NCBI RefSeq assembly: GCF_028682635.1 | Contig: NZ_JANHLK010000009.1 | Location: 1 to 64,000, forward strand | Direction of reading: 5' to 3' | Length of the DNA: 64,000 bases | From: Pseudomonas putida | Lineage (GTDB): Bacteria; Pseudomonadota; Gammaproteobacteria; Pseudomonadales; Pseudomonadaceae | Shown: positions 1 to 64,000 of the stretch, in pieces | Position numbering within the stretch: the first letter of the stretch is position 1 | Layout: each line of letters starts with the position of its first letter | Notes under the pieces: generated by a model | The model's database searches: none | Told to the model about the DNA's origin: nothing | Seen by the model: only the letters and a program-made list of their open reading frames with translations | Position numbers and translations under genes: made by a program

Positions 1-8
1 GAATTCCG

Positions 9-40
9 AAACCCCTGTCTGCTAACGCAGACAGGGGTTT
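9..40. terminator. Bidirectional hairpin terminator
   Basis: A perfect inverted repeat with 14-bp arms (AAACCCCTGTCTGC and its complement) around a TAAC loop. It has A residues on the left and TTTT on the right, so it can end transcription from the unseen left-hand gene and from the minus-strand GntR gene that stops at 69. Confidence 0.8.
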
Positions 41-68
41 TGTCGTTCTGGGCCTGCCGTTGCCTTTG

Positions 69-776
69 CTACGAGGTTTTTTTGTTCTGGGCTTCTGGAC
101 TGGCGAGGTACCGGGTGATGACCTCAACCCCGCGATTGAGATGGTTGACCAGCAATTGCACCGATCCTTCGACATCCCGCGCGTCAGCGGCCCGCCACAA
201 GGCCCGGTGATCTTCCTGGGACAACTTGCCCAGGCCCATCGCTTCGAGGTTGAAGCGCAGGAAACGCTCTTCTTCGTTCAGTCCGTCCTCTACCAGTTTC
301 AGTAACCGGCGATTAGGTGCCCTGCTGTAGAGCGACATATGGAAGAGGCGATTGAGCCGGCCGATTTCGGTATAGTCCTGTTCCGTCTCCAGCTCGTCGA
401 TATAGCGCGCGGCCTGTTCGAGATCCGCCGCCTCAAGCAACGGCACCGATAAACGTAGTGCTTCGGACTCCAGTAAAATCCTTAGGGCGTAGGTTTCCGC
501 GGCATCGCCCTGGACGAGCGGGGCAACCACAGCGCCTTTATGGGCGATCACGTTGAGCAATGCCTGGGCTTCCAGTTGGCGCAACGCTTCACGCACCGGC
601 ATGCGGCTGACCCCGAAGAGATCGGCCAGGTCTTGCTGGCGCAGAGCGATGCCACACGGCAGGCGACCGTCCAGGATGGCCGAGCGCAAGGTTTCTTCGA
701 TCACCGAGCGCGCCAGGTGCGCGGGAATCGGCCCGTTGACCTTGATACTGCTGAGGGGGTTGGGCTTTTGTGTCAC
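69..776 (-). CDS. GntR-family (FadR/FCD) transcriptional regulator
   Basis: Predicted one-component repressor or activator of about 235 residues. The N-terminal winged helix-turn-helix begins near HLARSVIEE and carries the GntR signature LFGVSRMPVREALRQLE. The C-terminal all-helical FCD ligand domain has the N-x-x-FH motif (NRLFH) and a later DHRALW and NHLNRG, which hold likely metal- or ligand-binding histidines. I chose the GTG at 776 because AGGG lies nine bases upstream; an ATG at 854 would add 26 residues that do not look like the family. The gene is divergent from lapG and separated by about 195 bases. Its ligand and target cannot be read from context. Confidence 0.85.
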   Translation of the reverse strand: MTQKPNPLSSIKVNGPIPAHLARSVIEETLRSAILDGRLPCGIALRQQDLADLFGVSRMPVREALRQLEAQALLNVIAHKGAVVAPLVQGDAAETYALRILLESEALRLSVPLLEAADLEQAARYIDELETEQDYTEIGRLNRLFHMSLYSRAPNRRLLKLVEDGLNEEERFLRFNLEAMGLGKLSQEDHRALWRAADARDVEGSVQLLVNHLNRGVEVITRYLASPEAQNKKTS

Positions 777-809
777 TACTACGCACCCTGATTGACTGAA
801 GTTTTGGAT

Positions 810-832
810 CCAATTGACACTAGTGACTGCCT
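810..832. promoter_or_regulatory. Candidate operator between the GntR gene and lapG
   Basis: The GntR upstream region holds an 8-bp palindrome CACTAGTG (818-825) inside TTGACACTAGTGACTG, just upstream of the chosen GTG start. A short palindrome next to a GntR gene is a reasonable autoregulatory site, but nothing else supports it. Confidence 0.25.
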
Positions 833-970
833 GACGGCTTGTCAAACGCCCCATAAGAGCGTCTTTCCCTTAGTTTAGCGTGCCGTCAGTGATCTCAGTG
901 TGCCATTATTTTTTCCCGAGCTAACCTACACCTTCACTCGATTCCACCTGACTACCCTGGATGCCTCGCC

Positions 971-1663
971 TTGGCGGTACGTTTTCCGATATCCCGGATC
1001 TTGCGCTGCTCGTGCGGCGCCTTGCTGCTGGCCGGTGTGCTGCTGGGCGGTGTGCATGCCGATGGGGACTTTTCCCTGATCAGCGCTCGGGCGCAGGCAT
1101 TGTACGGATCTTTGGGCGAAGGTCAGCAGCGCATAGATGCGTGGCAGCACATGTTGGCTACGCAGAAACAAGTTGGCGAGCTGGAACAGCTCAACGTGAT
1201 CAACCGCTTCTTCAACAAACAACTGCGTTACGTCGAAGACATTGACCTGTGGCACCAGGTCGATTACTGGGAAACACCCGTCGAAGCCTTGTGGAAAGGC
1301 GCCGGTGATTGCGAAGACTACGCGATCGCCAAATATTTCAGTCTGCGCCACCTTGGCGTTTCCAGTGACAAGCTGCGCATCACGTACGTAAAGGCGCTGA
1401 GTCTGAATCGCGCGCACATGGTGCTGACCTACTACTCAAGCCCGGAAGCCGAACCGCTGGTGCTCGACAGCCTTGTCGACTCGATCAGGCCGGCCAGCCA
1501 GAGAAAGGATTTGCTGCCGGTCTACGCTTTCAACGCAGAAGGGTTGTGGTTACCGGGGGCCAAGGGCAATCAGAAGGTCGGGGACACCAAGCGTTTGTCC
1601 CGTTGGCAGGATGTGCTGAAAAAAATGCAGGCCGAAGGATTCCCGGTCGAGACGACTAACTAG
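971..1663 (+). CDS. lapG: LapG periplasmic cysteine protease
   Basis: Transglutaminase-like cysteine protease (BTLCP family) of 230 residues that cleaves the N-terminus of the large LapA-type adhesin and releases cells from surfaces. The hydrophobic N-terminus (GALLLAGVLLGGVHA) fits export to the periplasm. The catalytic triad is visible as Cys114 (GDCEDYA), His149 (RAHMVL) and Asp166 (VLDSL), with the usual 35- and 17-residue spacings. The start is a TTG: no ATG or GTG lies in frame between it and the stop at 890, so the true N-terminus is the least certain part. lapD follows after 14 bases, the standard pairing. Confidence 0.93.
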   Translation: MAVRFPISRILRCSCGALLLAGVLLGGVHADGDFSLISARAQALYGSLGEGQQRIDAWQHMLATQKQVGELEQLNVINRFFNKQLRYVEDIDLWHQVDYWETPVEALWKGAGDCEDYAIAKYFSLRHLGVSSDKLRITYVKALSLNRAHMVLTYYSSPEAEPLVLDSLVDSIRPASQRKDLLPVYAFNAEGLWLPGAKGNQKVGDTKRLSRWQDVLKKMQAEGFPVETTN

Positions 1664-1677
1664 GAGCACGCCCACAG

Positions 1678-3624
1678 ATGTCTTTGTTCAAACAGCTTTT
1701 GATCGCTATCTGTCTGTTCCTGGTCGTCGCCTTCACCGGCAGCTTCATGGTCAGCCTGGAAAGCTCGCGCTCCCAGTACGTCAACCAGCTGCGTTCCCAC
1801 GCCCAGGATGCGGCGACGGCGCTGGCGCTGTCACTGACGCCCAATATCGACGACCCGGCGATGACCGAACTGCTGGTCAGCTCGATCTTTGACAGCGGTT
1901 ATTACGCCAGCATCCGTGTGGTCGATTTATCCAACGACAAGACCCTGATCGAACGCAGCGGCATTGCGGCCGATACCCGGGTGCCTGACTGGTTCGTCAA
2001 ACTGATTGGCCTGGAGCCTGCCGGGGGCGATGCGATAGTCAGTCGCGGTTGGGTACAGGCCGCACGGGTCGAGGTGGTCAGTCACCCGATGTTCGCGCTG
2101 GCCAAGTTGTGGCAAAGCGCGTTGGGCAGCTTGGGGTGGTTGCTGTTCTGTGGCGTGGTCAGCGCGATACTGGGCGCGCTGTTGCTGCGTCGGCAATTGA
2201 AGCCCCTCGATTACATGGTCCGGCAGTCCCACGCCATTGCCCGCCGCGAGTTTCTCAGCCTGCCGCAATTGCCGCGCACGCCGGAACTGCGTCGCGTGGT
2301 GCAGGCCATGAACCAGATGGTCGAGAAGCTCAAGGCGCTGTTTCAGGAGCAGGCCGAACGCAGTGAAAAGCTGCGGGTCGAGTCCTATCAGGACAACCTG
2401 ACCGGCTTGGCCAACCGACGTTACTTCGAGATGCAACTGAATGCACGGGTGAGCAATCCCGAGCAAGCCAGCTCCGGTTACTTGCTGCTGTTGCGGGTCA
2501 AGGATCTGGCCGGGTTGAACCAGCGGCTGGGCGGCCAGCGCACGGATGCGTTGCTCCAGGCGGTTGGTCAGCAGTTGTCCCGCGAGTGCGCCAGATATCC
2601 GGAAACAACCAACCTGGTCACACGGATTCGTGGCGGCGAATTCGCCGTTCTGGCCCCAGGCCTGGTGCGTGAAGAAGCAGTGCAACTGGCGCAGCACCTC
2701 GACACGGCCTTGGCCAGTCTGTACGCCACCGGTGCTACTGACGTCCCCTCTGTAGCGGCGATCGGGCTGGCGCCCTTTATTCATGGCGACGCCCCGCAAG
2801 CCGTACTCGGGCTGGCGGATCAGGCATTGGCGCAGGCCGAAGGCCAGACCGATTCGAACTGGGTCTGCCTCGATCACAGGGCCCCGACCCATGTCGGCGA
2901 CGACCATCATGCCTGGCACAACCTGCTGGATCAGGCCTTGGAGCAACGACGATTCAAGTTGTTTTTCCAGCCCGTGGTGGCCAGTCAGGACACGCAGCTG
3001 GTACTGCACTACAAAGTGCTTTCCCGCCTGATCGACGACCAGGGCGAGAGCATCCCTGCCGGACGTTTCTTGCCGTGGCTGGAACGGTTCGGCTGGGCGG
3101 CGCGACTGGACCGGCTGATGCTGGAGCTGGTACTGGAGCAGATGAGCACCCACGAAGAATCAATGGCGCTGAACCTGTCGTCGGCCACCCTCGAAAACCC
3201 GCAAGCGTTGACTGCGGTCTTCGCCACGCTGCGTTCGCACTCCAATCTGGGACCGCGACTGACCCTGGAAATCGGCGAAGAGCAATTACCACAGCAAGCC
3301 AGTCTCGAAGCGCTGACCCGGCGTTTGCGAGAGCTCGGGTTCTCCTTGGGTCTGCAGCATTTCGGTGGACGCTTCAGCATGATCGGCAACCTGGCGCGCT
3401 TGGGGTTGGCCTACTTGAAGATCGACGGTAGCTACATCCGTGCGATTGATCAGGAGCGCGACAAACGCCTGTTCATCGAAGCCGTCCAGCGTGCGGCCCA
3501 CAGTATTGATCTGCCGCTGATTGCCGAGCGGGTCGAGACGCAAGGGGAGTTGGCGGTGCTTAGCGAGATGGGCGTGTACGGCGTTCAGGGACGGTTGGTG
3601 GGCGAGCCCAAGCCTTGGCAATAG
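1678..3624 (+). CDS. lapD: LapD c-di-GMP receptor of the inside-out signalling system
   Basis: Inner-membrane c-di-GMP receptor of 648 residues. When c-di-GMP is bound it sequesters LapG and so protects the surface adhesin. Order: TM1 (about 5-25), periplasmic PAS-like output domain containing Trp125 (SRGWVQ), the residue known to contact LapG, TM2 (about 148-170), HAMP, degenerate GGDEF and degenerate EAL. The catalytic motifs are replaced by RGGEF (about 318) and KVLSR (about 446), as in characterised LapD, so it should bind but not make or degrade c-di-GMP. Translation probably starts from AGGAG upstream of the ATG, and it is co-transcribed with lapG. Confidence 0.95.
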   Translation: MSLFKQLLIAICLFLVVAFTGSFMVSLESSRSQYVNQLRSHAQDAATALALSLTPNIDDPAMTELLVSSIFDSGYYASIRVVDLSNDKTLIERSGIAADTRVPDWFVKLIGLEPAGGDAIVSRGWVQAARVEVVSHPMFALAKLWQSALGSLGWLLFCGVVSAILGALLLRRQLKPLDYMVRQSHAIARREFLSLPQLPRTPELRRVVQAMNQMVEKLKALFQEQAERSEKLRVESYQDNLTGLANRRYFEMQLNARVSNPEQASSGYLLLLRVKDLAGLNQRLGGQRTDALLQAVGQQLSRECARYPETTNLVTRIRGGEFAVLAPGLVREEAVQLAQHLDTALASLYATGATDVPSVAAIGLAPFIHGDAPQAVLGLADQALAQAEGQTDSNWVCLDHRAPTHVGDDHHAWHNLLDQALEQRRFKLFFQPVVASQDTQLVLHYKVLSRLIDDQGESIPAGRFLPWLERFGWAARLDRLMLELVLEQMSTHEESMALNLSSATLENPQALTAVFATLRSHSNLGPRLTLEIGEEQLPQQASLEALTRRLRELGFSLGLQHFGGRFSMIGNLARLGLAYLKIDGSYIRAIDQERDKRLFIEAVQRAAHSIDLPLIAERVETQGELAVLSEMGVYGVQGRLVGEPKPWQ

Positions 3625-3640
3625 GGCAATCGCAAAGGTT

Positions 3641-3675
3641 GCAGCCTTCTCACAGCGGTCGCTGACGAAGGCTGC
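3641..3675. repeat. REP-like hairpin after lapD
   Basis: Inverted repeat GCAGCCTTC (3641-3649) / GAAGGCTGC (3667-3675) with a 17-base loop. The arms match the core of the GAAGGCTGCGATC-type REP sequence also seen at 40696-40781 and 56921-56956. It lies between convergent lapD and the small minus-strand gene. Confidence 0.6.
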
Positions 3676-3687
3676 GATCCCCGGATG

Positions 3688-4053
3688 TCAGATAAACCCT
3701 TCCTCATCATCCTCAACCAGATTACTCAACCCACCCAACGCCTCACGCGCCTGGAAGCGGTCCATGAGTTTGGTCTGCGCGGGCTCTGGCAGGTCCGTTA
3801 CGAGAATCACGCCTTTGCTGATCAGCACGGCGATCAAGTCGTCGAGTACCCGGATCATTTCCAGGTCGCTCTGGCGCAGTTGCTTGAGCTGTTTGATTTG
3901 CAGCAGTTGTTTGTGGCTGGTGGCCATGACTTCATTGGCGAACCAGGCCTGGAGGTCAGGGTGGTCGGCCGGCAGCGTTTCCGTGGATTCGGCGTAGGCT
4001 TCGGCTTCCACGCGCAGCAGTCGGCCGTCTGGATTGCGTTGCACGTAGAACAT
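3688..4053 (-). CDS. Conserved hypothetical protein
   Basis: Cytoplasmic protein of about 121 residues beginning MFYVQRNPDG. It has a helical middle (KQLLQIKQLKQLRQSDLEMIR, probably coiled coil) and an acidic C-terminus (EDDEEGF). The ATG at 4053 is preferred because GAGGG lies eight bases upstream; an in-frame ATG at 4137 would add 28 residues. From memory, Pseudomonas proteins starting this way are often labelled 'tryptophan synthase subunit beta like'. The sequence shows no PLP-binding motif, so that label should not be read as an activity. Function unknown. Confidence 0.75.
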   Translation of the reverse strand: MFYVQRNPDGRLLRVEAEAYAESTETLPADHPDLQAWFANEVMATSHKQLLQIKQLKQLRQSDLEMIRVLDDLIAVLISKGVILVTDLPEPAQTKLMDRFQAREALGGLSNLVEDDEEGFI

Positions 4054-4630
4054 CGAGCATCCCTCAAAAGTGAGCCGCGTCATGCTGTCAGCAGCATAGT
4101 CAACATCTACCCAGTAGAGGGCGTTCGTCATATCCATGGCGCCAACAATTGCACTTACAGTCGTCGCGGGCAGGTCATTGCCGGCAGATCATCGCAAAGT
4201 AATAACTAAGACATTGATTTAGAACATATATGTTTGAGTTTGAAGCAAACATGCTTGTAACCATAGTTCATATGGTCCGCGAATTGCTTAGTTCAGTTGA
4301 AATAGTTACAGGTGCCGTCCATCTACCGGTCTGCCACCTGGCGCAAATGATGTGCGCACCGGCAATGCTTGCTGGATAATCGCGCGCCGCCGTTCGGGGC
4401 CTTGTATTTAGTTGCTTGCGTTGCAGTTCGGCTGTCGGGAATGCGCAGGACGCGCCAAATAAATAAAGCACCTCTTCGTCAATTTTATGGCGATAAAAAA
4501 GGTTTTTTTAATCGCGTTCAACTATTACAATTGCGGCATTCAAATTATTGACGATGTCATTTTGATGGTCGCCTCGATGAACCCTCGAGCTACGTGCTCC
4601 CTTATGTGCCAGCGCCTCGGATAGTCTTTT
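4054..4630. promoter_or_regulatory. Upstream region of the wss operon (no gene seen)
   Basis: An AT-rich gap of about 570 bases, unlike the GC-rich flanks, holding no convincing gene. It contains several symmetric sites: AACATATATGTT (4223-4234), ATGTTTG-N9-CAAACAT (4230-4252) and TGAC-GAT-GTCA (4549-4559), 72 bases before the wssA start. Low GC, length and symmetric motifs fit a heavily regulated promoter; biofilm regulators such as FleQ and AmrZ act on cellulose and exopolysaccharide promoters in this genus. I could not match a consensus with confidence. Confidence 0.45.
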
Positions 4631-5764
4631 ATGAATCGTACAGACGATATATCGAACCTGTTCAACAGGTTCGGGGCAAGTGCGGACAGTTATCTCGAGT
4701 TCGGCAGCCATTTCGACTACAAGGAAAAGCCGTTGACGCTGGTGCCGGCTGCGCCTGCACCTGTAGCTGAAGTCGATCAGCCTGATGAGCAATACGAGAG
4801 CGCTGTAGCCGATGCCACAGATGGCATCGAGACGCCGTTGGTGCCGGCTGATTCTGCGCAGCCTGCTGCGCCGCTTCGCCATTTGCTGGCCGAAGTCGCC
4901 CTGGCACGTCAGGCCGAAGCGCAAGCACGTAATGAAGAGGCACTGCGCCAGGCGCTGCCCCATGGTCGTCCGGCCAAGACCAGGGCGCATGTCATTGCGG
5001 TGATATCGGCTAAGGGAGGCGTTGGCAAAAGCACCCTCGCCTCTGCGTTGACCACCGCATTGCGCCTGGAGGGCGGGCGGACACTGGCCATCGACCTCGA
5101 TCCGCAAAACGCGTTGCAATACCACTTGGGTGCCGAGCCGGATGTGGCAGGAATGGCCTACGCCAGCCTCAAGGGTGAGGACTGGAAGTCACTGCTGCTG
5201 GCCGGCTCTGCGGGTTCGTTGCTGCTGCCCTACGGTTCGGTGACCGAGGACGAGCGCCGTACGCTGGAGCGCTATCTGGAAAACGATCGTTACTGGCTGG
5301 CTGGCCAGTTGGCGAGCATGGACCTGAGCGAAAACGACGTGGTGATTCTCGACACGCCACCGGGTCGTACGTCCTACCTGACGCAAGCCTTGATGGTGGC
5401 TGATCAGGTGCTGGTCGTCGCCACCGCCGATGCGGCATGTTTCGTCACGCTGGACCAGATGGAGCGTTTGCTGGAAGAGCGCGGCGCCCGGGGCCAGGCG
5501 CCGCTGTGCAATTACGTGATCAATCAGTTCGACAGCGATCGCCTGTTCTGCCGGGACATGCACGAAGTGCTCAAGCGCCGCCTCGGCTCGCGGCTGCTGG
5601 GTGTCGTGGCGCTCGATCATGCCATTGGCGAAGCCCTTGCCTATGGTGAAAACCCGCTGCTGCAGGCCGAGTCCTCCCAGGCTTGCCGCGACATGCTGAT
5701 GCTGACTGACAGGGTCAAAACGCAGTTGAATGCCATGGCCGTCGCAGAGTCATATGCCTCGTGA
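4631..5764 (+). CDS. wssA: WssA, BcsQ/MinD-like ATPase of cellulose synthesis
   Basis: ParA/MinD-family P-loop ATPase of 377 residues, probably placing or activating the cellulose synthase at the cell pole or membrane. The N-terminal 60 residues carry the short motif DISNLFNRFG...YLEF, resembling the BcsP/BcsR-type leader of cellulose-operon proteins. A variable Pro/Ala linker follows, then the ATPase domain with the deviant Walker A KGGVGKST (about residue 136) and the ParA-type IDLDPQN and ILDTPPG. Translation is coupled to wssB through a GTGA overlap. First gene of the operon. Confidence 0.9.
   Translation: MNRTDDISNLFNRFGASADSYLEFGSHFDYKEKPLTLVPAAPAPVAEVDQPDEQYESAVADATDGIETPLVPADSAQPAAPLRHLLAEVALARQAEAQARNEEALRQALPHGRPAKTRAHVIAVISAKGGVGKSTLASALTTALRLEGGRTLAIDLDPQNALQYHLGAEPDVAGMAYASLKGEDWKSLLLAGSAGSLLLPYGSVTEDERRTLERYLENDRYWLAGQLASMDLSENDVVILDTPPGRTSYLTQALMVADQVLVVATADAACFVTLDQMERLLEERGARGQAPLCNYVINQFDSDRLFCRDMHEVLKRRLGSRLLGVVALDHAIGEALAYGENPLLQAESSQACRDMLMLTDRVKTQLNAMAVAESYAS
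4653..4673. repeat. Perfect inverted repeat inside the wssA start
   Basis: CGAACCTG-N5-CAGGTTCG, 8-bp arms, lies 22 bases into wssA and encodes part of the conserved NLFNRFG motif. As RNA it would form a stable hairpin just behind the initiation region. It may simply be a by-product of the protein motif. Confidence 0.5.
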
Positions 5765-7983
5765 TCAACACCACCGCTCCAGATACAGCCGCTCCCTCCC
5801 GTTCGCAGCGCTGGGCACAATCGCTCTCCGATCGCCTGGACAGCCTGCCAGCGACGTTGCGTCGGGCGCTGACCGTGAGCGTGACGCTGTTCTGCGGGCT
5901 GTTGGCCGTGTTCATCATCACGGTGCCGTTCGACCTGTATTCGCAGTGCTTCTTTGCCCTCGGCTGCTTCATCGCTGCGATGGTACTGCGCAAGATTCCC
6001 GGACGCCTGAACGTGCTGATGCTCATCGGGCTATCACTGACCGCTTCCCTGCGCTACATATACTGGCGACTCACTTCCACCCTCGGGTTCGAGGGCTGGG
6101 TCGACATGCTGTTCGGCTACGGCCTGGTCCTGGCCGAGCTGTACGCGATGATTGTGCTGGTGTTCGGCTATGTGCAAACCGCCTGGCCGCTGCGACGCAA
6201 ACCAGTATTGATGAGCGGACCGCCGAGCGAGTGGCCGACGGTCGATGTGTTCATCCCGTCGTATAACGAAACCCTCGACATTGTGAAGGTCACCATCTTC
6301 GCCGCCCAGGCCATCGACTGGCCCCAGGACAAACTGCGCGTGCATGTGCTTGACGACGGTCGCCGCGAGGACTTCCGCGAGTTCTGCGAACAGATCGGCG
6401 TGAATTACATCGTTCGTGACAACAACCGCCACGCCAAGGCAGGCAACCTGAACGAAGCGCTCAAGGTCACCAGTGGCGAGTTCGTGACCATTTTCGACGC
6501 CGACCACGTGCCGACCCGTTCTTTCCTCCAGGTGTGTGTCGGCTGGTTCATCAAGGATCCGAAGCTGGCGATGCTGCAGACGCCACACTTCTTTTTCTCG
6601 CCGGACCCCTTCGAGAAAAACCTCAATACCTTCCGTTCCGTGCCGAACGAAGGCGAGTTGTTCTACGGTCTGGTGCAGGACGGCAACGACCTGTGGAACG
6701 CGACGTTCTTCTGCGGCTCGTGTGCGGTGATCCGTCGGGCACCTTTGCTGGAAGTCGGTGGCGTGGCCGTCGAGACCGTCACCGAAGATGCCCACACCGC
6801 GCTCAAGCTCAACCGCGCCGGTTACAACACCGCCTACCTGGCCATTCCCCAGGCGGCGGGCCTGGCAACGGAAAGCCTGTCGCGCCACATCAGCCAGCGG
6901 ATTCGCTGGGCACGTGGCATGGCGCAAATCTTTCGCACCGACAACCCGTTGCTCGGCAAAGGCCTGAGCATGGGCCAGCGCCTGTGTTACCTGAACGCGA
7001 TGCTGCACTTTTTCTACGGGCTGCCGCGCCTGGCGTTCCTGACCGCGCCGCTGGCATTCCTGTTTTTCGATGCACAGATTTTCCACGCCTCGGCGTTGAT
7101 GATCACCGCGTACGTATTGCCGCACATTCTTCACGCCAGCCTGACCAACTCCAGTATCCAGGGACGGTTCCGCCACTCGTTCTGGAACGAGGTCTACGAG
7201 ACGGTGCTGGCCTGGTACATCATGGGCCCGGTACTGATGGCGCTGGTCAACCCCAAGTTCGGTGGCTTCAACGTGACCGACAAGGGCGGAGTGATCGACA
7301 AGAAGTACTTCGAATGGAAACTGGCCCGGCCGTACATCGTGCTGTTGCTCTTGAACGCCACTGGCCTGGTTTATGGCGGGATACGCCTGATGGAGGGTGC
7401 CGAAGGCGCCACGACCACGATCCTGATCAACCTGGCGTGGACCGTCTACAACCTCATCATCACCAGCGCCTCGGTGGCGGTGGCCAGCGAAACCCGTCAG
7501 GTGCGTTCCGAACCACGGGTGGCGGCGGTCCTGCCGATGCGCCTGTCCCGCGCCGATGGCAGCGTGATCGAGGGCGTGACCCAGGACTTCTCGCAAAAAG
7601 GCCTGGGCTTCCGTTTGCCAGATGGCATCGAGATTCCCAAGGGCGAGCGGGTGCAGATTGCGCTGTTTCGCAAGCAACAGCTGAGCGTGTTCCCGGCCGT
7701 CATCGTCTTCAGTCGCGGGGACCTGTTGGGGGCGCAATTCGACCAGTTGACCCTGCGCCAGCAAAGCGAGCTGATACGCCTGACGTTCTCCCGCGCCGAT
7801 ACCTGGGCTTCGACCTGGGGCAATGGCCAGGTCGATACGCCCCTGGCCGCCTTGCGCGATGTCAGCGGCATTGCTCTTCGCGGTATCTACGAACTCTTCA
7901 AAGCAACGGTCATGGAAGTGCGGAACCTTTTCCGCCGTCGCCACGTCTCCCCGTCCACCCTGGAAAATGTTTTGGACAAGTGA
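5761..7983 (+). CDS. wssB: WssB, cellulose synthase catalytic subunit (BcsA)
   Basis: GT2 glycosyltransferase of 740 residues that polymerises UDP-glucose into cellulose and passes it through its own membrane channel. N-terminal TM helices (about 35-145) precede the catalytic domain with LDDG (about 197), DAD (about 246-248), the gating-loop FFCGS, TED (about 340) and QRIRW (about 379). More TM helices follow, then a PilZ domain (about 580-690) with the c-di-GMP-binding RSEPR and DFSQKG motifs. It is therefore directly switched on by c-di-GMP. Starts at a GTG overlapping the wssA stop. Confidence 0.97.
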   Translation: MINTTAPDTAAPSRSQRWAQSLSDRLDSLPATLRRALTVSVTLFCGLLAVFIITVPFDLYSQCFFALGCFIAAMVLRKIPGRLNVLMLIGLSLTASLRYIYWRLTSTLGFEGWVDMLFGYGLVLAELYAMIVLVFGYVQTAWPLRRKPVLMSGPPSEWPTVDVFIPSYNETLDIVKVTIFAAQAIDWPQDKLRVHVLDDGRREDFREFCEQIGVNYIVRDNNRHAKAGNLNEALKVTSGEFVTIFDADHVPTRSFLQVCVGWFIKDPKLAMLQTPHFFFSPDPFEKNLNTFRSVPNEGELFYGLVQDGNDLWNATFFCGSCAVIRRAPLLEVGGVAVETVTEDAHTALKLNRAGYNTAYLAIPQAAGLATESLSRHISQRIRWARGMAQIFRTDNPLLGKGLSMGQRLCYLNAMLHFFYGLPRLAFLTAPLAFLFFDAQIFHASALMITAYVLPHILHASLTNSSIQGRFRHSFWNEVYETVLAWYIMGPVLMALVNPKFGGFNVTDKGGVIDKKYFEWKLARPYIVLLLLNATGLVYGGIRLMEGAEGATTTILINLAWTVYNLIITSASVAVASETRQVRSEPRVAAVLPMRLSRADGSVIEGVTQDFSQKGLGFRLPDGIEIPKGERVQIALFRKQQLSVFPAVIVFSRGDLLGAQFDQLTLRQQSELIRLTFSRADTWASTWGNGQVDTPLAALRDVSGIALRGIYELFKATVMEVRNLFRRRHVSPSTLENVLDK

Positions 7984-10256
7984 TGAACTCGAAGTCTTTC
8001 GCTTTCGGTAGCCTGCGCGCGCCCCGCCGCGCACTGGTACGCATGACGTGCGCGTTGCTGGCAATGGGTGGTAGTGCGACGGCATTCGCCGAGACCGCGC
8101 CAGTGGATGCGGTGCCGGGCGCCAATGGCTATAGCGTGACGCTCAAGCAACTGGGCCGCAATTATCCGATGAGCTTGCGCGGCGTGGAGTCCACCGACAG
8201 CGTCAACTTCGATGTGCGTGCCGATTCCATCGTGACCGGCGCCAGGCTGAAACTGCAATACACCTATTCCCCGGCACTGCTGGCCGACCTGTCGCAGATC
8301 AACGTCATCGTCAACGATGAAGTGGCCGCGAGCCTGCCGTTGCCCAAGGAAAACGCCGGTCAACTGCAAACCCACGAAGTCACCATCCCGCCGCAACTGA
8401 TCACCGAGTTCAACCGCTTGAGCCTGCAATTCGTCGGTCACTACACCATGAGTTGCGAAGACCCGACGCATTCCAGCCTGTGGGCGAAGATCAGCAACGC
8501 CACCGAGCTGAGCATCGAAGTGTCGCCGCTGGTGCTGCCGAACGATCTGTCGATCTTGCCGTTGCCATTCTTCGATCGCCGCGATGCGCGCACCCTGGGC
8601 CTGCCATTCGTGTTCGCCGCAGCGCCCGACAACACCACCCTGGAAGCGGCTGGCGCCCTGTCGTCGTGGTTCGGCGCCCAGGCCAGTTACCGCGGGGCGA
8701 AGTTTTCTACGCACATCAACCAGATCCCGGCCCACGGCAATGCCGTGGTGCTGCTCAGCGGTCCGGATGCGTTGCAGATCGGCGGGTTGAGCCTGCCGGC
8801 GGCCAAGGGCCCGACCCTGAGCTTGATGGCCAACCCCAATGACGAGAATGGCAAGTTGCTGGTGATTACTGGCCGCGATGCCGCCGAACTGAAGACGGCG
8901 ACCACCGCGCTGGTGCTCGGCAGTCAGGCGCTGTCGGGCAGCAGCGTGGTGATCGATCAACTCGACAGCGTGCAGCCGCGCAAGCCTTACGATGCCCCGA
9001 ACTGGCTGCCCAGCGATCGCCCGGTCAAGCTCGGCGAGCTGCTGCCGGCCAAGCAATTCAACGTATCGGGCTACAACCCGGGCGACATCACCGTACCGTT
9101 GAATTTCCCGCCGGACCTGTTCACCTGGCGTGATGAAGGTGCGCCGTTGAACGTGAAATACCGCTACACGCCGCAAGAGAAGTCGAGCAATTCGTCGTTC
9201 ATCGTCAGCTTCAACGATGGCTTGATCCAGTCGCAGAACCTGCTGCCCCAGGACAAGCTGGAAAACAGCGTGTTGAAAACCCTCAAGCTCAACGACGACA
9301 GCCTCAACCGCGAAACCCGCGTGCGCCTGCCGTTGAACTCGGTGGCCCTGCAATCGCGACTGCAACTGCGCTTCATGTTCGACTACATCAAGCAGGGGGA
9401 ATGTGGCGACATCATCATCGACAACATGCGCGGCAGCGTCGATCCGGAATCGACCCTGGACCTGAGCGGCTACGACCACTTCATGGCCATGCCGAACCTG
9501 GGCGTGTTCAAGGACGCGGGCTTCCCGTTCACCCGTCTGGCTGACCTGTCGCAGACCGCCGTGATCCTGCCGGACAACGCTGGCGCTGCCGAGCTGGATG
9601 CCTACCTGACCGTGCTCGGCCGCTTCGGCCAGTCCACCGGTTATCCGGCCACTGGCGTGCTGGTGGCGCAAGCGGCGCAGGTTCAAGCGGTGGCGGATAA
9701 AGACTTGCTGGTGCTTGCTTCCGGTAACAACCAACCATTGCTGACCCAGTGGGCTGATCGCCTGCCGGCGACCGATAGCGGCGACCAACAGAGCTTTCAC
9801 CTGTCTGACTTGCCGATGCGCGTACGCGACTGGTTCAGCCCCGACCCGGAAGCGAACCAGCGCAAGGCACGGTTGGCCATGGCCTTCTCCGGGGGTGCGC
9901 GCAGCACTTACCTGACGGGTTTCGAATCGCCGCTCAAAAGCGGTCGCAGCGTCGTGGTAATCGCCAGCGGCCAACCGCAAGGCCTGGCTGAAGCGACCAA
10001 TGCCCTGATCGGCGGCGAGGATTACACCCAGTCCATCCAGGGCAGCCTGGTGGTAGTGCGTGGCAAAACCATCGAGCCACTGGTGGCGGACGAGCAGTAC
10101 TACGTCGGCGAACTGGGCCCGTTCAAACGCCTGGAATGGATGCTCTCGCGTCATGTCGGTTTGACGCTGCTGCTGACCGGCCTCGGTGTGGTGTTGCTCA
10201 GTTGTCTGGCCTATCTGGCGCTGCGGTCCCGTGCCAAACAGCGGTTGAGCGACTGA
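7983..10256 (+). CDS. wssC: WssC, cellulose synthase regulatory subunit (BcsB)
   Basis: Periplasmic partner of WssB, 757 residues, needed for synthase activity and for guiding the glucan across the periplasm. A signal sequence (about 15-38, ending AFAETA) is followed by two rounds of jelly-roll plus flavodoxin-like domains (IIDNMRG and FDYIKQGECGD are recognisable BcsB segments). A single C-terminal TM helix (about 725-747) anchors it to the inner membrane. The ATG overlaps the wssB stop by one base (TGATG), so the two subunits are translationally coupled. Confidence 0.95.
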   Translation: MNSKSFAFGSLRAPRRALVRMTCALLAMGGSATAFAETAPVDAVPGANGYSVTLKQLGRNYPMSLRGVESTDSVNFDVRADSIVTGARLKLQYTYSPALLADLSQINVIVNDEVAASLPLPKENAGQLQTHEVTIPPQLITEFNRLSLQFVGHYTMSCEDPTHSSLWAKISNATELSIEVSPLVLPNDLSILPLPFFDRRDARTLGLPFVFAAAPDNTTLEAAGALSSWFGAQASYRGAKFSTHINQIPAHGNAVVLLSGPDALQIGGLSLPAAKGPTLSLMANPNDENGKLLVITGRDAAELKTATTALVLGSQALSGSSVVIDQLDSVQPRKPYDAPNWLPSDRPVKLGELLPAKQFNVSGYNPGDITVPLNFPPDLFTWRDEGAPLNVKYRYTPQEKSSNSSFIVSFNDGLIQSQNLLPQDKLENSVLKTLKLNDDSLNRETRVRLPLNSVALQSRLQLRFMFDYIKQGECGDIIIDNMRGSVDPESTLDLSGYDHFMAMPNLGVFKDAGFPFTRLADLSQTAVILPDNAGAAELDAYLTVLGRFGQSTGYPATGVLVAQAAQVQAVADKDLLVLASGNNQPLLTQWADRLPATDSGDQQSFHLSDLPMRVRDWFSPDPEANQRKARLAMAFSGGARSTYLTGFESPLKSGRSVVVIASGQPQGLAEATNALIGGEDYTQSIQGSLVVVRGKTIEPLVADEQYYVGELGPFKRLEWMLSRHVGLTLLLTGLGVVLLSCLAYLALRSRAKQRLSD

Positions 10257-10263
10257 GAACACC

Positions 10264-11505
10264 ATGAGAAACCACAGGACCCCTGGATGCAATTTTGCCC
10301 AACAGCGCCGCTGGCGCCGGGCCGTGCTTTGGCTGGCTGGCACGCTGGCGACCTTGAGCCTGACACCGGCCATGGCTGACGAGGCCGCATGCAAAAGCGC
10401 CGATTGGCCGCTGTGGCAAACCTACGCCACGCGTTTCGTGCAGAACGACGGTCGCCTGCTGGAGTCCAGCGTCGAAACCAATCACAGTACCTCCGAAGGC
10501 CAGTCCTACGGCATGCTGTTCGCGCTGATTGGCAACGACCGCGAGCGTTTCGATGCCTTGTGGAAATGGACCGCCGCCAACATGGCCGGCGCCGATGTCG
10601 GCAACCGTCTGCCAGGCTGGTTGTGGGGTCAGGGCAAGGACGGCAAATGGCAGTTGCAGGACGCCAACTCGGCGTCCGATTCTGACCTGTGGATTGCCTA
10701 CTCGCTGCTCGAAGCGGCGCGGCTGTGGCAGCGCCCGGATTACCGCGAAGACGCCCTGCGCCTGCTCAGGAACATTGAAACCAACCTGGTGGTGAGCCTG
10801 CCAGGGCTAGGCAAAATGGTCCTCCCCGGCCCCGAGGGTTTCACTCAGCCCGATCATCTGTGGCGCCTTAACCCGAGCTATTTGCCGCTGCCGTTGCTAC
10901 GTCGACTGGCCAAGGAAGCACCGAGCGGGCCGTGGAAGGAAATCGCCGAAAATACCGTAAAAATGGTCAGTGCCTCCAGCCCGAAAGGCTATGTGGCGGA
11001 CTGGATCGGCTATCGCGCAACCGCGCCGAAAGCCGGTCTGTTTGTGGTTGATCCGGTCAAAGGCGAGCTGGGCAGTTACGACGCGATTCGCGTCTACCTG
11101 TGGGCCGGCATGACGCCCAGGACCGACCCGTTGGCGGCACCGCTGCTGGCACGCCTGGACGGCATGTCGAATAGCACGGCTTCCACCGGTATTCCTCCGG
11201 AAAAAGTCCAGGTCATCAGCGGTGCGCTCGAAGGGCAGGGCCCGTTCGGGTACTCTGCCGCGCTGATCCCGTACTTCCAGGCCAAGGGCCAACCCTGGCT
11301 GGCCGAGCAGCAGCAACGTCGGGCCGAAACGGCTTTGAACGCGGCGCTGGCAAAAGCCGATGGCGAACGTGTTGAACCGCTGTACTACAACGCCATGCTT
11401 AGTCTGTTCGCACTCGGCTGGGCTGAAAAACGCTATCAGTTTCGTGATGACGGAACACTCAAACTGACTTGGGAGACGTCATGCACCCGCGCCGTCACAC
11501 GCTAG
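10264..11505 (+). CDS. wssD: WssD, periplasmic endo-1,4-glucanase (BcsZ, GH8)
   Basis: Glycoside hydrolase family 8 enzyme of 413 residues that trims or proofreads nascent cellulose. A hydrophobic signal sequence ends near PAMADEA. The GH8 motif TSEGQSYGM supplies the catalytic acid Glu (about residue 78) and SDLWIAY the catalytic Asp (about 141). Its 3' end overlaps the start of wssE by 25 bases. Length and position match the WssD/BcsZ family. Confidence 0.95.
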   Translation: MRNHRTPGCNFAQQRRWRRAVLWLAGTLATLSLTPAMADEAACKSADWPLWQTYATRFVQNDGRLLESSVETNHSTSEGQSYGMLFALIGNDRERFDALWKWTAANMAGADVGNRLPGWLWGQGKDGKWQLQDANSASDSDLWIAYSLLEAARLWQRPDYREDALRLLRNIETNLVVSLPGLGKMVLPGPEGFTQPDHLWRLNPSYLPLPLLRRLAKEAPSGPWKEIAENTVKMVSASSPKGYVADWIGYRATAPKAGLFVVDPVKGELGSYDAIRVYLWAGMTPRTDPLAAPLLARLDGMSNSTASTGIPPEKVQVISGALEGQGPFGYSAALIPYFQAKGQPWLAEQQQRRAETALNAALAKADGERVEPLYYNAMLSLFALGWAEKRYQFRDDGTLKLTWETSCTRAVTR

Positions 11506-14500
11506 CCATCGGTATTCTCGCCACCCTCATCGGCACCGCCGCCCACGCCGAAACCAGCGATGCGCAAATGCGCCTGGTGGAGCAGGGCCAATATTGGCAG
11601 GCCCGGGATAACGCTGCGCGTGCGTCAGAAGCCTGGGAGAAAGTGCTGCGCCTGGACCCCAACCAGATCGACGCGCTGTATGGCATGGGCCTGATCGGCG
11701 TCAAACAGGACAAACCGCAACAGGCGCAGCAGTATCTGGCGCGGTTGCAGGGGTTGTCGCCGCGACCCTGGCAGGCTGCGCAACTTGAGCAGGACATCGC
11801 CCTGACCGATCCGCAGAACATTGCGCTGCTGGACGAAGCCCGGCGTCTGGCCGACGGCGACCAGCGTGACAAGGCCACTGAAGTGTTCCGCCAATTGTTT
11901 GCCGGCCGCACGCCTGAAGGCAAGATCGGTCGCGAGTTCTACACCAACCTGGCTTTCAACGATGCCGGCTGGACCGAGGCGCGCAAAGGCCTTGAGCGCT
12001 TGCTGCGGGAAACGCCGAATGACTCGATTGTCGCGCTGTTCCTGGCCAAGCATCTGGTGCGTCATGAAGACAGCCGCGCGGAAGGTATCCGGGCCCTGGC
12101 CAAACTGTCGACCCGTACCGATATCGCCGGTGACGCCGATGAGAGCTGGCGCCTGGCGCTGGTGTGGATGGGGCCGCCGAATGCCTCGCAAGTGCCGTTA
12201 TTCGATGACTTCCTGAAAGTACATCCCGAAGACCAGGAAATCCGCGACCTGCTCAACAAGGGCAAGTCGCAGTCGACCACTGCCGGTGCGCCGGTGTGGC
12301 AGCAGGATCCGCTGGTGGCGCGAGGGCTGCAAGCGCTGGAGAAGGGTGACCAGGCCGGCGCCGAAAAAGCCTTCGCCGCGCGCCTGAAAAGCAAACCCGA
12401 CGACGCCGATGCCCTGGGTGGCCTTGGCGTCGTGCGTCAGCAACAAAACCGTTTCGGCGAAGCCGAGCAGTTGCTCAACCGGGCCATCGCCAATGGCGGC
12501 ACACGCTGGAAGCCGGCATTGGATAACGTGCGTTATTGGGCGCTGCTGCAACAGGCCCGCGATCAGGCCAGGACGCAACCGGCCAAGGCGCAAGCCAGCA
12601 TCGCCCAGGCCATGCGCCTGAACCCGAACGGCGTCGATGCGCGCCTGGCCCTGGCCGACATTCAGGCCCAGGCCGGCCAACTGGACGCCGCGCAAGCCAA
12701 CTATCGCCAGGTGCTGAATGTGCAGCGCGGTAACCCGCAGGCCGTTCAAGGCCTGGTCAATGTGCTGGCGCAAACCGGTCAGGCCGATGAAGCCCTGCGC
12801 CTGCTCGACACCCTGACCCCGGCCCAGCAGGCCGAAATGGGCGGCGGCGCTCGCCTGCGTGCCTTGCGTTCCACGCAGGCGGCCAAACTGGCCGAACAGC
12901 GCGGTGATAACCGCGCGGCACAACAAGCCCTGGTGCAAGCCATCCAGGACGACCCGGACAACGTCTGGACGCGTTTCGACCTGGCGCGTTTGTACCTCAA
13001 GGCCGGCGAGCCGCAAAAGGCTCGCGACCTGATCGACAGCTATCTGAAAAGCCATCCGACCCACATCGACGCGCTCTACACCAGTGCCTTGCTCTCGGTG
13101 GAAATGGAGCAGTGGAACGCCGCGCAAGCAACCATCAGCCGTATACCGGCCGAGCGCCGCACCGCGGACATGAATCAGTTGGCCGACCAGATCACCCTCA
13201 CGGTGCAGATCAAACTGGCGGCCAGCATCGCCAAGCGTGGCCAACGCCAGGAAGCCCTGGCCTTGCTCGATCGCCTGCAGCCGGTGGCCAGCCGCACGCC
13301 TGACGGCATGGCGACCCTGGCTGCGGCCTATGTCGATGCCGGCGACTCGGCACATGCGCAGCAAATGATGCGCAACGTCATCGCCCAGACGCCGACGCCA
13401 TCCGCGGACCTGATGCTGCAATACGCCAACCTGTTGCTCAAGACCGGCGACGACGCTCAGGTCAACTCGATCCTGCACGGCTTGCAAAACCAGCCGATGA
13501 GCGTGGCCACGCGCAAACGCTTCGATGACGTGCTGTATCAGTACCGCATTCGCCAGGCCGATATCCTGCGTGAAAATGGCGATCTGGCGGCTGCCTACGA
13601 TACGTTGGCACCGGCGCTGGCTTCGCGTCCGGGGGACGCGGGCGCCGTCTCGGCACTGGCGCGCATGTACGCCAGCAACGGCGACAATGCCAAGGCGTTC
13701 GAGCTGTACAAGCCGTTGTTGCAGCGTCAGCCCAACGACCCGCAGATTTTACTGAATGCCGCTGACGCGGCGGTTCAAGCCCACGACAATGGCTACGCCG
13801 AGCGTGCGCTGGAACAGTTCCTGAAACTGGAAACCTACGACCCGCAATCGCTGACCGAAGCGGCGCGGATCTACCGCAGCATGGGCAAGTCCAGCCAGGC
13901 CACCGAGTTGCTGCGCAAGGCTGTTGCCATTGAGCAGAACGAACAGAAACGCAGCCTGACGGCTCAGGCCAATAGCCTGAACGTCGCCCCGAACCCGTTC
14001 GTGGGTTTGCCGGGCCAGCGCAACCAGGTGAGCCGAGTACCGGTGGACGCGATTCCCGCCCCGGCACAGGCACAGCTTGATGCAGCCGCGCCGGTCATGG
14101 TCGCCAGCGATGCGGCACTGCCGGCCGATGCCTATCCGGGCCAGGCCCAGCCACGCATGGCTGCTGGTGCGCGAACCCAGGCGTTGCCGGCGGGGCGCTT
14201 TGCCGGTGCCGGCGGTAACCCGTTCGCGCCTCAGGCCACGGTCAATGTCGCGGTGGACCAAGCCAGTTCCGCCCAGCGCGCGCTGGACAACATCCTGCAG
14301 GAGCGCAGCGGCTACGTGACCCAGGGCGTCACCATCCGCAGCAATGACAGCGAGTCGGGCATGAGCAAAATGACCGACGTTGAAACGCCGCTGGAGATCA
14401 ACGTGCCGTCGGGCGAGAACCGCTACGCCGTGCGCGTGACCCCGGTATCGCTGAATGCCGGCAGTGTCGACAGCGATTCGGCCAGCCGTTTCGGCGGTGG

Positions 14501-15407
14501 ATCATCCGCCGACGGCGCCGGTTCCCAGCGTGACAAAGGCGTGGGCCTGAGCGTGGCCTATGCCCGCCCGGATGAAGGCATCAAGGCCGATGTCGGCACA
14601 ACGCCAATGGGCTTCAAGTACAGCACCGCCGCTGGTGGCGTGAGCGTGGACCGGCCGTTCGCCGACAACTCGAACGTGCGTTATGGCGTCAGTGTTTCCA
14701 GGCGTCCGGTGACGGACAGCGTGACTTCGTTCGCTGGCACCACCGACGACCGCGCCGGTCAGTCGTGGGGCGGCGTGACGGCCAACGGCGGGCGGGCTCA
14801 GCTCAGCTATGACGATCAGCAGGTCGGCACCTACGGCTACGGTTCGTGGCACAAGTTGCTCGGCCACAACGTCGAATCCAACAGCCGCACCGAACTGGGC
14901 GGTGGCGTGTATTGGTATCTGCAAAACGCCGAAGACAGCAAGCTGACCCTGGGCCTGAGTGCCACCGGCCTGAGCTTCGAGAACAACCAGGATTTCTTCA
15001 CCTACGGCCATGGCGGTTACTTCAGCCCGCAAAGCTACTTCGCCTTGGGCGTGCCGGTGACCTGGTCGCAGCGCACCGACCGGTTTTCCTATCAGGTCAA
15101 GGGTTCGGTGGGCGTGCAGTACTTCGATCAGGACGCGGCGGATTACTTCCCGAACGACAAAGACCTGCAAGCTGCCAACAACCAGCGCTACAAAGGCCAG
15201 AACAAGACCGGCGTGGGCTACAGCCTGAGCGGTGCAGGCGAATACAAATTCGGTTCGAACTTTTTCCTCGGTGGCAATCTCGGCCTGGACAACGCCCAGG
15301 ACTACAAGCAATTCACCGGGGCCATGTACCTGCGTTACATGTTCGAAGACATGAACGGCTCGATGGAGCTGCCGGTCAGCCCCTACCGCTCCCCTTATTC
15401 CAACTGA
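11481..15407 (+). CDS. wssE: WssE, outer-membrane cellulose export protein (BcsC)
   Basis: 1308-residue export protein. A signal peptide (ends TAAHAE) is followed by a long periplasmic TPR superhelix (about 30-830) that captures glucan. A linker leads to a C-terminal BcsC-type beta-barrel (about 960-1300), rich in alternating aromatic strands and ending near MFEDMNGSMEL, that forms the outer-membrane pore. The ATG at 11481 is preceded by GGGAG and overlaps wssD. An in-frame TTG 12 bases upstream is a weaker alternative. Confidence 0.95.
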   Translation: MHPRRHTLAIGILATLIGTAAHAETSDAQMRLVEQGQYWQARDNAARASEAWEKVLRLDPNQIDALYGMGLIGVKQDKPQQAQQYLARLQGLSPRPWQAAQLEQDIALTDPQNIALLDEARRLADGDQRDKATEVFRQLFAGRTPEGKIGREFYTNLAFNDAGWTEARKGLERLLRETPNDSIVALFLAKHLVRHEDSRAEGIRALAKLSTRTDIAGDADESWRLALVWMGPPNASQVPLFDDFLKVHPEDQEIRDLLNKGKSQSTTAGAPVWQQDPLVARGLQALEKGDQAGAEKAFAARLKSKPDDADALGGLGVVRQQQNRFGEAEQLLNRAIANGGTRWKPALDNVRYWALLQQARDQARTQPAKAQASIAQAMRLNPNGVDARLALADIQAQAGQLDAAQANYRQVLNVQRGNPQAVQGLVNVLAQTGQADEALRLLDTLTPAQQAEMGGGARLRALRSTQAAKLAEQRGDNRAAQQALVQAIQDDPDNVWTRFDLARLYLKAGEPQKARDLIDSYLKSHPTHIDALYTSALLSVEMEQWNAAQATISRIPAERRTADMNQLADQITLTVQIKLAASIAKRGQRQEALALLDRLQPVASRTPDGMATLAAAYVDAGDSAHAQQMMRNVIAQTPTPSADLMLQYANLLLKTGDDAQVNSILHGLQNQPMSVATRKRFDDVLYQYRIRQADILRENGDLAAAYDTLAPALASRPGDAGAVSALARMYASNGDNAKAFELYKPLLQRQPNDPQILLNAADAAVQAHDNGYAERALEQFLKLETYDPQSLTEAARIYRSMGKSSQATELLRKAVAIEQNEQKRSLTAQANSLNVAPNPFVGLPGQRNQVSRVPVDAIPAPAQAQLDAAAPVMVASDAALPADAYPGQAQPRMAAGARTQALPAGRFAGAGGNPFAPQATVNVAVDQASSAQRALDNILQERSGYVTQGVTIRSNDSESGMSKMTDVETPLEINVPSGENRYAVRVTPVSLNAGSVDSDSASRFGGGSSADGAGSQRDKGVGLSVAYARPDEGIKADVGTTPMGFKYSTAAGGVSVDRPFADNSNVRYGVSVSRRPVTDSVTSFAGTTDDRAGQSWGGVTANGGRAQLSYDDQQVGTYGYGSWHKLLGHNVESNSRTELGGGVYWYLQNAEDSKLTLGLSATGLSFENNQDFFTYGHGGYFSPQSYFALGVPVTWSQRTDRFSYQVKGSVGVQYFDQDAADYFPNDKDLQAANNQRYKGQNKTGVGYSLSGAGEYKFGSNFFLGGNLGLDNAQDYKQFTGAMYLRYMFEDMNGSMELPVSPYRSPYSN

Positions 15408-15422
15408 TTCCTGGAGACTTAA

Positions 15423-16091
15423 ATGCCTTCTTCCGTTCTTGCCGGTATGACCCTTCTCGTACTCGGTGAAAGTCACATGAGCCTGGCGGACCACCTGATG
15501 GAACCGCTGCAAGCCAACCTGACCCAGCAGGGCGCAATCGTACATTCGATCGGCGCGTGCGGCGCCAGTGCCGGCGACTGGCTGATCACCAAGAAAGTCG
15601 ATTGTGGCGCCGAGCAGAAAGGCGACGGCAAGATCGTCATCAAGGGGCGCGAAGCCACCACCACGCCGATCAAGGACCTGATCGCCGCCGACAAGCCTGA
15701 CCTCGTCGTGCTGGTCATCGGCGATACCATGGCTTCCTACGATAAACCGGTATTCCCGAAAGCCTGGGCCTGGCAGAACGTGACCGCCCTGGCCAAGGAG
15801 ATCACCGCCAACGGTGCCAAGTGCGCGTGGGTCGGCCCGGCGTGGGGCAAGGAAGGCGGGATGTACAAGAAGAACGATACGCGTACCAAGCTGATGTCGG
15901 CGTTCCTGGCGAGCAACGTGGCGCCTTGCACCTACATCGACTCGCTAACGCTCTCCAAGCCGGGTGAGTGGGTGACCACCGACGGCCAGCATTTCACCGT
16001 GGCCGGATACAAGTCCTGGGCCAACGCCATCGGTGGCGCACTGGCAAAACTGCCGGCCGATGCGGTCAGCAACAAGGGAGCCAAGCAGTGA
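15423..16091 (+). CDS. wssF: WssF, cellulose acetylation protein (SGNH-like)
   Basis: SGNH/GDSL-like protein of 222 residues, implicated in presenting or transferring acetyl groups during cellulose acetylation. The sequence shows block I GESHMSL, a GACGAS segment and, near the C-terminus, DGQHFTVAGY, which places the Asp-x-x-His pair of the family. No cleavable signal peptide is obvious, although GMTLLVLGES is hydrophobic. It follows wssE by 15 bases and overlaps wssG by one base. Confidence 0.9.
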   Translation: MPSSVLAGMTLLVLGESHMSLADHLMEPLQANLTQQGAIVHSIGACGASAGDWLITKKVDCGAEQKGDGKIVIKGREATTTPIKDLIAADKPDLVVLVIGDTMASYDKPVFPKAWAWQNVTALAKEITANGAKCAWVGPAWGKEGGMYKKNDTRTKLMSAFLASNVAPCTYIDSLTLSKPGEWVTTDGQHFTVAGYKSWANAIGGALAKLPADAVSNKGAKQ

Positions 16092-16759
16092 TGCGTGCCC
16101 TGTCTGCGGTATGCGCCCTGGCGGCGCTGGTTTGCAGCGCCAACGCCGTGGCGGCCGAGTTCGCCCTGTACCCCACCGGCCCCAGCGAAGACGCGGCGTT
16201 CATCCGTTTCGTCAACGCCGGCAACGCGCCGCTGGATGTGATCGCCCAGGCCGGCCAGCCGCCGATGCGCCTGGAAGCGGCGCAAGCGGTGTCGCTGTTT
16301 TTCCCGGTACAGGCGAGCAGCCCGGTCAAGGGCACCCTGGTCAGCGGCGCTCAGAAACTGGCCATGGACCTGAAAATCGAACCCGGCGAATTTGTCACCG
16401 TAGTTGCGCTGCCCGACGGCGCCGGCATCAAGCAGGTCGCCGTGCGCGAGCAGCCTGACGACTTCAACGGCTTGAAAGCGTCGTTGGCGTTCTTCAACGT
16501 CGACGCCGCTTGTGCCGATGCCAGCCTGCGTCCTGCGGGGCGTAGCGCCGACCTGTTCAAGGCGGTGCCGCTCGACAGCCTGCAGCGTCGTTCGATCAAC
16601 CCGGTGAGCCTGTCGGTGCAGCTGGTCTGTGCGAACGCCAATGTCGGTGCGCCGCTTGACCTGGGCGAACTGAAGGCGGGTGAGCGTTACAGCGTGCTGC
16701 TGGTGCCGTCGGCCAACGGCCCGCGTTTATTGAACGCCACGGACACCTTGTCCCACTGA
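16091..16759 (+). CDS. wssG: WssG, AlgF-like periplasmic acetylation protein
   Basis: Exported protein of 222 residues with a clear signal peptide (LAALVCSANAVAAEF). It resembles AlgF, an accessory protein of alginate acetylation (LYPTGPSEDAAFIRFVNAG at the mature N-terminus), and has an all-beta pattern. It probably shuttles or positions acetyl groups between the membrane O-acyltransferase WssH and periplasmic WssI/WssF. The ATG overlaps the wssF stop (TGATG). Confidence 0.9.
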   Translation: MRALSAVCALAALVCSANAVAAEFALYPTGPSEDAAFIRFVNAGNAPLDVIAQAGQPPMRLEAAQAVSLFFPVQASSPVKGTLVSGAQKLAMDLKIEPGEFVTVVALPDGAGIKQVAVREQPDDFNGLKASLAFFNVDAACADASLRPAGRSADLFKAVPLDSLQRRSINPVSLSVQLVCANANVGAPLDLGELKAGERYSVLLVPSANGPRLLNATDTLSH

Positions 16760-16777
16760 TCGGATTTTGCCGCTGCC

Positions 16778-18175
16778 ATGGTCTTCGCCTCACTCGAGTT
16801 CCTGACGCTGTTCCTGCCGGCCTTTCTGCTGGTGTATGCCCTGGCCAGACCGGCCTGGCGCAACGTCATCCTGCTGATCGGCAGCTGGCTGTTCTATGGC
16901 TGGCTGAGCCCGCTGTTCCTGAGCTTGCACGTGGTGTTGACCATCGTCGCCTGGGTTGGCGGCCTGCTGGTGGACCGTGCACGCGAGGGTTCCAAGGGGC
17001 GAGTGAGGTTGTTGATTGCGTTGATCGTGTTCAACACGGCGGTGCTGTGCTGGTACAAGTACGCCAACATCCTGGCCCTGACCTGGAATGACCTGATCAC
17101 TTACTACGGCGCCATGCCGCTGGAGTGGCAACGAGTGGCGTTGCCGGCGGGGTTGTCGTTCATCGTGTTGCAAGCGATCTCCTACCTGGTGGACGTGCAC
17201 CGCCACACGGTGCCGGTGGAGCGCAGCTTCATCAATTACGCGACTTACATTTCGATGTTCGGCCACTCGATTGCCGGGCCGATCATTCGTTATGACTGGG
17301 TGCGCCGCGAGCTGACCCAGCGATATTTCAATTGGCAGAATTTCTCCCTGGGCGCGCGCCGTTTCATGATCGGCATGTGCATGAAGGTGCTGGTGGCGGA
17401 CACCCTGTCGCCGCTGGTGGACGTGGCATTCCATCTGGAAAACCCTTCCTTCGTCGACGCCTGGATCGGCTGCCTGGCTTACTCGCTGCAACTGTTTTTC
17501 GACTTCGCCGGTTACAGCGCCATGGCCATAGGCCTGGGCCTGATGCTGGGCTTTCACTTTCCGGAAAACTTCAACCGGCCGTACCTGGCCAGCAGCATCC
17601 AGGACTTCTGGCGGCGCTGGCACTTGTCGCTGTCGAGTTGGCTGCGCGACTACCTGTACATCGCCCTTGGCGGTAATCGCAACGGCGCGTGGAAGACCTA
17701 TCGCAACCTGTTCCTGACCATGGCCATCGCCGGTCTGTGGCACGGCGGTGACAGCTGGAACTACCTGTTGTGGGGCTCGGCGCACGGCATTGCCTTGTGC
17801 ATCGATCGCTTGTGGTCGCGCTCCAGCCTGCCGAGTATTCCGCCGCTGCTGTCGCACACATTGACGCTGCTGTTCGTGTTCCTGGCCTGGACCTTGTTCC
17901 GCGCTCCGGATTTCCATTCGGCATTGACGATGTATGCCGGACAGTTCGGCCTGCACGGGTTCGCATTGGGCGATGCGCTGGCGGTGACGTTGCGTCCGGT
18001 CCACGGCATCGCGGCGCTGCTCGGTGTGCTGTACATCGTTGCACCGGTGCTGCAAAGCCGCTTTGAGCAGCGCTTTGTCGGCCATGCGTTGTTTGCACCG
18101 ATGCTGGGTTTCCTGCTCGCGTTCGCGTTGGTCGCGAGCCGCGAGTCTGTGCCCTTCCTGTACTTCCAGTTCTGA
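16778..18175 (+). CDS. wssH: WssH, MBOAT acyltransferase (AlgI-like)
   Basis: Polytopic membrane-bound O-acyltransferase of 465 residues that moves acetyl groups from a cytoplasmic donor across the inner membrane. About ten TM helices are visible. Conserved MBOAT motifs are RRWHLSLSSWLRDYLYI (His282) and the catalytic GLWHGGDSWNYLLWG (His322). Start ATG at 16778, 18 bases after wssG; the stop overlaps the wssI ATG (TGATG). Confidence 0.95.
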   Translation: MVFASLEFLTLFLPAFLLVYALARPAWRNVILLIGSWLFYGWLSPLFLSLHVVLTIVAWVGGLLVDRAREGSKGRVRLLIALIVFNTAVLCWYKYANILALTWNDLITYYGAMPLEWQRVALPAGLSFIVLQAISYLVDVHRHTVPVERSFINYATYISMFGHSIAGPIIRYDWVRRELTQRYFNWQNFSLGARRFMIGMCMKVLVADTLSPLVDVAFHLENPSFVDAWIGCLAYSLQLFFDFAGYSAMAIGLGLMLGFHFPENFNRPYLASSIQDFWRRWHLSLSSWLRDYLYIALGGNRNGAWKTYRNLFLTMAIAGLWHGGDSWNYLLWGSAHGIALCIDRLWSRSSLPSIPPLLSHTLTLLFVFLAWTLFRAPDFHSALTMYAGQFGLHGFALGDALAVTLRPVHGIAALLGVLYIVAPVLQSRFEQRFVGHALFAPMLGFLLAFALVASRESVPFLYFQF

Positions 18176-19329
18176 TGACCGCGCCCATGACTTCCTTGTC
18201 CAACATCCCGGCCCAATCCAGCGCAGTGACCGCCCCTGTCAGCAAGGCATCGGGGATCTTTTTCGTGGCTTTCCTGGCGCTGGGTTTCGTCTCATGCACC
18301 TGGCTGCTGTTGAGCGGCAAAGTCGAGATGCTGCCGCCCAGGTTGACGCTCGATGAGGCGCTGCACGGCGAGGTCACCCACAAGGTCGCCAAGCAGCTGT
18401 CGAAGGCTGCCGTGCCGGAACAGGGCGCGGACCTGGAACGTGGCGCCAGCTGGCTGTTGCTCGGCGATACCGGCCCGCGTGTGCGTTCCGGCTGCCCGGG
18501 CTGGCTGTTCCTGACCGACGAGATGCGCATCAATCGTCACGCTCAAGCCAACGCCGAGACCAAGGCGGGTGTGGTGCAAGAGATCCAGAAACGCCTGGCC
18601 AGTCGTGGCATCAAGCTGCTGGTGGCGGTGGTGCCGGACAAGAGCCGCATCGCCAGTGCGCAACTGTGCGACCTGCGCCGACCGCTGCAGTTGCAGCCGC
18701 GTGCGGTGGCGTGGGTCGATGGCTTGAACAAGGCCGGCGTCGCCGCGATCGATCTCGCCCCGAACTTGCAACCCCTGGGTGCCGACGCCTACCTGCGCAC
18801 CGATACCCACTGGAGCGAAACCGGTTCCGCGGCGGCGGCCAGGGCGGTGGCCAGGCAGGTACAATCCCTGGGCATCAGTGCCACGCCACACAAAGACTTC
18901 GAGGTGAAGGTCCAGGACCCGGCTCGCCGTCCTGGCGACCTGGTGCGGTTGGCCGGGCTCGAGTGGCTGCCGGTGACCTGGCAACCGCAGCCGGAAACTG
19001 TCGCTGCCACCCAGATCTCCGAGAAAGCTGGCGATGTACAAAGCGGCGGCGATAACCTCGATGACCTGTTCGGCGATGACAATTTGCCGAACGTGGCGTT
19101 GATCGGTACTTCGTTCTCGCGCAATTCCAACTTTACCGGTTTCCTGCAACAGGCACTGGGCGCGCCGATTGGTAACTTTGCCAAGGACGGAGGAGAGTTC
19201 GCAGGTGGCGCCAATGGTTATTTCGATAATCCGGCGTTCAAACAGACTCCGCCGAAGCTGGTGATCTGGGAAATTCCCGAGCGGGATTTGCAGACGCCTT
19301 ACAGTGAAGTCATCGACTGGGCCAAATAA
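18175..19329 (+). CDS. wssI: WssI, AlgJ/AlgX-like cellulose O-acetyltransferase
   Basis: 384-residue protein anchored by one N-terminal TM segment (about 25-45), with a periplasmic SGNH-like domain. The family motifs PDKSRI, TDTHWSETG (Asp/His pair) and the nucleophile elbow LIGTSFSRN (Ser) are in the expected order. It should attach acetyl groups to cellulose in the periplasm, completing WssFGHI. A small GAGGC/GCCTC hairpin (19336-19350) and a REP element follow, and the wss operon ends here. Confidence 0.93.
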   Translation: MTAPMTSLSNIPAQSSAVTAPVSKASGIFFVAFLALGFVSCTWLLLSGKVEMLPPRLTLDEALHGEVTHKVAKQLSKAAVPEQGADLERGASWLLLGDTGPRVRSGCPGWLFLTDEMRINRHAQANAETKAGVVQEIQKRLASRGIKLLVAVVPDKSRIASAQLCDLRRPLQLQPRAVAWVDGLNKAGVAAIDLAPNLQPLGADAYLRTDTHWSETGSAAAARAVARQVQSLGISATPHKDFEVKVQDPARRPGDLVRLAGLEWLPVTWQPQPETVAATQISEKAGDVQSGGDNLDDLFGDDNLPNVALIGTSFSRNSNFTGFLQQALGAPIGNFAKDGGEFAGGANGYFDNPAFKQTPPKLVIWEIPERDLQTPYSEVIDWAK

Positions 19330-19335
19330 ACCGGT

Positions 19336-19376
19336 GAGGCTGATGGCCTCATCGCTGGCAAGCCAGCTCCTACAGG
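19336..19376. repeat. Small hairpin plus single REP after wssI
   Basis: GAGGC-N5-GCCTC (19336-19350) is followed by one REP unit, ATCGCTGGCAAGCCAGCTCC plus TACAGG (19351-19376). It may stabilise or end the wss transcript. Confidence 0.65.
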
Positions 19377-19404
19377 GATTATGGCTCAGCGGGAAAAGCC
19401 ATAT

Positions 19405-19444
19405 CGTTATTCTTTAACGGTATTTAAATTAGTCTTCTTATATC
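19405..19444 (+). promoter_or_regulatory. Putative sulfur-starvation control element upstream of the tauD-like gene
   Basis: An AT-rich island in a GC-rich genome. It contains CGTTA-N5-TAACG (19405-19419) and TTAAATTAGTCTTCTTAT (19424-19441). Nearly the same sequence, TTAAATAGTCTTTTTAAG, occurs upstream of oscA-sbp at 57013. Sharing between two sulfur-scavenging loci suggests a CysB-type activator site or the promoter it controls. Confidence 0.55.
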
Positions 19445-19569
19445 TATAAAGTTAATTCCCTGCGTACCTGCCGACCAATCGGCGCGCCGCACGACACGAA
19501 CCAACACGACATCCGTGAGTTTCTGATCGACGCGCGCGCCCTTGAGCGTGCCGTGCGTGGGAGTGTTTT

Positions 19570-20457
19570 ATGTCTGCAGCTTCAGCATCGCCAAGCATCG
19601 CGCCACAATTCTTCGAAATCCGCCCGTTCAGCGGCGCGGTGGGTGCCGAAATCATCGGTCTCGATTTGTCCCGCCCGCTCGATGACCAGGACTTCGCACG
19701 CATTCACCGTGCGCACCTGGATCATCACGTGGTGGTGTTCCGCGACCAACGCATTACCCCCGAGCAGCAAATCGATTTCAGCCGCCGTTTTGGCGTGTTG
19801 CAGATCCATGTGCTCAAGCAATTCCTGCTGGCCGGGCACCCGGAAATCCTCATCGTTTCCAATATCATCGAGAACGGCCAATCCATCGGTCTGGGAGATG
19901 CCGGCAAGTTCTGGCACTCCGATCTTTCCTATAAGGAACTGCCAAGCCTGGGTTCGATGCTGCATGCCCAGGAACTGCCGTCCGAAGGCGGTGACACCCT
20001 GTTCGCCGACATGCACAAAGCCTGGGAGAACCTGCCCGAGGCGCTGCGCAAGGCCGTCGAAGGGCGCTCGGCCGCGCACTCCTACACGGCGCGCTACAGC
20101 GAGACCAAATTCGAAGGCAACTGGCGCCCGACCCTGACCCCTGAACAACTGGCGCAAGTCGCCGAAGTCATCCACCCGGTCGTGCGCACCCACCCGGAAA
20201 ACGGCCGCAAGGCGTTGTTCGTCAGCGAGGGTTTCACCACCCGCATCGTTGGCTTGCCGGAAGACGAGAGCAAGCAATTGCTCGACGAGCTCTACGCCCA
20301 CAGCGTGTTGCCGCAAAACATCTACCGCCATCAGTGGCAGCCCCATGACCTGGTGTTCTGGGACAACCGTTCGCTGATCCACCTCGCCGCCGGATGTCCC
20401 AGCCATCTGCGCCGCAAGTTGTATCGCACCACCATCCAGGGCGACGCGCCTTTCTGA
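19570..20457 (+). CDS. TauD/TfdA-family 2-oxoglutarate-dependent dioxygenase
   Basis: Fe(II)/2-oxoglutarate dioxygenase of 295 residues, expected to release sulfite or another inorganic group from an organic substrate. Iron ligands appear as His-x-Asp in KFWHSDLSY and the distal His in SLIHLAAG. The 2-oxoglutarate-binding Arg lies in KLYRTTIQG, and GFTTRIV matches TauD. The distal-His segment differs from the QHYA form of classical TauD, so taurine is not assured as substrate. It precedes three ABC transporter genes; classical order is tauABCD. Confidence 0.88.
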   Translation: MSAASASPSIAPQFFEIRPFSGAVGAEIIGLDLSRPLDDQDFARIHRAHLDHHVVVFRDQRITPEQQIDFSRRFGVLQIHVLKQFLLAGHPEILIVSNIIENGQSIGLGDAGKFWHSDLSYKELPSLGSMLHAQELPSEGGDTLFADMHKAWENLPEALRKAVEGRSAAHSYTARYSETKFEGNWRPTLTPEQLAQVAEVIHPVVRTHPENGRKALFVSEGFTTRIVGLPEDESKQLLDELYAHSVLPQNIYRHQWQPHDLVFWDNRSLIHLAAGCPSHLRRKLYRTTIQGDAPF

Positions 20458-20475
20458 TTTGCCGGAGATTTGACC

Positions 20476-21501
20476 ATGTCCAAACGTCTACCCTTTGCAC
20501 CGCTGGCCGCGGCCCTCGGCCTGGGTTTCAGCCTGATCGCCGGCAGCCTGGTGGCACCGACCGTGGCCCACGCCGAAGGTGAAATCCGCATCGCCGAACA
20601 GTTCGGCATCGTCTACCTGCTGCTCAACGTGGTGCGCGACCAGAACCTGATCGAGAAGTACGGCAAGCAGGAAGGCATCGACATCAAGGTCGACTGGACC
20701 CAGCTCTCCGGTGGCGCGGCGGTCAACGATGCGCTGCTCTCCGGTTCGATCGACATTGCCGGTGCCGGCGTCGGTCCGCTGCTGACCATCTGGGACCGCA
20801 CCCACGGCAAGCAGAACGTCAAGGCCGTGGCCTCCCTGGGTAACTTCCCGTACTACCTGGTGAGCAACAATCCCAAGGTCAAGACCATCGCCGATTTCAC
20901 CGAGAAGGACCGCATTGCGGTGCCGGCCGTGGGCGTGTCGGTGCAGTCGCGCTTCCTGCAATACGCGGCCGCCAAGCAGTGGGGTGACAAGGAATTCAAT
21001 CGCCTCGACAAGTACACCATCGCCGTCCCTCACCCTGATGCCACGGCCGCATTGATCGCCGGCGGCACCGAGTTGAGCGGGCACTTCTCCAACCCGCCGT
21101 TCCAGGATCAGGCGCTGACCAACCCGAACGTGCACGTGGTGCTCAACACCTATGACCTGCTCGGCCCCAACTCGCCGACGGTGCTGTTTGCCACCGAGAA
21201 ATTCCGTGAGGAAAACCCGAAGACCTACAAGGCCTTCATCGATGCGCTGACCGAAGCCGCGCAATTCGCGCAAAACGATAAAGGCGCGGCGGCGGACACT
21301 TACATCCGCGTCACCAAGGCCAAGATCGACCGCGCCGAACTGCTGAAAATCATCGACAACCCGCAGTTCGAATTCAGCGTCACGCCGAAAAATACCTACC
21401 CGCTGGCCGAGTTCCTCTACCGTGTGGGCGCGATCAAAAACAAACCGGATTCGTGGAAGGACTACTTTTTCCAGGATGCCAAACCGCTGCAAGGGAGCTG
21501 A
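20476..21501 (+). CDS. Sulfonate/taurine-type ABC substrate-binding protein
   Basis: NitT/TauT (SsuA-like) periplasmic binding protein of 341 residues with a signal peptide ending near VAHAEGE. Family features include the early LSGGAAVNDALLSGSIDIAG segment and a hinge region around AVPAVGVSVQSR. The start ATG 20476 has CGGAG eight bases upstream; the TTG two codons earlier is less likely. Its stop is five bases before the ATPase gene. The exact ligand (alkane-sulfonate, taurine, sulfate ester) cannot be read from sequence. Confidence 0.88.
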   Translation: MSKRLPFAPLAAALGLGFSLIAGSLVAPTVAHAEGEIRIAEQFGIVYLLLNVVRDQNLIEKYGKQEGIDIKVDWTQLSGGAAVNDALLSGSIDIAGAGVGPLLTIWDRTHGKQNVKAVASLGNFPYYLVSNNPKVKTIADFTEKDRIAVPAVGVSVQSRFLQYAAAKQWGDKEFNRLDKYTIAVPHPDATAALIAGGTELSGHFSNPPFQDQALTNPNVHVVLNTYDLLGPNSPTVLFATEKFREENPKTYKAFIDALTEAAQFAQNDKGAAADTYIRVTKAKIDRAELLKIIDNPQFEFSVTPKNTYPLAEFLYRVGAIKNKPDSWKDYFFQDAKPLQGS

Positions 21502-21506
21502 CCGAC

Positions 21507-22367
21507 ATGAACGCCCCCTTGCAAGGCCACACGGTCAGCAAACCGATCGCCGCAGCCCAGGCGCTGTTGTCGGTCGATAACGTCAGCCTGGAGTACCGCA
21601 CGCCCCAGCGGGTGGTGCGGGCCACCCACCAGGTCAGCTTCGAGGTCGATCCGGCGGACCGTTTTGTCCTGCTCGGGCCGTCCGGTTGCGGCAAGTCGAC
21701 ATTGCTCAAGGCCGCCGCCGGCTTCATCCAGCCAGTCGAAGGCGAGATCCGCCTTCAGGGTCAGCGCGTCGATGCGCCGGGGCCGGACCGCATTGTCGTG
21801 TTCCAGGAATTCGATCAACTGCCGCCGTGGAAAACCGTCAAGCAGAACGTGATGTTTCCGCTGCTGGCCTCGAAAACCCTCAAGCGTAAAGAGGCCGAAG
21901 AGCGGGCGCTGCACTACCTGGAAAAGGTCGGCCTGGCGGCATTTGCCGACGCCTATCCACATACCCTGTCGGGCGGCATGAAGGCGCGCGTTGCCATCGC
22001 CCGGGCGCTGGCGATGCAGCCGAAAATCCTCCTGATGGACGAACCCTTCGCCGCGCTCGACGCCCTGACCCGACGCAAGATGCAGGAAGAGTTGCTGCTG
22101 CTCTGGGAGGAGGTGCGTTTCACGCTGCTGTTCGTCACGCACTCCATCGAAGAGGCGTTGGTGGTGGGCAATCGCATCCTGTTGCTTTCGCCACATCCGG
22201 GTCGGGTGCGGGCGGAAGTCCACAGTCATCAATACGATCTACACAGCCTCGGCGGCGTGGCTTTTCAGGAGTCGGCGCGGCGCATTCACAGGTTGTTGTT
22301 CGATGAAGGCCAGTCACCGGAGACCGAGCGCGAGCTGGGTTTCGCTGACATCCGCATCGCTTATTGA
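21507..22367 (+). CDS. Sulfonate/taurine-type ABC transporter ATPase
   Basis: Nucleotide-binding subunit of 286 residues (TauB/SsuB type). Walker A GPSGCGKST, Q-loop VFQEFDQLPPW, signature LSGGM and Walker B ILLMDEPFAALD are all present, with the switch His in FVTHSIEEA. LSGGM is a common variant in the NitT/TauT group. The ATG at 21507 lies five bases after the binding-protein stop. It works with the permease gene at 22389. Confidence 0.92.
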   Translation: MNAPLQGHTVSKPIAAAQALLSVDNVSLEYRTPQRVVRATHQVSFEVDPADRFVLLGPSGCGKSTLLKAAAGFIQPVEGEIRLQGQRVDAPGPDRIVVFQEFDQLPPWKTVKQNVMFPLLASKTLKRKEAEERALHYLEKVGLAAFADAYPHTLSGGMKARVAIARALAMQPKILLMDEPFAALDALTRRKMQEELLLLWEEVRFTLLFVTHSIEEALVVGNRILLLSPHPGRVRAEVHSHQYDLHSLGGVAFQESARRIHRLLFDEGQSPETERELGFADIRIAY

Positions 22368-22388
22368 GCCGTTTGAGAGGAGGGCCCG

Positions 22389-23255
22389 ATGAGCCATTTA
22401 TCATCTTCGCGTGAAGAATTCGAAACCGTTTTGCAGCCACTGACCAGCGTGCCGCTGGAGCGTGAATTACCGCTCGGCCAACGCCTGTGGCAACAGGGCT
22501 GGCTGCGCAAAAGCCTGATCCTGATTCTGCTTGCCGTACTCTGGGAGGCCACTGCGCGTTACACGAACAACGACTTGCTGTTGCCGAGTTTTGTGCAGAC
22601 CGCTCATGCGCTGTATGACGGCCTGCTCAGCGGTGAGTTGCTGGGCAAGGTGTGGATTTCCCTGGTGGTGCTGCTCAAGGGCTACCTGATCGGCATTGTC
22701 CTGGCGTTTGCCCTGACGACGCTGGCGGTATCGACCCAATTCGGTCGCGACCTGCTCAGCACCCTGACCTCGATGTTCAACCCATTGCCGGCGATTGCGC
22801 TGCTGCCGCTGGCGCTGCTGTGGTTTGGCCTTGGGCAGAACAGTCTGATCTTCGTGCTGGTGCATTCCGTGCTCTGGGCCCTGGCGCTCAATACTTACGC
22901 AGGCTTTCTCGGCGTTTCGGAAACCCTGCGCATGGCCGGACGCAACTACGGCCTCAAGGGCATGCGCTTCGTGCTGTTCATCCTGATCCCAGCGGCACTG
23001 CCGTCGATCCTCGCCGGATTGAAAATCGGCTGGGCCTTCGCCTGGCGCACGTTAATTGCCGCCGAATTGGTGTTTGGGGCCACCAGCGGCAAGGGCGGGT
23101 TGGGGTGGTACATCTTCCAGAACCGCAATGAGTTGTATACGGACAAGGTGTTTGCGGGGTTGGCGGTGGTGATTTTGATTGGGTTGCTGGTAGAGAATCT
23201 GGTGTTTGATTCGTTGGAGCGGGTGACGGTGAAGCGGTGGGGGATGCAGCGTTGA
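22389..23255 (+). CDS. Sulfonate/taurine-type ABC transporter permease
   Basis: Inner-membrane permease of 288 residues (TauC/SsuC type) with about six TM helices. The EAA coupling loop shows as EtlRMAGRNYGLKGMRFVLFILIPAALPSI in its usual place. GAGAGGAGGG upstream of the ATG is a strong ribosome-binding site. Last gene of the tauD-like operon. Confidence 0.92.
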   Translation: MSHLSSSREEFETVLQPLTSVPLERELPLGQRLWQQGWLRKSLILILLAVLWEATARYTNNDLLLPSFVQTAHALYDGLLSGELLGKVWISLVVLLKGYLIGIVLAFALTTLAVSTQFGRDLLSTLTSMFNPLPAIALLPLALLWFGLGQNSLIFVLVHSVLWALALNTYAGFLGVSETLRMAGRNYGLKGMRFVLFILIPAALPSILAGLKIGWAFAWRTLIAAELVFGATSGKGGLGWYIFQNRNELYTDKVFAGLAVVILIGLLVENLVFDSLERVTVKRWGMQR

Positions 23256-23287
23256 ATTGACATTGGCGCGATACAAAAGGGTGTGGG

Positions 23288-24226
23288 TCAGCTATTTTCG
23301 CGCATCCACACCAAACGTTGTATCCGGCTTATCCGGGCAGGGTCATTCTGTATCGCGACTGAGGCATGAGAGTTGTTCTCGCGAATTTGCTCAACCATAT
23401 GGCTCGGATCGGTGCGGGTTGATATCTGTGGGAGTTGGCGGGAGATGTCGCTATCAATTAATGGGCTCATGTCCTGGGCGGTGTATGGCGGAGGCGGAGG
23501 CGGTGGTCGAACTGAAGGTCTAGGCATGCGGCGTGTATACGCTGGAGGCGTTCCGTCAAAGATCGCCAAGGTGTTTGGAATCAGTTTTTTGTAGGAGAAG
23601 GTGCCAGGGTCATGGCTGAAGTACGCAGGTGGACTATTATGGGGTCTCGAAAAAGAGCTGATACTCCCAAATATTTCTTCAGTGGGAGGAACAGTACGAC
23701 GTAGGGATATCGAAGGCGCTGCGTCCATGGGTCTATTTCCGAGCGTGCCTCTCCCAGTGACAGGGGAGCTTGACACCCAGTGATCGAAAAGCGTGTTTGC
23801 TCTACGCCGAGCGTAGTTAATGGCGGTTTGTAGAGCTGAGGAAATGACGCGCAATACTCCAACATGTCCAGTCGGATCTATATGATTGACTGGATCTCCC
23901 ACGCAATACGTATACGGATTCAACCCGCCCCACCCAAACGGACTCCAACTGTCCGGACTATGAAACCGCATCAATCGCGGGTTGTAGGCACGATAGCCAT
24001 TACCCAACAAATACCAACTGGTTTGCATCTCACGCAATTGGCCATTGAGGCCCAGGTGTGTGATGACTTCCTGTTGCCCGGACTGTTGCCCGTAAGCGGA
24101 ATAGGCGATGGCGTTGGTTCTCCCATCGACGATTTCGACGATGATTGAATGGCTGCTGTCGGTTGCCAGCAGCGTCGTGCGTTGCCAGGAAGGAGATTTC
24201 TGATCAACAGGTTTGAGTTGAGTCAT
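23288..24226 (-). CDS. Orphan RHS repeat-associated core protein with unique tail
   Basis: 312-residue protein. Residues about 10-135 carry the RHS-associated core, ending in the diagnostic NGYRAYNPRLMRFHSPDS and the DPVNHIDPTGH boundary after which RHS proteins carry variable toxin domains. The remaining 175 residues show no domain I know; they are Pro/Ser/Arg rich and include a PPPPPPP run. No long RHS beta-cage, secretion signal or immunity gene is adjacent. GC content is lower than the neighbours. It may be a decayed polymorphic toxin or one of the short stand-alone RHS proteins common in Pseudomonas. Confidence 0.75.
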   Translation of the reverse strand: MTQLKPVDQKSPSWQRTTLLATDSSHSIIVEIVDGRTNAIAYSAYGQQSGQQEVITHLGLNGQLREMQTSWYLLGNGYRAYNPRLMRFHSPDSWSPFGWGGLNPYTYCVGDPVNHIDPTGHVGVLRVISSALQTAINYARRRANTLFDHWVSSSPVTGRGTLGNRPMDAAPSISLRRTVPPTEEIFGSISSFSRPHNSPPAYFSHDPGTFSYKKLIPNTLAIFDGTPPAYTRRMPRPSVRPPPPPPPYTAQDMSPLIDSDISRQLPQISTRTDPSHMVEQIRENNSHASVAIQNDPARISRIQRLVWMRENS

Positions 24227-24375
24227 GCCGATGGCTTCGCCGAAATATGGTCGAGAGATTTAGTTTTACACCTCACGTCCTCAGGCGAGAACTATCAGAA
24301 CTGCTAGGGCGTCTGGATCTTTTGATCTGCTAGCATTGCGCCTGAATCAATCCTGATTAGCTACGAGTGCTCCCC

Positions 24376-25299
24376 ATGCAACTCCCAGACATGAACCTCT
24401 TGGTCGCCCTCGACGCCCTCCTCGACGAGGGCAGTGTGGTGGGCGCGGCGCGGCGGATGAACCTCAGCCCGGCGGCGATGAGCCGCACGTTGACGCGCAT
24501 CCGCGAGGCCATTGGCGATCCGATACTGGTGCGTGCCGGCCGGGGGCTGGTGCCGACGCCGAAGGCGCTGGAGTTGCGCGAGCAGGTGCGCGACGTGGTG
24601 GAGCAGGCCGCGCAGTTGTTCCACTCGGCCAGGGTGGTGGATCTGGGCAGTTTGCGGCGGCGCTTCAGTATCCGCGCCAACGATTTTTTCATCGGCATCT
24701 ACGGCGGCAAGCTGTTCGATACCGTGGAGCGTCAGGCCCCGCATTGCGAATTGCGTTTTGCGCCAGAGGGCGATGGCGATGATGAGGCCTTGCGCGAGGG
24801 GCGCATCGATCTGAGCGTCAGCAACAACCGGCCGTTGATGCCGGAAGTGAAGGTGCAGAACCTGTTTTCCACTCAGTTTGTCGGCCTGGTGCGCGAGGAC
24901 CATCCATTGCTCGATGAGGAGATTACTGCCGAGCGTTTTGCAGGGTTTCCCCACATCAGTATGTCCCGCCGCGGTATCGCTCGAGGGCCGATCGATGCGG
25001 CACTCAACGCCCTGGGCCTGGAGCGCCGGGTAGCGGTGATCGCCCCGAGTTTCCACGCGGCGATGTTCGCCTTGCCCGATTCCGACCTGATTCTGCCGGT
25101 GCCCAGGGAGACGTTATTGAGCGTCCGTCGGCTGGGGCTGAAGTTGCGTTCGTTCACCCTGCCAATCCCGTTGCCCACCATCGTGCTCAACCAGGCCTGG
25201 CATCCTCGTTTCGACAATGACCCGGCTCACCGTTGGCTGCGCGAAACCCTGAAAACCTGCTGTGACGAGACGTGGCTGGCGGCGCAACCGGTCCCGTAG
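24376..25299 (+). CDS. LysR-family transcriptional regulator
   Basis: 307-residue regulator with an N-terminal helix-turn-helix (SVVGAARRMNLSPAAMSRTLTRIRE) and a C-terminal periplasmic-binding-like effector domain. It starts at the ATG at 24376; the GTG three codons earlier is possible. Its TAG stop falls inside a REP element. It lies about 195 bases upstream of an MFS efflux operon on the same strand and may regulate it, although LysR genes are more often divergent from their target. Confidence 0.85.
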   Translation: MQLPDMNLLVALDALLDEGSVVGAARRMNLSPAAMSRTLTRIREAIGDPILVRAGRGLVPTPKALELREQVRDVVEQAAQLFHSARVVDLGSLRRRFSIRANDFFIGIYGGKLFDTVERQAPHCELRFAPEGDGDDEALREGRIDLSVSNNRPLMPEVKVQNLFSTQFVGLVREDHPLLDEEITAERFAGFPHISMSRRGIARGPIDAALNALGLERRVAVIAPSFHAAMFALPDSDLILPVPRETLLSVRRLGLKLRSFTLPIPLPTIVLNQAWHPRFDNDPAHRWLRETLKTCCDETWLAAQPVP

Positions 25300-25386
25300 G
25301 AGCGAGCTTGCTCGCGAAAGCGGTGGGTCAGACGACTTCATTGTTGTCTGACACGCCCTCTTCGCGAGCAAGCCCGCTCCCACAGG
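25293..25386. repeat. Pair of inverted REP elements
   Basis: GTAGGAGCGAGCTTGCTCGCG (near 25296) and the inverted CGCGAGCAAGCCCGCTCC (near 25363) flank a small GTCAGAC/GTCTGAC hairpin. The first copy contains the LysR stop codon. Confidence 0.85.
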
Positions 25387-25494
25387 TTATTTATCGTTGC
25401 GTCTAGCGCACTTATAACCTGTCGATAAGTCAGTTTTCGTCAGGTCCCGACCTTTTTAGAATGCTCCGACACCAAAATCCCGGAGCTAGCAGTA

Positions 25495-27030
25495 ATGACT
25501 TCCCTGACGGTCACGGCCCCTATCGCCGCGGCCAGCCCGACGGCCACCGCGCCACAGGTTTTTGGTCCGCGGATCATCATCGGCCTGGTGGGCGTATTGC
25601 TCGCCGTGCTGGTGTCGGGCTTGAACGAAATGGTGACCAAGGTAGCCCTGGCCGACATCCGTGGAGCCTTGGCCATCGGCTACGACGAAGGCACCTGGCT
25701 GGTCGCCAGCTACGCCGCGACCTCGGTGGCGGCCATGGCCTTCGCGCCGTGGTGCGCGGTGACGCTGTCGCTGCGGCGCTTCACCCTGTGTGCCATCGGT
25801 GCCTTCACCCTGCTGGGCGTGTTGTGCCCGTTGGCGCCGAACTACGAAAGTCTGTTGGTCCTGCGTACGCTGCAAGGCCTTGCCGGTGGCGCGCTGCCGC
25901 CGATGCTGATGACCGTCGCCCTGCGTTTTCTGCCGGCCAACGTCAAGCTGTACGGACTGGCCGGTTATGCCCTCACTGCCACCTTCGGACCCGGACTGGG
26001 CACGCCGCTGGCCGGGCTATGGAGCGAGTACGTCGGCTGGCAGTGGACCTTTTGGCAGATCGTCGCGCCGTGCCTGATCGCCATGGTTGCCGTGGCCTAT
26101 GGCATCCCCCAGGACCCGCTGCGCCTGGAGCGCTTCAAGCAGTTCAACTGGTGTGGTCTGCTCCTGGGTTTTCCGGCGATCTGCATGCTGGTGATCGGCA
26201 TCCTGCAGGGCAATCGGCTGGACTGGTTCGAGTCGAGCCTGATCTGCGGATTGCTAGTGGTCGGTACGCTGTTGTTGGTGGCGTTCCTGATCAACGAGTG
26301 GTCGCAGCCAATTCCGTTTTTCAAACTGCAGATGCTCGGCATCCGCAACCTGTCGTTCGCCCTGATCACCCTGGCCGGCGTGCTGGTGGTGTTGCTGGCG
26401 GTGGTGATCATTCCGTCCAGCTATCTGGCGCAGGTCCAGGGTTATCGCCCGGTGCAGACCGCGCCCATCACCCTGTTGGCAGCGCTTCCGCAGTTGATCG
26501 CGCTGCCGTTGGTGGCGGCGCTGTGCAACCTGCGCTGGGTCGATTGCCGCTGGGTGCTGGGGATCGGCCTGAGCATGCTGGTGTTGTCCTGCATCGGCGG
26601 TTCGCAGCTGACCTCGGTGTGGATTCGCGACGAATTCTATGCCCTGCAACTGCTACAGATCTTCGGCCAACCGATGTCGGTGCTGCCATTGCTGATGCTC
26701 TCGACCGGCAGCATCAGCCCCATGGACGGCCCCTTCGCGTCGTCCTGGTTCAACACCGTCAAAGGCCTGGCGGCGGTGATCGCCACCGGCGTGCTGGAAA
26801 CCCTGACCACGCATCGCCTGCACTTTCACTCGACCATGCTGGTGGACCGCCTCGGTAATTCGCCCCTGGTCGACAGCGACACCCCGGGCCTTGCCCACCG
26901 CCTGCATGAGCAGGCCGTGGTGCTGGCCGCAGCGGATCTTTACCTGTGCATGGCTGGCGTCGCAGTGGCGCTGATCCTGCTGATTTTCTGGCTGCCGACG
27001 CGGATCTATCCGCCCCGTGCGCCGACTTGA
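25495..27030 (+). CDS. MFS multidrug transporter, DHA2/EmrB-like
   Basis: 511-residue major-facilitator transporter with about 14 predicted TM helices. The conserved loop motif (RTLQGLAGGALPPM) and motif C-like GPGLGTPLAGLWSE are present, typical of proton-driven drug exporters of the EmrB type. It forms an operon with an HlyD/EmrA-like adaptor and an OprM-like outer-membrane protein, giving a complete tripartite pump. Substrate unknown. Confidence 0.9.
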   Translation: MTSLTVTAPIAAASPTATAPQVFGPRIIIGLVGVLLAVLVSGLNEMVTKVALADIRGALAIGYDEGTWLVASYAATSVAAMAFAPWCAVTLSLRRFTLCAIGAFTLLGVLCPLAPNYESLLVLRTLQGLAGGALPPMLMTVALRFLPANVKLYGLAGYALTATFGPGLGTPLAGLWSEYVGWQWTFWQIVAPCLIAMVAVAYGIPQDPLRLERFKQFNWCGLLLGFPAICMLVIGILQGNRLDWFESSLICGLLVVGTLLLVAFLINEWSQPIPFFKLQMLGIRNLSFALITLAGVLVVLLAVVIIPSSYLAQVQGYRPVQTAPITLLAALPQLIALPLVAALCNLRWVDCRWVLGIGLSMLVLSCIGGSQLTSVWIRDEFYALQLLQIFGQPMSVLPLLMLSTGSISPMDGPFASSWFNTVKGLAAVIATGVLETLTTHRLHFHSTMLVDRLGNSPLVDSDTPGLAHRLHEQAVVLAAADLYLCMAGVAVALILLIFWLPTRIYPPRAPT

Positions 27031-27056
27031 ACGCATCACTGAAACAGAAGGTTTTC

Positions 27057-28121
27057 ATGACGACTCAATCCAAGCAAAAAGTAGCCGTTGGCGTCTGCGT
27101 CGTGATCGCGACGGGCGTCCTGATTTATCTGCTGGCGCCCGGCCTCTTCGGCCAGCGCACGCAGCAGAGCACCAATGATGCCTATGTCTCGGCCGACTAC
27201 ACGCTGGTGGTGCCCCGCGTTGCCGGGTTCATCAAGCAAGTGCTGGTGGAAGACAACCAACAGGTCAAGGCCGGGCAGTTGCTGGCGCTGATCGATGACC
27301 GCGACCTGCGCGCCGCCGCCGAAGCGGCCGCCGCCGAAGCCGTGATGGCCCAGGCGCAACTGGAAAATGCCCGGGCGACGCTTGAGCGTCAGGCTTCGGT
27401 GATCGCCCAGGCGCAGGCACAGGTGGTGTCCGCCAAGGCGGAAATGGCCTTCGCGCAACATGAACTGGACCGTTACAACCACCTGGCCGGGGTCGGGGCC
27501 GGCACGGTGCAGAACGCTCAACAAGCGCGCACGCGGATCGACCAGGCCGGTGCCCGGTTGACCAATGTCACGGCGGTGCTGGCGGCGGAGCGCAAGCAGG
27601 TGGACATACTCGCCGCCCAACGTGATGGGGCGGAGGGTGGTTTGAAACGGGCGCAGGCCAAGCTTGAAATCGCCAGTTACGAGCTGTCTTACACACGGAT
27701 CACCGCGCCGCAGGACGGCATGGTCGGTGAGCGCGCGGTGCGGGTCGGCGCCTATGTCACGCCAGGCAGCAAACTGCTCGCGGTGGTACCGCTGGCGCAG
27801 GCCTACGTGGTGGCCAATTTCCAGGAAACCCAACTGACGAATGTGCAACCGGGGCAGGACGTGCAGGTGCATGTCGACACCTTTGGCGGCGCAACCTTGA
27901 ACGGGCGGGTCGAGAGCATCGCACCGGCCACCGGGGTGACTTTTGCTTCGGTCAAACCGGATAACGCCACTGGCAACTTCACCAAGGTAGTGCAGCGGAT
28001 TCCGGTGAAGATCGTGCTGGAGCCGGGGCAGGCCCTGGCCCAGCGGTTGCGGGTAGGGATGTCGGTGGAGGCGAGTATCGATACGGCCAACGTCAAGGCT
28101 AATGAGGTTGTTCAGCGATGA
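27057..28121 (+). CDS. HlyD/EmrA-family membrane fusion protein
   Basis: 354-residue periplasmic adaptor: one N-terminal TM helix (VAVGVCVVIATGVLIYLLAP), a split biotinyl-lipoyl domain (NDAYVSADYTLVVPRVAGFI; YELSYTRITAPQDGMVG), and a long Ala-rich coiled coil (about 85-205) between the halves. It links the MFS pump to the outer-membrane channel. The ATG at 27057 is 26 bases after the MFS stop, and its stop overlaps the next ATG (ATGA). Confidence 0.92.
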   Translation: MTTQSKQKVAVGVCVVIATGVLIYLLAPGLFGQRTQQSTNDAYVSADYTLVVPRVAGFIKQVLVEDNQQVKAGQLLALIDDRDLRAAAEAAAAEAVMAQAQLENARATLERQASVIAQAQAQVVSAKAEMAFAQHELDRYNHLAGVGAGTVQNAQQARTRIDQAGARLTNVTAVLAAERKQVDILAAQRDGAEGGLKRAQAKLEIASYELSYTRITAPQDGMVGERAVRVGAYVTPGSKLLAVVPLAQAYVVANFQETQLTNVQPGQDVQVHVDTFGGATLNGRVESIAPATGVTFASVKPDNATGNFTKVVQRIPVKIVLEPGQALAQRLRVGMSVEASIDTANVKANEVVQR

Positions 28122-29611
28122 AGATGTTCGTTGAATGTGCCGACGATTCGATTTGCTCGCGAAGAGGGCGCTTGCCACAACTCACTTTTTGCGCCTTGCT
28201 TGTCATGGGACTGTCAGCCTGCACCGTCGGCCCGGACTTCCAAAAACCACAGGCGCAGCAAGTCACCGAGTGGTCAAAACCATCAAAAGCCGCCACCAGC
28301 CAAGCCAGCGCCGAGTCGATGAACGAACGCTGGTGGCAAGTGTTCAACGATCCGAAACTCTCGGCCCTTACTCAGCGCGCCCTGACCGACAACCTCGACC
28401 TGAAGCTCGCCAGCAGCCGCTTGCAGCAAAGCCGTGCGGTGCGCCAGGTGGTGACGGCCGATCGTTATCCCACCAGCGCCGTCGGCGGCAGTTACGCCCG
28501 TAAACGCAACAGCGGCGAAGGCCTGAGCGACCCGTCGGGACATGACGGTAACTCCGCGTTCAACCTTTGGGATGCCGGGTTCTCCGCCTCTTGGGAACTG
28601 GATTTCTGGGGCAGGGTACGTCGCGAAACCGAGGCTGCCGATGCCACTCTGGAAGTGGCGGAAAACGACCGTCGCGGCGTGCTGTTGTCGGTGCTGGCCG
28701 AAACCGCCCAGGACTACATTCAACTGCGCGGTGTGCAGAATACCCGCGCCGTCACCGAACAGAACCTCGACGTCGCCCGCCATAGCCTGAAGCTGTCGCA
28801 ACTGCGCCTGGCCGACGGCGTCGCAACCGACCTCGATGTCGCCGAAGCGGCCGCCCAGGTCGCGACCATCGAATCGCGCCTGCCAGCACTGGAGCAACGC
28901 CAGGCCCAACTGATCAACGCCCTGAGCCTGTTGATGGGCGAACCGCCCCAAGCGCTGGCGGCCGAGTTATCCGCCGACGCGCCGGTGCCGCAAACCCCGC
29001 GCCAGGTCGCCATCGGCCTGCCGTCGCAACTGGCCGAGCGCCGCCCGGACATCCGCCAGGCCGAAGCCCGCCTGCATGCCGCGACCGCGAGCATCGGCGT
29101 TGCCAAGGGTGATTTCTACCCGCGCATCACCCTGTCGGGCAGTGTCGGTTCGCAAGCCATGCAATTGAGCGATTTCGGTTCCTGGGGTTCACGCACCTTC
29201 GGCATCGGCCCGCAGTTCAGCCTGCCACTGTTCGACGGCGGTCGCCTGCGCGGCGTGCTGGATCTGCGCGAGGCCCAGCAACAGGAAGCAGCCATCGCTT
29301 ACCAGCAAACCGTGCTGCGCGCCTGGCATGAAATCGACGACCAATTGAGCGCCTACAACGCCAGCCAACTGCGCCGCGACAGCCTCGCCGAAGCGGTGCG
29401 GCAGAACCGGATCGCCCTGCAAACCGCGCAACGGCAATACGTCGAGGGCGTGGTGGACTTCGTCAACGTGCTCACCGTGCAAGGCGCCTTGCTGGCGACT
29501 CAGGAGCAGTGGGTGGAGAGCTCCACCGGTGTTTCGCTGGCGGCGGTCGGGTTGTACAAGGCGCTGGGTGGTGGATGGGAGTCGGTTTATCCGCTGACCG
29601 CACAGCGGTGA
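28118..29611 (+). CDS. OprM/NodT-family outer-membrane efflux lipoprotein
   Basis: 497-residue TolC-like channel lipoprotein. The lipobox is LSAC (about residue 27-30, LVMGLSACTVGPDF), preceded by an unusually long, non-hydrophobic 20-residue N-terminus, so the real start may be internal. Two OEP repeats (LKLASSRLQQSRA; RPDIRQAEARLHAATASIG) support the fold. It completes the tripartite pump. Confidence 0.92.
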   Translation: MKMFVECADDSICSRRGRLPQLTFCALLVMGLSACTVGPDFQKPQAQQVTEWSKPSKAATSQASAESMNERWWQVFNDPKLSALTQRALTDNLDLKLASSRLQQSRAVRQVVTADRYPTSAVGGSYARKRNSGEGLSDPSGHDGNSAFNLWDAGFSASWELDFWGRVRRETEAADATLEVAENDRRGVLLSVLAETAQDYIQLRGVQNTRAVTEQNLDVARHSLKLSQLRLADGVATDLDVAEAAAQVATIESRLPALEQRQAQLINALSLLMGEPPQALAAELSADAPVPQTPRQVAIGLPSQLAERRPDIRQAEARLHAATASIGVAKGDFYPRITLSGSVGSQAMQLSDFGSWGSRTFGIGPQFSLPLFDGGRLRGVLDLREAQQQEAAIAYQQTVLRAWHEIDDQLSAYNASQLRRDSLAEAVRQNRIALQTAQRQYVEGVVDFVNVLTVQGALLATQEQWVESSTGVSLAAVGLYKALGGGWESVYPLTAQR

Positions 29612-29725
29612 GTGAAACTGTGTAGCCGGGCGTAGGAAGGGTCCTGATTTTTTTGTGTGGGCATCCGGGATGCCCATCAGGGGTTAGCATTTTGGTCCAC
29701 TCCATGACCCTGGTTATGCATCCCT

Positions 29726-30286
29726 ATGAATGCCAATCCTTATGCGCCTCCAGTGGCCGAACTTGATTGCACTGAACCACCCCGCGCGACCTTTTTTGTT
29801 GTGGGGACAAGCAAATTCGCGCTGATGATCGTTTTCACCTTTGGTTTGTACCTTACCTATTGGATGTATAAAAACTGGAAGCTTTACCGCACCGCCACGG
29901 GCAACAAAGTGTTACCCATAGTTCGTGCAATTTTTTTCGTGTTTTTTGTGTACTCGTTGTTCACCAGCATTGAACGGCGAATACGCGCTTCAGGTAAGGA
30001 CTATCGTTGGTATCCACGCTTGCTTGCGTTGATTGTGATCATGACTGCGCTAGCGGGCATGGGGCTGGCGTGGTTACCGGATCTGCACATCAGCTTTGCC
30101 CTGAGTCTTCTGGTTCTACTCTTGCAAGTCTGCTCCTTGTTGCGTGTACAGGAAGCAATCAACTATCTGGAAAACGACGTGCGCGGAACGGCGAACGCAA
30201 CACTGACTTTTGCCAATGGAGTCGGGTTCACATTTGGCTTGTGCGTTTGGGGCGTAGCGATTCTGGGTTTCTATATCCTGTTGTAG
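29726..30286 (+). CDS. DUF4234-like multipass membrane protein
   Basis: 186-residue protein with an N-terminal NPYAPPVAEL motif and about four TM helices. FGLYLTYWMYKNWKLYR is typical of DUF4234-type proteins. Lower GC and many rare-type codons compared with neighbours suggest it is not part of the core gene set. An isolated gene between the MFS operon and convergent slipin. Function unknown. Confidence 0.7.
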   Translation: MNANPYAPPVAELDCTEPPRATFFVVGTSKFALMIVFTFGLYLTYWMYKNWKLYRTATGNKVLPIVRAIFFVFFVYSLFTSIERRIRASGKDYRWYPRLLALIVIMTALAGMGLAWLPDLHISFALSLLVLLLQVCSLLRVQEAINYLENDVRGTANATLTFANGVGFTFGLCVWGVAILGFYILL

Positions 30287-30299
30287 AGTTACCCTCGAC

Positions 30300-31058
30300 T
30301 CAAGATTTGGCCGACAGATCCGCCATGCCCTTGAGCAATTCGATCGGCAACGGAAAGACGATGGTCGAGCTCTTGTCCCCGGCGATCGAGCTCAGCGTCT
30401 GCATGTAGCGCAGCTGCATGGCGCCGGGCTGGCGGCCGAGCATTTCGGCGGCCTGCATGAGTTTTTCCGAAGCCTGCAATTCGCCTTCCGCGTGGATCAC
30501 TTTGGCCCGGCGTTCGCGTTCCGCTTCTGCCTGTCTGGCGATGGCGCGGATCATCGATTCGTTGAGGTCGACGTGCTTGATTTCGACGTTGGCCACCTTG
30601 ATGCCCCAGGCGTCGGTCTGGGCGTCGAGGACTTGCTGGATGTCGATGTTCAGCCGTTCGCGCTCGGCCAGCAGTTCATCGAGTTCGTGTTTGCCGAGCA
30701 CCGCGCGCAAGGTGGTTTGCGCCAGTTGGCTGGTGGCCATGAGAAAATCTTCGACCTGAATGATCGCCTTCTGCGGATCGAGCACGCGGAAGTACAGCAC
30801 GGCGTTGACCTTGACCGAGACGTTGTCGCGGGTGATCACATCCTGCGGCGGGACGTCGAGGACGATGGTGCGCAAGTCGACGCGGACCATTTGCTGGATC
30901 ACCGGAATCAGCAGGATCAGGCCTGGGCCCTTGACCTGCCAGAAGCGTCCGAGTTGGAACACCACCCCGCGCTCGTACTCGCGCAAGATGCGGAACGTCG
31001 CCCCCGCCAGTGCGATCAGCAGTAGCAGCAGCGCGACAAAACCGATTTGCAGACCCAT
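30300..31058 (-). CDS. SPFH/Band-7 protein (slipin, stomatin-like)
   Basis: 252-residue membrane-anchored scaffold: an N-terminal hydrophobic hairpin ([18 protein letters not shown]), then an SPFH domain ([15 protein letters not shown] ... [17 protein letters not shown]), then a coiled-coil tail ([19 protein letters not shown]). Such proteins form membrane microdomain oligomers. It sits two bases downstream of nfeD, the usual partner. Confidence 0.93.
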
Positions 31059-31060
31059 GA

Positions 31061-31594
31061 CTAACCTCCAACCGTTACCGCGTCAGCCGCGGCCACTTCC
31101 AGCAACAATCCCTTGCGTGCCACCACCCGGACCTGTTGCCCGATCTGCAATGGCGTGGTGCTCGACACCTGCCAGCGTTCGCCCTGCAAATGTACCCAGC
31201 CCAGGCAGGCATCGCCGGCCTGCAAGGCCAGCACCGGGGTAACGCTGCCCAGCAGGCCGGCATCGCCGCTGACGGTATGACGCGGCCGGGTCTTCAGGGC
31301 GCGGATCAGCAGGAATATCAGCAGCAACGCGCTGATCAGGCCCAGGCCGATCATCAACGGCACGGGCAATTCGGCATTGGTCAGGATCACCGCGCCGATC
31401 ACGAACATCACGATCCCGCCCAGACCGATCACGCCGTAGTTGGGCAGGGCCGCCTCGGCGATCAGGAACGCGATACCGAAGGTAATCAGCCAGATCCCCG
31501 CGGGGTTGGAAGCGGGCAGTCCGGCGGTGTCCGCGGCGATGGCGGATCCGCTTAATGCCAACAGCAATGCAACGGCACAACAGCGAGTGTTCAC
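31061..31594 (-). CDS. NfeD-family protein (short form)
   Basis: 177-residue membrane protein with an N-terminal signal or TM segment, about three TM helices ([50 protein letters not shown]) and a C-terminal OB-fold domain ([17 protein letters not shown]). I chose the GTG at 31594 because GGAGGG lies just upstream. A partner for the adjacent slipin in membrane-protein quality control. Confidence 0.88.
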
Positions 31595-31623
31595 GTGACC
31601 CTCCGGGAGAGTCGCAGGTGGTT

Positions 31624-31633
31624 CTGTATACAG
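31624..31633. promoter_or_regulatory. Palindrome CTGTATACAG upstream of nfeD
   Basis: A perfect 10-bp palindrome in the 196-base gap between divergent nfeD and the YbaK-like gene. It resembles GntR-type half-sites (TGTATACA), but no regulator can be tied to it. Confidence 0.25.
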
Positions 31634-31790
31634 TCTAGTTGAGGCGCTGGTTGTATGAATTTTGCCCAGTTGTAAACCTGCCCGATGGGCGGATTTCCCG
31701 CTGGTTTGCCCCGGCGGGCCTAGACTTTTACTACGTACAAAAATGTTAACCATCGTCCGCCAGGCGTTATTGCGGACTCCGAGGTGCATC

Positions 31791-32252
31791 ATGCGTATGG
31801 CAAGAACCGTGCAGAGAAGCCTGGACCAGGCTCAATGCGAATATGACATCGTCACCCATCCACACTCGGCCAGCAGCCTCGAAACCGCGCGGGTCGCGGG
31901 TATTCCCGCGGAACGGGTGGCCAAGTCGGTGATCCTCGACGACCACCACGGGCATTACCTGATGGCCCTGCTGCCTGCCAGCCGTCACCTGGACTTGAGC
32001 AAAGTGCGCAGCACCGGTGAATGGCAGGTCTCCAGGGAAAGCAATCTGCCGCACCTGTTCGACGACTGCGAACGCGGCGCCGTGCCTGCCCTGGGCGAAG
32101 CCTATGGCCTGGACGTGGTCATCGACCCACTGCTGACCCGGCAGAAAGACATCTATCTGGAAGCCGGCAACCACATCAACCTGTTGCATATGGACATGCC
32201 TCAATTCCTGAAAATGGTGCCGCATGCGGAGGTGCGGGAGTTGAGTCATTGA
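31791..32252 (+). CDS. YbaK/ProX-type aminoacyl-tRNA editing domain protein
   Basis: 153-residue stand-alone editing-domain protein related to YbaK and the ProRS INS domain, which hydrolyse mischarged aminoacyl-tRNA. The catalytic-region Lys of the family appears in ERVAKSVILDD. Further family segments are MALLPASRHLDL and LLTRQKDIYLEAG. The ATG at 31791 follows GAGGTG with good spacing. tRNA specificity (Cys-tRNA-Pro, Ala-tRNA-Pro or other) is not decidable here. Confidence 0.88.
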   Translation: MRMARTVQRSLDQAQCEYDIVTHPHSASSLETARVAGIPAERVAKSVILDDHHGHYLMALLPASRHLDLSKVRSTGEWQVSRESNLPHLFDDCERGAVPALGEAYGLDVVIDPLLTRQKDIYLEAGNHINLLHMDMPQFLKMVPHAEVRELSH

Positions 32253-32272
32253 ATTTTGCGCAGTCAGTCACA

Positions 32273-32343
32273 TCGCCTTCGCGGGCAAGCCACGCTCCTA
32301 CAAGGTGACGCGTTCCCCTGTAGGAGCGAGCTTGCTCGCGATT
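32273..32343. repeat. Pair of inverted REP elements
   Basis: TCGCCTTCGCGGGCAAGCC plus CGCTCCTACA is followed by CTGTAGGAGCGAGCTTGCTC plus GCGA, inverted. It separates the YbaK-like gene from the DUF2789 gene. Confidence 0.85.
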
Positions 32344-32382
32344 GACCGCGCAGCGGTCACCTAAACCACCCAGGAGCCAGTC

Positions 32383-32628
32383 ATGGAAAACCCAACCCAC
32401 AGCCTTCCCTCCCTGTTCAAACAACTCGGCCTTCCCGACGACGCCGAGAACATCGACAAATTCATCGCCACCCACTCACCGCTCAAACCGGACTTGCACC
32501 TGGCGGATGCTTTTTTCTGGAGCCCGAGCCAGGCGGATCTGTTGCGCAATGAAATCCTGGATGATGCCGATTGGGCGGAGGTGGTGGATCAGTTGAATGT
32601 GATGCTGAGAAAGGGGCGGGGGGTATAG
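32383..32628 (+). CDS. DUF2789 family protein
   Basis: 81-residue cytoplasmic protein matching DUF2789 by length and by the pattern LFKQLGLPDDAENIDKFI ... FWSPSQADLLRNEILDDADW. Members are small, common in gammaproteobacteria, and have no known role. Good ATG; neighbours give no clue. Confidence 0.85.
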   Translation: MENPTHSLPSLFKQLGLPDDAENIDKFIATHSPLKPDLHLADAFFWSPSQADLLRNEILDDADWAEVVDQLNVMLRKGRGV

Positions 32629-32632
32629 GGAT

Positions 32633-32915
32633 TCAATTCTCTGGCGGCCACTGTCGAGATGTGTGAACCAGGGCAAGTATCCAGATTGCATTCACCGCTT
32701 GCTCATAAACGATGCGATAGCTCTGATGTGGAATCAGCTCGCGAGTGCCTGCAATGATTCCCGCGGGGCCGCTTTCCGGGTATTGGGCTAGTTGGGACAT
32801 CGCATCGCTGAAGCGGCTATCCATGTCGATGGCTGCTTCAGGGTTAACGGTGTGCAGGTAAATACCAGATGTCCGCACGATCCTGTGCTGCTTCTCGCGT
32901 CCAGATTATTTTCAT
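32633..32915 (-). pseudogene. Frameshifted ParE/RelE-family toxin
   Basis: From the ATG at 32915 the frame reads MKIIWTREAAQDRADIWY and then hits a stop after LPAHR. The continuation of a ParE toxin (YLHTVNPEAAIDMDSRF ... TRELIPHQSYRIVYE ... WILALVHTSRQWP) lies in the neighbouring frame. Removing one T from the TTT read on the minus strand at 32860-32862 joins them into a normal protein of about 97 residues. Either the toxin is inactivated or the base is a sequencing error. Confidence 0.75.
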
Positions 32916-33016
32916 TCTTGTATGGCTGCCCGTCCACGCCTGGAGGCGAATTCTGCTTCCACTTCATCGTTCGTCAGGCCGTCGCCTCTGCTCATCGAAA
33001 CACGAGCGATGTCCAC
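32912..33016 (-). CDS. Remnant of the ParE antitoxin (short frame)
   Basis: A 34-residue frame (from GTG, DIARVSMSRGDGLTNDEVEAE..., ending AAIQE) overlaps the toxin ATG by ATGA, as in a real antitoxin-toxin pair. Upstream in the same frame are a TAG (33041-33043) and, beyond it, more plausible residues (FSQVLKQIGCHLS) behind a GGAGGGG ribosome-binding site. The antitoxin therefore seems broken by a nonsense codon too. Confidence 0.4.
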   Translation of the reverse strand: MDIARVSMSRGDGLTNDEVEAEFASRRGRAAIQE

Positions 33017-33107
33017 CTTGCGAACTCCATTTGGGCAGTCCTACGACAGATGGCAACCAATTTGTTTCAAAACTTGACTGAAAATCCCCTCCAATGGCAT
33101 ATTGATA

Positions 33108-33121
33108 GTTAGCAAACTAAC
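33108..33121. promoter_or_regulatory. SlyA/MarR-type operator upstream of the marR-FUSC operon
   Basis: GTTAG-CAAA-CTAAC includes TTAGCAAACTAA, one base off the SlyA consensus TTAGCAAGCTAA. It sits just before the MarR-family gene, in the right place for autoregulation of the efflux operon. Confidence 0.55.
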
Positions 33122-33129
33122 AGTGTGTA

Positions 33130-33594
33130 TTGACCCTCGTGCCGAATTCCCTCGACGCTCTCCAGATGAACATCAGCAGCACCATGGTGGTGGCCGCGCG
33201 GCACTGGCGCAAAATCTGCCAGGCCACGCTGGCCAACTATGGAATTTCTGAAGCCTGTGCCGTCCCGCTGCTGATGATCGGGCGCCTGGGGGAGGGTGTG
33301 CGGCAGGTGACAGTGGCGCAGGCGGCGGGGATGGAAAGCCCGTCCCTGGTGCGATTGCTTGATCAGCTGTGTCATGGCGGCTACGTCTGCCGCACCGAAG
33401 ACGCCCAGGATCGTCGCGCCAAATGCCTGAGCCTCACCGATAGCGGTCGCATTCTGGTGCAAACCGTCGAGGTCGAACTGGTTCGATTGCGCAATGAGGT
33501 GCTCGAAGGTATCGATCCGCGAGATCTGGAAGCCACTCTACGGGTATTGAAGGCCTTTGAAGCGGCCGGGCAACCATCGGACGACAACCCTTGA
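33130..33594 (+). CDS. MarR-family transcriptional regulator (SlyA-like)
   Basis: 154-residue winged-helix regulator. The recognition region is TVAQAAGMESPSLVRLLDQL and the wing is TEDAQDRRAKCLSLTDSGR, with the family Asp-Arg-Arg. The start is uncertain: TTG 33130, GTG 33139 or ATG 33166, none with a strong ribosome-binding site. It overlaps the FUSC gene (TTGA), so it belongs to that operon and probably represses it until an aromatic ligand is bound. Confidence 0.88.
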   Translation: MTLVPNSLDALQMNISSTMVVAARHWRKICQATLANYGISEACAVPLLMIGRLGEGVRQVTVAQAAGMESPSLVRLLDQLCHGGYVCRTEDAQDRRAKCLSLTDSGRILVQTVEVELVRLRNEVLEGIDPRDLEATLRVLKAFEAAGQPSDDNP

Positions 33595-35663
33595 ACGGCT
33601 TTTTTTCCGGCTTCCCCCCGGCGCGGGACTGGTTCTACGGCGTGCGCACCTTCGCGGCCTCGATGATCGCGCTGTACATCGCCCTGCTCATGCAAATGCC
33701 GCGTCCTTATTGGGCGATGGCCACGGTGTATATCGTGTCCAGCCCGTTTGTCGGGCCGACCAGCTCCAAGGCGCTGTACCGAGCGGTCGGCACTTTTCTG
33801 GGTGCCGCTGCGGCTGTCCTGTTCGTGCCGATGTTCGTGCAGAGCCCTTATGTGCTGGTGGTGGTCATCGCGCTGTGGACCGGGACCCTGCTGTTCCTGT
33901 CCATGCATTTGCGCACCGCCAACAATTACGCCTTGATGCTGGCCGGCTACACCTTGCCGTTGATCGCCCTGCCGGTGGTGAATAACCCGTTGGCGGTGTG
34001 GGACGTGGCCGAAGCGCGCACCGAGGAAATTTTCCTGGGCATCGCCGTCGCCGCGGTGGTTGGCGCCATGTTCTGGCCGCGCCGGCTGGCCCCGGTGTTC
34101 AACGACTCGGTGAGCAAATGGTTTGCCGACGCGTCGATCTACAGCGCGCGCTTTCTCGACCGCAACGTGCAGCCCGAGGAAGTCAGCGCTTTGCGCTCCT
34201 CGATGGTTGCCACCTTCAATACTCTGGAATTGATGATCGGTCAGTTACCCCACGAAGGCGCGCGGCCACAAACGGTGCGCAACACCAAGGAATTACGCGG
34301 GCGGATGATTCACCTGTTGCCGGTGATCGATGCCCTCGACGATGCACTCTACGCTCTGGAAAGACGCACCCCCGAGCTGGTGGACAAGTTCGCGCCCTTG
34401 CTGGCCGCCTCCACCGAATGGCTCGAGCACCAGGACGCTGACATCGAGCGCTGGCAAGCGCTTAAAGACCAGCTCGAAGCACTGCAACCCAGCCCCGAAG
34501 TGCTGGATGATCGCAAGCAACTGCTGTTCTCCAACGCCATCTATCGCCTCGGCGAATGGGTCGATCTGTGGCAGGACTGCCGCAGCCTGCAACACGCGAT
34601 CGAGTGCGAAAGCCAGGACAGTTGGCGCGCGGTCTATCGGCATTGGCGCCTGGGGCGCCTGACCCCCTTCCTCGATCGTGGCCTGATGCTCTATTCCGCC
34701 GCCTCCACCGTCGTTGCGATCATTGTCGCCTCGGTGTTGTGGATTCTGCTGGGCTGGACCGACGGCGGCGCGGCGGTGATTCTGGCGGCCGTGGCCTGCA
34801 GCTTCTTTGCTTCGATGGACGACCCGGCACCGCAGATCTACCGGTTCTTTTTCTGGACGGCGATGTCGGTGGTGTTTGCCAGCCTCTACCTGTTTCTCGT
34901 CCTGCCCAACCTGCATGATTTCCCGATGCTGGTGCTGGCATTCGCCGTGCCGTTCATCTGCATCGGCACCCTGACGGTCAAGCCACAGTTTTATCTGGGC
35001 ATGCTGATGACGTTGGTCAACACCTCGTCGTTCATCAGTATCCAGGGCGCGTACGACGCGGACTTCCTCAGCTTCGCCAACTCCAACCTGGCAGGTCCCG
35101 TCGGCTTGCTGTTTGCCTTCGTCTGGACCCTGATCGCCCGGCCATTCGGGGCCGAGCTGGCGGCCAAGCGCCTGACCCGTTTCGCCTGGCGCGACATTGT
35201 CAGTCTCACCGAGCCGGCCACATTGGCCGATCACCGGCGCCTGGGTGTGCAGGTGCTGGATCGACTGATGCAGCATCTGCCGCGCCTGGCCGTGACCGGC
35301 CAGGACACCGGCATCGCCCTACGCGAAGTCAGGGTGGCACTGAACCTGCTGGACCTGCTGGCCTACACGCCGCGGGTTCAGGGTGCACCGCAGGCGTTGC
35401 TGCATCAGGTGGTGGCCGAGGTTGGCGAATACTTCACGGCCTGTCTCAAGGCCGGTGAACGCCTGCCGGCACCGAGCCCGTTATTGATGACCCTCGACCG
35501 CACCCGCCGAGCCTTGGCCAGCGCGCCGGATGAGCAAACCCGCCTGCACCTGCTGCACGCCCTCAGCGGCTTGCGCCTGGCGTTGTTGCCCGGCGTCGAA
35601 TTCGTTGGTTCTGCCGAGTCTGAAGAACCGCTTCCCCACGGCATCGATGGAGCGCCTTTATGA
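33591..35663 (+). CDS. FUSC-family aromatic acid / drug exporter (AaeB-like)
   Basis: 690-residue inner-membrane protein with two sets of TM helices (about 15-165 and 370-510), each followed by a cytoplasmic helical domain, the AaeB/FUSC architecture. It starts at a TTG overlapping the MarR stop; the next ATG is far inside the first TM block, so TTG is the likely start. With the DUF1656 protein, HlyD adaptor and outer-membrane lipoprotein it forms an exporter resembling the p-hydroxybenzoate efflux pump AaeAB. Confidence 0.9.
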   Translation: MNGFFSGFPPARDWFYGVRTFAASMIALYIALLMQMPRPYWAMATVYIVSSPFVGPTSSKALYRAVGTFLGAAAAVLFVPMFVQSPYVLVVVIALWTGTLLFLSMHLRTANNYALMLAGYTLPLIALPVVNNPLAVWDVAEARTEEIFLGIAVAAVVGAMFWPRRLAPVFNDSVSKWFADASIYSARFLDRNVQPEEVSALRSSMVATFNTLELMIGQLPHEGARPQTVRNTKELRGRMIHLLPVIDALDDALYALERRTPELVDKFAPLLAASTEWLEHQDADIERWQALKDQLEALQPSPEVLDDRKQLLFSNAIYRLGEWVDLWQDCRSLQHAIECESQDSWRAVYRHWRLGRLTPFLDRGLMLYSAASTVVAIIVASVLWILLGWTDGGAAVILAAVACSFFASMDDPAPQIYRFFFWTAMSVVFASLYLFLVLPNLHDFPMLVLAFAVPFICIGTLTVKPQFYLGMLMTLVNTSSFISIQGAYDADFLSFANSNLAGPVGLLFAFVWTLIARPFGAELAAKRLTRFAWRDIVSLTEPATLADHRRLGVQVLDRLMQHLPRLAVTGQDTGIALREVRVALNLLDLLAYTPRVQGAPQALLHQVVAEVGEYFTACLKAGERLPAPSPLLMTLDRTRRALASAPDEQTRLHLLHALSGLRLALLPGVEFVGSAESEEPLPHGIDGAPL

Positions 35664-35869
35664 TCGGTGATCTGGATATCAGTGGGGTGTTCCTGCCCAC
35701 GCTGCTGGCGCTGATGGGCATTACCTATGTGGTGTACCTGTTGGTACACGGGGTGCTGACGCGCCTGCACTTTTACCGTCTGGTCTGGCACCGGGCATTG
35801 TTCAACGTGGCCCTCTACGCCCTGCTGCTGGGCGCTGTGGACTCACTCAGCCGATACCTGATGACATGA
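35660..35869 (+). CDS. DUF1656 small membrane protein (AaeX-like)
   Basis: 69-residue protein with two TM helices (GVFLPTLLALMGITYVVYLLVHG and an Ala/Leu-rich second one). It matches AaeX/DUF1656 in size and position between FUSC and HlyD genes. Overlaps both neighbours by ATGA. Probably an accessory subunit of the pump. Confidence 0.9.
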   Translation: MIGDLDISGVFLPTLLALMGITYVVYLLVHGVLTRLHFYRLVWHRALFNVALYALLLGAVDSLSRYLMT

Positions 35870-36753
35870 AAAAACCGTTTTTAACCCTCGGCCGCGTGGT
35901 CCTGACGCTGCTGATCGTCACCTTCGCCGTGGTCGTGGTCTGGCGCATGGTGATGTATTACATGTTCGCGCCCTGGACCCGTGACGGGCACATTCGTGCC
36001 GACATCGTACAGATCGCGCCGGACGTGTCCGGGCTGATCCAGCAAGTGCAAGTGCGCGACAACCAGTTGGTCAAGCGCGGCCAGGTGCTGTTCAGCATCG
36101 ACCAGGACCGCTTCAAACTGGCCTTGCGCCAGGCGAAAGCGGCGGTCGCCGATCGCGAGGAAACCCTGGCCCAGGCCCAGCGCGAAGCCAAGCGTAACAA
36201 GGGGCTTGGCAATCTGGTGCCGGGCGAGCAACTGGAGGAAAGCCAGTCACGGGTGGCCCGTGCCCAAGTGGCGTTGATGGAAGCTCAGGTCGCCGTCGAC
36301 AGTGCGCAACTGAACCTCGACCGCTCGGTGATCCGCAGCCCCGTGGACGGCTACGTCAACGACCGCGCGCCGCGCACCCAGGAATTCGTCAGTGCCGGGC
36401 GGCCGGTGTTGTCGGTGGTGGATAGCAATTCTTTCCATATCGACGGCTATTTCGAAGAAACCAAGCTCAACGGCATCCACATCGGCCAAAGCGTCGACAT
36501 CCGGGTGATCGGCGACAACGCGCGACTGCGCGGCCATGTGGAAAGCATCGTGGCCGGTATCGAGGATCGCGACCGCACCAGTGGCAACAACCTGCTGCCC
36601 AACGTCAATCCGGCCTTCAGTTGGGTGCGGTTGGCCCAGCGGATTCCGGTGCGCATCGCGTTCGATGACGTCCCTGAAGATTTCCGCATGATCGCCGGGC
36701 GCACCGCCACGGTATCGATCATCGACGACCAGAAACGGGAGCCCGCGTTATGA
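35866..36753 (+). CDS. HlyD-family adaptor (AaeA-like)
   Basis: 295-residue periplasmic adaptor: one N-terminal TM helix (VVLTLLIVTFAVVVVWRMVMYYM), a lipoyl half (WTRDGHIRADIVQIAPDVSG), a short coiled coil and a second half (LNLDRSVIRSPVDGYV). Shorter than the EmrA-like adaptor at 27057, as usual for AaeA. Linked to both neighbours by ATGA overlaps. Confidence 0.92.
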   Translation: MKKPFLTLGRVVLTLLIVTFAVVVVWRMVMYYMFAPWTRDGHIRADIVQIAPDVSGLIQQVQVRDNQLVKRGQVLFSIDQDRFKLALRQAKAAVADREETLAQAQREAKRNKGLGNLVPGEQLEESQSRVARAQVALMEAQVAVDSAQLNLDRSVIRSPVDGYVNDRAPRTQEFVSAGRPVLSVVDSNSFHIDGYFEETKLNGIHIGQSVDIRVIGDNARLRGHVESIVAGIEDRDRTSGNNLLPNVNPAFSWVRLAQRIPVRIAFDDVPEDFRMIAGRTATVSIIDDQKREPAL

Positions 36754-38198
36754 GCAAGGCCTCGGGTTTGGCGATCGCCGGATTAGGCTTGCTGTTGTCG
36801 GCGTGTCAGGTGGTCGGTCCGGATTATCACTTGCCGGACGAAGCCGCCATCCACCGTGAAGACCTGCAGGGCGAACTGGCGGTGAACGGCAAGCCGGTGG
36901 TTTCGGCGCCGGTGCCTGGCGATTGGTGGCGCCTGTATCATGACCCGCGGCTTGACCAGTTGGTGCAGCAGGCCCTGGCCTCCAACACGGATCTGCGCGT
37001 AGCGGCCGCCAGCCTGCTGCGAGCGCGCGCTCAGGTCGACCAGGCCGAAGCAGCGGGCGGCTGGAGCGGTGGGGTGAAGATGGGCGCCCAGCGCTTGCAG
37101 GAATCCGGTGAAGCGTTCCTGCTACCGGAAAAAGTGCCGGTGGCCAACATCGGCGATATCGGCATCAGTGCGTCCTACCAATTCGACCTGTTCGGCACCT
37201 TGCAGCGCGGCATCGAAGCGGCCAAGGCCAATGCCGATGCGACCCAGGCGGCGGCCGATACGGCGCGCATCACCCTGGTGGCCGATGTGGTCCGGGCCTA
37301 CACCCAGGTGTGCGCGGCCAACGAGGAACGGGAAATCGCCCAGCATTCCCTCGACCTTCAAGCCCAGAGCACCACACTCATCCAGCGATTGCGCGATGCT
37401 GGGCGTGGTGACGAAACCCAGGTGACCCGTTCGCAAACCCAATTCAAATCCTTGCGCGCCGACATGCCGCGCTATGAAGCGGCGCGGCAGGCCGGGCTGT
37501 TCCGCCTGTCGATGCTGCTGGCCAAACCGCTGGATCAACTACCGGCTGGCACCGACAGCTGCGCCGAACTGCCAAAAATCGCGCAATTGTTGCCGGTGGG
37601 TGATGGTGCATCGCTGCTCAAGCGCCGCCCCGACATCCGCCAGGCCGAACGTCGACTGGCGGCCGCGACCGCCGGTATCGGTATCGCTACCGGTGAGCTG
37701 TACCCGGACATCCGCATCGGCGCGACCATCGGTACGGTCGGTATCCTGGAAAACCTCGGCGAGCCGTCCACCAACCGCTGGGGTTTCGGTCCGTCGCTGA
37801 CCTGGAACGTGCCGACCAACGGCGCCCGGGCACGCATTCGCGAGGCTGAGGCGGTGACCCAGGCCACGCTTGCACACTTCGATGGCGTGGTGCTCAACGC
37901 GATTCGTGAAACCCAGACCGGTCTGGCCCAGTACTCCGCCTTGCTGCAACGCCGTGAGGCCCTGGCGGACGCCGAGCAGTCGGCGAAGCTGGCCGCAGAC
38001 CAGACCCATCGCTTCTTCCAGGCCGGCCGTGCGTCGTTCCTGGCGGATCTGCAGGCGACCCGCACCTACACCGACGTCACCGCGCAACTGGCCGCCGCCA
38101 ACACTCAGGTGGCCATCAGCCAGATCGATTTGTTCCTCGCCCTGGGCGGCGGTTGGGAAAGCGGACGAACGCAAGGGTCGAACTCCGGCAAACCCTGA
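36750..38198 (+). CDS. OprM/NodT-family outer-membrane efflux lipoprotein
   Basis: 482-residue TolC-like channel with a signal and lipobox (LLLSACQVVGPDYH, lipid Cys about 19) and two OEP repeats (LRVAAASLLRARAQVDQ; RPDIRQAERRLAAATAGIG). Last gene of the marR-FUSC-DUF1656-hlyD operon. AaeAB in E. coli uses TolC encoded elsewhere, so the dedicated channel is a Pseudomonas feature. Confidence 0.93.
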   Translation: MSKASGLAIAGLGLLLSACQVVGPDYHLPDEAAIHREDLQGELAVNGKPVVSAPVPGDWWRLYHDPRLDQLVQQALASNTDLRVAAASLLRARAQVDQAEAAGGWSGGVKMGAQRLQESGEAFLLPEKVPVANIGDIGISASYQFDLFGTLQRGIEAAKANADATQAAADTARITLVADVVRAYTQVCAANEEREIAQHSLDLQAQSTTLIQRLRDAGRGDETQVTRSQTQFKSLRADMPRYEAARQAGLFRLSMLLAKPLDQLPAGTDSCAELPKIAQLLPVGDGASLLKRRPDIRQAERRLAAATAGIGIATGELYPDIRIGATIGTVGILENLGEPSTNRWGFGPSLTWNVPTNGARARIREAEAVTQATLAHFDGVVLNAIRETQTGLAQYSALLQRREALADAEQSAKLAADQTHRFFQAGRASFLADLQATRTYTDVTAQLAAANTQVAISQIDLFLALGGGWESGRTQGSNSGKP

Positions 38199-38290
38199 GG
38201 CCGTTGCTATGCTTTGAAGTGTCGAAAGGGCGTTCGTGCAAAGCGTCCTCGATTCGCACAAGGCATGCGCAGGTCATGGGGAAACCAATA

Positions 38291-38926
38291 ATGAAAAACC
38301 CTTATGCTCTCGGCTTCTGGTGCGCCGTTGTGGCGTTGGTGCTGCTCACGGCCACCTATTTCTACGGCATCATGCTGGCCCACCAGATCGACACGGCACT
38401 AACGTTCCTCGACAGCGCCGCACTGTTGATTGCCGTGATGTCCATCGCGGTGGTGGCCTGGGCCTCGGTCCAGGGGCAACGAGTCAAGAAAAGACAGCTT
38501 GAACAAGGCAAGACCCTGGTGATGATCTGGGACACCAAGGTGGCGCTACGGCGTGTCGAATCAGTGTTCGATCGGTATTTCTGGGGCAGCTACTGGCAAC
38601 CTGGCAGGACTTTCCAGGAAGTCATGGGGGAACTCACGGGCACGCCGCTGGAAAAAAGCCTCGAAACCCTGAAAAAACAATGCCTGGAGCTGGACAAGCA
38701 AGTGGCCGACGACGGTCGCCATTGGCTCAATAATGCCCGCGAGCTGGCTGACGTCGCCACCGCCATGGCCCGCGAGCGCTATCAACTGGACTTCTGCGAC
38801 CCGCGCGAGGAAGTGACGGGTGGGGCGGTGATCAATCGGGATTTCGAGGTGCTGATCTATACATGGACGGCGCGGTTGAAAACCTTTGATCATCAGCTTG
38901 ATGAGATTGAAGTGCAGTATTCCTGA
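38291..38926 (+). CDS. Hypothetical two-TM membrane protein
   Basis: 211-residue protein with two N-terminal TM helices (FWCAVVALVLLTATYFYGIML; AALLIAVMSIAVVAWASV) and a cytoplasmic, charged, helical C-terminal domain with conserved-looking Trp/Tyr (FDRYFWGSYWQPG). I do not recognise the family. The ATG at 38291 is preceded by GGGGA at moderate distance; an ATG at 38276 is an alternative. Confidence 0.7.
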   Translation: MKNPYALGFWCAVVALVLLTATYFYGIMLAHQIDTALTFLDSAALLIAVMSIAVVAWASVQGQRVKKRQLEQGKTLVMIWDTKVALRRVESVFDRYFWGSYWQPGRTFQEVMGELTGTPLEKSLETLKKQCLELDKQVADDGRHWLNNARELADVATAMARERYQLDFCDPREEVTGGAVINRDFEVLIYTWTARLKTFDHQLDEIEVQYS

Positions 38927-38946
38927 TTCATTGTTGGCGGGACAGA

Positions 38947-39016
38947 CGCCTTCGCTGGCAAGCCAGCTCCTACAAGGATCACGCAGACCTGTAGGAGCTG
39001 GCTTGCCAGCGAAGGC
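38947..39016. repeat. Pair of inverted REP elements
   Basis: CGCCTTCGCTGGCAAGCCAG plus CTCCTACA and its inverted copy, separated by AGGATCACGCAGACC. The 253-base gap between 38926 and 39180 holds nothing else I can identify. Confidence 0.88.
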
Positions 39017-39179
39017 GATCTTGTGTTCGCCAAGACACTTTTTCACCGTTAACCATTGGGCTGCCCTGCATGCCTGATGCTAACCTGCACCCCACTTTCA
39101 GCGCAGTCGTGACCGCCACCCGTCAAGGGTTCAGGGAAGACGACCACACCTTCAACAACGGACATTGAACAGGTCATTC

Positions 39180-40691
39180 ATGAATAAATCAGCAGGCGTG
39201 CTCCTGGGAATCGTTGTCGCCATCGGTGCAATCAGCGCCGGCGGCGCCTGGTTCACCGGCACCAAGATCGAAGGTGTACTCAACACCTCCCTGGCGGATG
39301 CCAACAAGCAGTTGCAGGCCGCCATGGTCGGTTACAAAGGCACCGCCTCGCTGGAGCTGGTATCCCTGGAACGCCATGTGTTCAGCAGCACGGCGCATTA
39401 CCGCCTCAAGGGTGAGGGCGAAATGTTCGGCGAGGCCCCGGTCGAATTGCTGTTTGTCGACCACATCGAACACGGCCCGCTGCCGTTCTCGCGCCTGGTA
39501 TCGCTGAAGTGGTTGCCGGTCATGGCCACCAGTCACTATGAACTGGAGAAGACCCCGCTCACGGAAAAATGGTTCGCCGCCACCAAGGACGCTTCGCCGC
39601 TCAAGGGGGTGGTCAACCTAGGCTACGACAATTCCACCAACGGCACGCTTGAATTGCTGCCGCTGGAAACTGCACTGGATGACAAGTCCAGCCTGAAGTT
39701 TTCCGGTCTGAAAGTTGACGTCGCGGCCAGCGCCCAGGCGCAGAAGGTCAAGGCCGACGGCTACATGGACAGCCTGAAGCTGACCACCGTCGCCGAAGAC
39801 CAGACACCCGTGCAGGTCGAATTGAGTGGTCTGACCCTGGCCAGCAACCTGGCAAAAAGCACCTACGGTTATTACACCGGCGATAACACCGTCGAGCTGA
39901 GCAACAGCAAAACCACCTTCGGCCCCAAGCAGTCAGTGCTGGGTTTGAAGAATTTTGAAATGAAGAACCACACCGAGGAATCGGGTACCAGCGCTTCCGG
40001 GCGAGCCGATTACAAGATTGCCGAAGTGTCCCTGAACGGCAAGGCCGTGGGTTCTGCCCAGCTGGCCATGAGCCTGAAGAACCTCGACATCCCGGCGACG
40101 TTGTCGCTGATGCAGATCTACCAGACAAAATTGCAACCCTATGAGCAGGCCGCCGCCGAAGCTGCCGAGGCCGGTCAACCGGTTCCTGAGCTGAAGTTGA
40201 CCGAAGCGGAAGAGGCGCAGCTTAAAACCGGTCTGGAACAATTGCTGGCGGCCGGCCCGCAGGTGGCCCTGGAGAACCTGTCGTTCAATACTGCCAATGG
40301 CGAAAGCCGCGCCAACCTGGTGCTGAACCTGACCAAGCCGCAGTCCATCGACTTGCCCGCCGACCAGTTGGTCCGCCAGATGATCGCGTTGCTGGACGTC
40401 AACCTGAAAGTGTCCAAGCCGATGCTCGTCGACATCCTCACCGTGCAGTCGCAAATCGACGGCCAGACCGACGCCAAGCTCGTTGCCGATCAGGCCACTG
40501 CCACCGCCGATATGTTCAGCAGCATGGCGGTCGGCTCGCAGCTGGCAAAACTGGACAACAACAACATCGTCAGCCAACTGCATTACGCCAATAACCAGGT
40601 GGAATTCAACGGCCAGAAAATGACCGTCGAGGAGTTTGTCGGCTTCGTGATGAGCAAGTTCGCTGGCCCAGGCGTAGCCCAGGAGCCATAA
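39180..40691 (+). CDS. YdgA family (DUF945) exported protein
   Basis: 503-residue protein with an N-terminal TM or signal anchor (VLLGIVVAIGAISAGGAWFTG) followed by a long beta-rich periplasmic region. Length, the early TKIEGVLN segment and the repeated LNL / NLxF patterns match DUF945 (E. coli YdgA). Function unknown. The ATG at 39180 is preferred to the TTG five codons earlier. Confidence 0.85.
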   Translation: MNKSAGVLLGIVVAIGAISAGGAWFTGTKIEGVLNTSLADANKQLQAAMVGYKGTASLELVSLERHVFSSTAHYRLKGEGEMFGEAPVELLFVDHIEHGPLPFSRLVSLKWLPVMATSHYELEKTPLTEKWFAATKDASPLKGVVNLGYDNSTNGTLELLPLETALDDKSSLKFSGLKVDVAASAQAQKVKADGYMDSLKLTTVAEDQTPVQVELSGLTLASNLAKSTYGYYTGDNTVELSNSKTTFGPKQSVLGLKNFEMKNHTEESGTSASGRADYKIAEVSLNGKAVGSAQLAMSLKNLDIPATLSLMQIYQTKLQPYEQAAAEAAEAGQPVPELKLTEAEEAQLKTGLEQLLAAGPQVALENLSFNTANGESRANLVLNLTKPQSIDLPADQLVRQMIALLDVNLKVSKPMLVDILTVQSQIDGQTDAKLVADQATATADMFSSMAVGSQLAKLDNNNIVSQLHYANNQVEFNGQKMTVEEFVGFVMSKFAGPGVAQEP

Positions 40692-40695
40692 GAAC

Positions 40696-40781
40696 CCTGT
40701 AGGAGCTGCCGAAGGCTGCGATCTTTTGATTTTGGTATCGCCGAAGATCAAAAGATCGCAGCCTTCGGCAGCTCCTACAGG
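40696..40781. repeat. Large perfect REP palindrome, likely bidirectional terminator
   Basis: Two perfect 35-bp inverted arms (40696-40730 and 40747-40781), each starting with TGTAGGAGCTGCCGAAGGC-type sequence, separated by 16 bases. It sits between convergent genes. Confidence 0.9.
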
Positions 40782-40787
40782 CCCATT

Positions 40788-42308
40788 TCAATCGCGGATC
40801 AACCGCCACGCCTCGTCCACGGGCAACGGCTGCTTCATCCGTTCGGCGAGCATCGCCATCGTGCGCTCTTCCTCACAGGCCACGGCCGCCGTCACCACAC
40901 CGTTTTTGCCAAACAGGCCGATAAAGGGCGGATTGTTCGGATCACCCTTGAACTCGACTTCGTCCCAGCCTTGCGCGTGGCCGAGGTAGTCGTAGTTTTT
41001 GCCAAAGTGCCAGGTCCAGAAGTACGGCACATCGAGGTAATGTTCATCACCACCGAGCATGTTCGCCGCCGCGATTCGCGCCTGTTGCTGCGCCAGGCGC
41101 CAGTGTTCGATGCGTTGCGGCTGACCGTTGAGGGGGAAGGTAGCGATATCGCCAGCGGCCCATAGCCCGTCGGTCACGCGCATCCCGCCGTCAACCAGCA
41201 ACGACTGATCCTTTTCCTTCGGTGGATCGGCAAACGCCACGGTCGCCGGAGTGACGCCAATCCCGACCAGCACCAGGTCTGCCGGTACACGCTGACCATT
41301 ATCCAGGCGTACGGCTTCGACTTGCGTTGTTCCTTCGATCTGCACGGCTTCGCCCGCCGTTCGGTACACCACGCCGTTGGCCTCGTGCAGGGCCAGGATC
41401 GCCTTGCCGACGCTGTCGCCGAACTGTTTGGCAAAAGGCACCGGTTGCCGGGCCAGTACCGTGACGTCCAGACCGTATTGGCGCAGGGCTGAAGCGGATT
41501 CCATGGCGATGAAGCTGTCGCCGATGATCACCGCGCGCTGACCGGGTTTGGCGCTATCCAGGATCCGACGGGCATGGTCCCTGGAGCGTAAAACGAAGAC
41601 CTGCGGCAGATCGGCGCCGGGTAACTCCAATGGCTTGGGAATGCCTCCGGTTGCCAGCAATGCAGCGTCATATTCGAGTGACTGACCGTCGGCCAATTGC
41701 ATTATCCGGTTTTCAGCATCCAGGCTCGTTACTTGCGCGTTGATCCGCTCGATGCGTTGCTCGCCGTAGAACGCTTCATCGCGCAAGGCGGGGACTTCAT
41801 CCGGTGGAGTCTGACCGGCGATCACAAATTTGCTCAGCACCGTACGGTCATAACCCGCTGTTTCGCGGTCGATCAGCAGCACCCGGCCACCAAATCCTTT
41901 TTCCCGCAGGGCCGATGCCGCCGCCGTGCCCGCAGCGCCCGCACCGACAATCACAAAGACGCGTTCGTCATCGGCCGGCGGGGTGTGGGCGTCCTGCAGC
42001 GGCTGGTCGCCTACCCAGACTTCGTCGTCACGCACTTCGAGAGGGTAACGCTTCAGGCTGTCCAGGGCGGGCGGCTCGCACAACCCGCCGTCCTCGATCC
42101 GAAACTGCGCCTTGTGCCACGGACAGGTCAGCCTGCCATTGCAGAATGCGCCTTCGGCCAGGGGCGCCCCGGCGTGCGGGCATTCGCCTTGATAGGCGCG
42201 TAATTGATCGCCGACTTTCAGCAGGAGGATCTTGCTGTCCTGGACGCTGACTTCCAGGCCGCGGTCTTCGGGTATATCGGCGGCACGGGCAACGCGATGC
42301 AGGGTCAT
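40788..42308 (-). CDS. Rieske-domain FAD/NAD(P)H-dependent reductase
   Basis: 506-residue fusion protein. An N-terminal Rieske [2Fe-2S] domain holds the CPHAGAPL and CPWHKAQF ligand pairs. It is joined to a flavin pyridine-nucleotide disulfide-type reductase with FAD site VIVGAGAAGTAAASALR, an ATGG motif and a late AAGDIATF. The layout matches AIFM3/NirD-like ferredoxin reductases. I chose the ATG at 42308 because GGAGAG precedes it; an upstream in-frame ATG adds 19 residues. Substrate or electron partner unknown. Confidence 0.9.
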   Translation of the reverse strand: MTLHRVARAADIPEDRGLEVSVQDSKILLLKVGDQLRAYQGECPHAGAPLAEGAFCNGRLTCPWHKAQFRIEDGGLCEPPALDSLKRYPLEVRDDEVWVGDQPLQDAHTPPADDERVFVIVGAGAAGTAAASALREKGFGGRVLLIDRETAGYDRTVLSKFVIAGQTPPDEVPALRDEAFYGEQRIERINAQVTSLDAENRIMQLADGQSLEYDAALLATGGIPKPLELPGADLPQVFVLRSRDHARRILDSAKPGQRAVIIGDSFIAMESASALRQYGLDVTVLARQPVPFAKQFGDSVGKAILALHEANGVVYRTAGEAVQIEGTTQVEAVRLDNGQRVPADLVLVGIGVTPATVAFADPPKEKDQSLLVDGGMRVTDGLWAAGDIATFPLNGQPQRIEHWRLAQQQARIAAANMLGGDEHYLDVPYFWTWHFGKNYDYLGHAQGWDEVEFKGDPNNPPFIGLFGKNGVVTAAVACEEERTMAMLAERMKQPLPVDEAWRLIRD

Positions 42309-42448
42309 GATTGCTCTCCAGACCGGCGTTTCAATTAAGAGTCTGGCGCTTGACTCGAGGTTCATCCAATTCCCACTGCCACCGCGCGAACGGTCCGGCT
42401 ATAGTTTGCTCGCCGACCTCGGCCCCACCCGCACAAGGTGCTCCCGGT

Positions 42449-43012
42449 ATGACCCGATTGACCTCTCTGACCCCTTGGCTGGCGGCCGCAGCAGTCGCCC
42501 TTTGCGTGCAATTTCCGGCACAGGCGGCCCAGGAGCGTTTCACCCTGAACATCCCTGGCGTCTCGGATGACCGACTGTTCACCGCGGCCGCCGCCAGCGA
42601 TGCCCCGGGGTGCGGTGGGCACAACGTCTCGCCAGCGCTGAACTGGAACGCCGGCCCTGCAGGCACGCTCAGCTACGCCATCGTCATGCACGACCCGGAC
42701 GGGCAAAAAGGCCAGGGCGTCGATCATTGGGTGCATTACGGCATCAAGGCCAGCACCCACCAGATTGCGGCGGGTGTCGGCGCCAAGTCCGCGCTCGAGG
42801 GCGTGGGTGGCACAAACAGCAAAGGCACGACAGGGTACGTCGGCCCTTGCCCACCGGTTGGCGACAGCGCACATCACTACATCATCCAGCTCTTCGCCCT
42901 GGACCTGGCCCCGGATGCCCTGCCGGCCGGCCTGACGCGCACCCAGCTGCTGGAAAAAATCAAAGGTCACGTGCTGAGAAACAGCAGCGTGGTACGGCGC
43001 TACCACCGCTGA
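42449..43012 (+). CDS. YbhB/YbcL-type PEBP family protein, exported
   Basis: 187-residue protein with a signal peptide (LAAAAVALCVQFPAQAAQE) and a phosphatidylethanolamine-binding (Raf kinase inhibitor-like) fold. Family motifs are MHDPDGQKGQGVDHWVHYGI, GYVGPCPPVGDSAHHY and the YHR-type end. The ATG at 42449 has AAGGTG upstream; the 46 residues before it in frame are not protein-like. Ligand unknown. Confidence 0.88.
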   Translation: MTRLTSLTPWLAAAAVALCVQFPAQAAQERFTLNIPGVSDDRLFTAAAASDAPGCGGHNVSPALNWNAGPAGTLSYAIVMHDPDGQKGQGVDHWVHYGIKASTHQIAAGVGAKSALEGVGGTNSKGTTGYVGPCPPVGDSAHHYIIQLFALDLAPDALPAGLTRTQLLEKIKGHVLRNSSVVRRYHR

Positions 43013-43099
43013 AGATTTTTTAGCGCGGGTTAACCCCAACCGTTCGGGCTGTCCGTCTCACAGGATGAATGGATCAATTTCCTCCTGAGGTCAGCCCCC

Positions 43100-44812
43100 A
43101 TGTCCCTCCCTCTGCATGTTCTTCGTCCGCTCGCCCAGGGTTTCGCCGCCGGGCTGTTACTGGCCGTTACCGGTTGTGGTGTTTCGTCCAAGCCCGATTC
43201 CGCCTCTGTGTCATCGCCGGCCCAGGCCGAGTTGAAAACCGAATCGTCGGTGCATCACGAACTGCTCGACGCTGACGCCTCGATGAGCAAGCGCAATGTC
43301 AGACCCGCACCGATGGCCGGCTTCGCGCCAATGCCTGCGGGCGAGGCTTATCCACAGGGATATCGCGACGAACAGCGCGAGCAGTACCAGGCCCTGGCAG
43401 ATAACCCCATCCACAGCGTCGCCGAAACACCGGTCTCGACCTTCAGCGCCGACGTCGATACCGGTGCTTACGCCAACGTCCGCCGTTTGCTCAACCAGGG
43501 GCGATTGCCACCGGAAGGAGCGGTGCGGCTGGAGGAGATGGTCAATTACTTCCCTTACGACTACGCCTTGCCCACCGATGGCTCGCCCTTCGGCGTGACC
43601 ACGGAACTGGCGGCGTCGCCCTGGAATTCGCATACGCGCTTGTTGCGCATCGGCATCAAGGCCTCGGATCGCGCGGCCGCGGAACTGGCCCCGGCGAACC
43701 TGGTGTTCCTGGTGGACGTGTCCGGCTCGATGGATCGTCGCGAGGGCCTGCCGTTGGTCAAAAGCACCCTGAAATTGCTGGTCGATCAACTGCGTGAGCA
43801 GGATCGGGTGTCGTTGGTGGTCTACGCCGGGGAATCGCGCGTGGTACTGGAGCCCACTTCCGGACGGGAAAAAGCGAAGATTCGTACAGCCATCGAGCAA
43901 TTGACTGCAGGCGGTTCAACCGCCGGAGCCTCGGGCATCGAACTGGCTTATCAACAGGCGCAACAGGCGTTTATCCCCAAGGGCATCAACCGCGTTCTAT
44001 TGGCCACTGACGGTGACTTCAACGTTGGAGTCAGCGACTTCGACAGCCTCAAACAAATGGCTGTGGATAAACGCAAGACGGGTGTATCTCTGACCACCCT
44101 GGGTTTCGGTGTGGATAACTACAATGAACACCTGATGGAACAACTGGCCGATGCCGGCGATGGCAACTACGCCTACATCGACAACCTGCGTGAGGCGCGC
44201 AAGGTGCTGGTGGATCAACTCGGCTCAACCCTTGCCGTCGTGGCGAAAAACGTCAAGCTGCAAGTGGAGTTCAACCCCGCGCAAGTCAGCGAGTATCGCC
44301 TGCTGGGTTATGAAAACCGTGCGTTGAAACGTGAGGATTTTAGCAATGACAAGGTCGATGCCGGTGAAATCGGTGCAGGACATACCGTGACTGCGTTGTA
44401 CGAAATTGTCCCCAAGGGTGAGAAGGGCTGGCTGGAACCGCTGCGCTACGCTCAACCGGGCGCCGCTATTGCTGAAAAGCATGGCGAATTGGCGATGCTG
44501 CGGGTGCGTTATCAGTTGCCGGAAGGTGGGAAAAGTCGCTTGATCGAACGCCCGATCGTTGATTCCCCGATTGGCAAAGCAAGCGATGACCTGCGCTTTG
44601 CTGCAGCAGTGGCTGCTTTTTCCCAACAGCTCAAGGACGGACGCTACACCGGCGAGTTCAGCCTCAAGGACACCGAAGCGCTGGCCCACGGCGCCCGGGG
44701 CGATGACCGTTTCGGCCTGCGCAGCGAGTTCGTGCAATTGGTGGAACTGGCGCAGAGCCTGCGCACCACCACCGCGTCGAATCCAACTGCCACTGAACGA
44801 CGGATTGAATAG
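43100..44812 (+). CDS. VWA-domain lipoprotein (YfbK-like, DUF3520)
   Basis: 570-residue exported protein. A lipobox (LLAVTGCGVSS, Cys about 29) anchors it to a membrane. A vWF-A-N type region (NPIHSVAETPVSTFSADVDTGAYANVRR) leads to a VWA domain with an intact MIDAS motif DVSGSM, a later TDGDFNVG, and a C-terminal DUF3520 region. YfbK-like proteins have no firm function. It overlaps by one base the ECF sigma gene, followed by a putative anti-sigma, suggesting an envelope-stress or surface-sensing operon. Confidence 0.88.
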   Translation: MSLPLHVLRPLAQGFAAGLLLAVTGCGVSSKPDSASVSSPAQAELKTESSVHHELLDADASMSKRNVRPAPMAGFAPMPAGEAYPQGYRDEQREQYQALADNPIHSVAETPVSTFSADVDTGAYANVRRLLNQGRLPPEGAVRLEEMVNYFPYDYALPTDGSPFGVTTELAASPWNSHTRLLRIGIKASDRAAAELAPANLVFLVDVSGSMDRREGLPLVKSTLKLLVDQLREQDRVSLVVYAGESRVVLEPTSGREKAKIRTAIEQLTAGGSTAGASGIELAYQQAQQAFIPKGINRVLLATDGDFNVGVSDFDSLKQMAVDKRKTGVSLTTLGFGVDNYNEHLMEQLADAGDGNYAYIDNLREARKVLVDQLGSTLAVVAKNVKLQVEFNPAQVSEYRLLGYENRALKREDFSNDKVDAGEIGAGHTVTALYEIVPKGEKGWLEPLRYAQPGAAIAEKHGELAMLRVRYQLPEGGKSRLIERPIVDSPIGKASDDLRFAAAVAAFSQQLKDGRYTGEFSLKDTEALAHGARGDDRFGLRSEFVQLVELAQSLRTTTASNPTATERRIE

Positions 44813-45423
44813 TGAGCCGATTGAAGGGGTTCATCAGCCAGCTGTTTGCGCCCGCAAGCAGCTCCGAGGCCAGCAGCGACGAAGCGCTGCTGGCCCGTTA
44901 TCGCGAGGGCGACGGCGCGGCGTTCGAGATTCTGTACGCGCGCCACCGCCAGGGTTTGTACCGATTTCTGCTGGGGTTGAGCGGCAGGGCGGAACTCGCC
45001 GAGGAGGTCTATCAGGAAACCTGGCTGAGCCTGATCCGCAGCGGCAGTCAGCCACAAGGTCGGGCGACTTTTCGTACCTGGCTCTACCAGATTGCCCGCA
45101 ACCGCTTGATCGATCACTGGCGCAAACATGGCGTCCACCAACCGCTGCACGACAGCTATGACGAACAAGCCCATGCTCTGCCCGATGACACCACCGATCC
45201 CGAGCAACTGCTGAGCCTGAGCCGTGACAGCCAGCGTCTGGAGGCCGCCCTGCAAGCCTTGCCCGCCGACCAGCGCGAAGTGTTCCTGCTGCGCGCCTAC
45301 AGCGATCTCGATTTGCCGCAGATCGCCACCCTCACCGAAACACCGCTGGAAACCGTCAAGAGCCGCTTGCGTTACGCCCAGCAAAAACTGCGTCGGCTGC
45401 TGGCCGAGGAGGTACTGACATGA
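44812..45423 (+). CDS. ECF-family RNA polymerase sigma factor
   Basis: 203-residue sigma-70 family factor with region 2 (YRFLLGLSGRAELAEEVYQETW, WLYQIARNRLIDHWRK) and region 4 (LPADQREVFLLRAYSDLDLPQIA, ETVKSRLRYAQQKLRR). It starts at a GTG overlapping the VWA stop and ends with an ATGA overlap into the next gene, so the three genes form one coupled operon. The regulon cannot be seen; autoregulation is likely but I found no clean promoter at 43013-43099. Confidence 0.92.
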   Translation: MSRLKGFISQLFAPASSSEASSDEALLARYREGDGAAFEILYARHRQGLYRFLLGLSGRAELAEEVYQETWLSLIRSGSQPQGRATFRTWLYQIARNRLIDHWRKHGVHQPLHDSYDEQAHALPDDTTDPEQLLSLSRDSQRLEAALQALPADQREVFLLRAYSDLDLPQIATLTETPLETVKSRLRYAQQKLRRLLAEEVLT

Positions 45424-46034
45424 CTGACGCCAAGCACACAACCGACCGAACGCTAGAACATTACCGCGAGCACGCCACCGGCGAACCCCCGGCGCATCTC
45501 GACACGTCGATCCTGGCCGCCGCACGCAGCGCAGTGCCTGCACCGAAGCCAGGCCTGTGGCAACGCTGGCTTCGCGGCTGCCAGCAACCCCGCTGGCAAG
45601 TGGCATTCGCCAGCCTCGTCGGCATCGCGCTGATGCTCTCGCTGGTCCAGCGTTCGCCTGAGCAAGTACCCAGCTACGACTTCGCGCCTGCGGCACCGGT
45701 GGCCAAACAGGAAGCCGAAGCAGCGCCGCCAGCGCTGGCCCGTTCCCTGAAAGCCCCGGCTGGCGCGCTCTCCGCCCCGGCCCCCGCCGCACCAATGGCG
45801 GAATCGGCAGCCCCGGCACAAGCAGAATCCTTCAGCGCCGACATGGCGGACGAAGCCAAGTCCAGCAAGCGCGCCGCGCCCCCGGTGAAATCCCTGGATG
45901 AGCAATTGCGCGAAGTGCTGCACCTGCAAAAAACCGGGCACAAGCAAGCCGCCGACAAACTGCTGGCCGACCTGCACAAACGCTTTCCCGAAGAAAACCT
46001 CAGCGCCCGACTCAAGGATCTGCAGAAAAACTGA
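45420..46034 (+). CDS. Putative anti-sigma factor (single-TM)
   Basis: 204-residue protein: a cytoplasmic N-terminus (about 1-55), one TM helix (QVAFASLVGIALMLSLV), then a low-complexity Ala/Pro-rich periplasmic region and a short helical C-terminus (LREVLHLQKTGHKQAADKLLADL). Position immediately after an ECF sigma gene with an ATGA overlap suggests an anti-sigma, but no zinc-binding or known anti-sigma motif is visible. Confidence 0.65.
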   Translation: MTDAKHTTDRTLEHYREHATGEPPAHLDTSILAAARSAVPAPKPGLWQRWLRGCQQPRWQVAFASLVGIALMLSLVQRSPEQVPSYDFAPAAPVAKQEAEAAPPALARSLKAPAGALSAPAPAAPMAESAAPAQAESFSADMADEAKSSKRAAPPVKSLDEQLREVLHLQKTGHKQAADKLLADLHKRFPEENLSARLKDLQKN

Positions 46035-46114
46035 TCGGCCCAACGCTCGACGATTTGGCATCAAGGCCCGAAAGCGCGCACTATCGGGCCATAGTCGATG
46101 CGTTGGAGGATGCC

Positions 46115-46324
46115 GTGACAAAAAAAATCGACCGCATCGCCCAAATGCTCAACTGCCCGGAAAAGGGCGAGGAATTACGGCGGGCAATTACCGAGAGCCG
46201 TAAGGATTTTCTGCTGAATCAGCAGGAAGAGGCTAATGCTGAGGAAGAAGATGTTCTTGAAGGGGAAGAATTCGAGGACGACGAGGATGATGAATACGAC
46301 GAGTTTGACTGGACGACGGAGTGA
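46115..46324 (+). CDS. Small acidic hypothetical protein
   Basis: 69-residue protein starting at GTG with GGAGG six bases upstream. The first half looks folded (TKKIDRIAQMLNCPEKGEELRRAI); the second half is extremely acidic, dominated by Glu/Asp with few hydrophobics. It could be a nucleic-acid mimic or a charge-regulated partner protein. No family recognised. Confidence 0.6.
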   Translation: MTKKIDRIAQMLNCPEKGEELRRAITESRKDFLLNQQEEANAEEEDVLEGEEFEDDEDDEYDEFDWTTE

Positions 46325-46456
46325 ATAAGCTGCTGCCGCCAAAGGATTATTAACAGCAATTCGAAGGGTTACGAGTCGCAAGACACTCTTGAATGTATGG
46401 TTTCTCTTTCATATTGCGGAACGGAAAGTCGGGAGTCATGGCCTGCTTGTCGGCAG

Positions 46457-46547
46457 TTGACGAGATGTCCTCAAACCTTATAATCGGCCACAACACGGCC
46501 CCTGTCGGTTGATGCGCTTCGGCGTTGAGATTGCTCAGGGGTTTTTT
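46457..46547 (+). ncRNA. Candidate small RNA with strong sigma-70 promoter and terminator
   Basis: TTGACG (46457-46462), a 16-base spacer and a perfect TATAAT (46479-46484) form a near-consensus promoter. About seven bases later a transcript of 55-60 bases would begin. It folds into one stem closed by CCCCTG (46499-46504) / CAGGGG (46536-46541), carries an internal CGC-TTCG-GCG tetraloop hairpin, and ends in TTTTTT. No protein can fit between promoter and terminator. Confidence 0.55.
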
Positions 46548-46567
46548 ATTGCCTGAAATTTTTCCGC

Positions 46568-47581
46568 TTACCAGTCGCGCTTTTTCCAGTCTGGGTCGAC
46601 TCCCATCCCTTCCAGGCTGAGGTCCAGATGCGTCAGATCAGGGAAATCGTTTTCCAGCAACGCCTTCAATCGTTTTCCCCAACTCGATGATGGGTTGATG
46701 ACTTTCATCAGATGCTGGGTGATGCACAAAAGCATGAACGGACGAGCCCGGCGGTGTGCGTCATCATGGAAAGCTGACAAGTTTGGCGCTTGGTCCTCAG
46801 ATGGCAGCTTCGGTTGATCGACAATATTTCGGTTCCACAGACGACTGTGATGGGCGCAGACGTTGCGTAGATAATTCAGGCTGCGCAGCCAACTGGCGAA
46901 AACCCTGCCGTTGCTGATGCCGTACTCCTGCGAAATAGCATCTTGGTCTGCCTCGGCCATGCCAGCGTAAAGCGTCGAAAGCGTGCCGAAGTCCCAAACC
47001 TCGCATGCCACCCACACCGCCAATGGAAGTCCGTACTTTTCCTTGTTGTGGCGAATGAAGTCTTCGTTCGAGCGATTGATCAACGCAGCGTGTTTACCAA
47101 GCCAGGCATGATGTTTAGTCAGTCCGGTTTTACCGTCCAGTCGAGTGGAAAAGCTTTCATGGAACAGATCAGGTCGTAGGTAGGCAAACTTTTCGTGTTT
47201 GCCGAGCCCGTGGGAAATGTCCACCCGTAAAGCAATTTCAATGCGCTCCAAGGCATCCATGGTCAACAGTCGCAGTTTCTTATCGAAGACGTACAGGTCG
47301 ACTGCGTTCTGGAATGTCGTGCCAGGCTTGAAACTGTCGAGCGGAAGTCGAGTCGGCTTCGTCCTGGTTGGCTTTGTACGAGCTTGTTGATCGAGTGGGC
47401 AGCAGAGCTCAGTGCGTTCGCGGAATGCAAACCAGTAACCGCTTAGGCGGTAGTAACCTATGCGCTCCAGATATTCCAGCGCTTTGGCTTGGTCTGTTAC
47501 AACCATTCCTCGAACCATCAGCAAATCAAGCTGCATTTGGTAGCTCTGCCACGGCTTTGGATAGCCTTGCATCATTTGCAT
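46568..47581 (-). CDS. Abi_2-family (AbiD/AbiF-like) abortive infection protein
   Basis: Protein of about 337 residues from ATG 47581 (AAGGTG four bases upstream). The N-terminal Abi_2 segments LEYLERIGYYRLSGYWFAFR and VDLYVFDKKLRLLTMDALERIEIALR are diagnostic, and the HEPN-type R-x4-H motif is present as RNVCAHHSRLWNR. HEPN Abi proteins are predicted RNases that stop phage infection by killing or halting the host. Lower GC and the adjacent tRNA-Arg suggest horizontal origin. Confidence 0.88.
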   Translation of the reverse strand: MQMMQGYPKPWQSYQMQLDLLMVRGMVVTDQAKALEYLERIGYYRLSGYWFAFRERTELCCPLDQQARTKPTRTKPTRLPLDSFKPGTTFQNAVDLYVFDKKLRLLTMDALERIEIALRVDISHGLGKHEKFAYLRPDLFHESFSTRLDGKTGLTKHHAWLGKHAALINRSNEDFIRHNKEKYGLPLAVWVACEVWDFGTLSTLYAGMAEADQDAISQEYGISNGRVFASWLRSLNYLRNVCAHHSRLWNRNIVDQPKLPSEDQAPNLSAFHDDAHRRARPFMLLCITQHLMKVINPSSSWGKRLKALLENDFPDLTHLDLSLEGMGVDPDWKKRDW

Positions 47582-47701
47582 ATCACCTTGCACTCCTTGG
47601 CAGCGAGTTGTGCAGGACGCTGAATTCAGCGTTAGAGGCAACTCGACGTTCGCTGCACCTTTTATCATTTCGTAGTCGTTCAGATAAACCGAGCACCCAC
47701 A

Positions 47702-47741
47702 AAAAAGCCCCAGACCCTACGGCCTGAGGCTTTCTCGTTTT
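47702..47741 (-). terminator. Terminator of the tRNA-Arg gene
   Basis: On the minus strand, AAGCCTCAGG...TCTGGGGCTT forms a stem with G-U pairs, followed by TTTTTT. It lies directly downstream of the tRNA. Confidence 0.7.
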
Positions 47742-47747
47742 TACGTA

Positions 47748-47824
47748 TGGTGCACCAGGCGGGATTCGAACCCACGACCCCTGCCTTCGGAGGGCAGTAC
47801 TCTATCCAGCTGAGCTACTGGTGC
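47748..47824 (-). tRNA. tRNA-Arg (anticodon CCG)
   Basis: 77 nt including an encoded CCA. The acceptor stem GCACCAG pairs with CTGGTGC; the D-arm is GCTCAGCTGGATAGAGT; the anticodon stem-loop is CTGCC-CTCCGAA-GGCAG with anticodon CCG, reading CGG Arg codons; the T-arm is GTGGGTTCGAATCCCGC. Its 3' end faces the Abi_2 gene, the side used by tRNA-targeting integrases. Confidence 0.97.
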
Positions 47825-48172
47825 AGCGGGCGCCATGATACTCATATGCGTTGCAGGCGTCCATGCTGCTGAATCGCCTGTGTTTTTTTAAAGCGTAACC
47901 TGCGTTTGCTACGTTGATCAGAAATTTGCAGCAAAAAAGAGGTTTTCGTTCTTTTTTTCGAACGGCCTATTGTCCTTTACCCCCTTTGATCCTAGGATTC
48001 GTTTGAGATTTCAAACGCTCTTGTCTGGGTGCTGAACCGCACGATTTGAATCAGTGCGCTATTTATGTGCTTCAGCCCGGTGAATGATTTCCCTGACGGC
48101 AGCCTACTGAGGCGCCTTTCTACAATCATAATTTGCTCCGCGCCTGTCGCGGTGCTGTTAAGGAAAGCCGAC
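47825..48172. promoter_or_regulatory. Upstream region of gabD (no gene seen)
   Basis: A 348-base gap without a plausible gene. It holds an imperfect T-rich hairpin (around 47949-47962) and a perfect inverted repeat CGTTTGA-GATT-TCAAACG (48000-48017) that could be an operator for the gab genes. No clear sigma-54 or sigma-70 consensus was found. Confidence 0.4.
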
Positions 48173-49615
48173 ATGCAGCTTAAAGACACCCAGTTGTTCC
48201 GCCAGCAAGCCTTCATCGATGGCGCTTGGGTTGATGCGGACAATGGTCAGACGATCAAGGTCAACAACCCGGCAACGGGCGAAATTCTGGGCACCGTGCC
48301 GAAAATGGGCGCTGCCGAAACCCGCCGTGCAATCGAAGCCGCTGACAAAGCGCTGCCGGCCTGGCGTGCACTGACCGCCAAAGAACGTGCGAACAAGCTG
48401 CGTCGCTGGTACGAGCTGATCATCGAGAACCAGGACGACCTGGCTCGCCTGATGACCCTGGAGCAGGGCAAGCCATTGGCCGAAGCCAAGGGCGAAATCG
48501 TTTACGCCGCATCGTTCATCGAGTGGTTCGCCGAAGAAGCCAAGCGCATCTACGGTGACGTGATTCCGGGCCACCAGCCAGACAAGCGCCTGATCGTGAT
48601 CAAGCAGCCTATCGGCGTGACCGCTGCCATCACCCCGTGGAACTTCCCGGCTGCCATGATCACCCGTAAAGCCGGCCCGGCCCTGGCCGCCGGTTGCACC
48701 ATGGTGCTCAAGCCTGCTTCGCAAACTCCGTTCTCGGCATTCGCCCTGGCTGAACTGGCCCAGCGTGCCGGCATCCCGGCTGGCGTGTTCAGCGTGGTGT
48801 CCGGCAGCGCCGGCGACATCGGCAGCGAGCTGACCAGCAACCCGATCGTGCGCAAGCTCTCCTTCACCGGTTCGACCGAAATCGGTCGCCAGCTGATGTC
48901 GGAATGCGCCAAGGACATCAAGAAAGTGTCCCTGGAACTGGGCGGCAACGCGCCGTTCATCGTGTTCGACGACGCGGACCTGGATAAGGCCGTCGAAGGC
49001 GCGATCATTTCCAAATACCGCAACAACGGCCAGACCTGCGTCTGCGCCAACCGCCTGTATATTCAGGATTCGGTCTACGACGCGTTCGCCGAGAAACTGA
49101 AAGTGGCCGTGGCCAAGCTGAAGATCGGTAACGGTCTGGAAGACGGCACCACCACTGGTCCGCTGATCGACGAAAAAGCCGTGGCCAAGGTGCAAGAGCA
49201 CATTGCCGACGCCGTTGCCAAAGGCGCCACCGTACTGTCCGGCGGCAAATCGATGGAAGGTAACTTCTTCGAGCCGACCATCCTGACCAACGTGACGAAC
49301 AACGCGGCCGTGGCCAAGGAAGAAACCTTCGGTCCATTGGCGCCGCTGTTCCGCTTCAAAGACGAAGCCGACGTGATCGCGATGTCCAACGACACCGAGT
49401 TCGGCCTGGCCTCGTACTTCTATGCTCGCGACCTGGGTCGTGTGTTCCGTGTGGCTGAAGCCCTGGAATACGGCATGGTCGGCGTCAACACCGGGCTGAT
49501 CTCCAACGAAGTCGCGCCGTTCGGCGGTATCAAGGCCTCGGGCCTGGGCCGTGAAGGCTCCAAGTACGGCATCGAAGATTACCTGGAAATCAAATACCTC
49601 TGCCTGGGCATCTAA
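48173..49615 (+). CDS. gabD: Succinate-semialdehyde dehydrogenase (NADP+)
   Basis: 480-residue aldehyde dehydrogenase oxidising succinic semialdehyde to succinate, the second step of GABA catabolism. General base Glu255 (LELGGNAPF) and nucleophile Cys289 (NNGQTCVCANR) are intact, with the NAD(P) loop FTGSTEIGR. ATG 48173 follows AAGGA. Pairs with gabT 200 bases downstream. Confidence 0.96.
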   Translation: MQLKDTQLFRQQAFIDGAWVDADNGQTIKVNNPATGEILGTVPKMGAAETRRAIEAADKALPAWRALTAKERANKLRRWYELIIENQDDLARLMTLEQGKPLAEAKGEIVYAASFIEWFAEEAKRIYGDVIPGHQPDKRLIVIKQPIGVTAAITPWNFPAAMITRKAGPALAAGCTMVLKPASQTPFSAFALAELAQRAGIPAGVFSVVSGSAGDIGSELTSNPIVRKLSFTGSTEIGRQLMSECAKDIKKVSLELGGNAPFIVFDDADLDKAVEGAIISKYRNNGQTCVCANRLYIQDSVYDAFAEKLKVAVAKLKIGNGLEDGTTTGPLIDEKAVAKVQEHIADAVAKGATVLSGGKSMEGNFFEPTILTNVTNNAAVAKEETFGPLAPLFRFKDEADVIAMSNDTEFGLASYFYARDLGRVFRVAEALEYGMVGVNTGLISNEVAPFGGIKASGLGREGSKYGIEDYLEIKYLCLGI

Positions 49616-49650
49616 GCTCGAGGGCATAAGCCCGGCAAGGCATTGCTTCA

Positions 49651-49686
49651 AGCGCAAAGGGCACGAGAGCGCTGTCCCTTTGCGCT
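49651..49686 (+). terminator. Strong hairpin between gabD and gabT
   Basis: AGCGCAAAGGG / CCCTTTGCGCT, perfect 11-bp arms with a 14-base loop. No T-run follows, so it is more likely an RNA-stabilising or attenuating hairpin than a classical terminator. The rest of the 200-base gap shows no gene. Confidence 0.5.
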
Positions 49687-49815
49687 GCTTCAAACCGGAA
49701 TTTTCTCTGTGGTCGGGAAAGCTGTGGCAGTCGATCATCGCATGCTGCCTCAGTTACCTCCCCACCGCTTAATCCTTGAGCCACGCCGACCGATGAGCGG
49801 CGAATGAGGAATGTA

Positions 49816-51093
49816 ATGAGCAAGACTAACGCTGATTTGATGGCCCGCCGTACCAATGCTGTTCCACGTGGTGTTGGCCAGATTCACCCGATTTTCGCCG
49901 AGTCGGCGAAGAACGCGACCGTGACCGACGTTGAAGGTCGTGAGTTCATCGACTTCGCTGGCGGTATCGCTGTACTGAACACCGGCCACGTGCACCCGAA
50001 AATCATCGCGGCCGTGACCGAGCAGCTGAACAAGCTGACCCACACCTGCTTCCAGGTTCTGGCTTACGAACCGTACGTAGAAGTGTGCGAAAAAATCAAC
50101 GCCAAGGTGCCTGGTGATTTCGCCAAGAAAACCCTGCTGGTCACCACCGGCTCCGAAGCCGTGGAAAACTCGATCAAGATCGCCCGTGCCGCCACTGGCC
50201 GTGCCGGCGTGATCGCGTTCACCGGCGCTTACCACGGTCGCACCATGATGACCCTGGGCCTGACCGGTAAAGTCGTGCCTTACTCGGCCGGCATGGGCCT
50301 GATGCCAGGCGGCATCTTCCGCGCGCTGTACCCGAACGAACTGCACGGTGTGAGCATCGACGATTCGATCGCTTCCATCGAACGCATCTTCAAGAACGAT
50401 GCCGAGCCAAAAGACATCGCCGCGATCATCATCGAGCCGGTTCAGGGCGAAGGTGGTTTCTACGTCGCGCCGAAAGAATTCATGAAGCGTCTGCGTGCCC
50501 TGTGCGACCAGCACGGCATCCTGCTGATCGCTGACGAAGTACAGACTGGCGCTGGCCGTACCGGTACGTTCTTCGCCATGGAACAGATGGGCGTTGCTGC
50601 CGACCTGACCACCTTCGCCAAATCCATCGCTGGCGGCTTCCCGCTGGCCGGTGTGTGCGGCAAGGCCGAATACATGGACGCCATCGCTCCAGGCGGCCTG
50701 GGCGGCACCTACGCCGGTAGCCCGATCGCTTGCGCCGCGGCCCTGGCCGTGATGGAAGTGTTCGAAGAAGAGCACCTGCTGGACCGCTGCAAGGCAGTCG
50801 GCGAGCGTCTGGTGACTGGCCTGAAAGCCATCCAGGCCAAGTACCCGGTGATCGGTGAAGTGCGTGCCCTGGGCGCGATGATCGCGGTAGAGCTGTTCGA
50901 AAACGGCGACAGCCACAAGCCGAACGCTGCAGCTGTAGCGTCCGTTGTAGCCAAGGCTCGCGACAAGGGCCTGATCCTGCTGTCCTGCGGCACCTACGGC
51001 AACGTTCTGCGCGTCCTGGTACCGCTGACTTCGCCGGACGAGCAACTGGACAAAGGCCTGGCGATCATCGAAGAGTGCTTCTCCGAGCTCTGA
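49816..51093 (+). CDS. gabT: 4-aminobutyrate aminotransferase
   Basis: 425-residue class III PLP aminotransferase that converts GABA and 2-oxoglutarate to succinic semialdehyde and glutamate. GSEAVENSIKIAR binds the PLP phosphate, IADEVQTGAGRTG contains the PLP-ring Asp, and Lys269 (FAKSIAGGFPLAG) forms the Schiff base. ATG 49816 is four codons inside a longer frame and follows GAGGAATGTA. Feeds substrate to GabD. Confidence 0.96.
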   Translation: MSKTNADLMARRTNAVPRGVGQIHPIFAESAKNATVTDVEGREFIDFAGGIAVLNTGHVHPKIIAAVTEQLNKLTHTCFQVLAYEPYVEVCEKINAKVPGDFAKKTLLVTTGSEAVENSIKIARAATGRAGVIAFTGAYHGRTMMTLGLTGKVVPYSAGMGLMPGGIFRALYPNELHGVSIDDSIASIERIFKNDAEPKDIAAIIIEPVQGEGGFYVAPKEFMKRLRALCDQHGILLIADEVQTGAGRTGTFFAMEQMGVAADLTTFAKSIAGGFPLAGVCGKAEYMDAIAPGGLGGTYAGSPIACAAALAVMEVFEEEHLLDRCKAVGERLVTGLKAIQAKYPVIGEVRALGAMIAVELFENGDSHKPNAAAVASVVAKARDKGLILLSCGTYGNVLRVLVPLTSPDEQLDKGLAIIEECFSEL

Positions 51094-51116
51094 TCACCGA
51101 GTGTGACCTGCTTCAC

Positions 51117-51142
51117 AAAAAACCCGCTTCGGCGGGTTTTTT
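51117..51142. terminator. Terminator after gabT
   Basis: AAAAAACCCGC-TTCG-GCGGGTTTTTT: perfect stem, UUCG-type loop, A-run and T-run, active in either direction. Confidence 0.95.
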
Positions 51143-51231
51143 CATACCCCCCGAAAACACAACCCGCGTATTAGCGCTGTATCCGGTGGCCGGCTTTGGC
51201 TTAAGGTTCACGGATTGCCAGGGAGAGCTGT

Positions 51232-52446
51232 ATGACAGTCGTCATTTTACCCGCGATTCCGCGAGTGTTGATCGCCGAGGCCGACCCGTGGTCCCGCGAT
51301 CTGCTCAAGGAAGTGTTGTTGAACGTTCGCTGCGATGCACGGCTGGATTTGTGTGCCGATGGTCAGCAGGCGCTGGAGTTGCTGGCGTCAAACCCTTACG
51401 ACCTGGTCATCGCCGACTGGGGGTTGCCAGGCGTCGATGGCCTGAATGTGTTGCGCAGTGTGCGTCAGCGCAAACGCAATCCACCGTTGCCGTTCATTCT
51501 GATGAGCAGCCGCAACGACAGTGCGAGCGTGCGTGAGGCCTTGCCGCTGGCCCCTGCTGCTTACCTGACCAAACCCCTGAACATGGCCAGCCTGACCCAG
51601 CGCCTGCAGGTGTTGCTGCTCAACGCTGGGGAAGAGGTGTCGTGCGAAGTGCCGGCGCTGGCGCCAGGCATGACCTTGCCGGTGTTCCTTGAGCGCCGCC
51701 GCGAGCTGGCGGAGGGCGCGCCGCTGATGACCGACGTGCAAGTGGCGGTCAAACGAAGCCTCAACCCCAACGGCCTGGATCTGACGGTGCTGGAAGACGA
51801 GATCCGCACCGATCCACAGGTTACCGCCGTGCTGATCGCCGCCGCCAACAGTGCCGCCCAGCACCATGGCACCGCTGTGCAGACCCTGAGCCAGGCCCTG
51901 CACCGGTTGGGCACCGGGCAAAGCATGAACCTGATCCTGGGCCTGACGCTCAAGCGCAGTGCTCGGCTCAGCGATCCGCAGCTGGCGGACTATGCCGAGC
52001 GTTACTGGGATTTGTCGCTGCACACCGCCGAGTACGCGCGAACGCTGGCGCGCTTGCTGGATCTGGACCAGGCGCGTTGCTACTGCGCCGGCATGCTGCA
52101 TCGACTGGGCGACCTGGCGTTGTTGCGCTGTTTGCAGGAATGGAAACAGGCCGGTGGCGAACTGGACGAGCAGGAGCAAGTGGGCGAGGCATTGGCCGAG
52201 TTCAGTGCCGCCTACGGTTCGGCGTTGCGCACCCGCTGGCGTCTACCGTTGGAGCTGCGACAGCTGATTGCAGCCGCTTACCAGCTCGGTGGCGGGGTTT
52301 ACTCCCGTGAAGCCCTGGTGATGAACATGGCGGCGCAACTGGCGCGCCTGAACGAGCATGAGGGCCTTGAGACGCTGGCCAATAGCCGGACGGCGCGGTT
52401 GCTGAAGATCGGCTTGCCGGAGTTGGTAAGGATGCGCAAAAAATAA
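51232..52446 (+). CDS. Receiver-HDOD domain signalling protein
   Basis: 404-residue two-domain protein: an N-terminal CheY-like receiver (about 10-130) with phospho-acceptor Asp in LVIADWGLPG, TSS-type LMSSRND, and LTKPL lysine. It is followed by an HDOD domain (about 165-360; NSAAQHHG, LHRLGTGQSMNLILGLTL, AGMLHRLGDLALL), a degenerate HD-phosphohydrolase fold used in signalling. No kinase is adjacent. Confidence 0.88.
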   Translation: MTVVILPAIPRVLIAEADPWSRDLLKEVLLNVRCDARLDLCADGQQALELLASNPYDLVIADWGLPGVDGLNVLRSVRQRKRNPPLPFILMSSRNDSASVREALPLAPAAYLTKPLNMASLTQRLQVLLLNAGEEVSCEVPALAPGMTLPVFLERRRELAEGAPLMTDVQVAVKRSLNPNGLDLTVLEDEIRTDPQVTAVLIAAANSAAQHHGTAVQTLSQALHRLGTGQSMNLILGLTLKRSARLSDPQLADYAERYWDLSLHTAEYARTLARLLDLDQARCYCAGMLHRLGDLALLRCLQEWKQAGGELDEQEQVGEALAEFSAAYGSALRTRWRLPLELRQLIAAAYQLGGGVYSREALVMNMAAQLARLNEHEGLETLANSRTARLLKIGLPELVRMRKK

Positions 52447-52462
52447 GCCTTACACCGCCCTT

Positions 52463-52545
52463 TGTAGGAGCTGGCTTGCCAGCGAATCCAGACAGCGCGG
52501 TGAGTCAGGTACGCCGCTTTCGCTGGCAAGCCAGCTCCTACAGGG
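52463..52545. repeat. Pair of inverted REP elements
   Basis: TGTAGGAGCTGGCTTGCCAG plus CGA and its inverted copy TCGCTGGCAAGCCAGCTCC plus TACA, between convergent genes, likely acting as a bidirectional terminator. Confidence 0.9.
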
Positions 52546-52555
52546 ACCGTGCCGT

Positions 52556-53542
52556 TCAGGCGGTGATGATGCGATTCTTGCCCTGGCGCTTGGCCTCGTA
52601 CATTGCCGCATCCGCCCGGGCAAACAGGTTTTCCACGCTTTCATCCTCGGCCGTAAGGCTGGTCAGGCCCTGGCTGACGGTGATGCCGAACGTCTGGCCA
52701 TCATGGTTGAAGCTCAGGCTCTGAATCTCCCGTTGCACGCGCTCAGCCACCTGCAGGGCCATCTGCGGCGTGCAACCGGGGAACACCGCGGCGAATTCCT
52801 CGCCGCCAATGCGCCCGAACAGATCACCGCGGCGCAGCGCCGCGCGGCCGCTGTCGGCAATGTGCTGCAGCACGTTATCGCCTTCCTGGTGGCCGTAGGT
52901 GTCGTTGATCACCTTGAAATCATCGATGTCCAGCATGAGAAACGACAGCGGCGTGCCCTGTTGTCGCGCCTGTTCGAATTCCTGCTCGGCGCCTTCGAAG
53001 AAATGCCGGCGGTTGCTGCTGCTGGTCAGGGCGTCGGTGGTCGCCAGCCGTTGCAGTTCGGACTCCAGTTGCTTCTTGTCGGTGATGTCTTCAGCGATGC
53101 CGACAATGATCACCGGCTGACCAGGCTCGGCCTGACGGTTGATGAAGCACTTGTCGCTGAGCCAGCGCAGCTGACCGTCGGCGGTCATGATCCGGTACTC
53201 GCGATCTTCAACGGCGCCCTTGACCAGCACGTCCGCCAGGCTGCGCTCGGCGTACTCGAGGTCGTCGGGGTAAATGCTGTCGCGCCATTGGTTGTAGTCG
53301 GCCAGCAGCAGGTCGGCGCTGCGGCCGAAAATCCGTTCATAGGCAGGGCTGACATACAGCACCTGACGGGTTTCCCAGTTGAATGCCCACAGCACCGCGT
53401 TGACGCTCACCAGCAAGGTGCTGAACAGCTGTTCACGCTCGCTCAGGCGCGCCACCTCGCCCTGGGCGTGCATCAGCGCCATCAGGGTTTGCGCGGCCTC
53501 GGGCCACTGCACAGGGGATGAGTCTTGTTGATTGTTGACCAT
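52556..53542 (-). CDS. PAS-GGDEF diguanylate cyclase
   Basis: 328-residue c-di-GMP synthase. An N-terminal helix leads to a PAS domain (about 40-155; VNAVLWAFNWETRQVLYVSPAYERIFG) and a GGDEF domain with an intact GGEEF (246-250) and an inhibitory I-site RRGD (237-240), so it should be active and feedback-controlled. ATG 53542 preferred over the TTG 15 bases upstream. It lies downstream of desA on the same strand. Confidence 0.94.
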   Translation of the reverse strand: MVNNQQDSSPVQWPEAAQTLMALMHAQGEVARLSEREQLFSTLLVSVNAVLWAFNWETRQVLYVSPAYERIFGRSADLLLADYNQWRDSIYPDDLEYAERSLADVLVKGAVEDREYRIMTADGQLRWLSDKCFINRQAEPGQPVIIVGIAEDITDKKQLESELQRLATTDALTSSSNRRHFFEGAEQEFEQARQQGTPLSFLMLDIDDFKVINDTYGHQEGDNVLQHIADSGRAALRRGDLFGRIGGEEFAAVFPGCTPQMALQVAERVQREIQSLSFNHDGQTFGITVSQGLTSLTAEDESVENLFARADAAMYEAKRQGKNRIITA

Positions 53543-53654
53543 CGACACAAATCTCAAAGGGCGTGCGTCGCTCCAGGTTCGAAGCGGCCACGTTCAAGCC
53601 CGCCAGGATGGCGAAGTGTCTTTGAGATAAGGGATTTGTAGCGAAGTTCCGAAG

Positions 53655-53679
53655 GGTGCGCCCTGCTAAAGGGCGCACC
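53655..53679 (-). terminator. Hairpin between desA and the diguanylate cyclase
   Basis: GGTGCGCCC-N7-GGGCGCACC, perfect 9-bp arms, in the 148-base gap after desA. No T-run follows on the minus strand, so it may only attenuate. Confidence 0.5.
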
Positions 53680-53690
53680 GATCAACGGTG

Positions 53691-54875
53691 TCAGGCAGCG
53701 CTTGGGCGCAGGGAATAGGTCTTCAACTGATCGGCAAAGTCACGCAGGGATTGAATCCCGCTGGCTTCCGCTTCGTGTACCCAATCCTTGATGGCGGCCA
53801 GCATGTCGTGACCATTTGAGCTGGTCTTGACCCAGATCTGCTGCAAGGCCAGGCGTTTCTCGTAGATGACCTTCAGCGCCTGGCTGTGTTCGAGCATGGT
53901 CTGGATACGAACGTGGTGCTTGTCGTCCAGCAGGCTGGTTTCCCGCGAAAGCAAACGCTTGGCGCGATGGAACTGGTGGCGCACCGAGTGATCGACCTTT
54001 TCCAGCTCTTGCTTGACCAACGGCCCGATCACCAGCTTGCGGTACTGGGCCATGATCTGAAAGCGGTTGTTGAGGATCGCCATCGCGGTGTCCATGTCCA
54101 GGTTGCCCTTGCCTTCGACGCGGTGGGCAATCGGCGCGACCCGCTGGACCTTGGCCAGGCGCAGGAAGCTGAACACCTGGATCCAGGCCCAGCCCAGGTC
54201 GAACTCCCACTTCTTCACCGACAGTTTTGCCGAGTTAGGGTAGGTGTGATGGTTGTTATGCAGCTCTTCACCACCGATCAGGATGCCCCAGGGCACCAGG
54301 TTGGTCGCTGCATCGCGACACTCGAAGTTGCGGTAGCCGACGGCATGGCCCAGGCCATTGACCACGCCGGCGGCCCACACCGGGATCCACATCATCTGGA
54401 TGGCCCAGATGGTGATGCCGATGGTGCCGAACAGCAGCAGGTCGATAACGCCCATGATCGCCACGCCCAGCAGTGGGAAGCGGGTGTAGACGTTGCGTTC
54501 GATCCAGTCATCGGGGCAGTTCTTGCCGTAGATGCGCAGTGTCTCGGGGTTTTCCGCTTCGGCGCGATACAACTCGGCGCCTTTGCGCAGCACGGTGGAC
54601 AAACCCTTGATCACCGGGCTGTGCGGGTCGTCGACAGTTTCGCACTTGGCGTGATGCTTGCGATGGATGGCGGTCCACTCGCGAGTGTTCTGCGCCGTGG
54701 TCAGCCACAGCCAGAAGCGGAAGAAATGTTTCAGGCCAGCATTCAGCTCAAGCGAGCGATGGGCTGAGTAACGGTGCAGATAGACCGTGACGCCGATGAT
54801 CGTGACGTGGGTCATCAGCAAGGTGACTGCCACCAGAGACCAGGGCGACAAGCCGAGAAAACCTTGGTACCACAT
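53691..54875 (-). CDS. desA: Delta-9 fatty acid desaturase (DesA-like)
   Basis: 394-residue membrane di-iron desaturase that inserts double bonds into saturated acyl chains and so adjusts membrane fluidity. The three histidine boxes are HRYSAHRS, HRKHHAK and HNNHHTYPNS, and about four TM segments flank them. Position next to a GGDEF-EAL gene and a diguanylate cyclase mirrors P. aeruginosa desA (PA0286), reported to act on phospholipid acyl chains. Confidence 0.92.
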   Translation of the reverse strand: MWYQGFLGLSPWSLVAVTLLMTHVTIIGVTVYLHRYSAHRSLELNAGLKHFFRFWLWLTTAQNTREWTAIHRKHHAKCETVDDPHSPVIKGLSTVLRKGAELYRAEAENPETLRIYGKNCPDDWIERNVYTRFPLLGVAIMGVIDLLLFGTIGITIWAIQMMWIPVWAAGVVNGLGHAVGYRNFECRDAATNLVPWGILIGGEELHNNHHTYPNSAKLSVKKWEFDLGWAWIQVFSFLRLAKVQRVAPIAHRVEGKGNLDMDTAMAILNNRFQIMAQYRKLVIGPLVKQELEKVDHSVRHQFHRAKRLLSRETSLLDDKHHVRIQTMLEHSQALKVIYEKRLALQQIWVKTSSNGHDMLAAIKDWVHEAEASGIQSLRDFADQLKTYSLRPSAA

Positions 54876-54983
54876 AGGCTATTGGGCCCTCGAAAAAGAA
54901 AAAACAGCCGATGCATTATCACCAAGCGGACAGATAAAACCAGTCGCCCTTTCAGATAAGAGTGGCAGGATGTGTCTTTAAAC

Positions 54984-54989
54984 TATAAT
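54984..54989 (+). promoter_or_regulatory. -10 element of the GGDEF-EAL gene
   Basis: Perfect TATAAT about 30 bases before the start codon; no good -35 is visible. It favours the downstream ATG at 55022 over 55010, which would leave a leader of about 14 bases. Confidence 0.5.
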
Positions 54990-55021
54990 CCCGACTTTTT
55001 CGTAGGGACATGGACAGCCTT

Positions 55022-56926
55022 ATGTCTGCCAGTTATCGCGATGCCGTGCGTGCAGCGCTGCTCTACCTACTGATTTCCGTCATCTGGATGCTGTTCAGTG
55101 GCTATTTATTGAGCAGTTTATTCGATAACTCGGCCGAGCGCTTACGCTGGCAACTGATCAACGGTTATGCCTGGGTGGTGGTGACCGCCGGCTTGATCTT
55201 CATGGCGCGGACGCGATTGTTGCGTTGCCTGGGTGTCGACGCGAAATTGCCCGAACGAAGTGAAGACCGCGAGCGTCTGCGCCAGGCGGCCGCCGTGTTC
55301 GATTGCACCCGTGAAGGCGTGTTGGTCACCGATCACCAGGGGCTGATCGTGCATGTGAACCGCGCCTTCATGGCGATCACCGGCTATCAGCGTGAAGAAG
55401 TGCTGGGGCATCAACCCAGTCTGTTCAAGTCAGGGCATCATCCACCGGCCTTCTATCAGGCGATGTTCGCCACCCTCAACAGCGTCGGCGAGTGGAGCGG
55501 CGAAATCTGGAACCGGCGCAAAAGCGGCGAAATCTATCCGCAATGGCAGACCATTCGCATGATTCACGACGACCTGGGGCGTTGCAGTCATTTCGTGGCG
55601 GTATTTTCCGATATCAGCGCCATCAAGGACTCGGAAAACGAACTGAGGCACCTGGCCCATCACGATCCGCTTACCGGCCTGCCCAATCGCCTGCTGTTCA
55701 CCGACCGTGCCACGCATGCCCTGGCGTCGGCGCAGATCCACAAGCGGGGTTGCGCGTTGCTGATGATCGATCTGGATCACTTCGTGATGATCAACGACAG
55801 CCTTGGGCACTCGATCGGTGACCAAGTACTCAAGGCGGTGGCCGAACGCCTGACTGCGATGCTCGACCCCGCTATCACCTTGGCGCGCCTGGGTGGTGAT
55901 GAGTTCGCCGTGCTGGCCGAGAGCTGTCCGCAATTGATGCAGGCCGCGGCGCTGGCCCAGCGGATCATCGAGGGCCTCAAGGAGCCTTTCGATATCCACG
56001 GGCATCGGCTGTTCATCAACGCCAGCATCGGTATCAGCCTGTTCCCCAGTGACGCCTTGAGTGCCGAGCAGTTGTTGCGCAACGCCGACTCGGCGCTGTT
56101 CAAGGCCAAGAGCGGCGGGCGTGATGGCTATGCCCTTTACACCGAAGCGTTGACGGCCCAGGCCCGGCAGCGGGTCGAGATCGCTTCTGAACTGCGCAGG
56201 GCCCTTGAACAAGACGAGCTGCGGGTGTTTTACCAGCCAGTTCACGATCTCAAGAGTGGTCGCCTGGTCGGCGTCGAGGCGCTGGTGCGCTGGGAGCATC
56301 CGCAGCGCGGTCTGGTGTCTCCGGCGCAATTCATTCCGGTTGCCGAACGAACCGGGCTTATCGCCCGGATCGATGCCTGGGTGATGCGCCAGGCCTGCCA
56401 GCAGATGTGCCAGTGGCAACAGGCGGGCGTGAAGCTGTCGTTTGTCGCGGTGAATGTTTCATCGCGACTGTTCGCCGGCCGCGAGCTGTACCAGCAAGTG
56501 GCTCAGGTGCTGCGCGAAACCGGCCTGGACCCGGACTGCCTGGAGCTGGAAGTCACCGAGAGCGCGGTGATGGAAGATCCGGAGGTCGCGCTTGAGCACA
56601 TGCACCGGCTACGGGAATTGGGTGTGCGGCTGGCCATCGATGATTTCGGCACGGGTTATTCGTCGCTGTTGCGGCTCAAGCGCTTGCCGGTACAGAAACT
56701 CAAGATCGACCAGGGTTTTGTCGCCGGGTTGCCGAGGGACGAGGACGACGCGGCCATTGTACGGGTCATCATCGCCCTGGCGCAGAGCATGGGCCTGCAG
56801 GTACAAGCCGAGGGCATCGAGCAGGTCGAACAGGCGGCGTTTCTGCTCGAGCATGGCAGTGATCTGGGGCAGGGTTACTGGTTTGGGCGGCCGGTGCCAG
56901 CAACGGAGCTGGATTGGACCCTGTAG
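55022..56926 (+). CDS. PAS-GGDEF-EAL c-di-GMP turnover protein
   Basis: 634-residue inner-membrane protein: two N-terminal TM helices (AALLYLLISVIWMLFSGYLL; GYAWVVVTAGLIFMAR), a PAS domain (about 85-200), a GGDEF domain with intact GGDEF (about 291) and an EAL domain (GVEALVRW, about 419; DDFGTGYSS). Both catalytic motifs look functional, so it could make or break c-di-GMP; the P. aeruginosa neighbour of desA (PA0285, PipA) acts as a phosphodiesterase. An upstream ATG at 55010 adds four residues. The stop codon lies in a REP. Confidence 0.93.
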   Translation: MSASYRDAVRAALLYLLISVIWMLFSGYLLSSLFDNSAERLRWQLINGYAWVVVTAGLIFMARTRLLRCLGVDAKLPERSEDRERLRQAAAVFDCTREGVLVTDHQGLIVHVNRAFMAITGYQREEVLGHQPSLFKSGHHPPAFYQAMFATLNSVGEWSGEIWNRRKSGEIYPQWQTIRMIHDDLGRCSHFVAVFSDISAIKDSENELRHLAHHDPLTGLPNRLLFTDRATHALASAQIHKRGCALLMIDLDHFVMINDSLGHSIGDQVLKAVAERLTAMLDPAITLARLGGDEFAVLAESCPQLMQAAALAQRIIEGLKEPFDIHGHRLFINASIGISLFPSDALSAEQLLRNADSALFKAKSGGRDGYALYTEALTAQARQRVEIASELRRALEQDELRVFYQPVHDLKSGRLVGVEALVRWEHPQRGLVSPAQFIPVAERTGLIARIDAWVMRQACQQMCQWQQAGVKLSFVAVNVSSRLFAGRELYQQVAQVLRETGLDPDCLELEVTESAVMEDPEVALEHMHRLRELGVRLAIDDFGTGYSSLLRLKRLPVQKLKIDQGFVAGLPRDEDDAAIVRVIIALAQSMGLQVQAEGIEQVEQAAFLLEHGSDLGQGYWFGRPVPATELDWTL

Positions 56927-56956
56927 GAGCTGCCGCAGGCTGCGATCTTTTGATCT
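56921..56956. repeat. Single REP element overlapping the GGDEF-EAL stop
   Basis: CTGTAGGAGCTGCCGCAGGC plus TGCGATC. Its TAG is the stop codon of the preceding gene. Confidence 0.85.
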
Positions 56957-57008
56957 TCAACGCCGCAAACCCTTGTCCCACCAAATAATGTCTTCTGGTT
57001 ATATAAAC

Positions 57009-57036
57009 ATTCTTAAATAGTCTTTTTAAGAATATC
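57009..57036 (+). promoter_or_regulatory. Putative sulfur-starvation element upstream of oscA
   Basis: Perfect inverted repeat ATTCTTAAA-N7-TTTAAGAAT (57009-57033) within TTAAATAGTCTTTTTAAG, the sequence shared with the tauD-like promoter. Likely CysB-controlled. Confidence 0.6.
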
Positions 57037-57115
57037 CGCGCCTCTCTACTATTGGTCTCACGCCGCATGCAGTGCCGCCACTGCCAGGCAACCTCTAAGT
57101 CGAAGGAGCAGCACC

Positions 57116-57298
57116 ATGAGCGCATCTCTACGTAGCGTTGACGGCCAGGACGAAGCAACCATCCTGCGCGAAATCCAGAGCGCCCTGCGCGATCTGCGTT
57201 TTGGCGCGGTGGAGATCACCGTGCACAACGCCCAGGTGGTCCAGATCGAACGCAAGGAAAAATTCCGCTTGCAGCAACCGGGGAACAAACCGGCCTGA
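57116..57298 (+). CDS. oscA: OscA, small DUF2292 (YezD-like) protein
   Basis: 60-residue protein whose body (ILREIQSALRDLRFGAVEITVHNAQVVQIERKEKFRL) matches the YezD/DUF2292 family. In Pseudomonas the gene upstream of sbp is known as oscA and is needed for growth on organosulfur compounds and for chromate resistance. GAAGGAG precedes the ATG. Role in the cell is not known in detail. Confidence 0.88.
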   Translation: MSASLRSVDGQDEATILREIQSALRDLRFGAVEITVHNAQVVQIERKEKFRLQQPGNKPA

Positions 57299-57380
57299 AG
57301 CGATTTTTTTGAACCGACACCGCGATCCCAGAAATCCATAAGAACTAGCCAACACAATTAGAATTCCAGGAGCTTTCACC

Positions 57381-58394
57381 ATGTCGTCGATTCGCCATTT
57401 CGCTTTGGCCGCCCTGGCCAGCGCCCTGTTTGCCGGTTCTGCGGTCGCCAAGGATTACGAACTGCTCAACGTGTCGTACGACCCGACCCGCGAGCTCTAC
57501 CAGGATTACAACGCTGAATTCGTCAATTTCTGGAAGAAAAGTAATCCCGGCGACAGCGTGAAAATCCAGCAATCCCACGGTGGCTCGGGTAAACAGGGCC
57601 GGGCGGTGATCGACGGCCTGCGCGCCGACGTGGTGACCCTGGCCCTGGCCGGTGACATCGACGAAATCGCCAAACTCGGCAAGACCCTGCCGGCGGACTG
57701 GCAGAAGCGTCTGCCGGAAGCCAGCACGCCGTACACCTCGACCATCGTGTTCCTGGTGCGCAAGGGCAACCCTAAAGGCATCAAGGACTGGGGCGACCTG
57801 GTCAAGAACGACGTGTCGGTGATCACCCCGAACCCGAAAACCTCAGGCGGTGCGCGCTGGAACTTCCTCGCCGCCTGGGCCTATGGCCTGAAAGCAAATG
57901 GCGGTGACGAAGCCAAGGCCAAGGAATACGTGCAAACCCTGTTCAAGCACGTGCCAGTGCTGGACACCGGTGCTCGCGGTTCGACCATTACCTTCGTCAA
58001 CAACGGTCAGGGTGACGTGTTGCTGGCGTGGGAAAACGAAGCGTTCCTGGCCCTGAAAGAAGATGGCGGCGCCGACAAGTTCGAAATTGTCGTGCCTTCG
58101 CTGTCGATCCTTGCCGAGCCGCCAGTGGCGGTGGTCGACAAGAACGCCGAGAAGAAGGGCAACGAGCAGATCGCCGAAGCCTACCTCAAGCACCTTTACA
58201 GCCCGGCGGGCCAGGAAATTGCGGCTAAAAACTTCTATCGTCCACGGGACAAGGAAGTCGCCTCGAAATACGCCCAGCAGTTCCCGAAACTGGACCTGGT
58301 GACCATCGACAAAGACTTCGGCGGCTGGAAAACCGCGCAGCCGAAATTCTTCAACGACGGCGGCGTATTCGACCAGATCTACCAGGCGCAGTAA
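57381..58394 (+). CDS. sbp: Sulfate-binding periplasmic protein
   Basis: 337-residue sulfate/thiosulfate-binding protein with a signal peptide ([18 protein letters not shown]). The mature N-terminus [18 protein letters not shown] and [25 protein letters not shown] are the Sbp signature. Delivers sulfate to CysTWA. CAGGAG precedes the ATG. Confidence 0.96.
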
Positions 58395-58414
58395 TCTTAA
58401 ATAGCCATCAAGGA

Positions 58415-58440
58415 GCCTCGAATCGCGATTCGAGGCTTTG
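58415..58440 (+). terminator. Perfect hairpin between sbp and cysT
   Basis: AGCCTCGAATCG and its exact complement, adjacent (58415-58438), followed by TT. A partial terminator or 3' stabiliser of this kind would let the binding protein be made in excess of the transporter. Confidence 0.75.
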
Positions 58441-58463
58441 TGCATTCTCAACCAGGGACTTTT

Positions 58464-59282
58464 ATGTCGCGTCGTATCTCCCCCGTCATACCCGGCTTCG
58501 GGCTGACGCTGGGCTACACCTTGGTGTACCTCAGCCTGATTGTGCTTATACCACTGGCGGCGATGTTCGTGCATGCCGCTCAACTCACCTGGGATCAGTT
58601 CTGGGCAATCATCTCGGCGCCAAGGGTGCTGGCGGCGTTGAAGCTGAGCTTCGGCACCGCCCTGTACGCGGCGATCATCAACGGCATCATCGGCACGCTG
58701 CTGGCCTGGGTGCTGGTGCGCTATACCTTCCCGGGACGCAAGATCATCGATGCGATGATCGATTTGCCCTTCGCATTGCCCACCGCCGTGGCCGGTATTG
58801 CGCTGACCGCGCTGTACACCCCAACCGGCCTGGTGGGTCAGTTTGCGGCGGATCTGGGTTTCAAGATCGCCTACACCCCCCTGGGCATCACCCTTGCCCT
58901 CACTTTTGTGACACTTCCATTCGTAGTACGTACCGTACAGCCCGTGCTGGCCGATATTCCCCGTGAAGTGGAAGAAGCGGCGGCGTGCCTGGGTGCAAAA
59001 CCGTTGCAGGTGTTCCGTCATATCCTGGTGCCGGCATTGCTTCCGGCCTGGTTGACCGGTTTTGCCCTGGCCTTTGCCCGCGGGGTCGGCGAGTACGGTT
59101 CAGTGATTTTCATCGCCGGTAACATGCCGATGAAAACCGAGATCCTGCCGCTGCTGATCATGGTCAAGCTGGACCAGTACGATTACACCGGCGCTACCTC
59201 CATTGGTGTACTGATGCTGGTGGTTTCCTTCATTCTGTTGCTGCTGATCAACTTGCTGCAGCGGCGCATCGAAACCCCATAG
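58464..59282 (+). CDS. cysT: Sulfate ABC transporter permease CysT
   Basis: 272-residue inner-membrane permease with six TM helices and the EAA loop ([29 protein letters not shown]). ATG 58464 follows AGGGAC; an in-frame GTG 24 bases upstream is unlikely since it falls inside the hairpin region. Pairs with CysW. Confidence 0.95.
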
Positions 59283-59295
59283 GGAGGCGCGAACA

Positions 59296-60168
59296 ATGTC
59301 CCAATCGTCTATTGCTGCCGCCTCTTCGGCCAACGCTGCCCGCCGTGGCAGCGCGACCTCGCGGCGAATCCTGATCGGCCTTGGCTGGCTGATTTTTGCG
59401 CTGTTCCTGTTGCTGCCGCTGTTCATCGTGGTGTCCCAGGGTTTGAAAAACGGCCTGGGTGCGTTCTTCACCGCGATCTTCGAACCCGACGCACTGTCGG
59501 CTCTGAAGCTGACGTTGATTGCCGTACTGATTTCGGTGCCGTTGAACCTGGTGTTCGGCGTCAGTGCCGCGTGGTGCGTGAGCAAGTACTCGTTCCGCGG
59601 CAAGAGCATGCTGGTGACCCTGATCGACCTGCCGTTCTCGGTATCGCCGGTCATCGCCGGCCTGGTCTATGTGTTGATGTTCGGCGCCCAGGGCCTGTTC
59701 GGCCCGTGGTTGCAGGACCACGACATCCAGATCGTCTTCGCCTTGCCAGGCATCGTGCTGGCGACGATATTCGTCACCGTGCCGTTCGTGGCCCGTGAGC
59801 TGATCCCGCTGATGCAGGAGCAGGGCACCCAGGAAGAGGAGGCCGCGCGCTTGCTCGGGGCCAATGGCTGGCAGATGTTCTGGCACGTCACCGTACCCAA
59901 CATCAAATGGGGCCTGATCTACGGCGTGGTGCTCTGTACCGCGCGGGCCATGGGTGAATTCGGTGCGGTGTCGGTGGTTTCCGGGCACATTCGCGGGGTG
60001 ACCAACACCTTGCCGCTGCACGTCGAGATCCTCTACAACGAATACAACCACGTGGCCGCGTTCGCCGTGGCGAGCCTGTTGCTGATCCTGGCGCTCTTCA
60101 TCCTGCTGCTCAAGCAGTGGAGCGAAAACCGTATCAACCGCCTGCGCGCCAGCGCCGCGGAGGAATAA
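59296..60168 (+). CDS. cysW: Sulfate ABC transporter permease CysW
   Basis: 290-residue permease partner of CysT, with about six TM helices and its own EAA loop ([24 protein letters not shown]). GGAGG precedes the ATG; 13 bases after cysT and 3 before cysA. Confidence 0.95.
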
Positions 60169-60171
60169 TTC

Positions 60172-61161
60172 ATGTCGATCGAAGTGCGTAACGTCAGCAA
60201 GAATTTCAATGCGTTCAAGGCCCTGGACAACATCAGCCTGGACATCCAGAGCGGCGAACTGGTCGCGCTGCTCGGCCCGTCGGGCTGCGGCAAGACCACG
60301 TTGCTGCGGATCATCGCCGGCCTGGAAACCCCGGATCAGGGCAATATCGTGTTCCACGGCGAAGACGTTTCCGGCCACGACGTGCGTGATCGCAACGTCG
60401 GTTTCGTGTTCCAGCACTACGCTTTGTTCCGCCACATGACAGTGTTCGACAACGTCGCGTTCGGCCTGCGCATGAAGCCGAAAAACCAGCGCCCGAGCGA
60501 AAGCCAGATCGCGACCAAGGTGCACGAACTGCTGAACATGGTGCAGCTGGATTGGCTGTCGGATCGTTATCCGGAACAACTGTCCGGTGGCCAGCGTCAG
60601 CGTATCGCCCTGGCCCGTGCCCTGGCGGTGGAGCCGAAAGTGCTGCTGCTCGACGAACCCTTCGGCGCCCTCGACGCCAAGGTTCGTAAAGAGCTGCGTC
60701 GCTGGTTGGCGCGTCTGCACGAAGACATCAACCTGACGTCCGTTTTCGTGACCCACGACCAGGAAGAAGCGATGGAAGTCGCCGACCGCATCGTGGTGAT
60801 GAACAAGGGCGTGATCGAGCAGATCGGCGCACCGGGTGACGTCTACGAAAATCCAGCCAGCGATTTCGTTTATCACTTCCTCGGTGATTCGAACCGTCTG
60901 CACCTGGGCGAAGACAATCATGTGCTGTTCCGTCCGCACGAGGTGTCGCTGTCGCGCCATGAACTGGAAGATCACCACGCCGCGCAAGTGCGCGATATAC
61001 GTCCGTTGGGTGCGACGACGCGGGTGACGCTGAAGGTCGAAGGCCAGAGTGATCTGATCGAAGCCGAAGTGGTCAAGGATCACGACAGCCTGATCGGGTT
61101 GGCCAAGGGCGAGACGCTGTTCTTCAAGCCGAAGGTCTGGCAGAAGGTCGCCAACCTCTGA
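60172..61161 (+). CDS. cysA: Sulfate ABC transporter ATPase CysA
   Basis: 329-residue ATPase driving sulfate/thiosulfate import. Walker [10 protein letters not shown], signature LSGGQRQR, Walker [13 protein letters not shown] and switch His FVTHDQEE are intact, with a C-terminal TOBE-like regulatory region ([10 protein letters not shown]). Ends the oscA-sbp-cysTWA operon, after which a REP pair follows. Confidence 0.96.
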
Positions 61162-61244
61162 CCTGTAGGAGCTGGCTTGCCAGCGATCAACGATGACGCG
61201 GTGTGTCATACACACCGCTTTCGCCGGCAAGCCAGCTCCTACAG
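61162..61244. repeat. Pair of inverted REP elements
   Basis: CTGTAGGAGCTGGCTTGCCA plus GCGA and the inverted GCCGGCAAGCCAGCTCCTAC plus AG, with an internal GGTGTGT/ACACACC hairpin. Between convergent genes. Confidence 0.9.
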
Positions 61245-61250
61245 ATCCGC

Positions 61251-61772
61251 TCAGGCCGCCGCTTTGTTTGGATTGACCCGCACACCCCCCGCCCGCGCCT
61301 CGATCTGCTCTTTCAGCTCATGCCGCAACCCGAGCAAAAACGCCAACTCAACCACCACAAACAACGGCCCGACAATCAACCCCGTCACATCATCGACAAA
61401 CGCCGGTTTGCGCCCTTCATAGTGGTGACCGACAAACTGGATAACCCAGCCAATCACAAACATCGCCACGCCACTGCTCAACCAGACCAGCGTGCTTTGC
61501 TGCGCCAGGACCTGGCCCGCCCAAATGCACAGCCCCAGCAGCGCCGTCATCAACACCCCAAGGCGCAACTCCAGGCGCAGGTAGAACCACGCCGACGCCA
61601 GCGCGACCAGCACCGCCGGTGAAAGCCAACCCCCAGCCCATTGCGGACGAGACAGCAACACCGCCACCGCCACCACAATCAACGGGATACCAATGAAGTG
61701 GGTGGCAATGTTGCGCGGATCGCGGTGGTAGGCGGCGTATTGACTGAGATGATCAACGAGGCTTTTTTTCAT
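61251..61772 (-). CDS. DUF962 / Mpo1-like membrane protein
   Basis: 173-residue protein with about four TM helices and the DUF962 motifs YAAYHRDPRNIATHFIGIPL and FVGHHYEGRKPAFVDD, whose His residues are the iron ligands of yeast Mpo1 (2-hydroxy fatty acid dioxygenase). ATG 61772 is preceded by a strong AGGAGG. Physiological substrate in bacteria unknown. Confidence 0.9.
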   Translation of the reverse strand: MKKSLVDHLSQYAAYHRDPRNIATHFIGIPLIVVAVAVLLSRPQWAGGWLSPAVLVALASAWFYLRLELRLGVLMTALLGLCIWAGQVLAQQSTLVWLSSGVAMFVIGWVIQFVGHHYEGRKPAFVDDVTGLIVGPLFVVVELAFLLGLRHELKEQIEARAGGVRVNPNKAAA

Positions 61773-61856
61773 TGTTGTTCCTCCTGTAGGGTGCACGATC
61801 ATGCCTCGGGGCCATTCATTGCTCTGTCAGCCAGGCGACAATCTCTAGGAGTTTTC

Positions 61857-62543
61857 ATGGATATGCAGGACTGGCGGCCACGCCTGTTGCGCGGCCAATG
61901 GTTCAGCCATTTGCCTGCTTCCCTACAGGATAGTCTGCTGGACGCCGCCAGGGTGCGGCGCTTATCAGCCGGTCAGCGCCTGTTCCAGCGCGGCGATCCG
62001 CCCTGTGGCCTGTACGCGGTGCTCGAAGGCGCGGTGCGTATAGGCGCCGTGAACGAGCAGGGCAAAGAGGCGTTGCTGAGCCTGGTGGAAGCGCCGCACT
62101 GGTTTGGCGAAATCTGCCTGTTCGATGGCCAGGCGCGTACCCACGACGCCTTTGGACTGGGCCCGTGCACGCTGTTGCACATACCGCATATCGCCCTGCT
62201 CACGTTGCTCGATGAACAGCCGGTGTACTGGCGGCAACTGGCGCTGCTGATGAGTCAGAAACTGCGCCTGACCTTCATCAATCTCGAACAGCTGAGCCTG
62301 ATGCCGGCCCCGGTGCGGCTGGCCCATCGCTTGCTGATGATCGCCGAAGGGTACGGCGAAATCGACGAACCACGCCGCGTCCTGCAGTTGCCGCAGGAGC
62401 AGCTTGCTTCGATGTTGTCGCTGTCACGGCAGACCACCAACCAGATCCTCAAGGATTTGCAGGGGCAGGGGATATTGAATCTGGGGTATGGCGAAATTGA
62501 AATCCTCGATGTTCAGCGGTTGCGGGCGTTAGTTGCCGTTTAA
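61857..62543 (+). CDS. Crp/Fnr-family transcriptional regulator
   Basis: 228-residue regulator with an N-terminal cyclic-nucleotide-binding-like beta roll (LFQRGDPPCGLYAVLEGAVRIG, LVEAPHWFGEICLFDG) and a C-terminal winged helix (LPQEQLASMLSLSRQTTNQILKDL). The Fnr-type cysteines are missing, so it is not an Fnr oxygen sensor. ATG 61857 follows AGGAG. Ligand and targets unknown. Confidence 0.9.
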   Translation: MDMQDWRPRLLRGQWFSHLPASLQDSLLDAARVRRLSAGQRLFQRGDPPCGLYAVLEGAVRIGAVNEQGKEALLSLVEAPHWFGEICLFDGQARTHDAFGLGPCTLLHIPHIALLTLLDEQPVYWRQLALLMSQKLRLTFINLEQLSLMPAPVRLAHRLLMIAEGYGEIDEPRRVLQLPQEQLASMLSLSRQTTNQILKDLQGQGILNLGYGEIEILDVQRLRALVAV

Positions 62544-62600
62544 TGGTGGGCTTTACCCGCAAACGCGCCTAGCCTGTCGGAACGACAATCGAGGTGTGCC

Positions 62601-62966
62601 ATGCGTGTATTGCTAGTGGAAGACGAACCCGGACTCGCCAGGCATCTGGCCGATGGCCTGAGCGAAGCGAGCTATGCGGTGGATGTGGCAGTCAACGGTA
62701 TGGACGGCCGGCGCTTCATCGAGGCGGGCGAGTATGAGCTGATCATCCTCGACGTCATGCTGCCTGGGCTCAATGGTTGGCAGTTGCTGCAACAGATCCG
62801 CAAGCTCGGTGAGACCCCAGTGCTCCTGCTCACTACCAAGGATGGTATCGAGGATCGCCTGCGCGGCTTGGAGTTGCACGAGGATGATTACCTGCTCAAG
62901 CCCTTTGCCGTGAGTGAACTGGTGGCGCGGGTGCGCAAGTTGTTGCGGCGGGGTCAGGGGCGCTGA
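62601..62966 (+). CDS. Receiver-only response regulator (OmpR-type, no output domain)
   Basis: 121-residue protein consisting only of a receiver domain. The phospho-acceptor Asp lies in LIILDVMLPGLNG, the Thr in LLLTTKDG and the Lys in LLKPFAVSEL, all intact. The end VARVRKLLRRG is exactly the OmpR/PhoB linker, after which the family normally has a winged-helix DNA-binding domain; here the gene stops. No kinase or second half lies downstream, where hipBA begins. It may be truncated or a phosphate sink. Confidence 0.85.
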   Translation: MRVLLVEDEPGLARHLADGLSEASYAVDVAVNGMDGRRFIEAGEYELIILDVMLPGLNGWQLLQQIRKLGETPVLLLTTKDGIEDRLRGLELHEDDYLLKPFAVSELVARVRKLLRRGQGR

Positions 62967-63078
62967 AGTTTTCAGGCGCTTAAAAAAACCAGCTGGACTT
63001 AGTCTTTAAACTGCACTAAATACAATGCATATTCCACATTTCGTGGTGCTTTGCACGGTATACGATGCAGGTCGATAA

Positions 63079-63327
63079 ATGGAAAACCTTGGTGAACTGA
63101 TCCGCTCACTGCGTAAAGAGCAAAAGCTTTCCCAGCAGGTACTGGGAAAACAGTACGGAATGAGCCGCTCCACGATTTCTGGAATCGAGAACAACACGAT
63201 CTCCGAAATCGGTCTGCGCAAGGTTGAGGCGATCCTCAACGGGTTCGGCTATGAGCTCATCGCCGTGCCTCGTCAGGCGCAGCGTCCAACGCTGGACTCT
63301 CTGAAGAAGGCAAACTTCCATGGCTGA
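63079..63327 (+). CDS. hipB: HipB-like XRE antitoxin
   Basis: 82-residue helix-turn-helix protein (LGELIRSLRKEQKLSQQVLG; YGMSRSTISGIENNTIS). It should neutralise HipA and repress the operon. Its last eight bases overlap the hipA start, so the two proteins are translationally coupled. The upstream 62967-63078 region is AT-rich with no clear operator consensus. Confidence 0.88.
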   Translation: MENLGELIRSLRKEQKLSQQVLGKQYGMSRSTISGIENNTISEIGLRKVEAILNGFGYELIAVPRQAQRPTLDSLKKANFHG

Positions 63328-64000
63328 GCCGCAGGAGCAGGACCGGCTATATATCAGTGTCTCGGGAGCCGTGGCCGGCACGCTCGGGCGTGGTCAGTCG
63401 CGCAGTGATTCGGTTTTTACCTATGCCGACAGCACGCAGGAAGAAAACGCGGTTTCGTTGACCATGCCGGCTCGTCTCGAAAGCTACACGTGGGAACGAG
63501 GTGTTCCGCCAATTTTCGAAATGAACTTGCCAGAGGGAGCTCTGCGCGAAGAGTTGGTTCGTCGGTTCAGTAAAGCGGTCAGGGGTTTCGATGATTTTAC
63601 GATGCTGGCGATCGTTGGTCCGTACCAGCTCGGTCGAGTGGCAATTGCAAACGCGCAGGATGCGAGCGACCGTCCACCCGAAACCAGCCTCGCGGACCTG
63701 CTGGTTCACGACGGTGCGCAAGGTTTGTTCGATGATTTATTGCGCACGTATGGCCAATACTCGGGCGTCTCCGGCGTGCAGCCCAAGGTGCTTGTCCGTG
63801 ATAGTGCGACGACTGTCGACCGGTTGACTCATCGAGGCGCGACGCACCTGGTCAAGTCCTTCCGTCCCGAGGAATACCCTGAGCTTGCGGCCAACGAGTA
63901 TTTTTGCATGCGGGCCGCCTTGCACTCGGGCCTTGAAGTCCCGAAGTTCGAACTTAGCGAACATGGCAAATTCCTGGTCGTCGAACGTTTCGATCTGAAT
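63320..64000 (+). CDS. hipA: HipA-like serine/threonine kinase toxin (partial)
   Basis: The first 227 residues of a HipA-family kinase; the gene continues past the window. Seen are the N-terminal subdomain (LYISVSGAVAGTLGRG, PPIFEMNLPEGALREEL) and the Gly-rich nucleotide loop (SGVSGVQPKVLV). The ATP-site Lys (HLVKSF), YPELAANEYFCM and VVERFDL follow. The catalytic Asp and DFG-like motif lie beyond 64000, so activity cannot be judged. HipA kinases phosphorylate aminoacyl-tRNA synthetases and induce dormancy. Confidence 0.88.
   Translation, partial: MAEPQEQDRLYISVSGAVAGTLGRGQSRSDSVFTYADSTQEENAVSLTMPARLESYTWERGVPPIFEMNLPEGALREELVRRFSKAVRGFDDFTMLAIVGPYQLGRVAIANAQDASDRPPETSLADLLVHDGAQGLFDDLLRTYGQYSGVSGVQPKVLVRDSATTVDRLTHRGATHLVKSFRPEEYPELAANEYFCMRAALHSGLEVPKFELSEHGKFLVVERFDLN

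Follow-up and report, generated by a model that had tools for sequence, protein, structure and literature searches.

A short self-terminating RNA, convergent with an AbiD/F gene of Pseudomonas putida, as the probable antitoxin of a HEPN nuclease

Introduction

What is the role of a very short, strongly promoted RNA gene that points at the 3′ end of a predicted phage-defence gene? The question is posed by a 64,000-nucleotide stretch of Pseudomonas putida DNA (the window), in which a near-consensus promoter and a single hairpin face abi, a gene for a predicted ribonuclease of the AbiD/F (Abi_2) family.

Abi2, AbiF and AbiD proteins have been assigned to the HEPN superfamily and predicted to be RNases (available part of PMC3710099), and AbiD/F proteins have been linked to Cas13 and predicted to co-occur with the Rfam abiF RNA, RF03085 (available part of PMC12165695). 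AbiF of C. difficile is toxic, and RCd22, an RNA that binds it directly, can neutralise it in trans; the stems of the RNA matter (available part of PMC12373285). PbAbiF binds one AbiFr RNA per monomer, and the bulge nucleotides C32 and U38 of this RNA inhibit the RNase (available part of PMC12737573).

From the sequence comparisons described below, we consider it highly probable that the window RNA is the protein-binding antitoxin of an AbiD/F nuclease (AbiF-type, type III-like), encoded as a separate convergent gene and forming with it a toxin–antitoxin and phage-defence pair.

Results

A short RNA gene with a near-consensus promoter

The promoter, TTGACG-16-TATAAT, is of the sigma-70 type and occupies 46457–46484 on the forward strand, with the −35 element at 46457–46462, a 16-nt spacer and the −10 element at 46479–46484. 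In a scan of both strands of the whole 64 kb, at spacings of 16–18, it was the top-scoring site and the only one with at least 11 of the 12 consensus bases (one further site has 10), which bears out the sequence-only reading that had counted it among the window's best promoters. Transcription should begin at 46490/46491, and because the start is expected about 6 nt past the −10 element, the RNA is predicted to be about 57 nt long (46491–46547, forward strand).

The gene, as delineated by fold, conservation and a covariance model (R1, see below), consists of an unpaired 5′ CAACAC, one hairpin and a U6 tail. The 5′ arm of the lower stem, GGCCCCTG at 46497–46504, pairs with 46536–46543 (in RNA letters, GGCCCCUG with CAGGGGUU). 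Above it, a bulged U at 46505 faces a CU bulge on the 3′ side (46534–46535), and the upper stem, CGGTT/GATTG, carries a variable apical hairpin with a UUCG loop (46506–46533, from fold and alignment). The 3′ arm of the lower stem runs into T6 ending at 46547 (together 46536–46547), and the single hairpin doubles as the RNA's own intrinsic terminator; the short unit ending in a terminator hairpin that had been proposed from the letters is indeed there. The C(UUCG)G loop emphasised in the same proposal is present in the window but incidental, as the tetraloop differs among relatives and lies outside the conserved part. A terminator scan of the window did not list the hairpin; that scan takes loops of 3–8 nt only. 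The folding energy of the RNA, −23.1 kcal/mol, compares with a shuffle mean of −15.65 (z −2.8; equalled in 2 of 200 shuffles), and what exceeds chance for this RNA is its conservation.

When 46300–46700 was searched against Rfam, nothing matched the RNA at E ≤ 10; the sole result of a relaxed search of the RNA region, rox1, was set aside as a chance match. RF03085, with a threshold of 37 bits, had no match in 46300–46700 at E 10 and none in G000 at E 1. At gathering scores the whole window contains only a gabT RNA and a tRNA. The gabT RNA (RF01738, 67.3 bits, 49708–49769) lies just 5′ of a 429-aa ORF at 49804. Between a 204-aa ORF (45420–46034) and the RNA is an 89-aa ORF (46055–46324) with an acidic C-terminal half, for which neither Pfam nor PADLOC gave a match.

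The RNA faces a gene for a predicted HEPN ribonuclease

The gene abi extends over 46568–47572 on the reverse strand and encodes 334 aa. Its reading frame is open to 47668, and the start was placed at 47572 because relatives start there. The protein fits the Pfam profile PF07751 (Abi_2) with E=1.4e-55 (188.9 bits against a cut-off of 25.6), is called AbiD by PADLOC (3.7e-64) and has a homologue of known structure in the Abi family protein of PDB 8vz6 (E 2.5e-34). The HEPN motif R-phi-xxx-H is present as RNVCAHH; R-N-xxx-H occurs in all proteins compared, and an alignment of 36 Abi rows shows R236, N237 and H241 in every one of them. From the profiles, the structural homologue and the motif, the protein is predicted to be a HEPN ribonuclease.

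RNA and abi are convergent, tail to tail, with 20 nt from the end of the RNA (46547) to the abi stop codon (46568). An abi mRNA that ran on would hold the full complement of the RNA, and the RNA might then act antisense, lowering abi mRNA through terminator read-through or pairing with the abi 3′ UTR in a type I-like manner. We regard this as unlikely, an estimate that does not exclude protein binding, as both could act. The convergent layout favours it, but the 57-nt RNA lies outside the abi coding region, and plain antisense action would require neither a conserved fold whose paired bases change together nor the conserved bulge and single-stranded 5′ tail.

Upstream of abi, on the same strand, is a tRNA-Arg(CCG) gene (47748–47824, reverse strand; tRNA search, with ARAGORN on related loci), and a repeat search around it, from 44000 to 49000, gave no convincing island end. 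The abi leader contains an imperfect palindrome around GCTGAATTCAGC (47604–47645), in place of which several relatives carry GGCTGCCA...TGGCAGCC or similar by the ribosome site. The palindrome or its counterparts are perhaps a translational control element.

Conservation and covariation of the RNA

A blastn search of plasmids found the element in records from Methylomonas, Rhizobium, Methylobacter, two Sinorhizobium, Vibrio and Aromatoleum. In 7 of 7 plasmid records with long matches the first homologous base is 46491, precisely where the RNA is predicted to start. The family spans alpha-, beta- and gammaproteobacteria. Phage and plasmid matches to the last ~23 bases only (H1–H7 and H15) were dropped as a common terminator end, as were loci L005–L007, which have the terminator end alone in common with the RNA, and L135 (30.6 bits), by eye an unrelated terminator.

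A search pattern made from an alignment of ten RNA sequences was run on 84,980 species genomes. On the RNA alone it returned 86 stretches, and the titles of the 80 listed are all Pseudomonadota. In the alignment A2, which comprises 71 distinct RNA sequences (two identical phage copies were left out), standard pairs fill 95.3% of cells, and the covariation score is 0.318, compared with 0.165 ± 0.008 for shuffled alignments (none of 500 reached it), while slid versions gave no more than 0.072. The number of pairs changed on both sides, a weaker measure, is 8 against 6.3 shuffled and was reached by 14 of 500 shuffles; such counts are inflated by the relatedness of the sequences, and the pattern columns are constant by construction for most rows. 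The lower-stem pair of columns 14–56, left free in the pattern, covaries, occurring as CG 21, GC 21, UA 11, AU 9, GU 1 and other combinations 8 times (n = 71). The CU bulge, likewise not in the pattern, is invariant in 71 of 71 rows, while the U opposite is set by the pattern in most of them. The paired changes support the RNA fold. The covariance model R1, built from A2, matches the window RNA with 78.8 bits, its sole window match at E ≤ 1; the window's own row is included in the model. The call of a small RNA is upheld by a structured family with paired changes whose homology starts at 46491.

A −10-like sequence precedes the RNA at a near-constant distance in most related loci. This bears on a further possibility, that the hairpin, which has the form of a terminator, is only a transcription boundary blocking antisense transcription into abi. 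We give this almost no credence: the RNA has its own promoter at near-fixed spacing in most loci, its conserved 5′ CAACAC and CU bulge exceed the needs of termination, and it persists where abi is gone. A plain terminator role is doubted because it needs neither the 5′ CAACAC, the bulge nor the promoter. The limiting of antisense transcription, which had been raised from the sequence, gains no support as the main role.

Association with convergent abi across genomes

The 86 RNA loci were searched with the window Abi protein, using a script that needs 1100 bases downstream. An intact convergent abi was found at 51, an abi open to the contig edge at 6, a broken gene or remnant at 9 and none at 15, and 5 loci were too short; in L049 and L063, counted as broken or remnant, the contig in fact ends within 100 bases, and L081 and L087, counted as too short, show no abi over 800–1000 bases and fit the absent class better. 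The abi match nearest the RNA starts 10–48 bases past the pattern end. An abi gene on the same strand as the RNA was not seen, either among the nearest two matches at 89 loci or within 1800 bases downstream at 117 loci. The 117-locus set left out 11 of 30 genus loci (duplicates or unmatched by the pattern) and L042 (a duplicate of L004); the classification of abi as intact or broken took up L042 and most of those 11 and left out the duplicate L120 and the weakest loci, L132–L135. At the seven plasmid RNA loci abi is intact in four cases, broken in one and absent in two, and one of three viral RNA loci has abi.

A covariance search in other pseudomonads had been proposed from the sequence, and it proved productive: R1, with its paired changes in the stem, matches 29 of 348 genomes of the genus at E ≤ 0.01, with 26 loci at or above 70 bits and four weaker. 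Since the species-genome and genus sets share members (judged by length, L076 is the contig of L127), their counts are not to be summed. In the same draw the Abi protein has matches in 74 of the 348 genomes. All 16 near-full-length abi loci that are at least 72% identical, the window included, lie beside an R1 RNA, as do two abi loci in pieces (G289 and G352); one of the 16 (G218/L115) has an apparent in-frame stop. No R1 match is listed alongside the abi fragments G103:C73 and G320 (a 47-residue piece). Counted per genome and excluding the G320 piece, 17 of 17 genomes with such an abi have the RNA, all within the 29 RNA-positive genomes (hypergeometric P about 2e-21; 1.7e-21).

At larger distances, an unfiltered R1 search of 15 loci with abi less than 50% identical gave one clear match, L153 (G008, abi 48–49% identical), with 25.7 bits, a divergent copy that is again convergent with abi; L019 scored 14.8 bits in this search. 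In the protein-first search of plasmids (405 records with an Abi match; the loci examined were 8 of them plus five others), a Xanthomonas plasmid abi, 58.6% identical, has a convergent RNA of 45.3 bits with the promoter TTGACA/TATAAT. The tree of abi genes does not show the RNA-linked ones as one clade. The Rhizobium abi is also adjoined by an ar14 sRNA, an alphaproteobacterial RNA (RF02344, 102.9 bits, L009:5180–5303).

Alternatively, the RNA could be an ordinary trans-acting sRNA on chromosomal mRNAs, lying beside abi through shared history, and orphan copies with promoters do exist. However, the same neighbour in the same orientation is found in many genera, on plasmids of Rhizobium, Sinorhizobium, Methylomonas and Methylobacter too, and all 17 genus genomes just described carry the RNA. 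Shared history is a poor explanation because the association recurs across replicons, and we consider this reading highly improbable. That the RNA acts with the defence gene, the other suggestion of the sequence-only reading, is supported by its accompanying convergent abi in three proteobacterial classes.

Loss of abi and orphan RNAs

RNA without intact abi is common, and no near-full-length close abi without the RNA was seen among the 348 genomes of the genus sample. ARAGORN, run on 37 Pseudomonas loci, found tRNA-Arg(CCG) in 18, nine of them with abi (broken in L108 and L115) and nine with abi absent or a remnant. In L093, L094, L123 and L125 the tRNA-Arg lies ~90–135 bases from the RNA, with abi missing in between (L123 probably comes from the genome of L094), and remnants of the abi C-terminus lie beside intact RNAs in L061, L070, L078 and L124. 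In the genus sample, where the RNA is altered at otherwise invariant positions (L122, L130, L132, L133 and L134; the T-run is lost in L133), abi is broken or absent. The RNA changes in L131 (no abi) and L129 (intact abi, a core base changed) keep pairing. Loss is mostly one-way, as expected of a decaying toxin and its antitoxin, in numbers that are small and with kinship ignored.

The direction of loss also bears on whether the RNA activates the HEPN nuclease, as a cofactor or guide in the manner of Cas13, and does not inhibit it. The relation of AbiD/F to Cas13 and the RNA-guided ability suggested for ancestors of these proteins (available part of PMC12165695) speak for such a role. We nevertheless judge it very unlikely. 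The loss of abi with retention of the RNA, and not the reverse, fits an inhibitor better; each locus has one short RNA, which has a conserved core but lacks any long variable stretch resembling a guide; and the characterised AbiF RNAs inhibit, according to the available parts of PMC12373285 and PMC12737573.

Orphan RNAs have a mean of 8.8 promoter matches of 12 (n = 26), against 9.8 for RNAs with intact abi (n = 71), the two pools overlapping in genomes. Good promoters on orphan RNAs could mean a function without abi. Promoter-like sequence (8–10 of 12) and no downstream abi match were noted for L014 (an Aromatoleum plasmid), L013 (a Vibrio plasmid), L032, L034, L048 and L106. Two metagenomic phage contigs carry an RNA copy of 50.8 bits between ORFs (L018:8587–8634 and L017:1893–1940), with neither abi nor a good promoter nearby; judged by sequence, these copies are candidates for an RNA mimic against AbiD/F defence or for a look-alike phage terminator. 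Because the RNA is a self-contained, self-terminating gene, an antitoxin RNA of this kind could travel alone. We suggest, as a doubtful but conceivable reading, that the orphan copies on the Aromatoleum and Vibrio plasmids, at abi-less chromosomal sites and on the two phage contigs are free-standing immunity or counter-defence RNAs that would disarm AbiD/F in trans.

Leader RNAs of other AbiD/F genes

R1 was also run on seven distant plasmid abi loci. Three of them (L172, CAACACGGCC...GGTCGGTTTTC; L174; L175) have hairpins of 15–16 bits (E 0.04–0.09) directly upstream on the same strand, their abi being 39–45% identical; in the other four no R1-like upstream hairpin was found. The Rfam abiF RNA comes just under its cut-off in 2 of 19 genomes (34.2 and 32.9 against 37 bits), both times directly upstream and on the same strand of an abi 31–33% identical. 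The near-threshold RF03085 RNA of L019 starts with CAACAC and ends in a T-run.

A third leader hairpin is seen in 11 aligned same-genus loci among L155–L166 (abi 33–37% identical), ~125 bases upstream of abi. It follows a promoter TTGAC..., reads CAATCGCGCCCGATCCTCTGGTGCTGGC...GTCCGGCATTACGTTCGGGCCTTCTT and has a consensus fold of −24 kcal/mol; these loci have no Rfam abiF match.

The RNAs of AbiD/F genes can be read as a single theme of a promoter, a short unpaired tail and a bulged terminator-like hairpin; in the window's lineage the hairpin RNA, with its own promoter, is on the 3′ side of abi and convergent. The families may share descent, the RNA having moved relative to abi, though the leader look-alikes reach only 15–16 bits and are absent in 4 of 7 loci.

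Discussion

Because it faces abi and recurs beside it in many bacteria, the RNA most likely keeps the presumably toxic Abi protein off. On the evidence above, we rejected a terminator, an antisense limiter and an unrelated trans-acting sRNA as main readings. An antitoxin of this kind would work as follows. The strong sigma-70-type promoter would yield a 57-nt RNA with one bulged hairpin that is also its terminator, and this RNA would bind the HEPN ribonuclease dimer encoded opposite and keep it inactive. If the RNA is short-lived, its level would drop when, for example, a phage shuts off host transcription; the freed nuclease would then cut RNA, and growth would stop. Since the RNA is an independent convergent gene outside the toxin leader, the ratio of toxin to antitoxin could not be set by an intervening terminator; the strength of the promoters and the lifetime of the RNA would determine it instead of terminator read-through. 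An added antisense effect via convergent read-through is possible. Direct binding and inhibition of the toxin by the RNA we infer by analogy with the known systems.

One of the closest of these is AbiF/RCd22 of C. difficile phi027, likewise an Abi_2 HEPN toxin with an RNxCxH motif, adjoined by a short structured RNA with its own sigma-70-type (SigA) promoter and an intrinsic terminator (available part of PMC12373285). RCd22 differs in that it precedes abiF on the same strand and its transcription reads through into that gene, and in having two RF03085 motifs and a separate terminator (same part of PMC12373285), whereas the window RNA has one hairpin that is itself the terminator, is convergent and has no RF03085 match. 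PbAbiF, the homologue in PDB 8vz6, was solved with its inhibitory RNA, AbiFr, which inhibits via a single-stranded bulge with C32 and U38 (available part of PMC12737573); the window RNA has a conserved C+U bulge, a likeness by description. RF03085 resembles it in architecture only, as an asymmetric-bulge hairpin beside abi, and differs in its core sequence and in its upstream, same-strand position in the two loci seen here. The abiF RNA motif is said to come from a 2017 paper, and the PbAbiF/AbiFr study is reportedly that of Zilberzwige-Tal et al. 2025.

In the type III toxin–antitoxin systems ToxIN, AbiQ, CptNI and TenpNI, an RNA antitoxin also inhibits an endoribonuclease; these differ in toxin structure and in an upstream repeat-array antitoxin with a terminator between it and the toxin gene (available part of PMC12373285). 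The window locus shares with them an RNA gene next to the gene of an RNase toxin (RNase by homology). The RNA is, however, convergent in every associated locus scored, in place of upstream and co-transcribed, and the window holds one RNA copy in place of tandem repeats. Because of this layout, the coupling of leader and terminator seen in type III systems is broken. By analogy, the RNA is built as if it worked like AbiF-type RNA antitoxins.

What is new here is the arrangement: the RNA and the predicted toxin each have a gene of their own, the two being convergent, in place of a leader RNA with a downstream gene. A convergent AbiF RNA was not found described in the open-licence literature (articles without their supplements), and in the open-licence literature searched no Rfam motif other than RF03085 is named for AbiF-type nucleases. 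The finding adds to these nucleases a second RNA family, unregistered in Rfam, whose fold is defined and which offers many natural pairs across three classes of proteobacteria. Because natural compensatory variants exist, the features of the RNA that the nuclease would recognise become testable, and so does the disarming of defence by orphan and phage copies. Cas13 has been proposed to descend from AbiF-type nucleases, and its guide RNA from the RNA partners of these nucleases.
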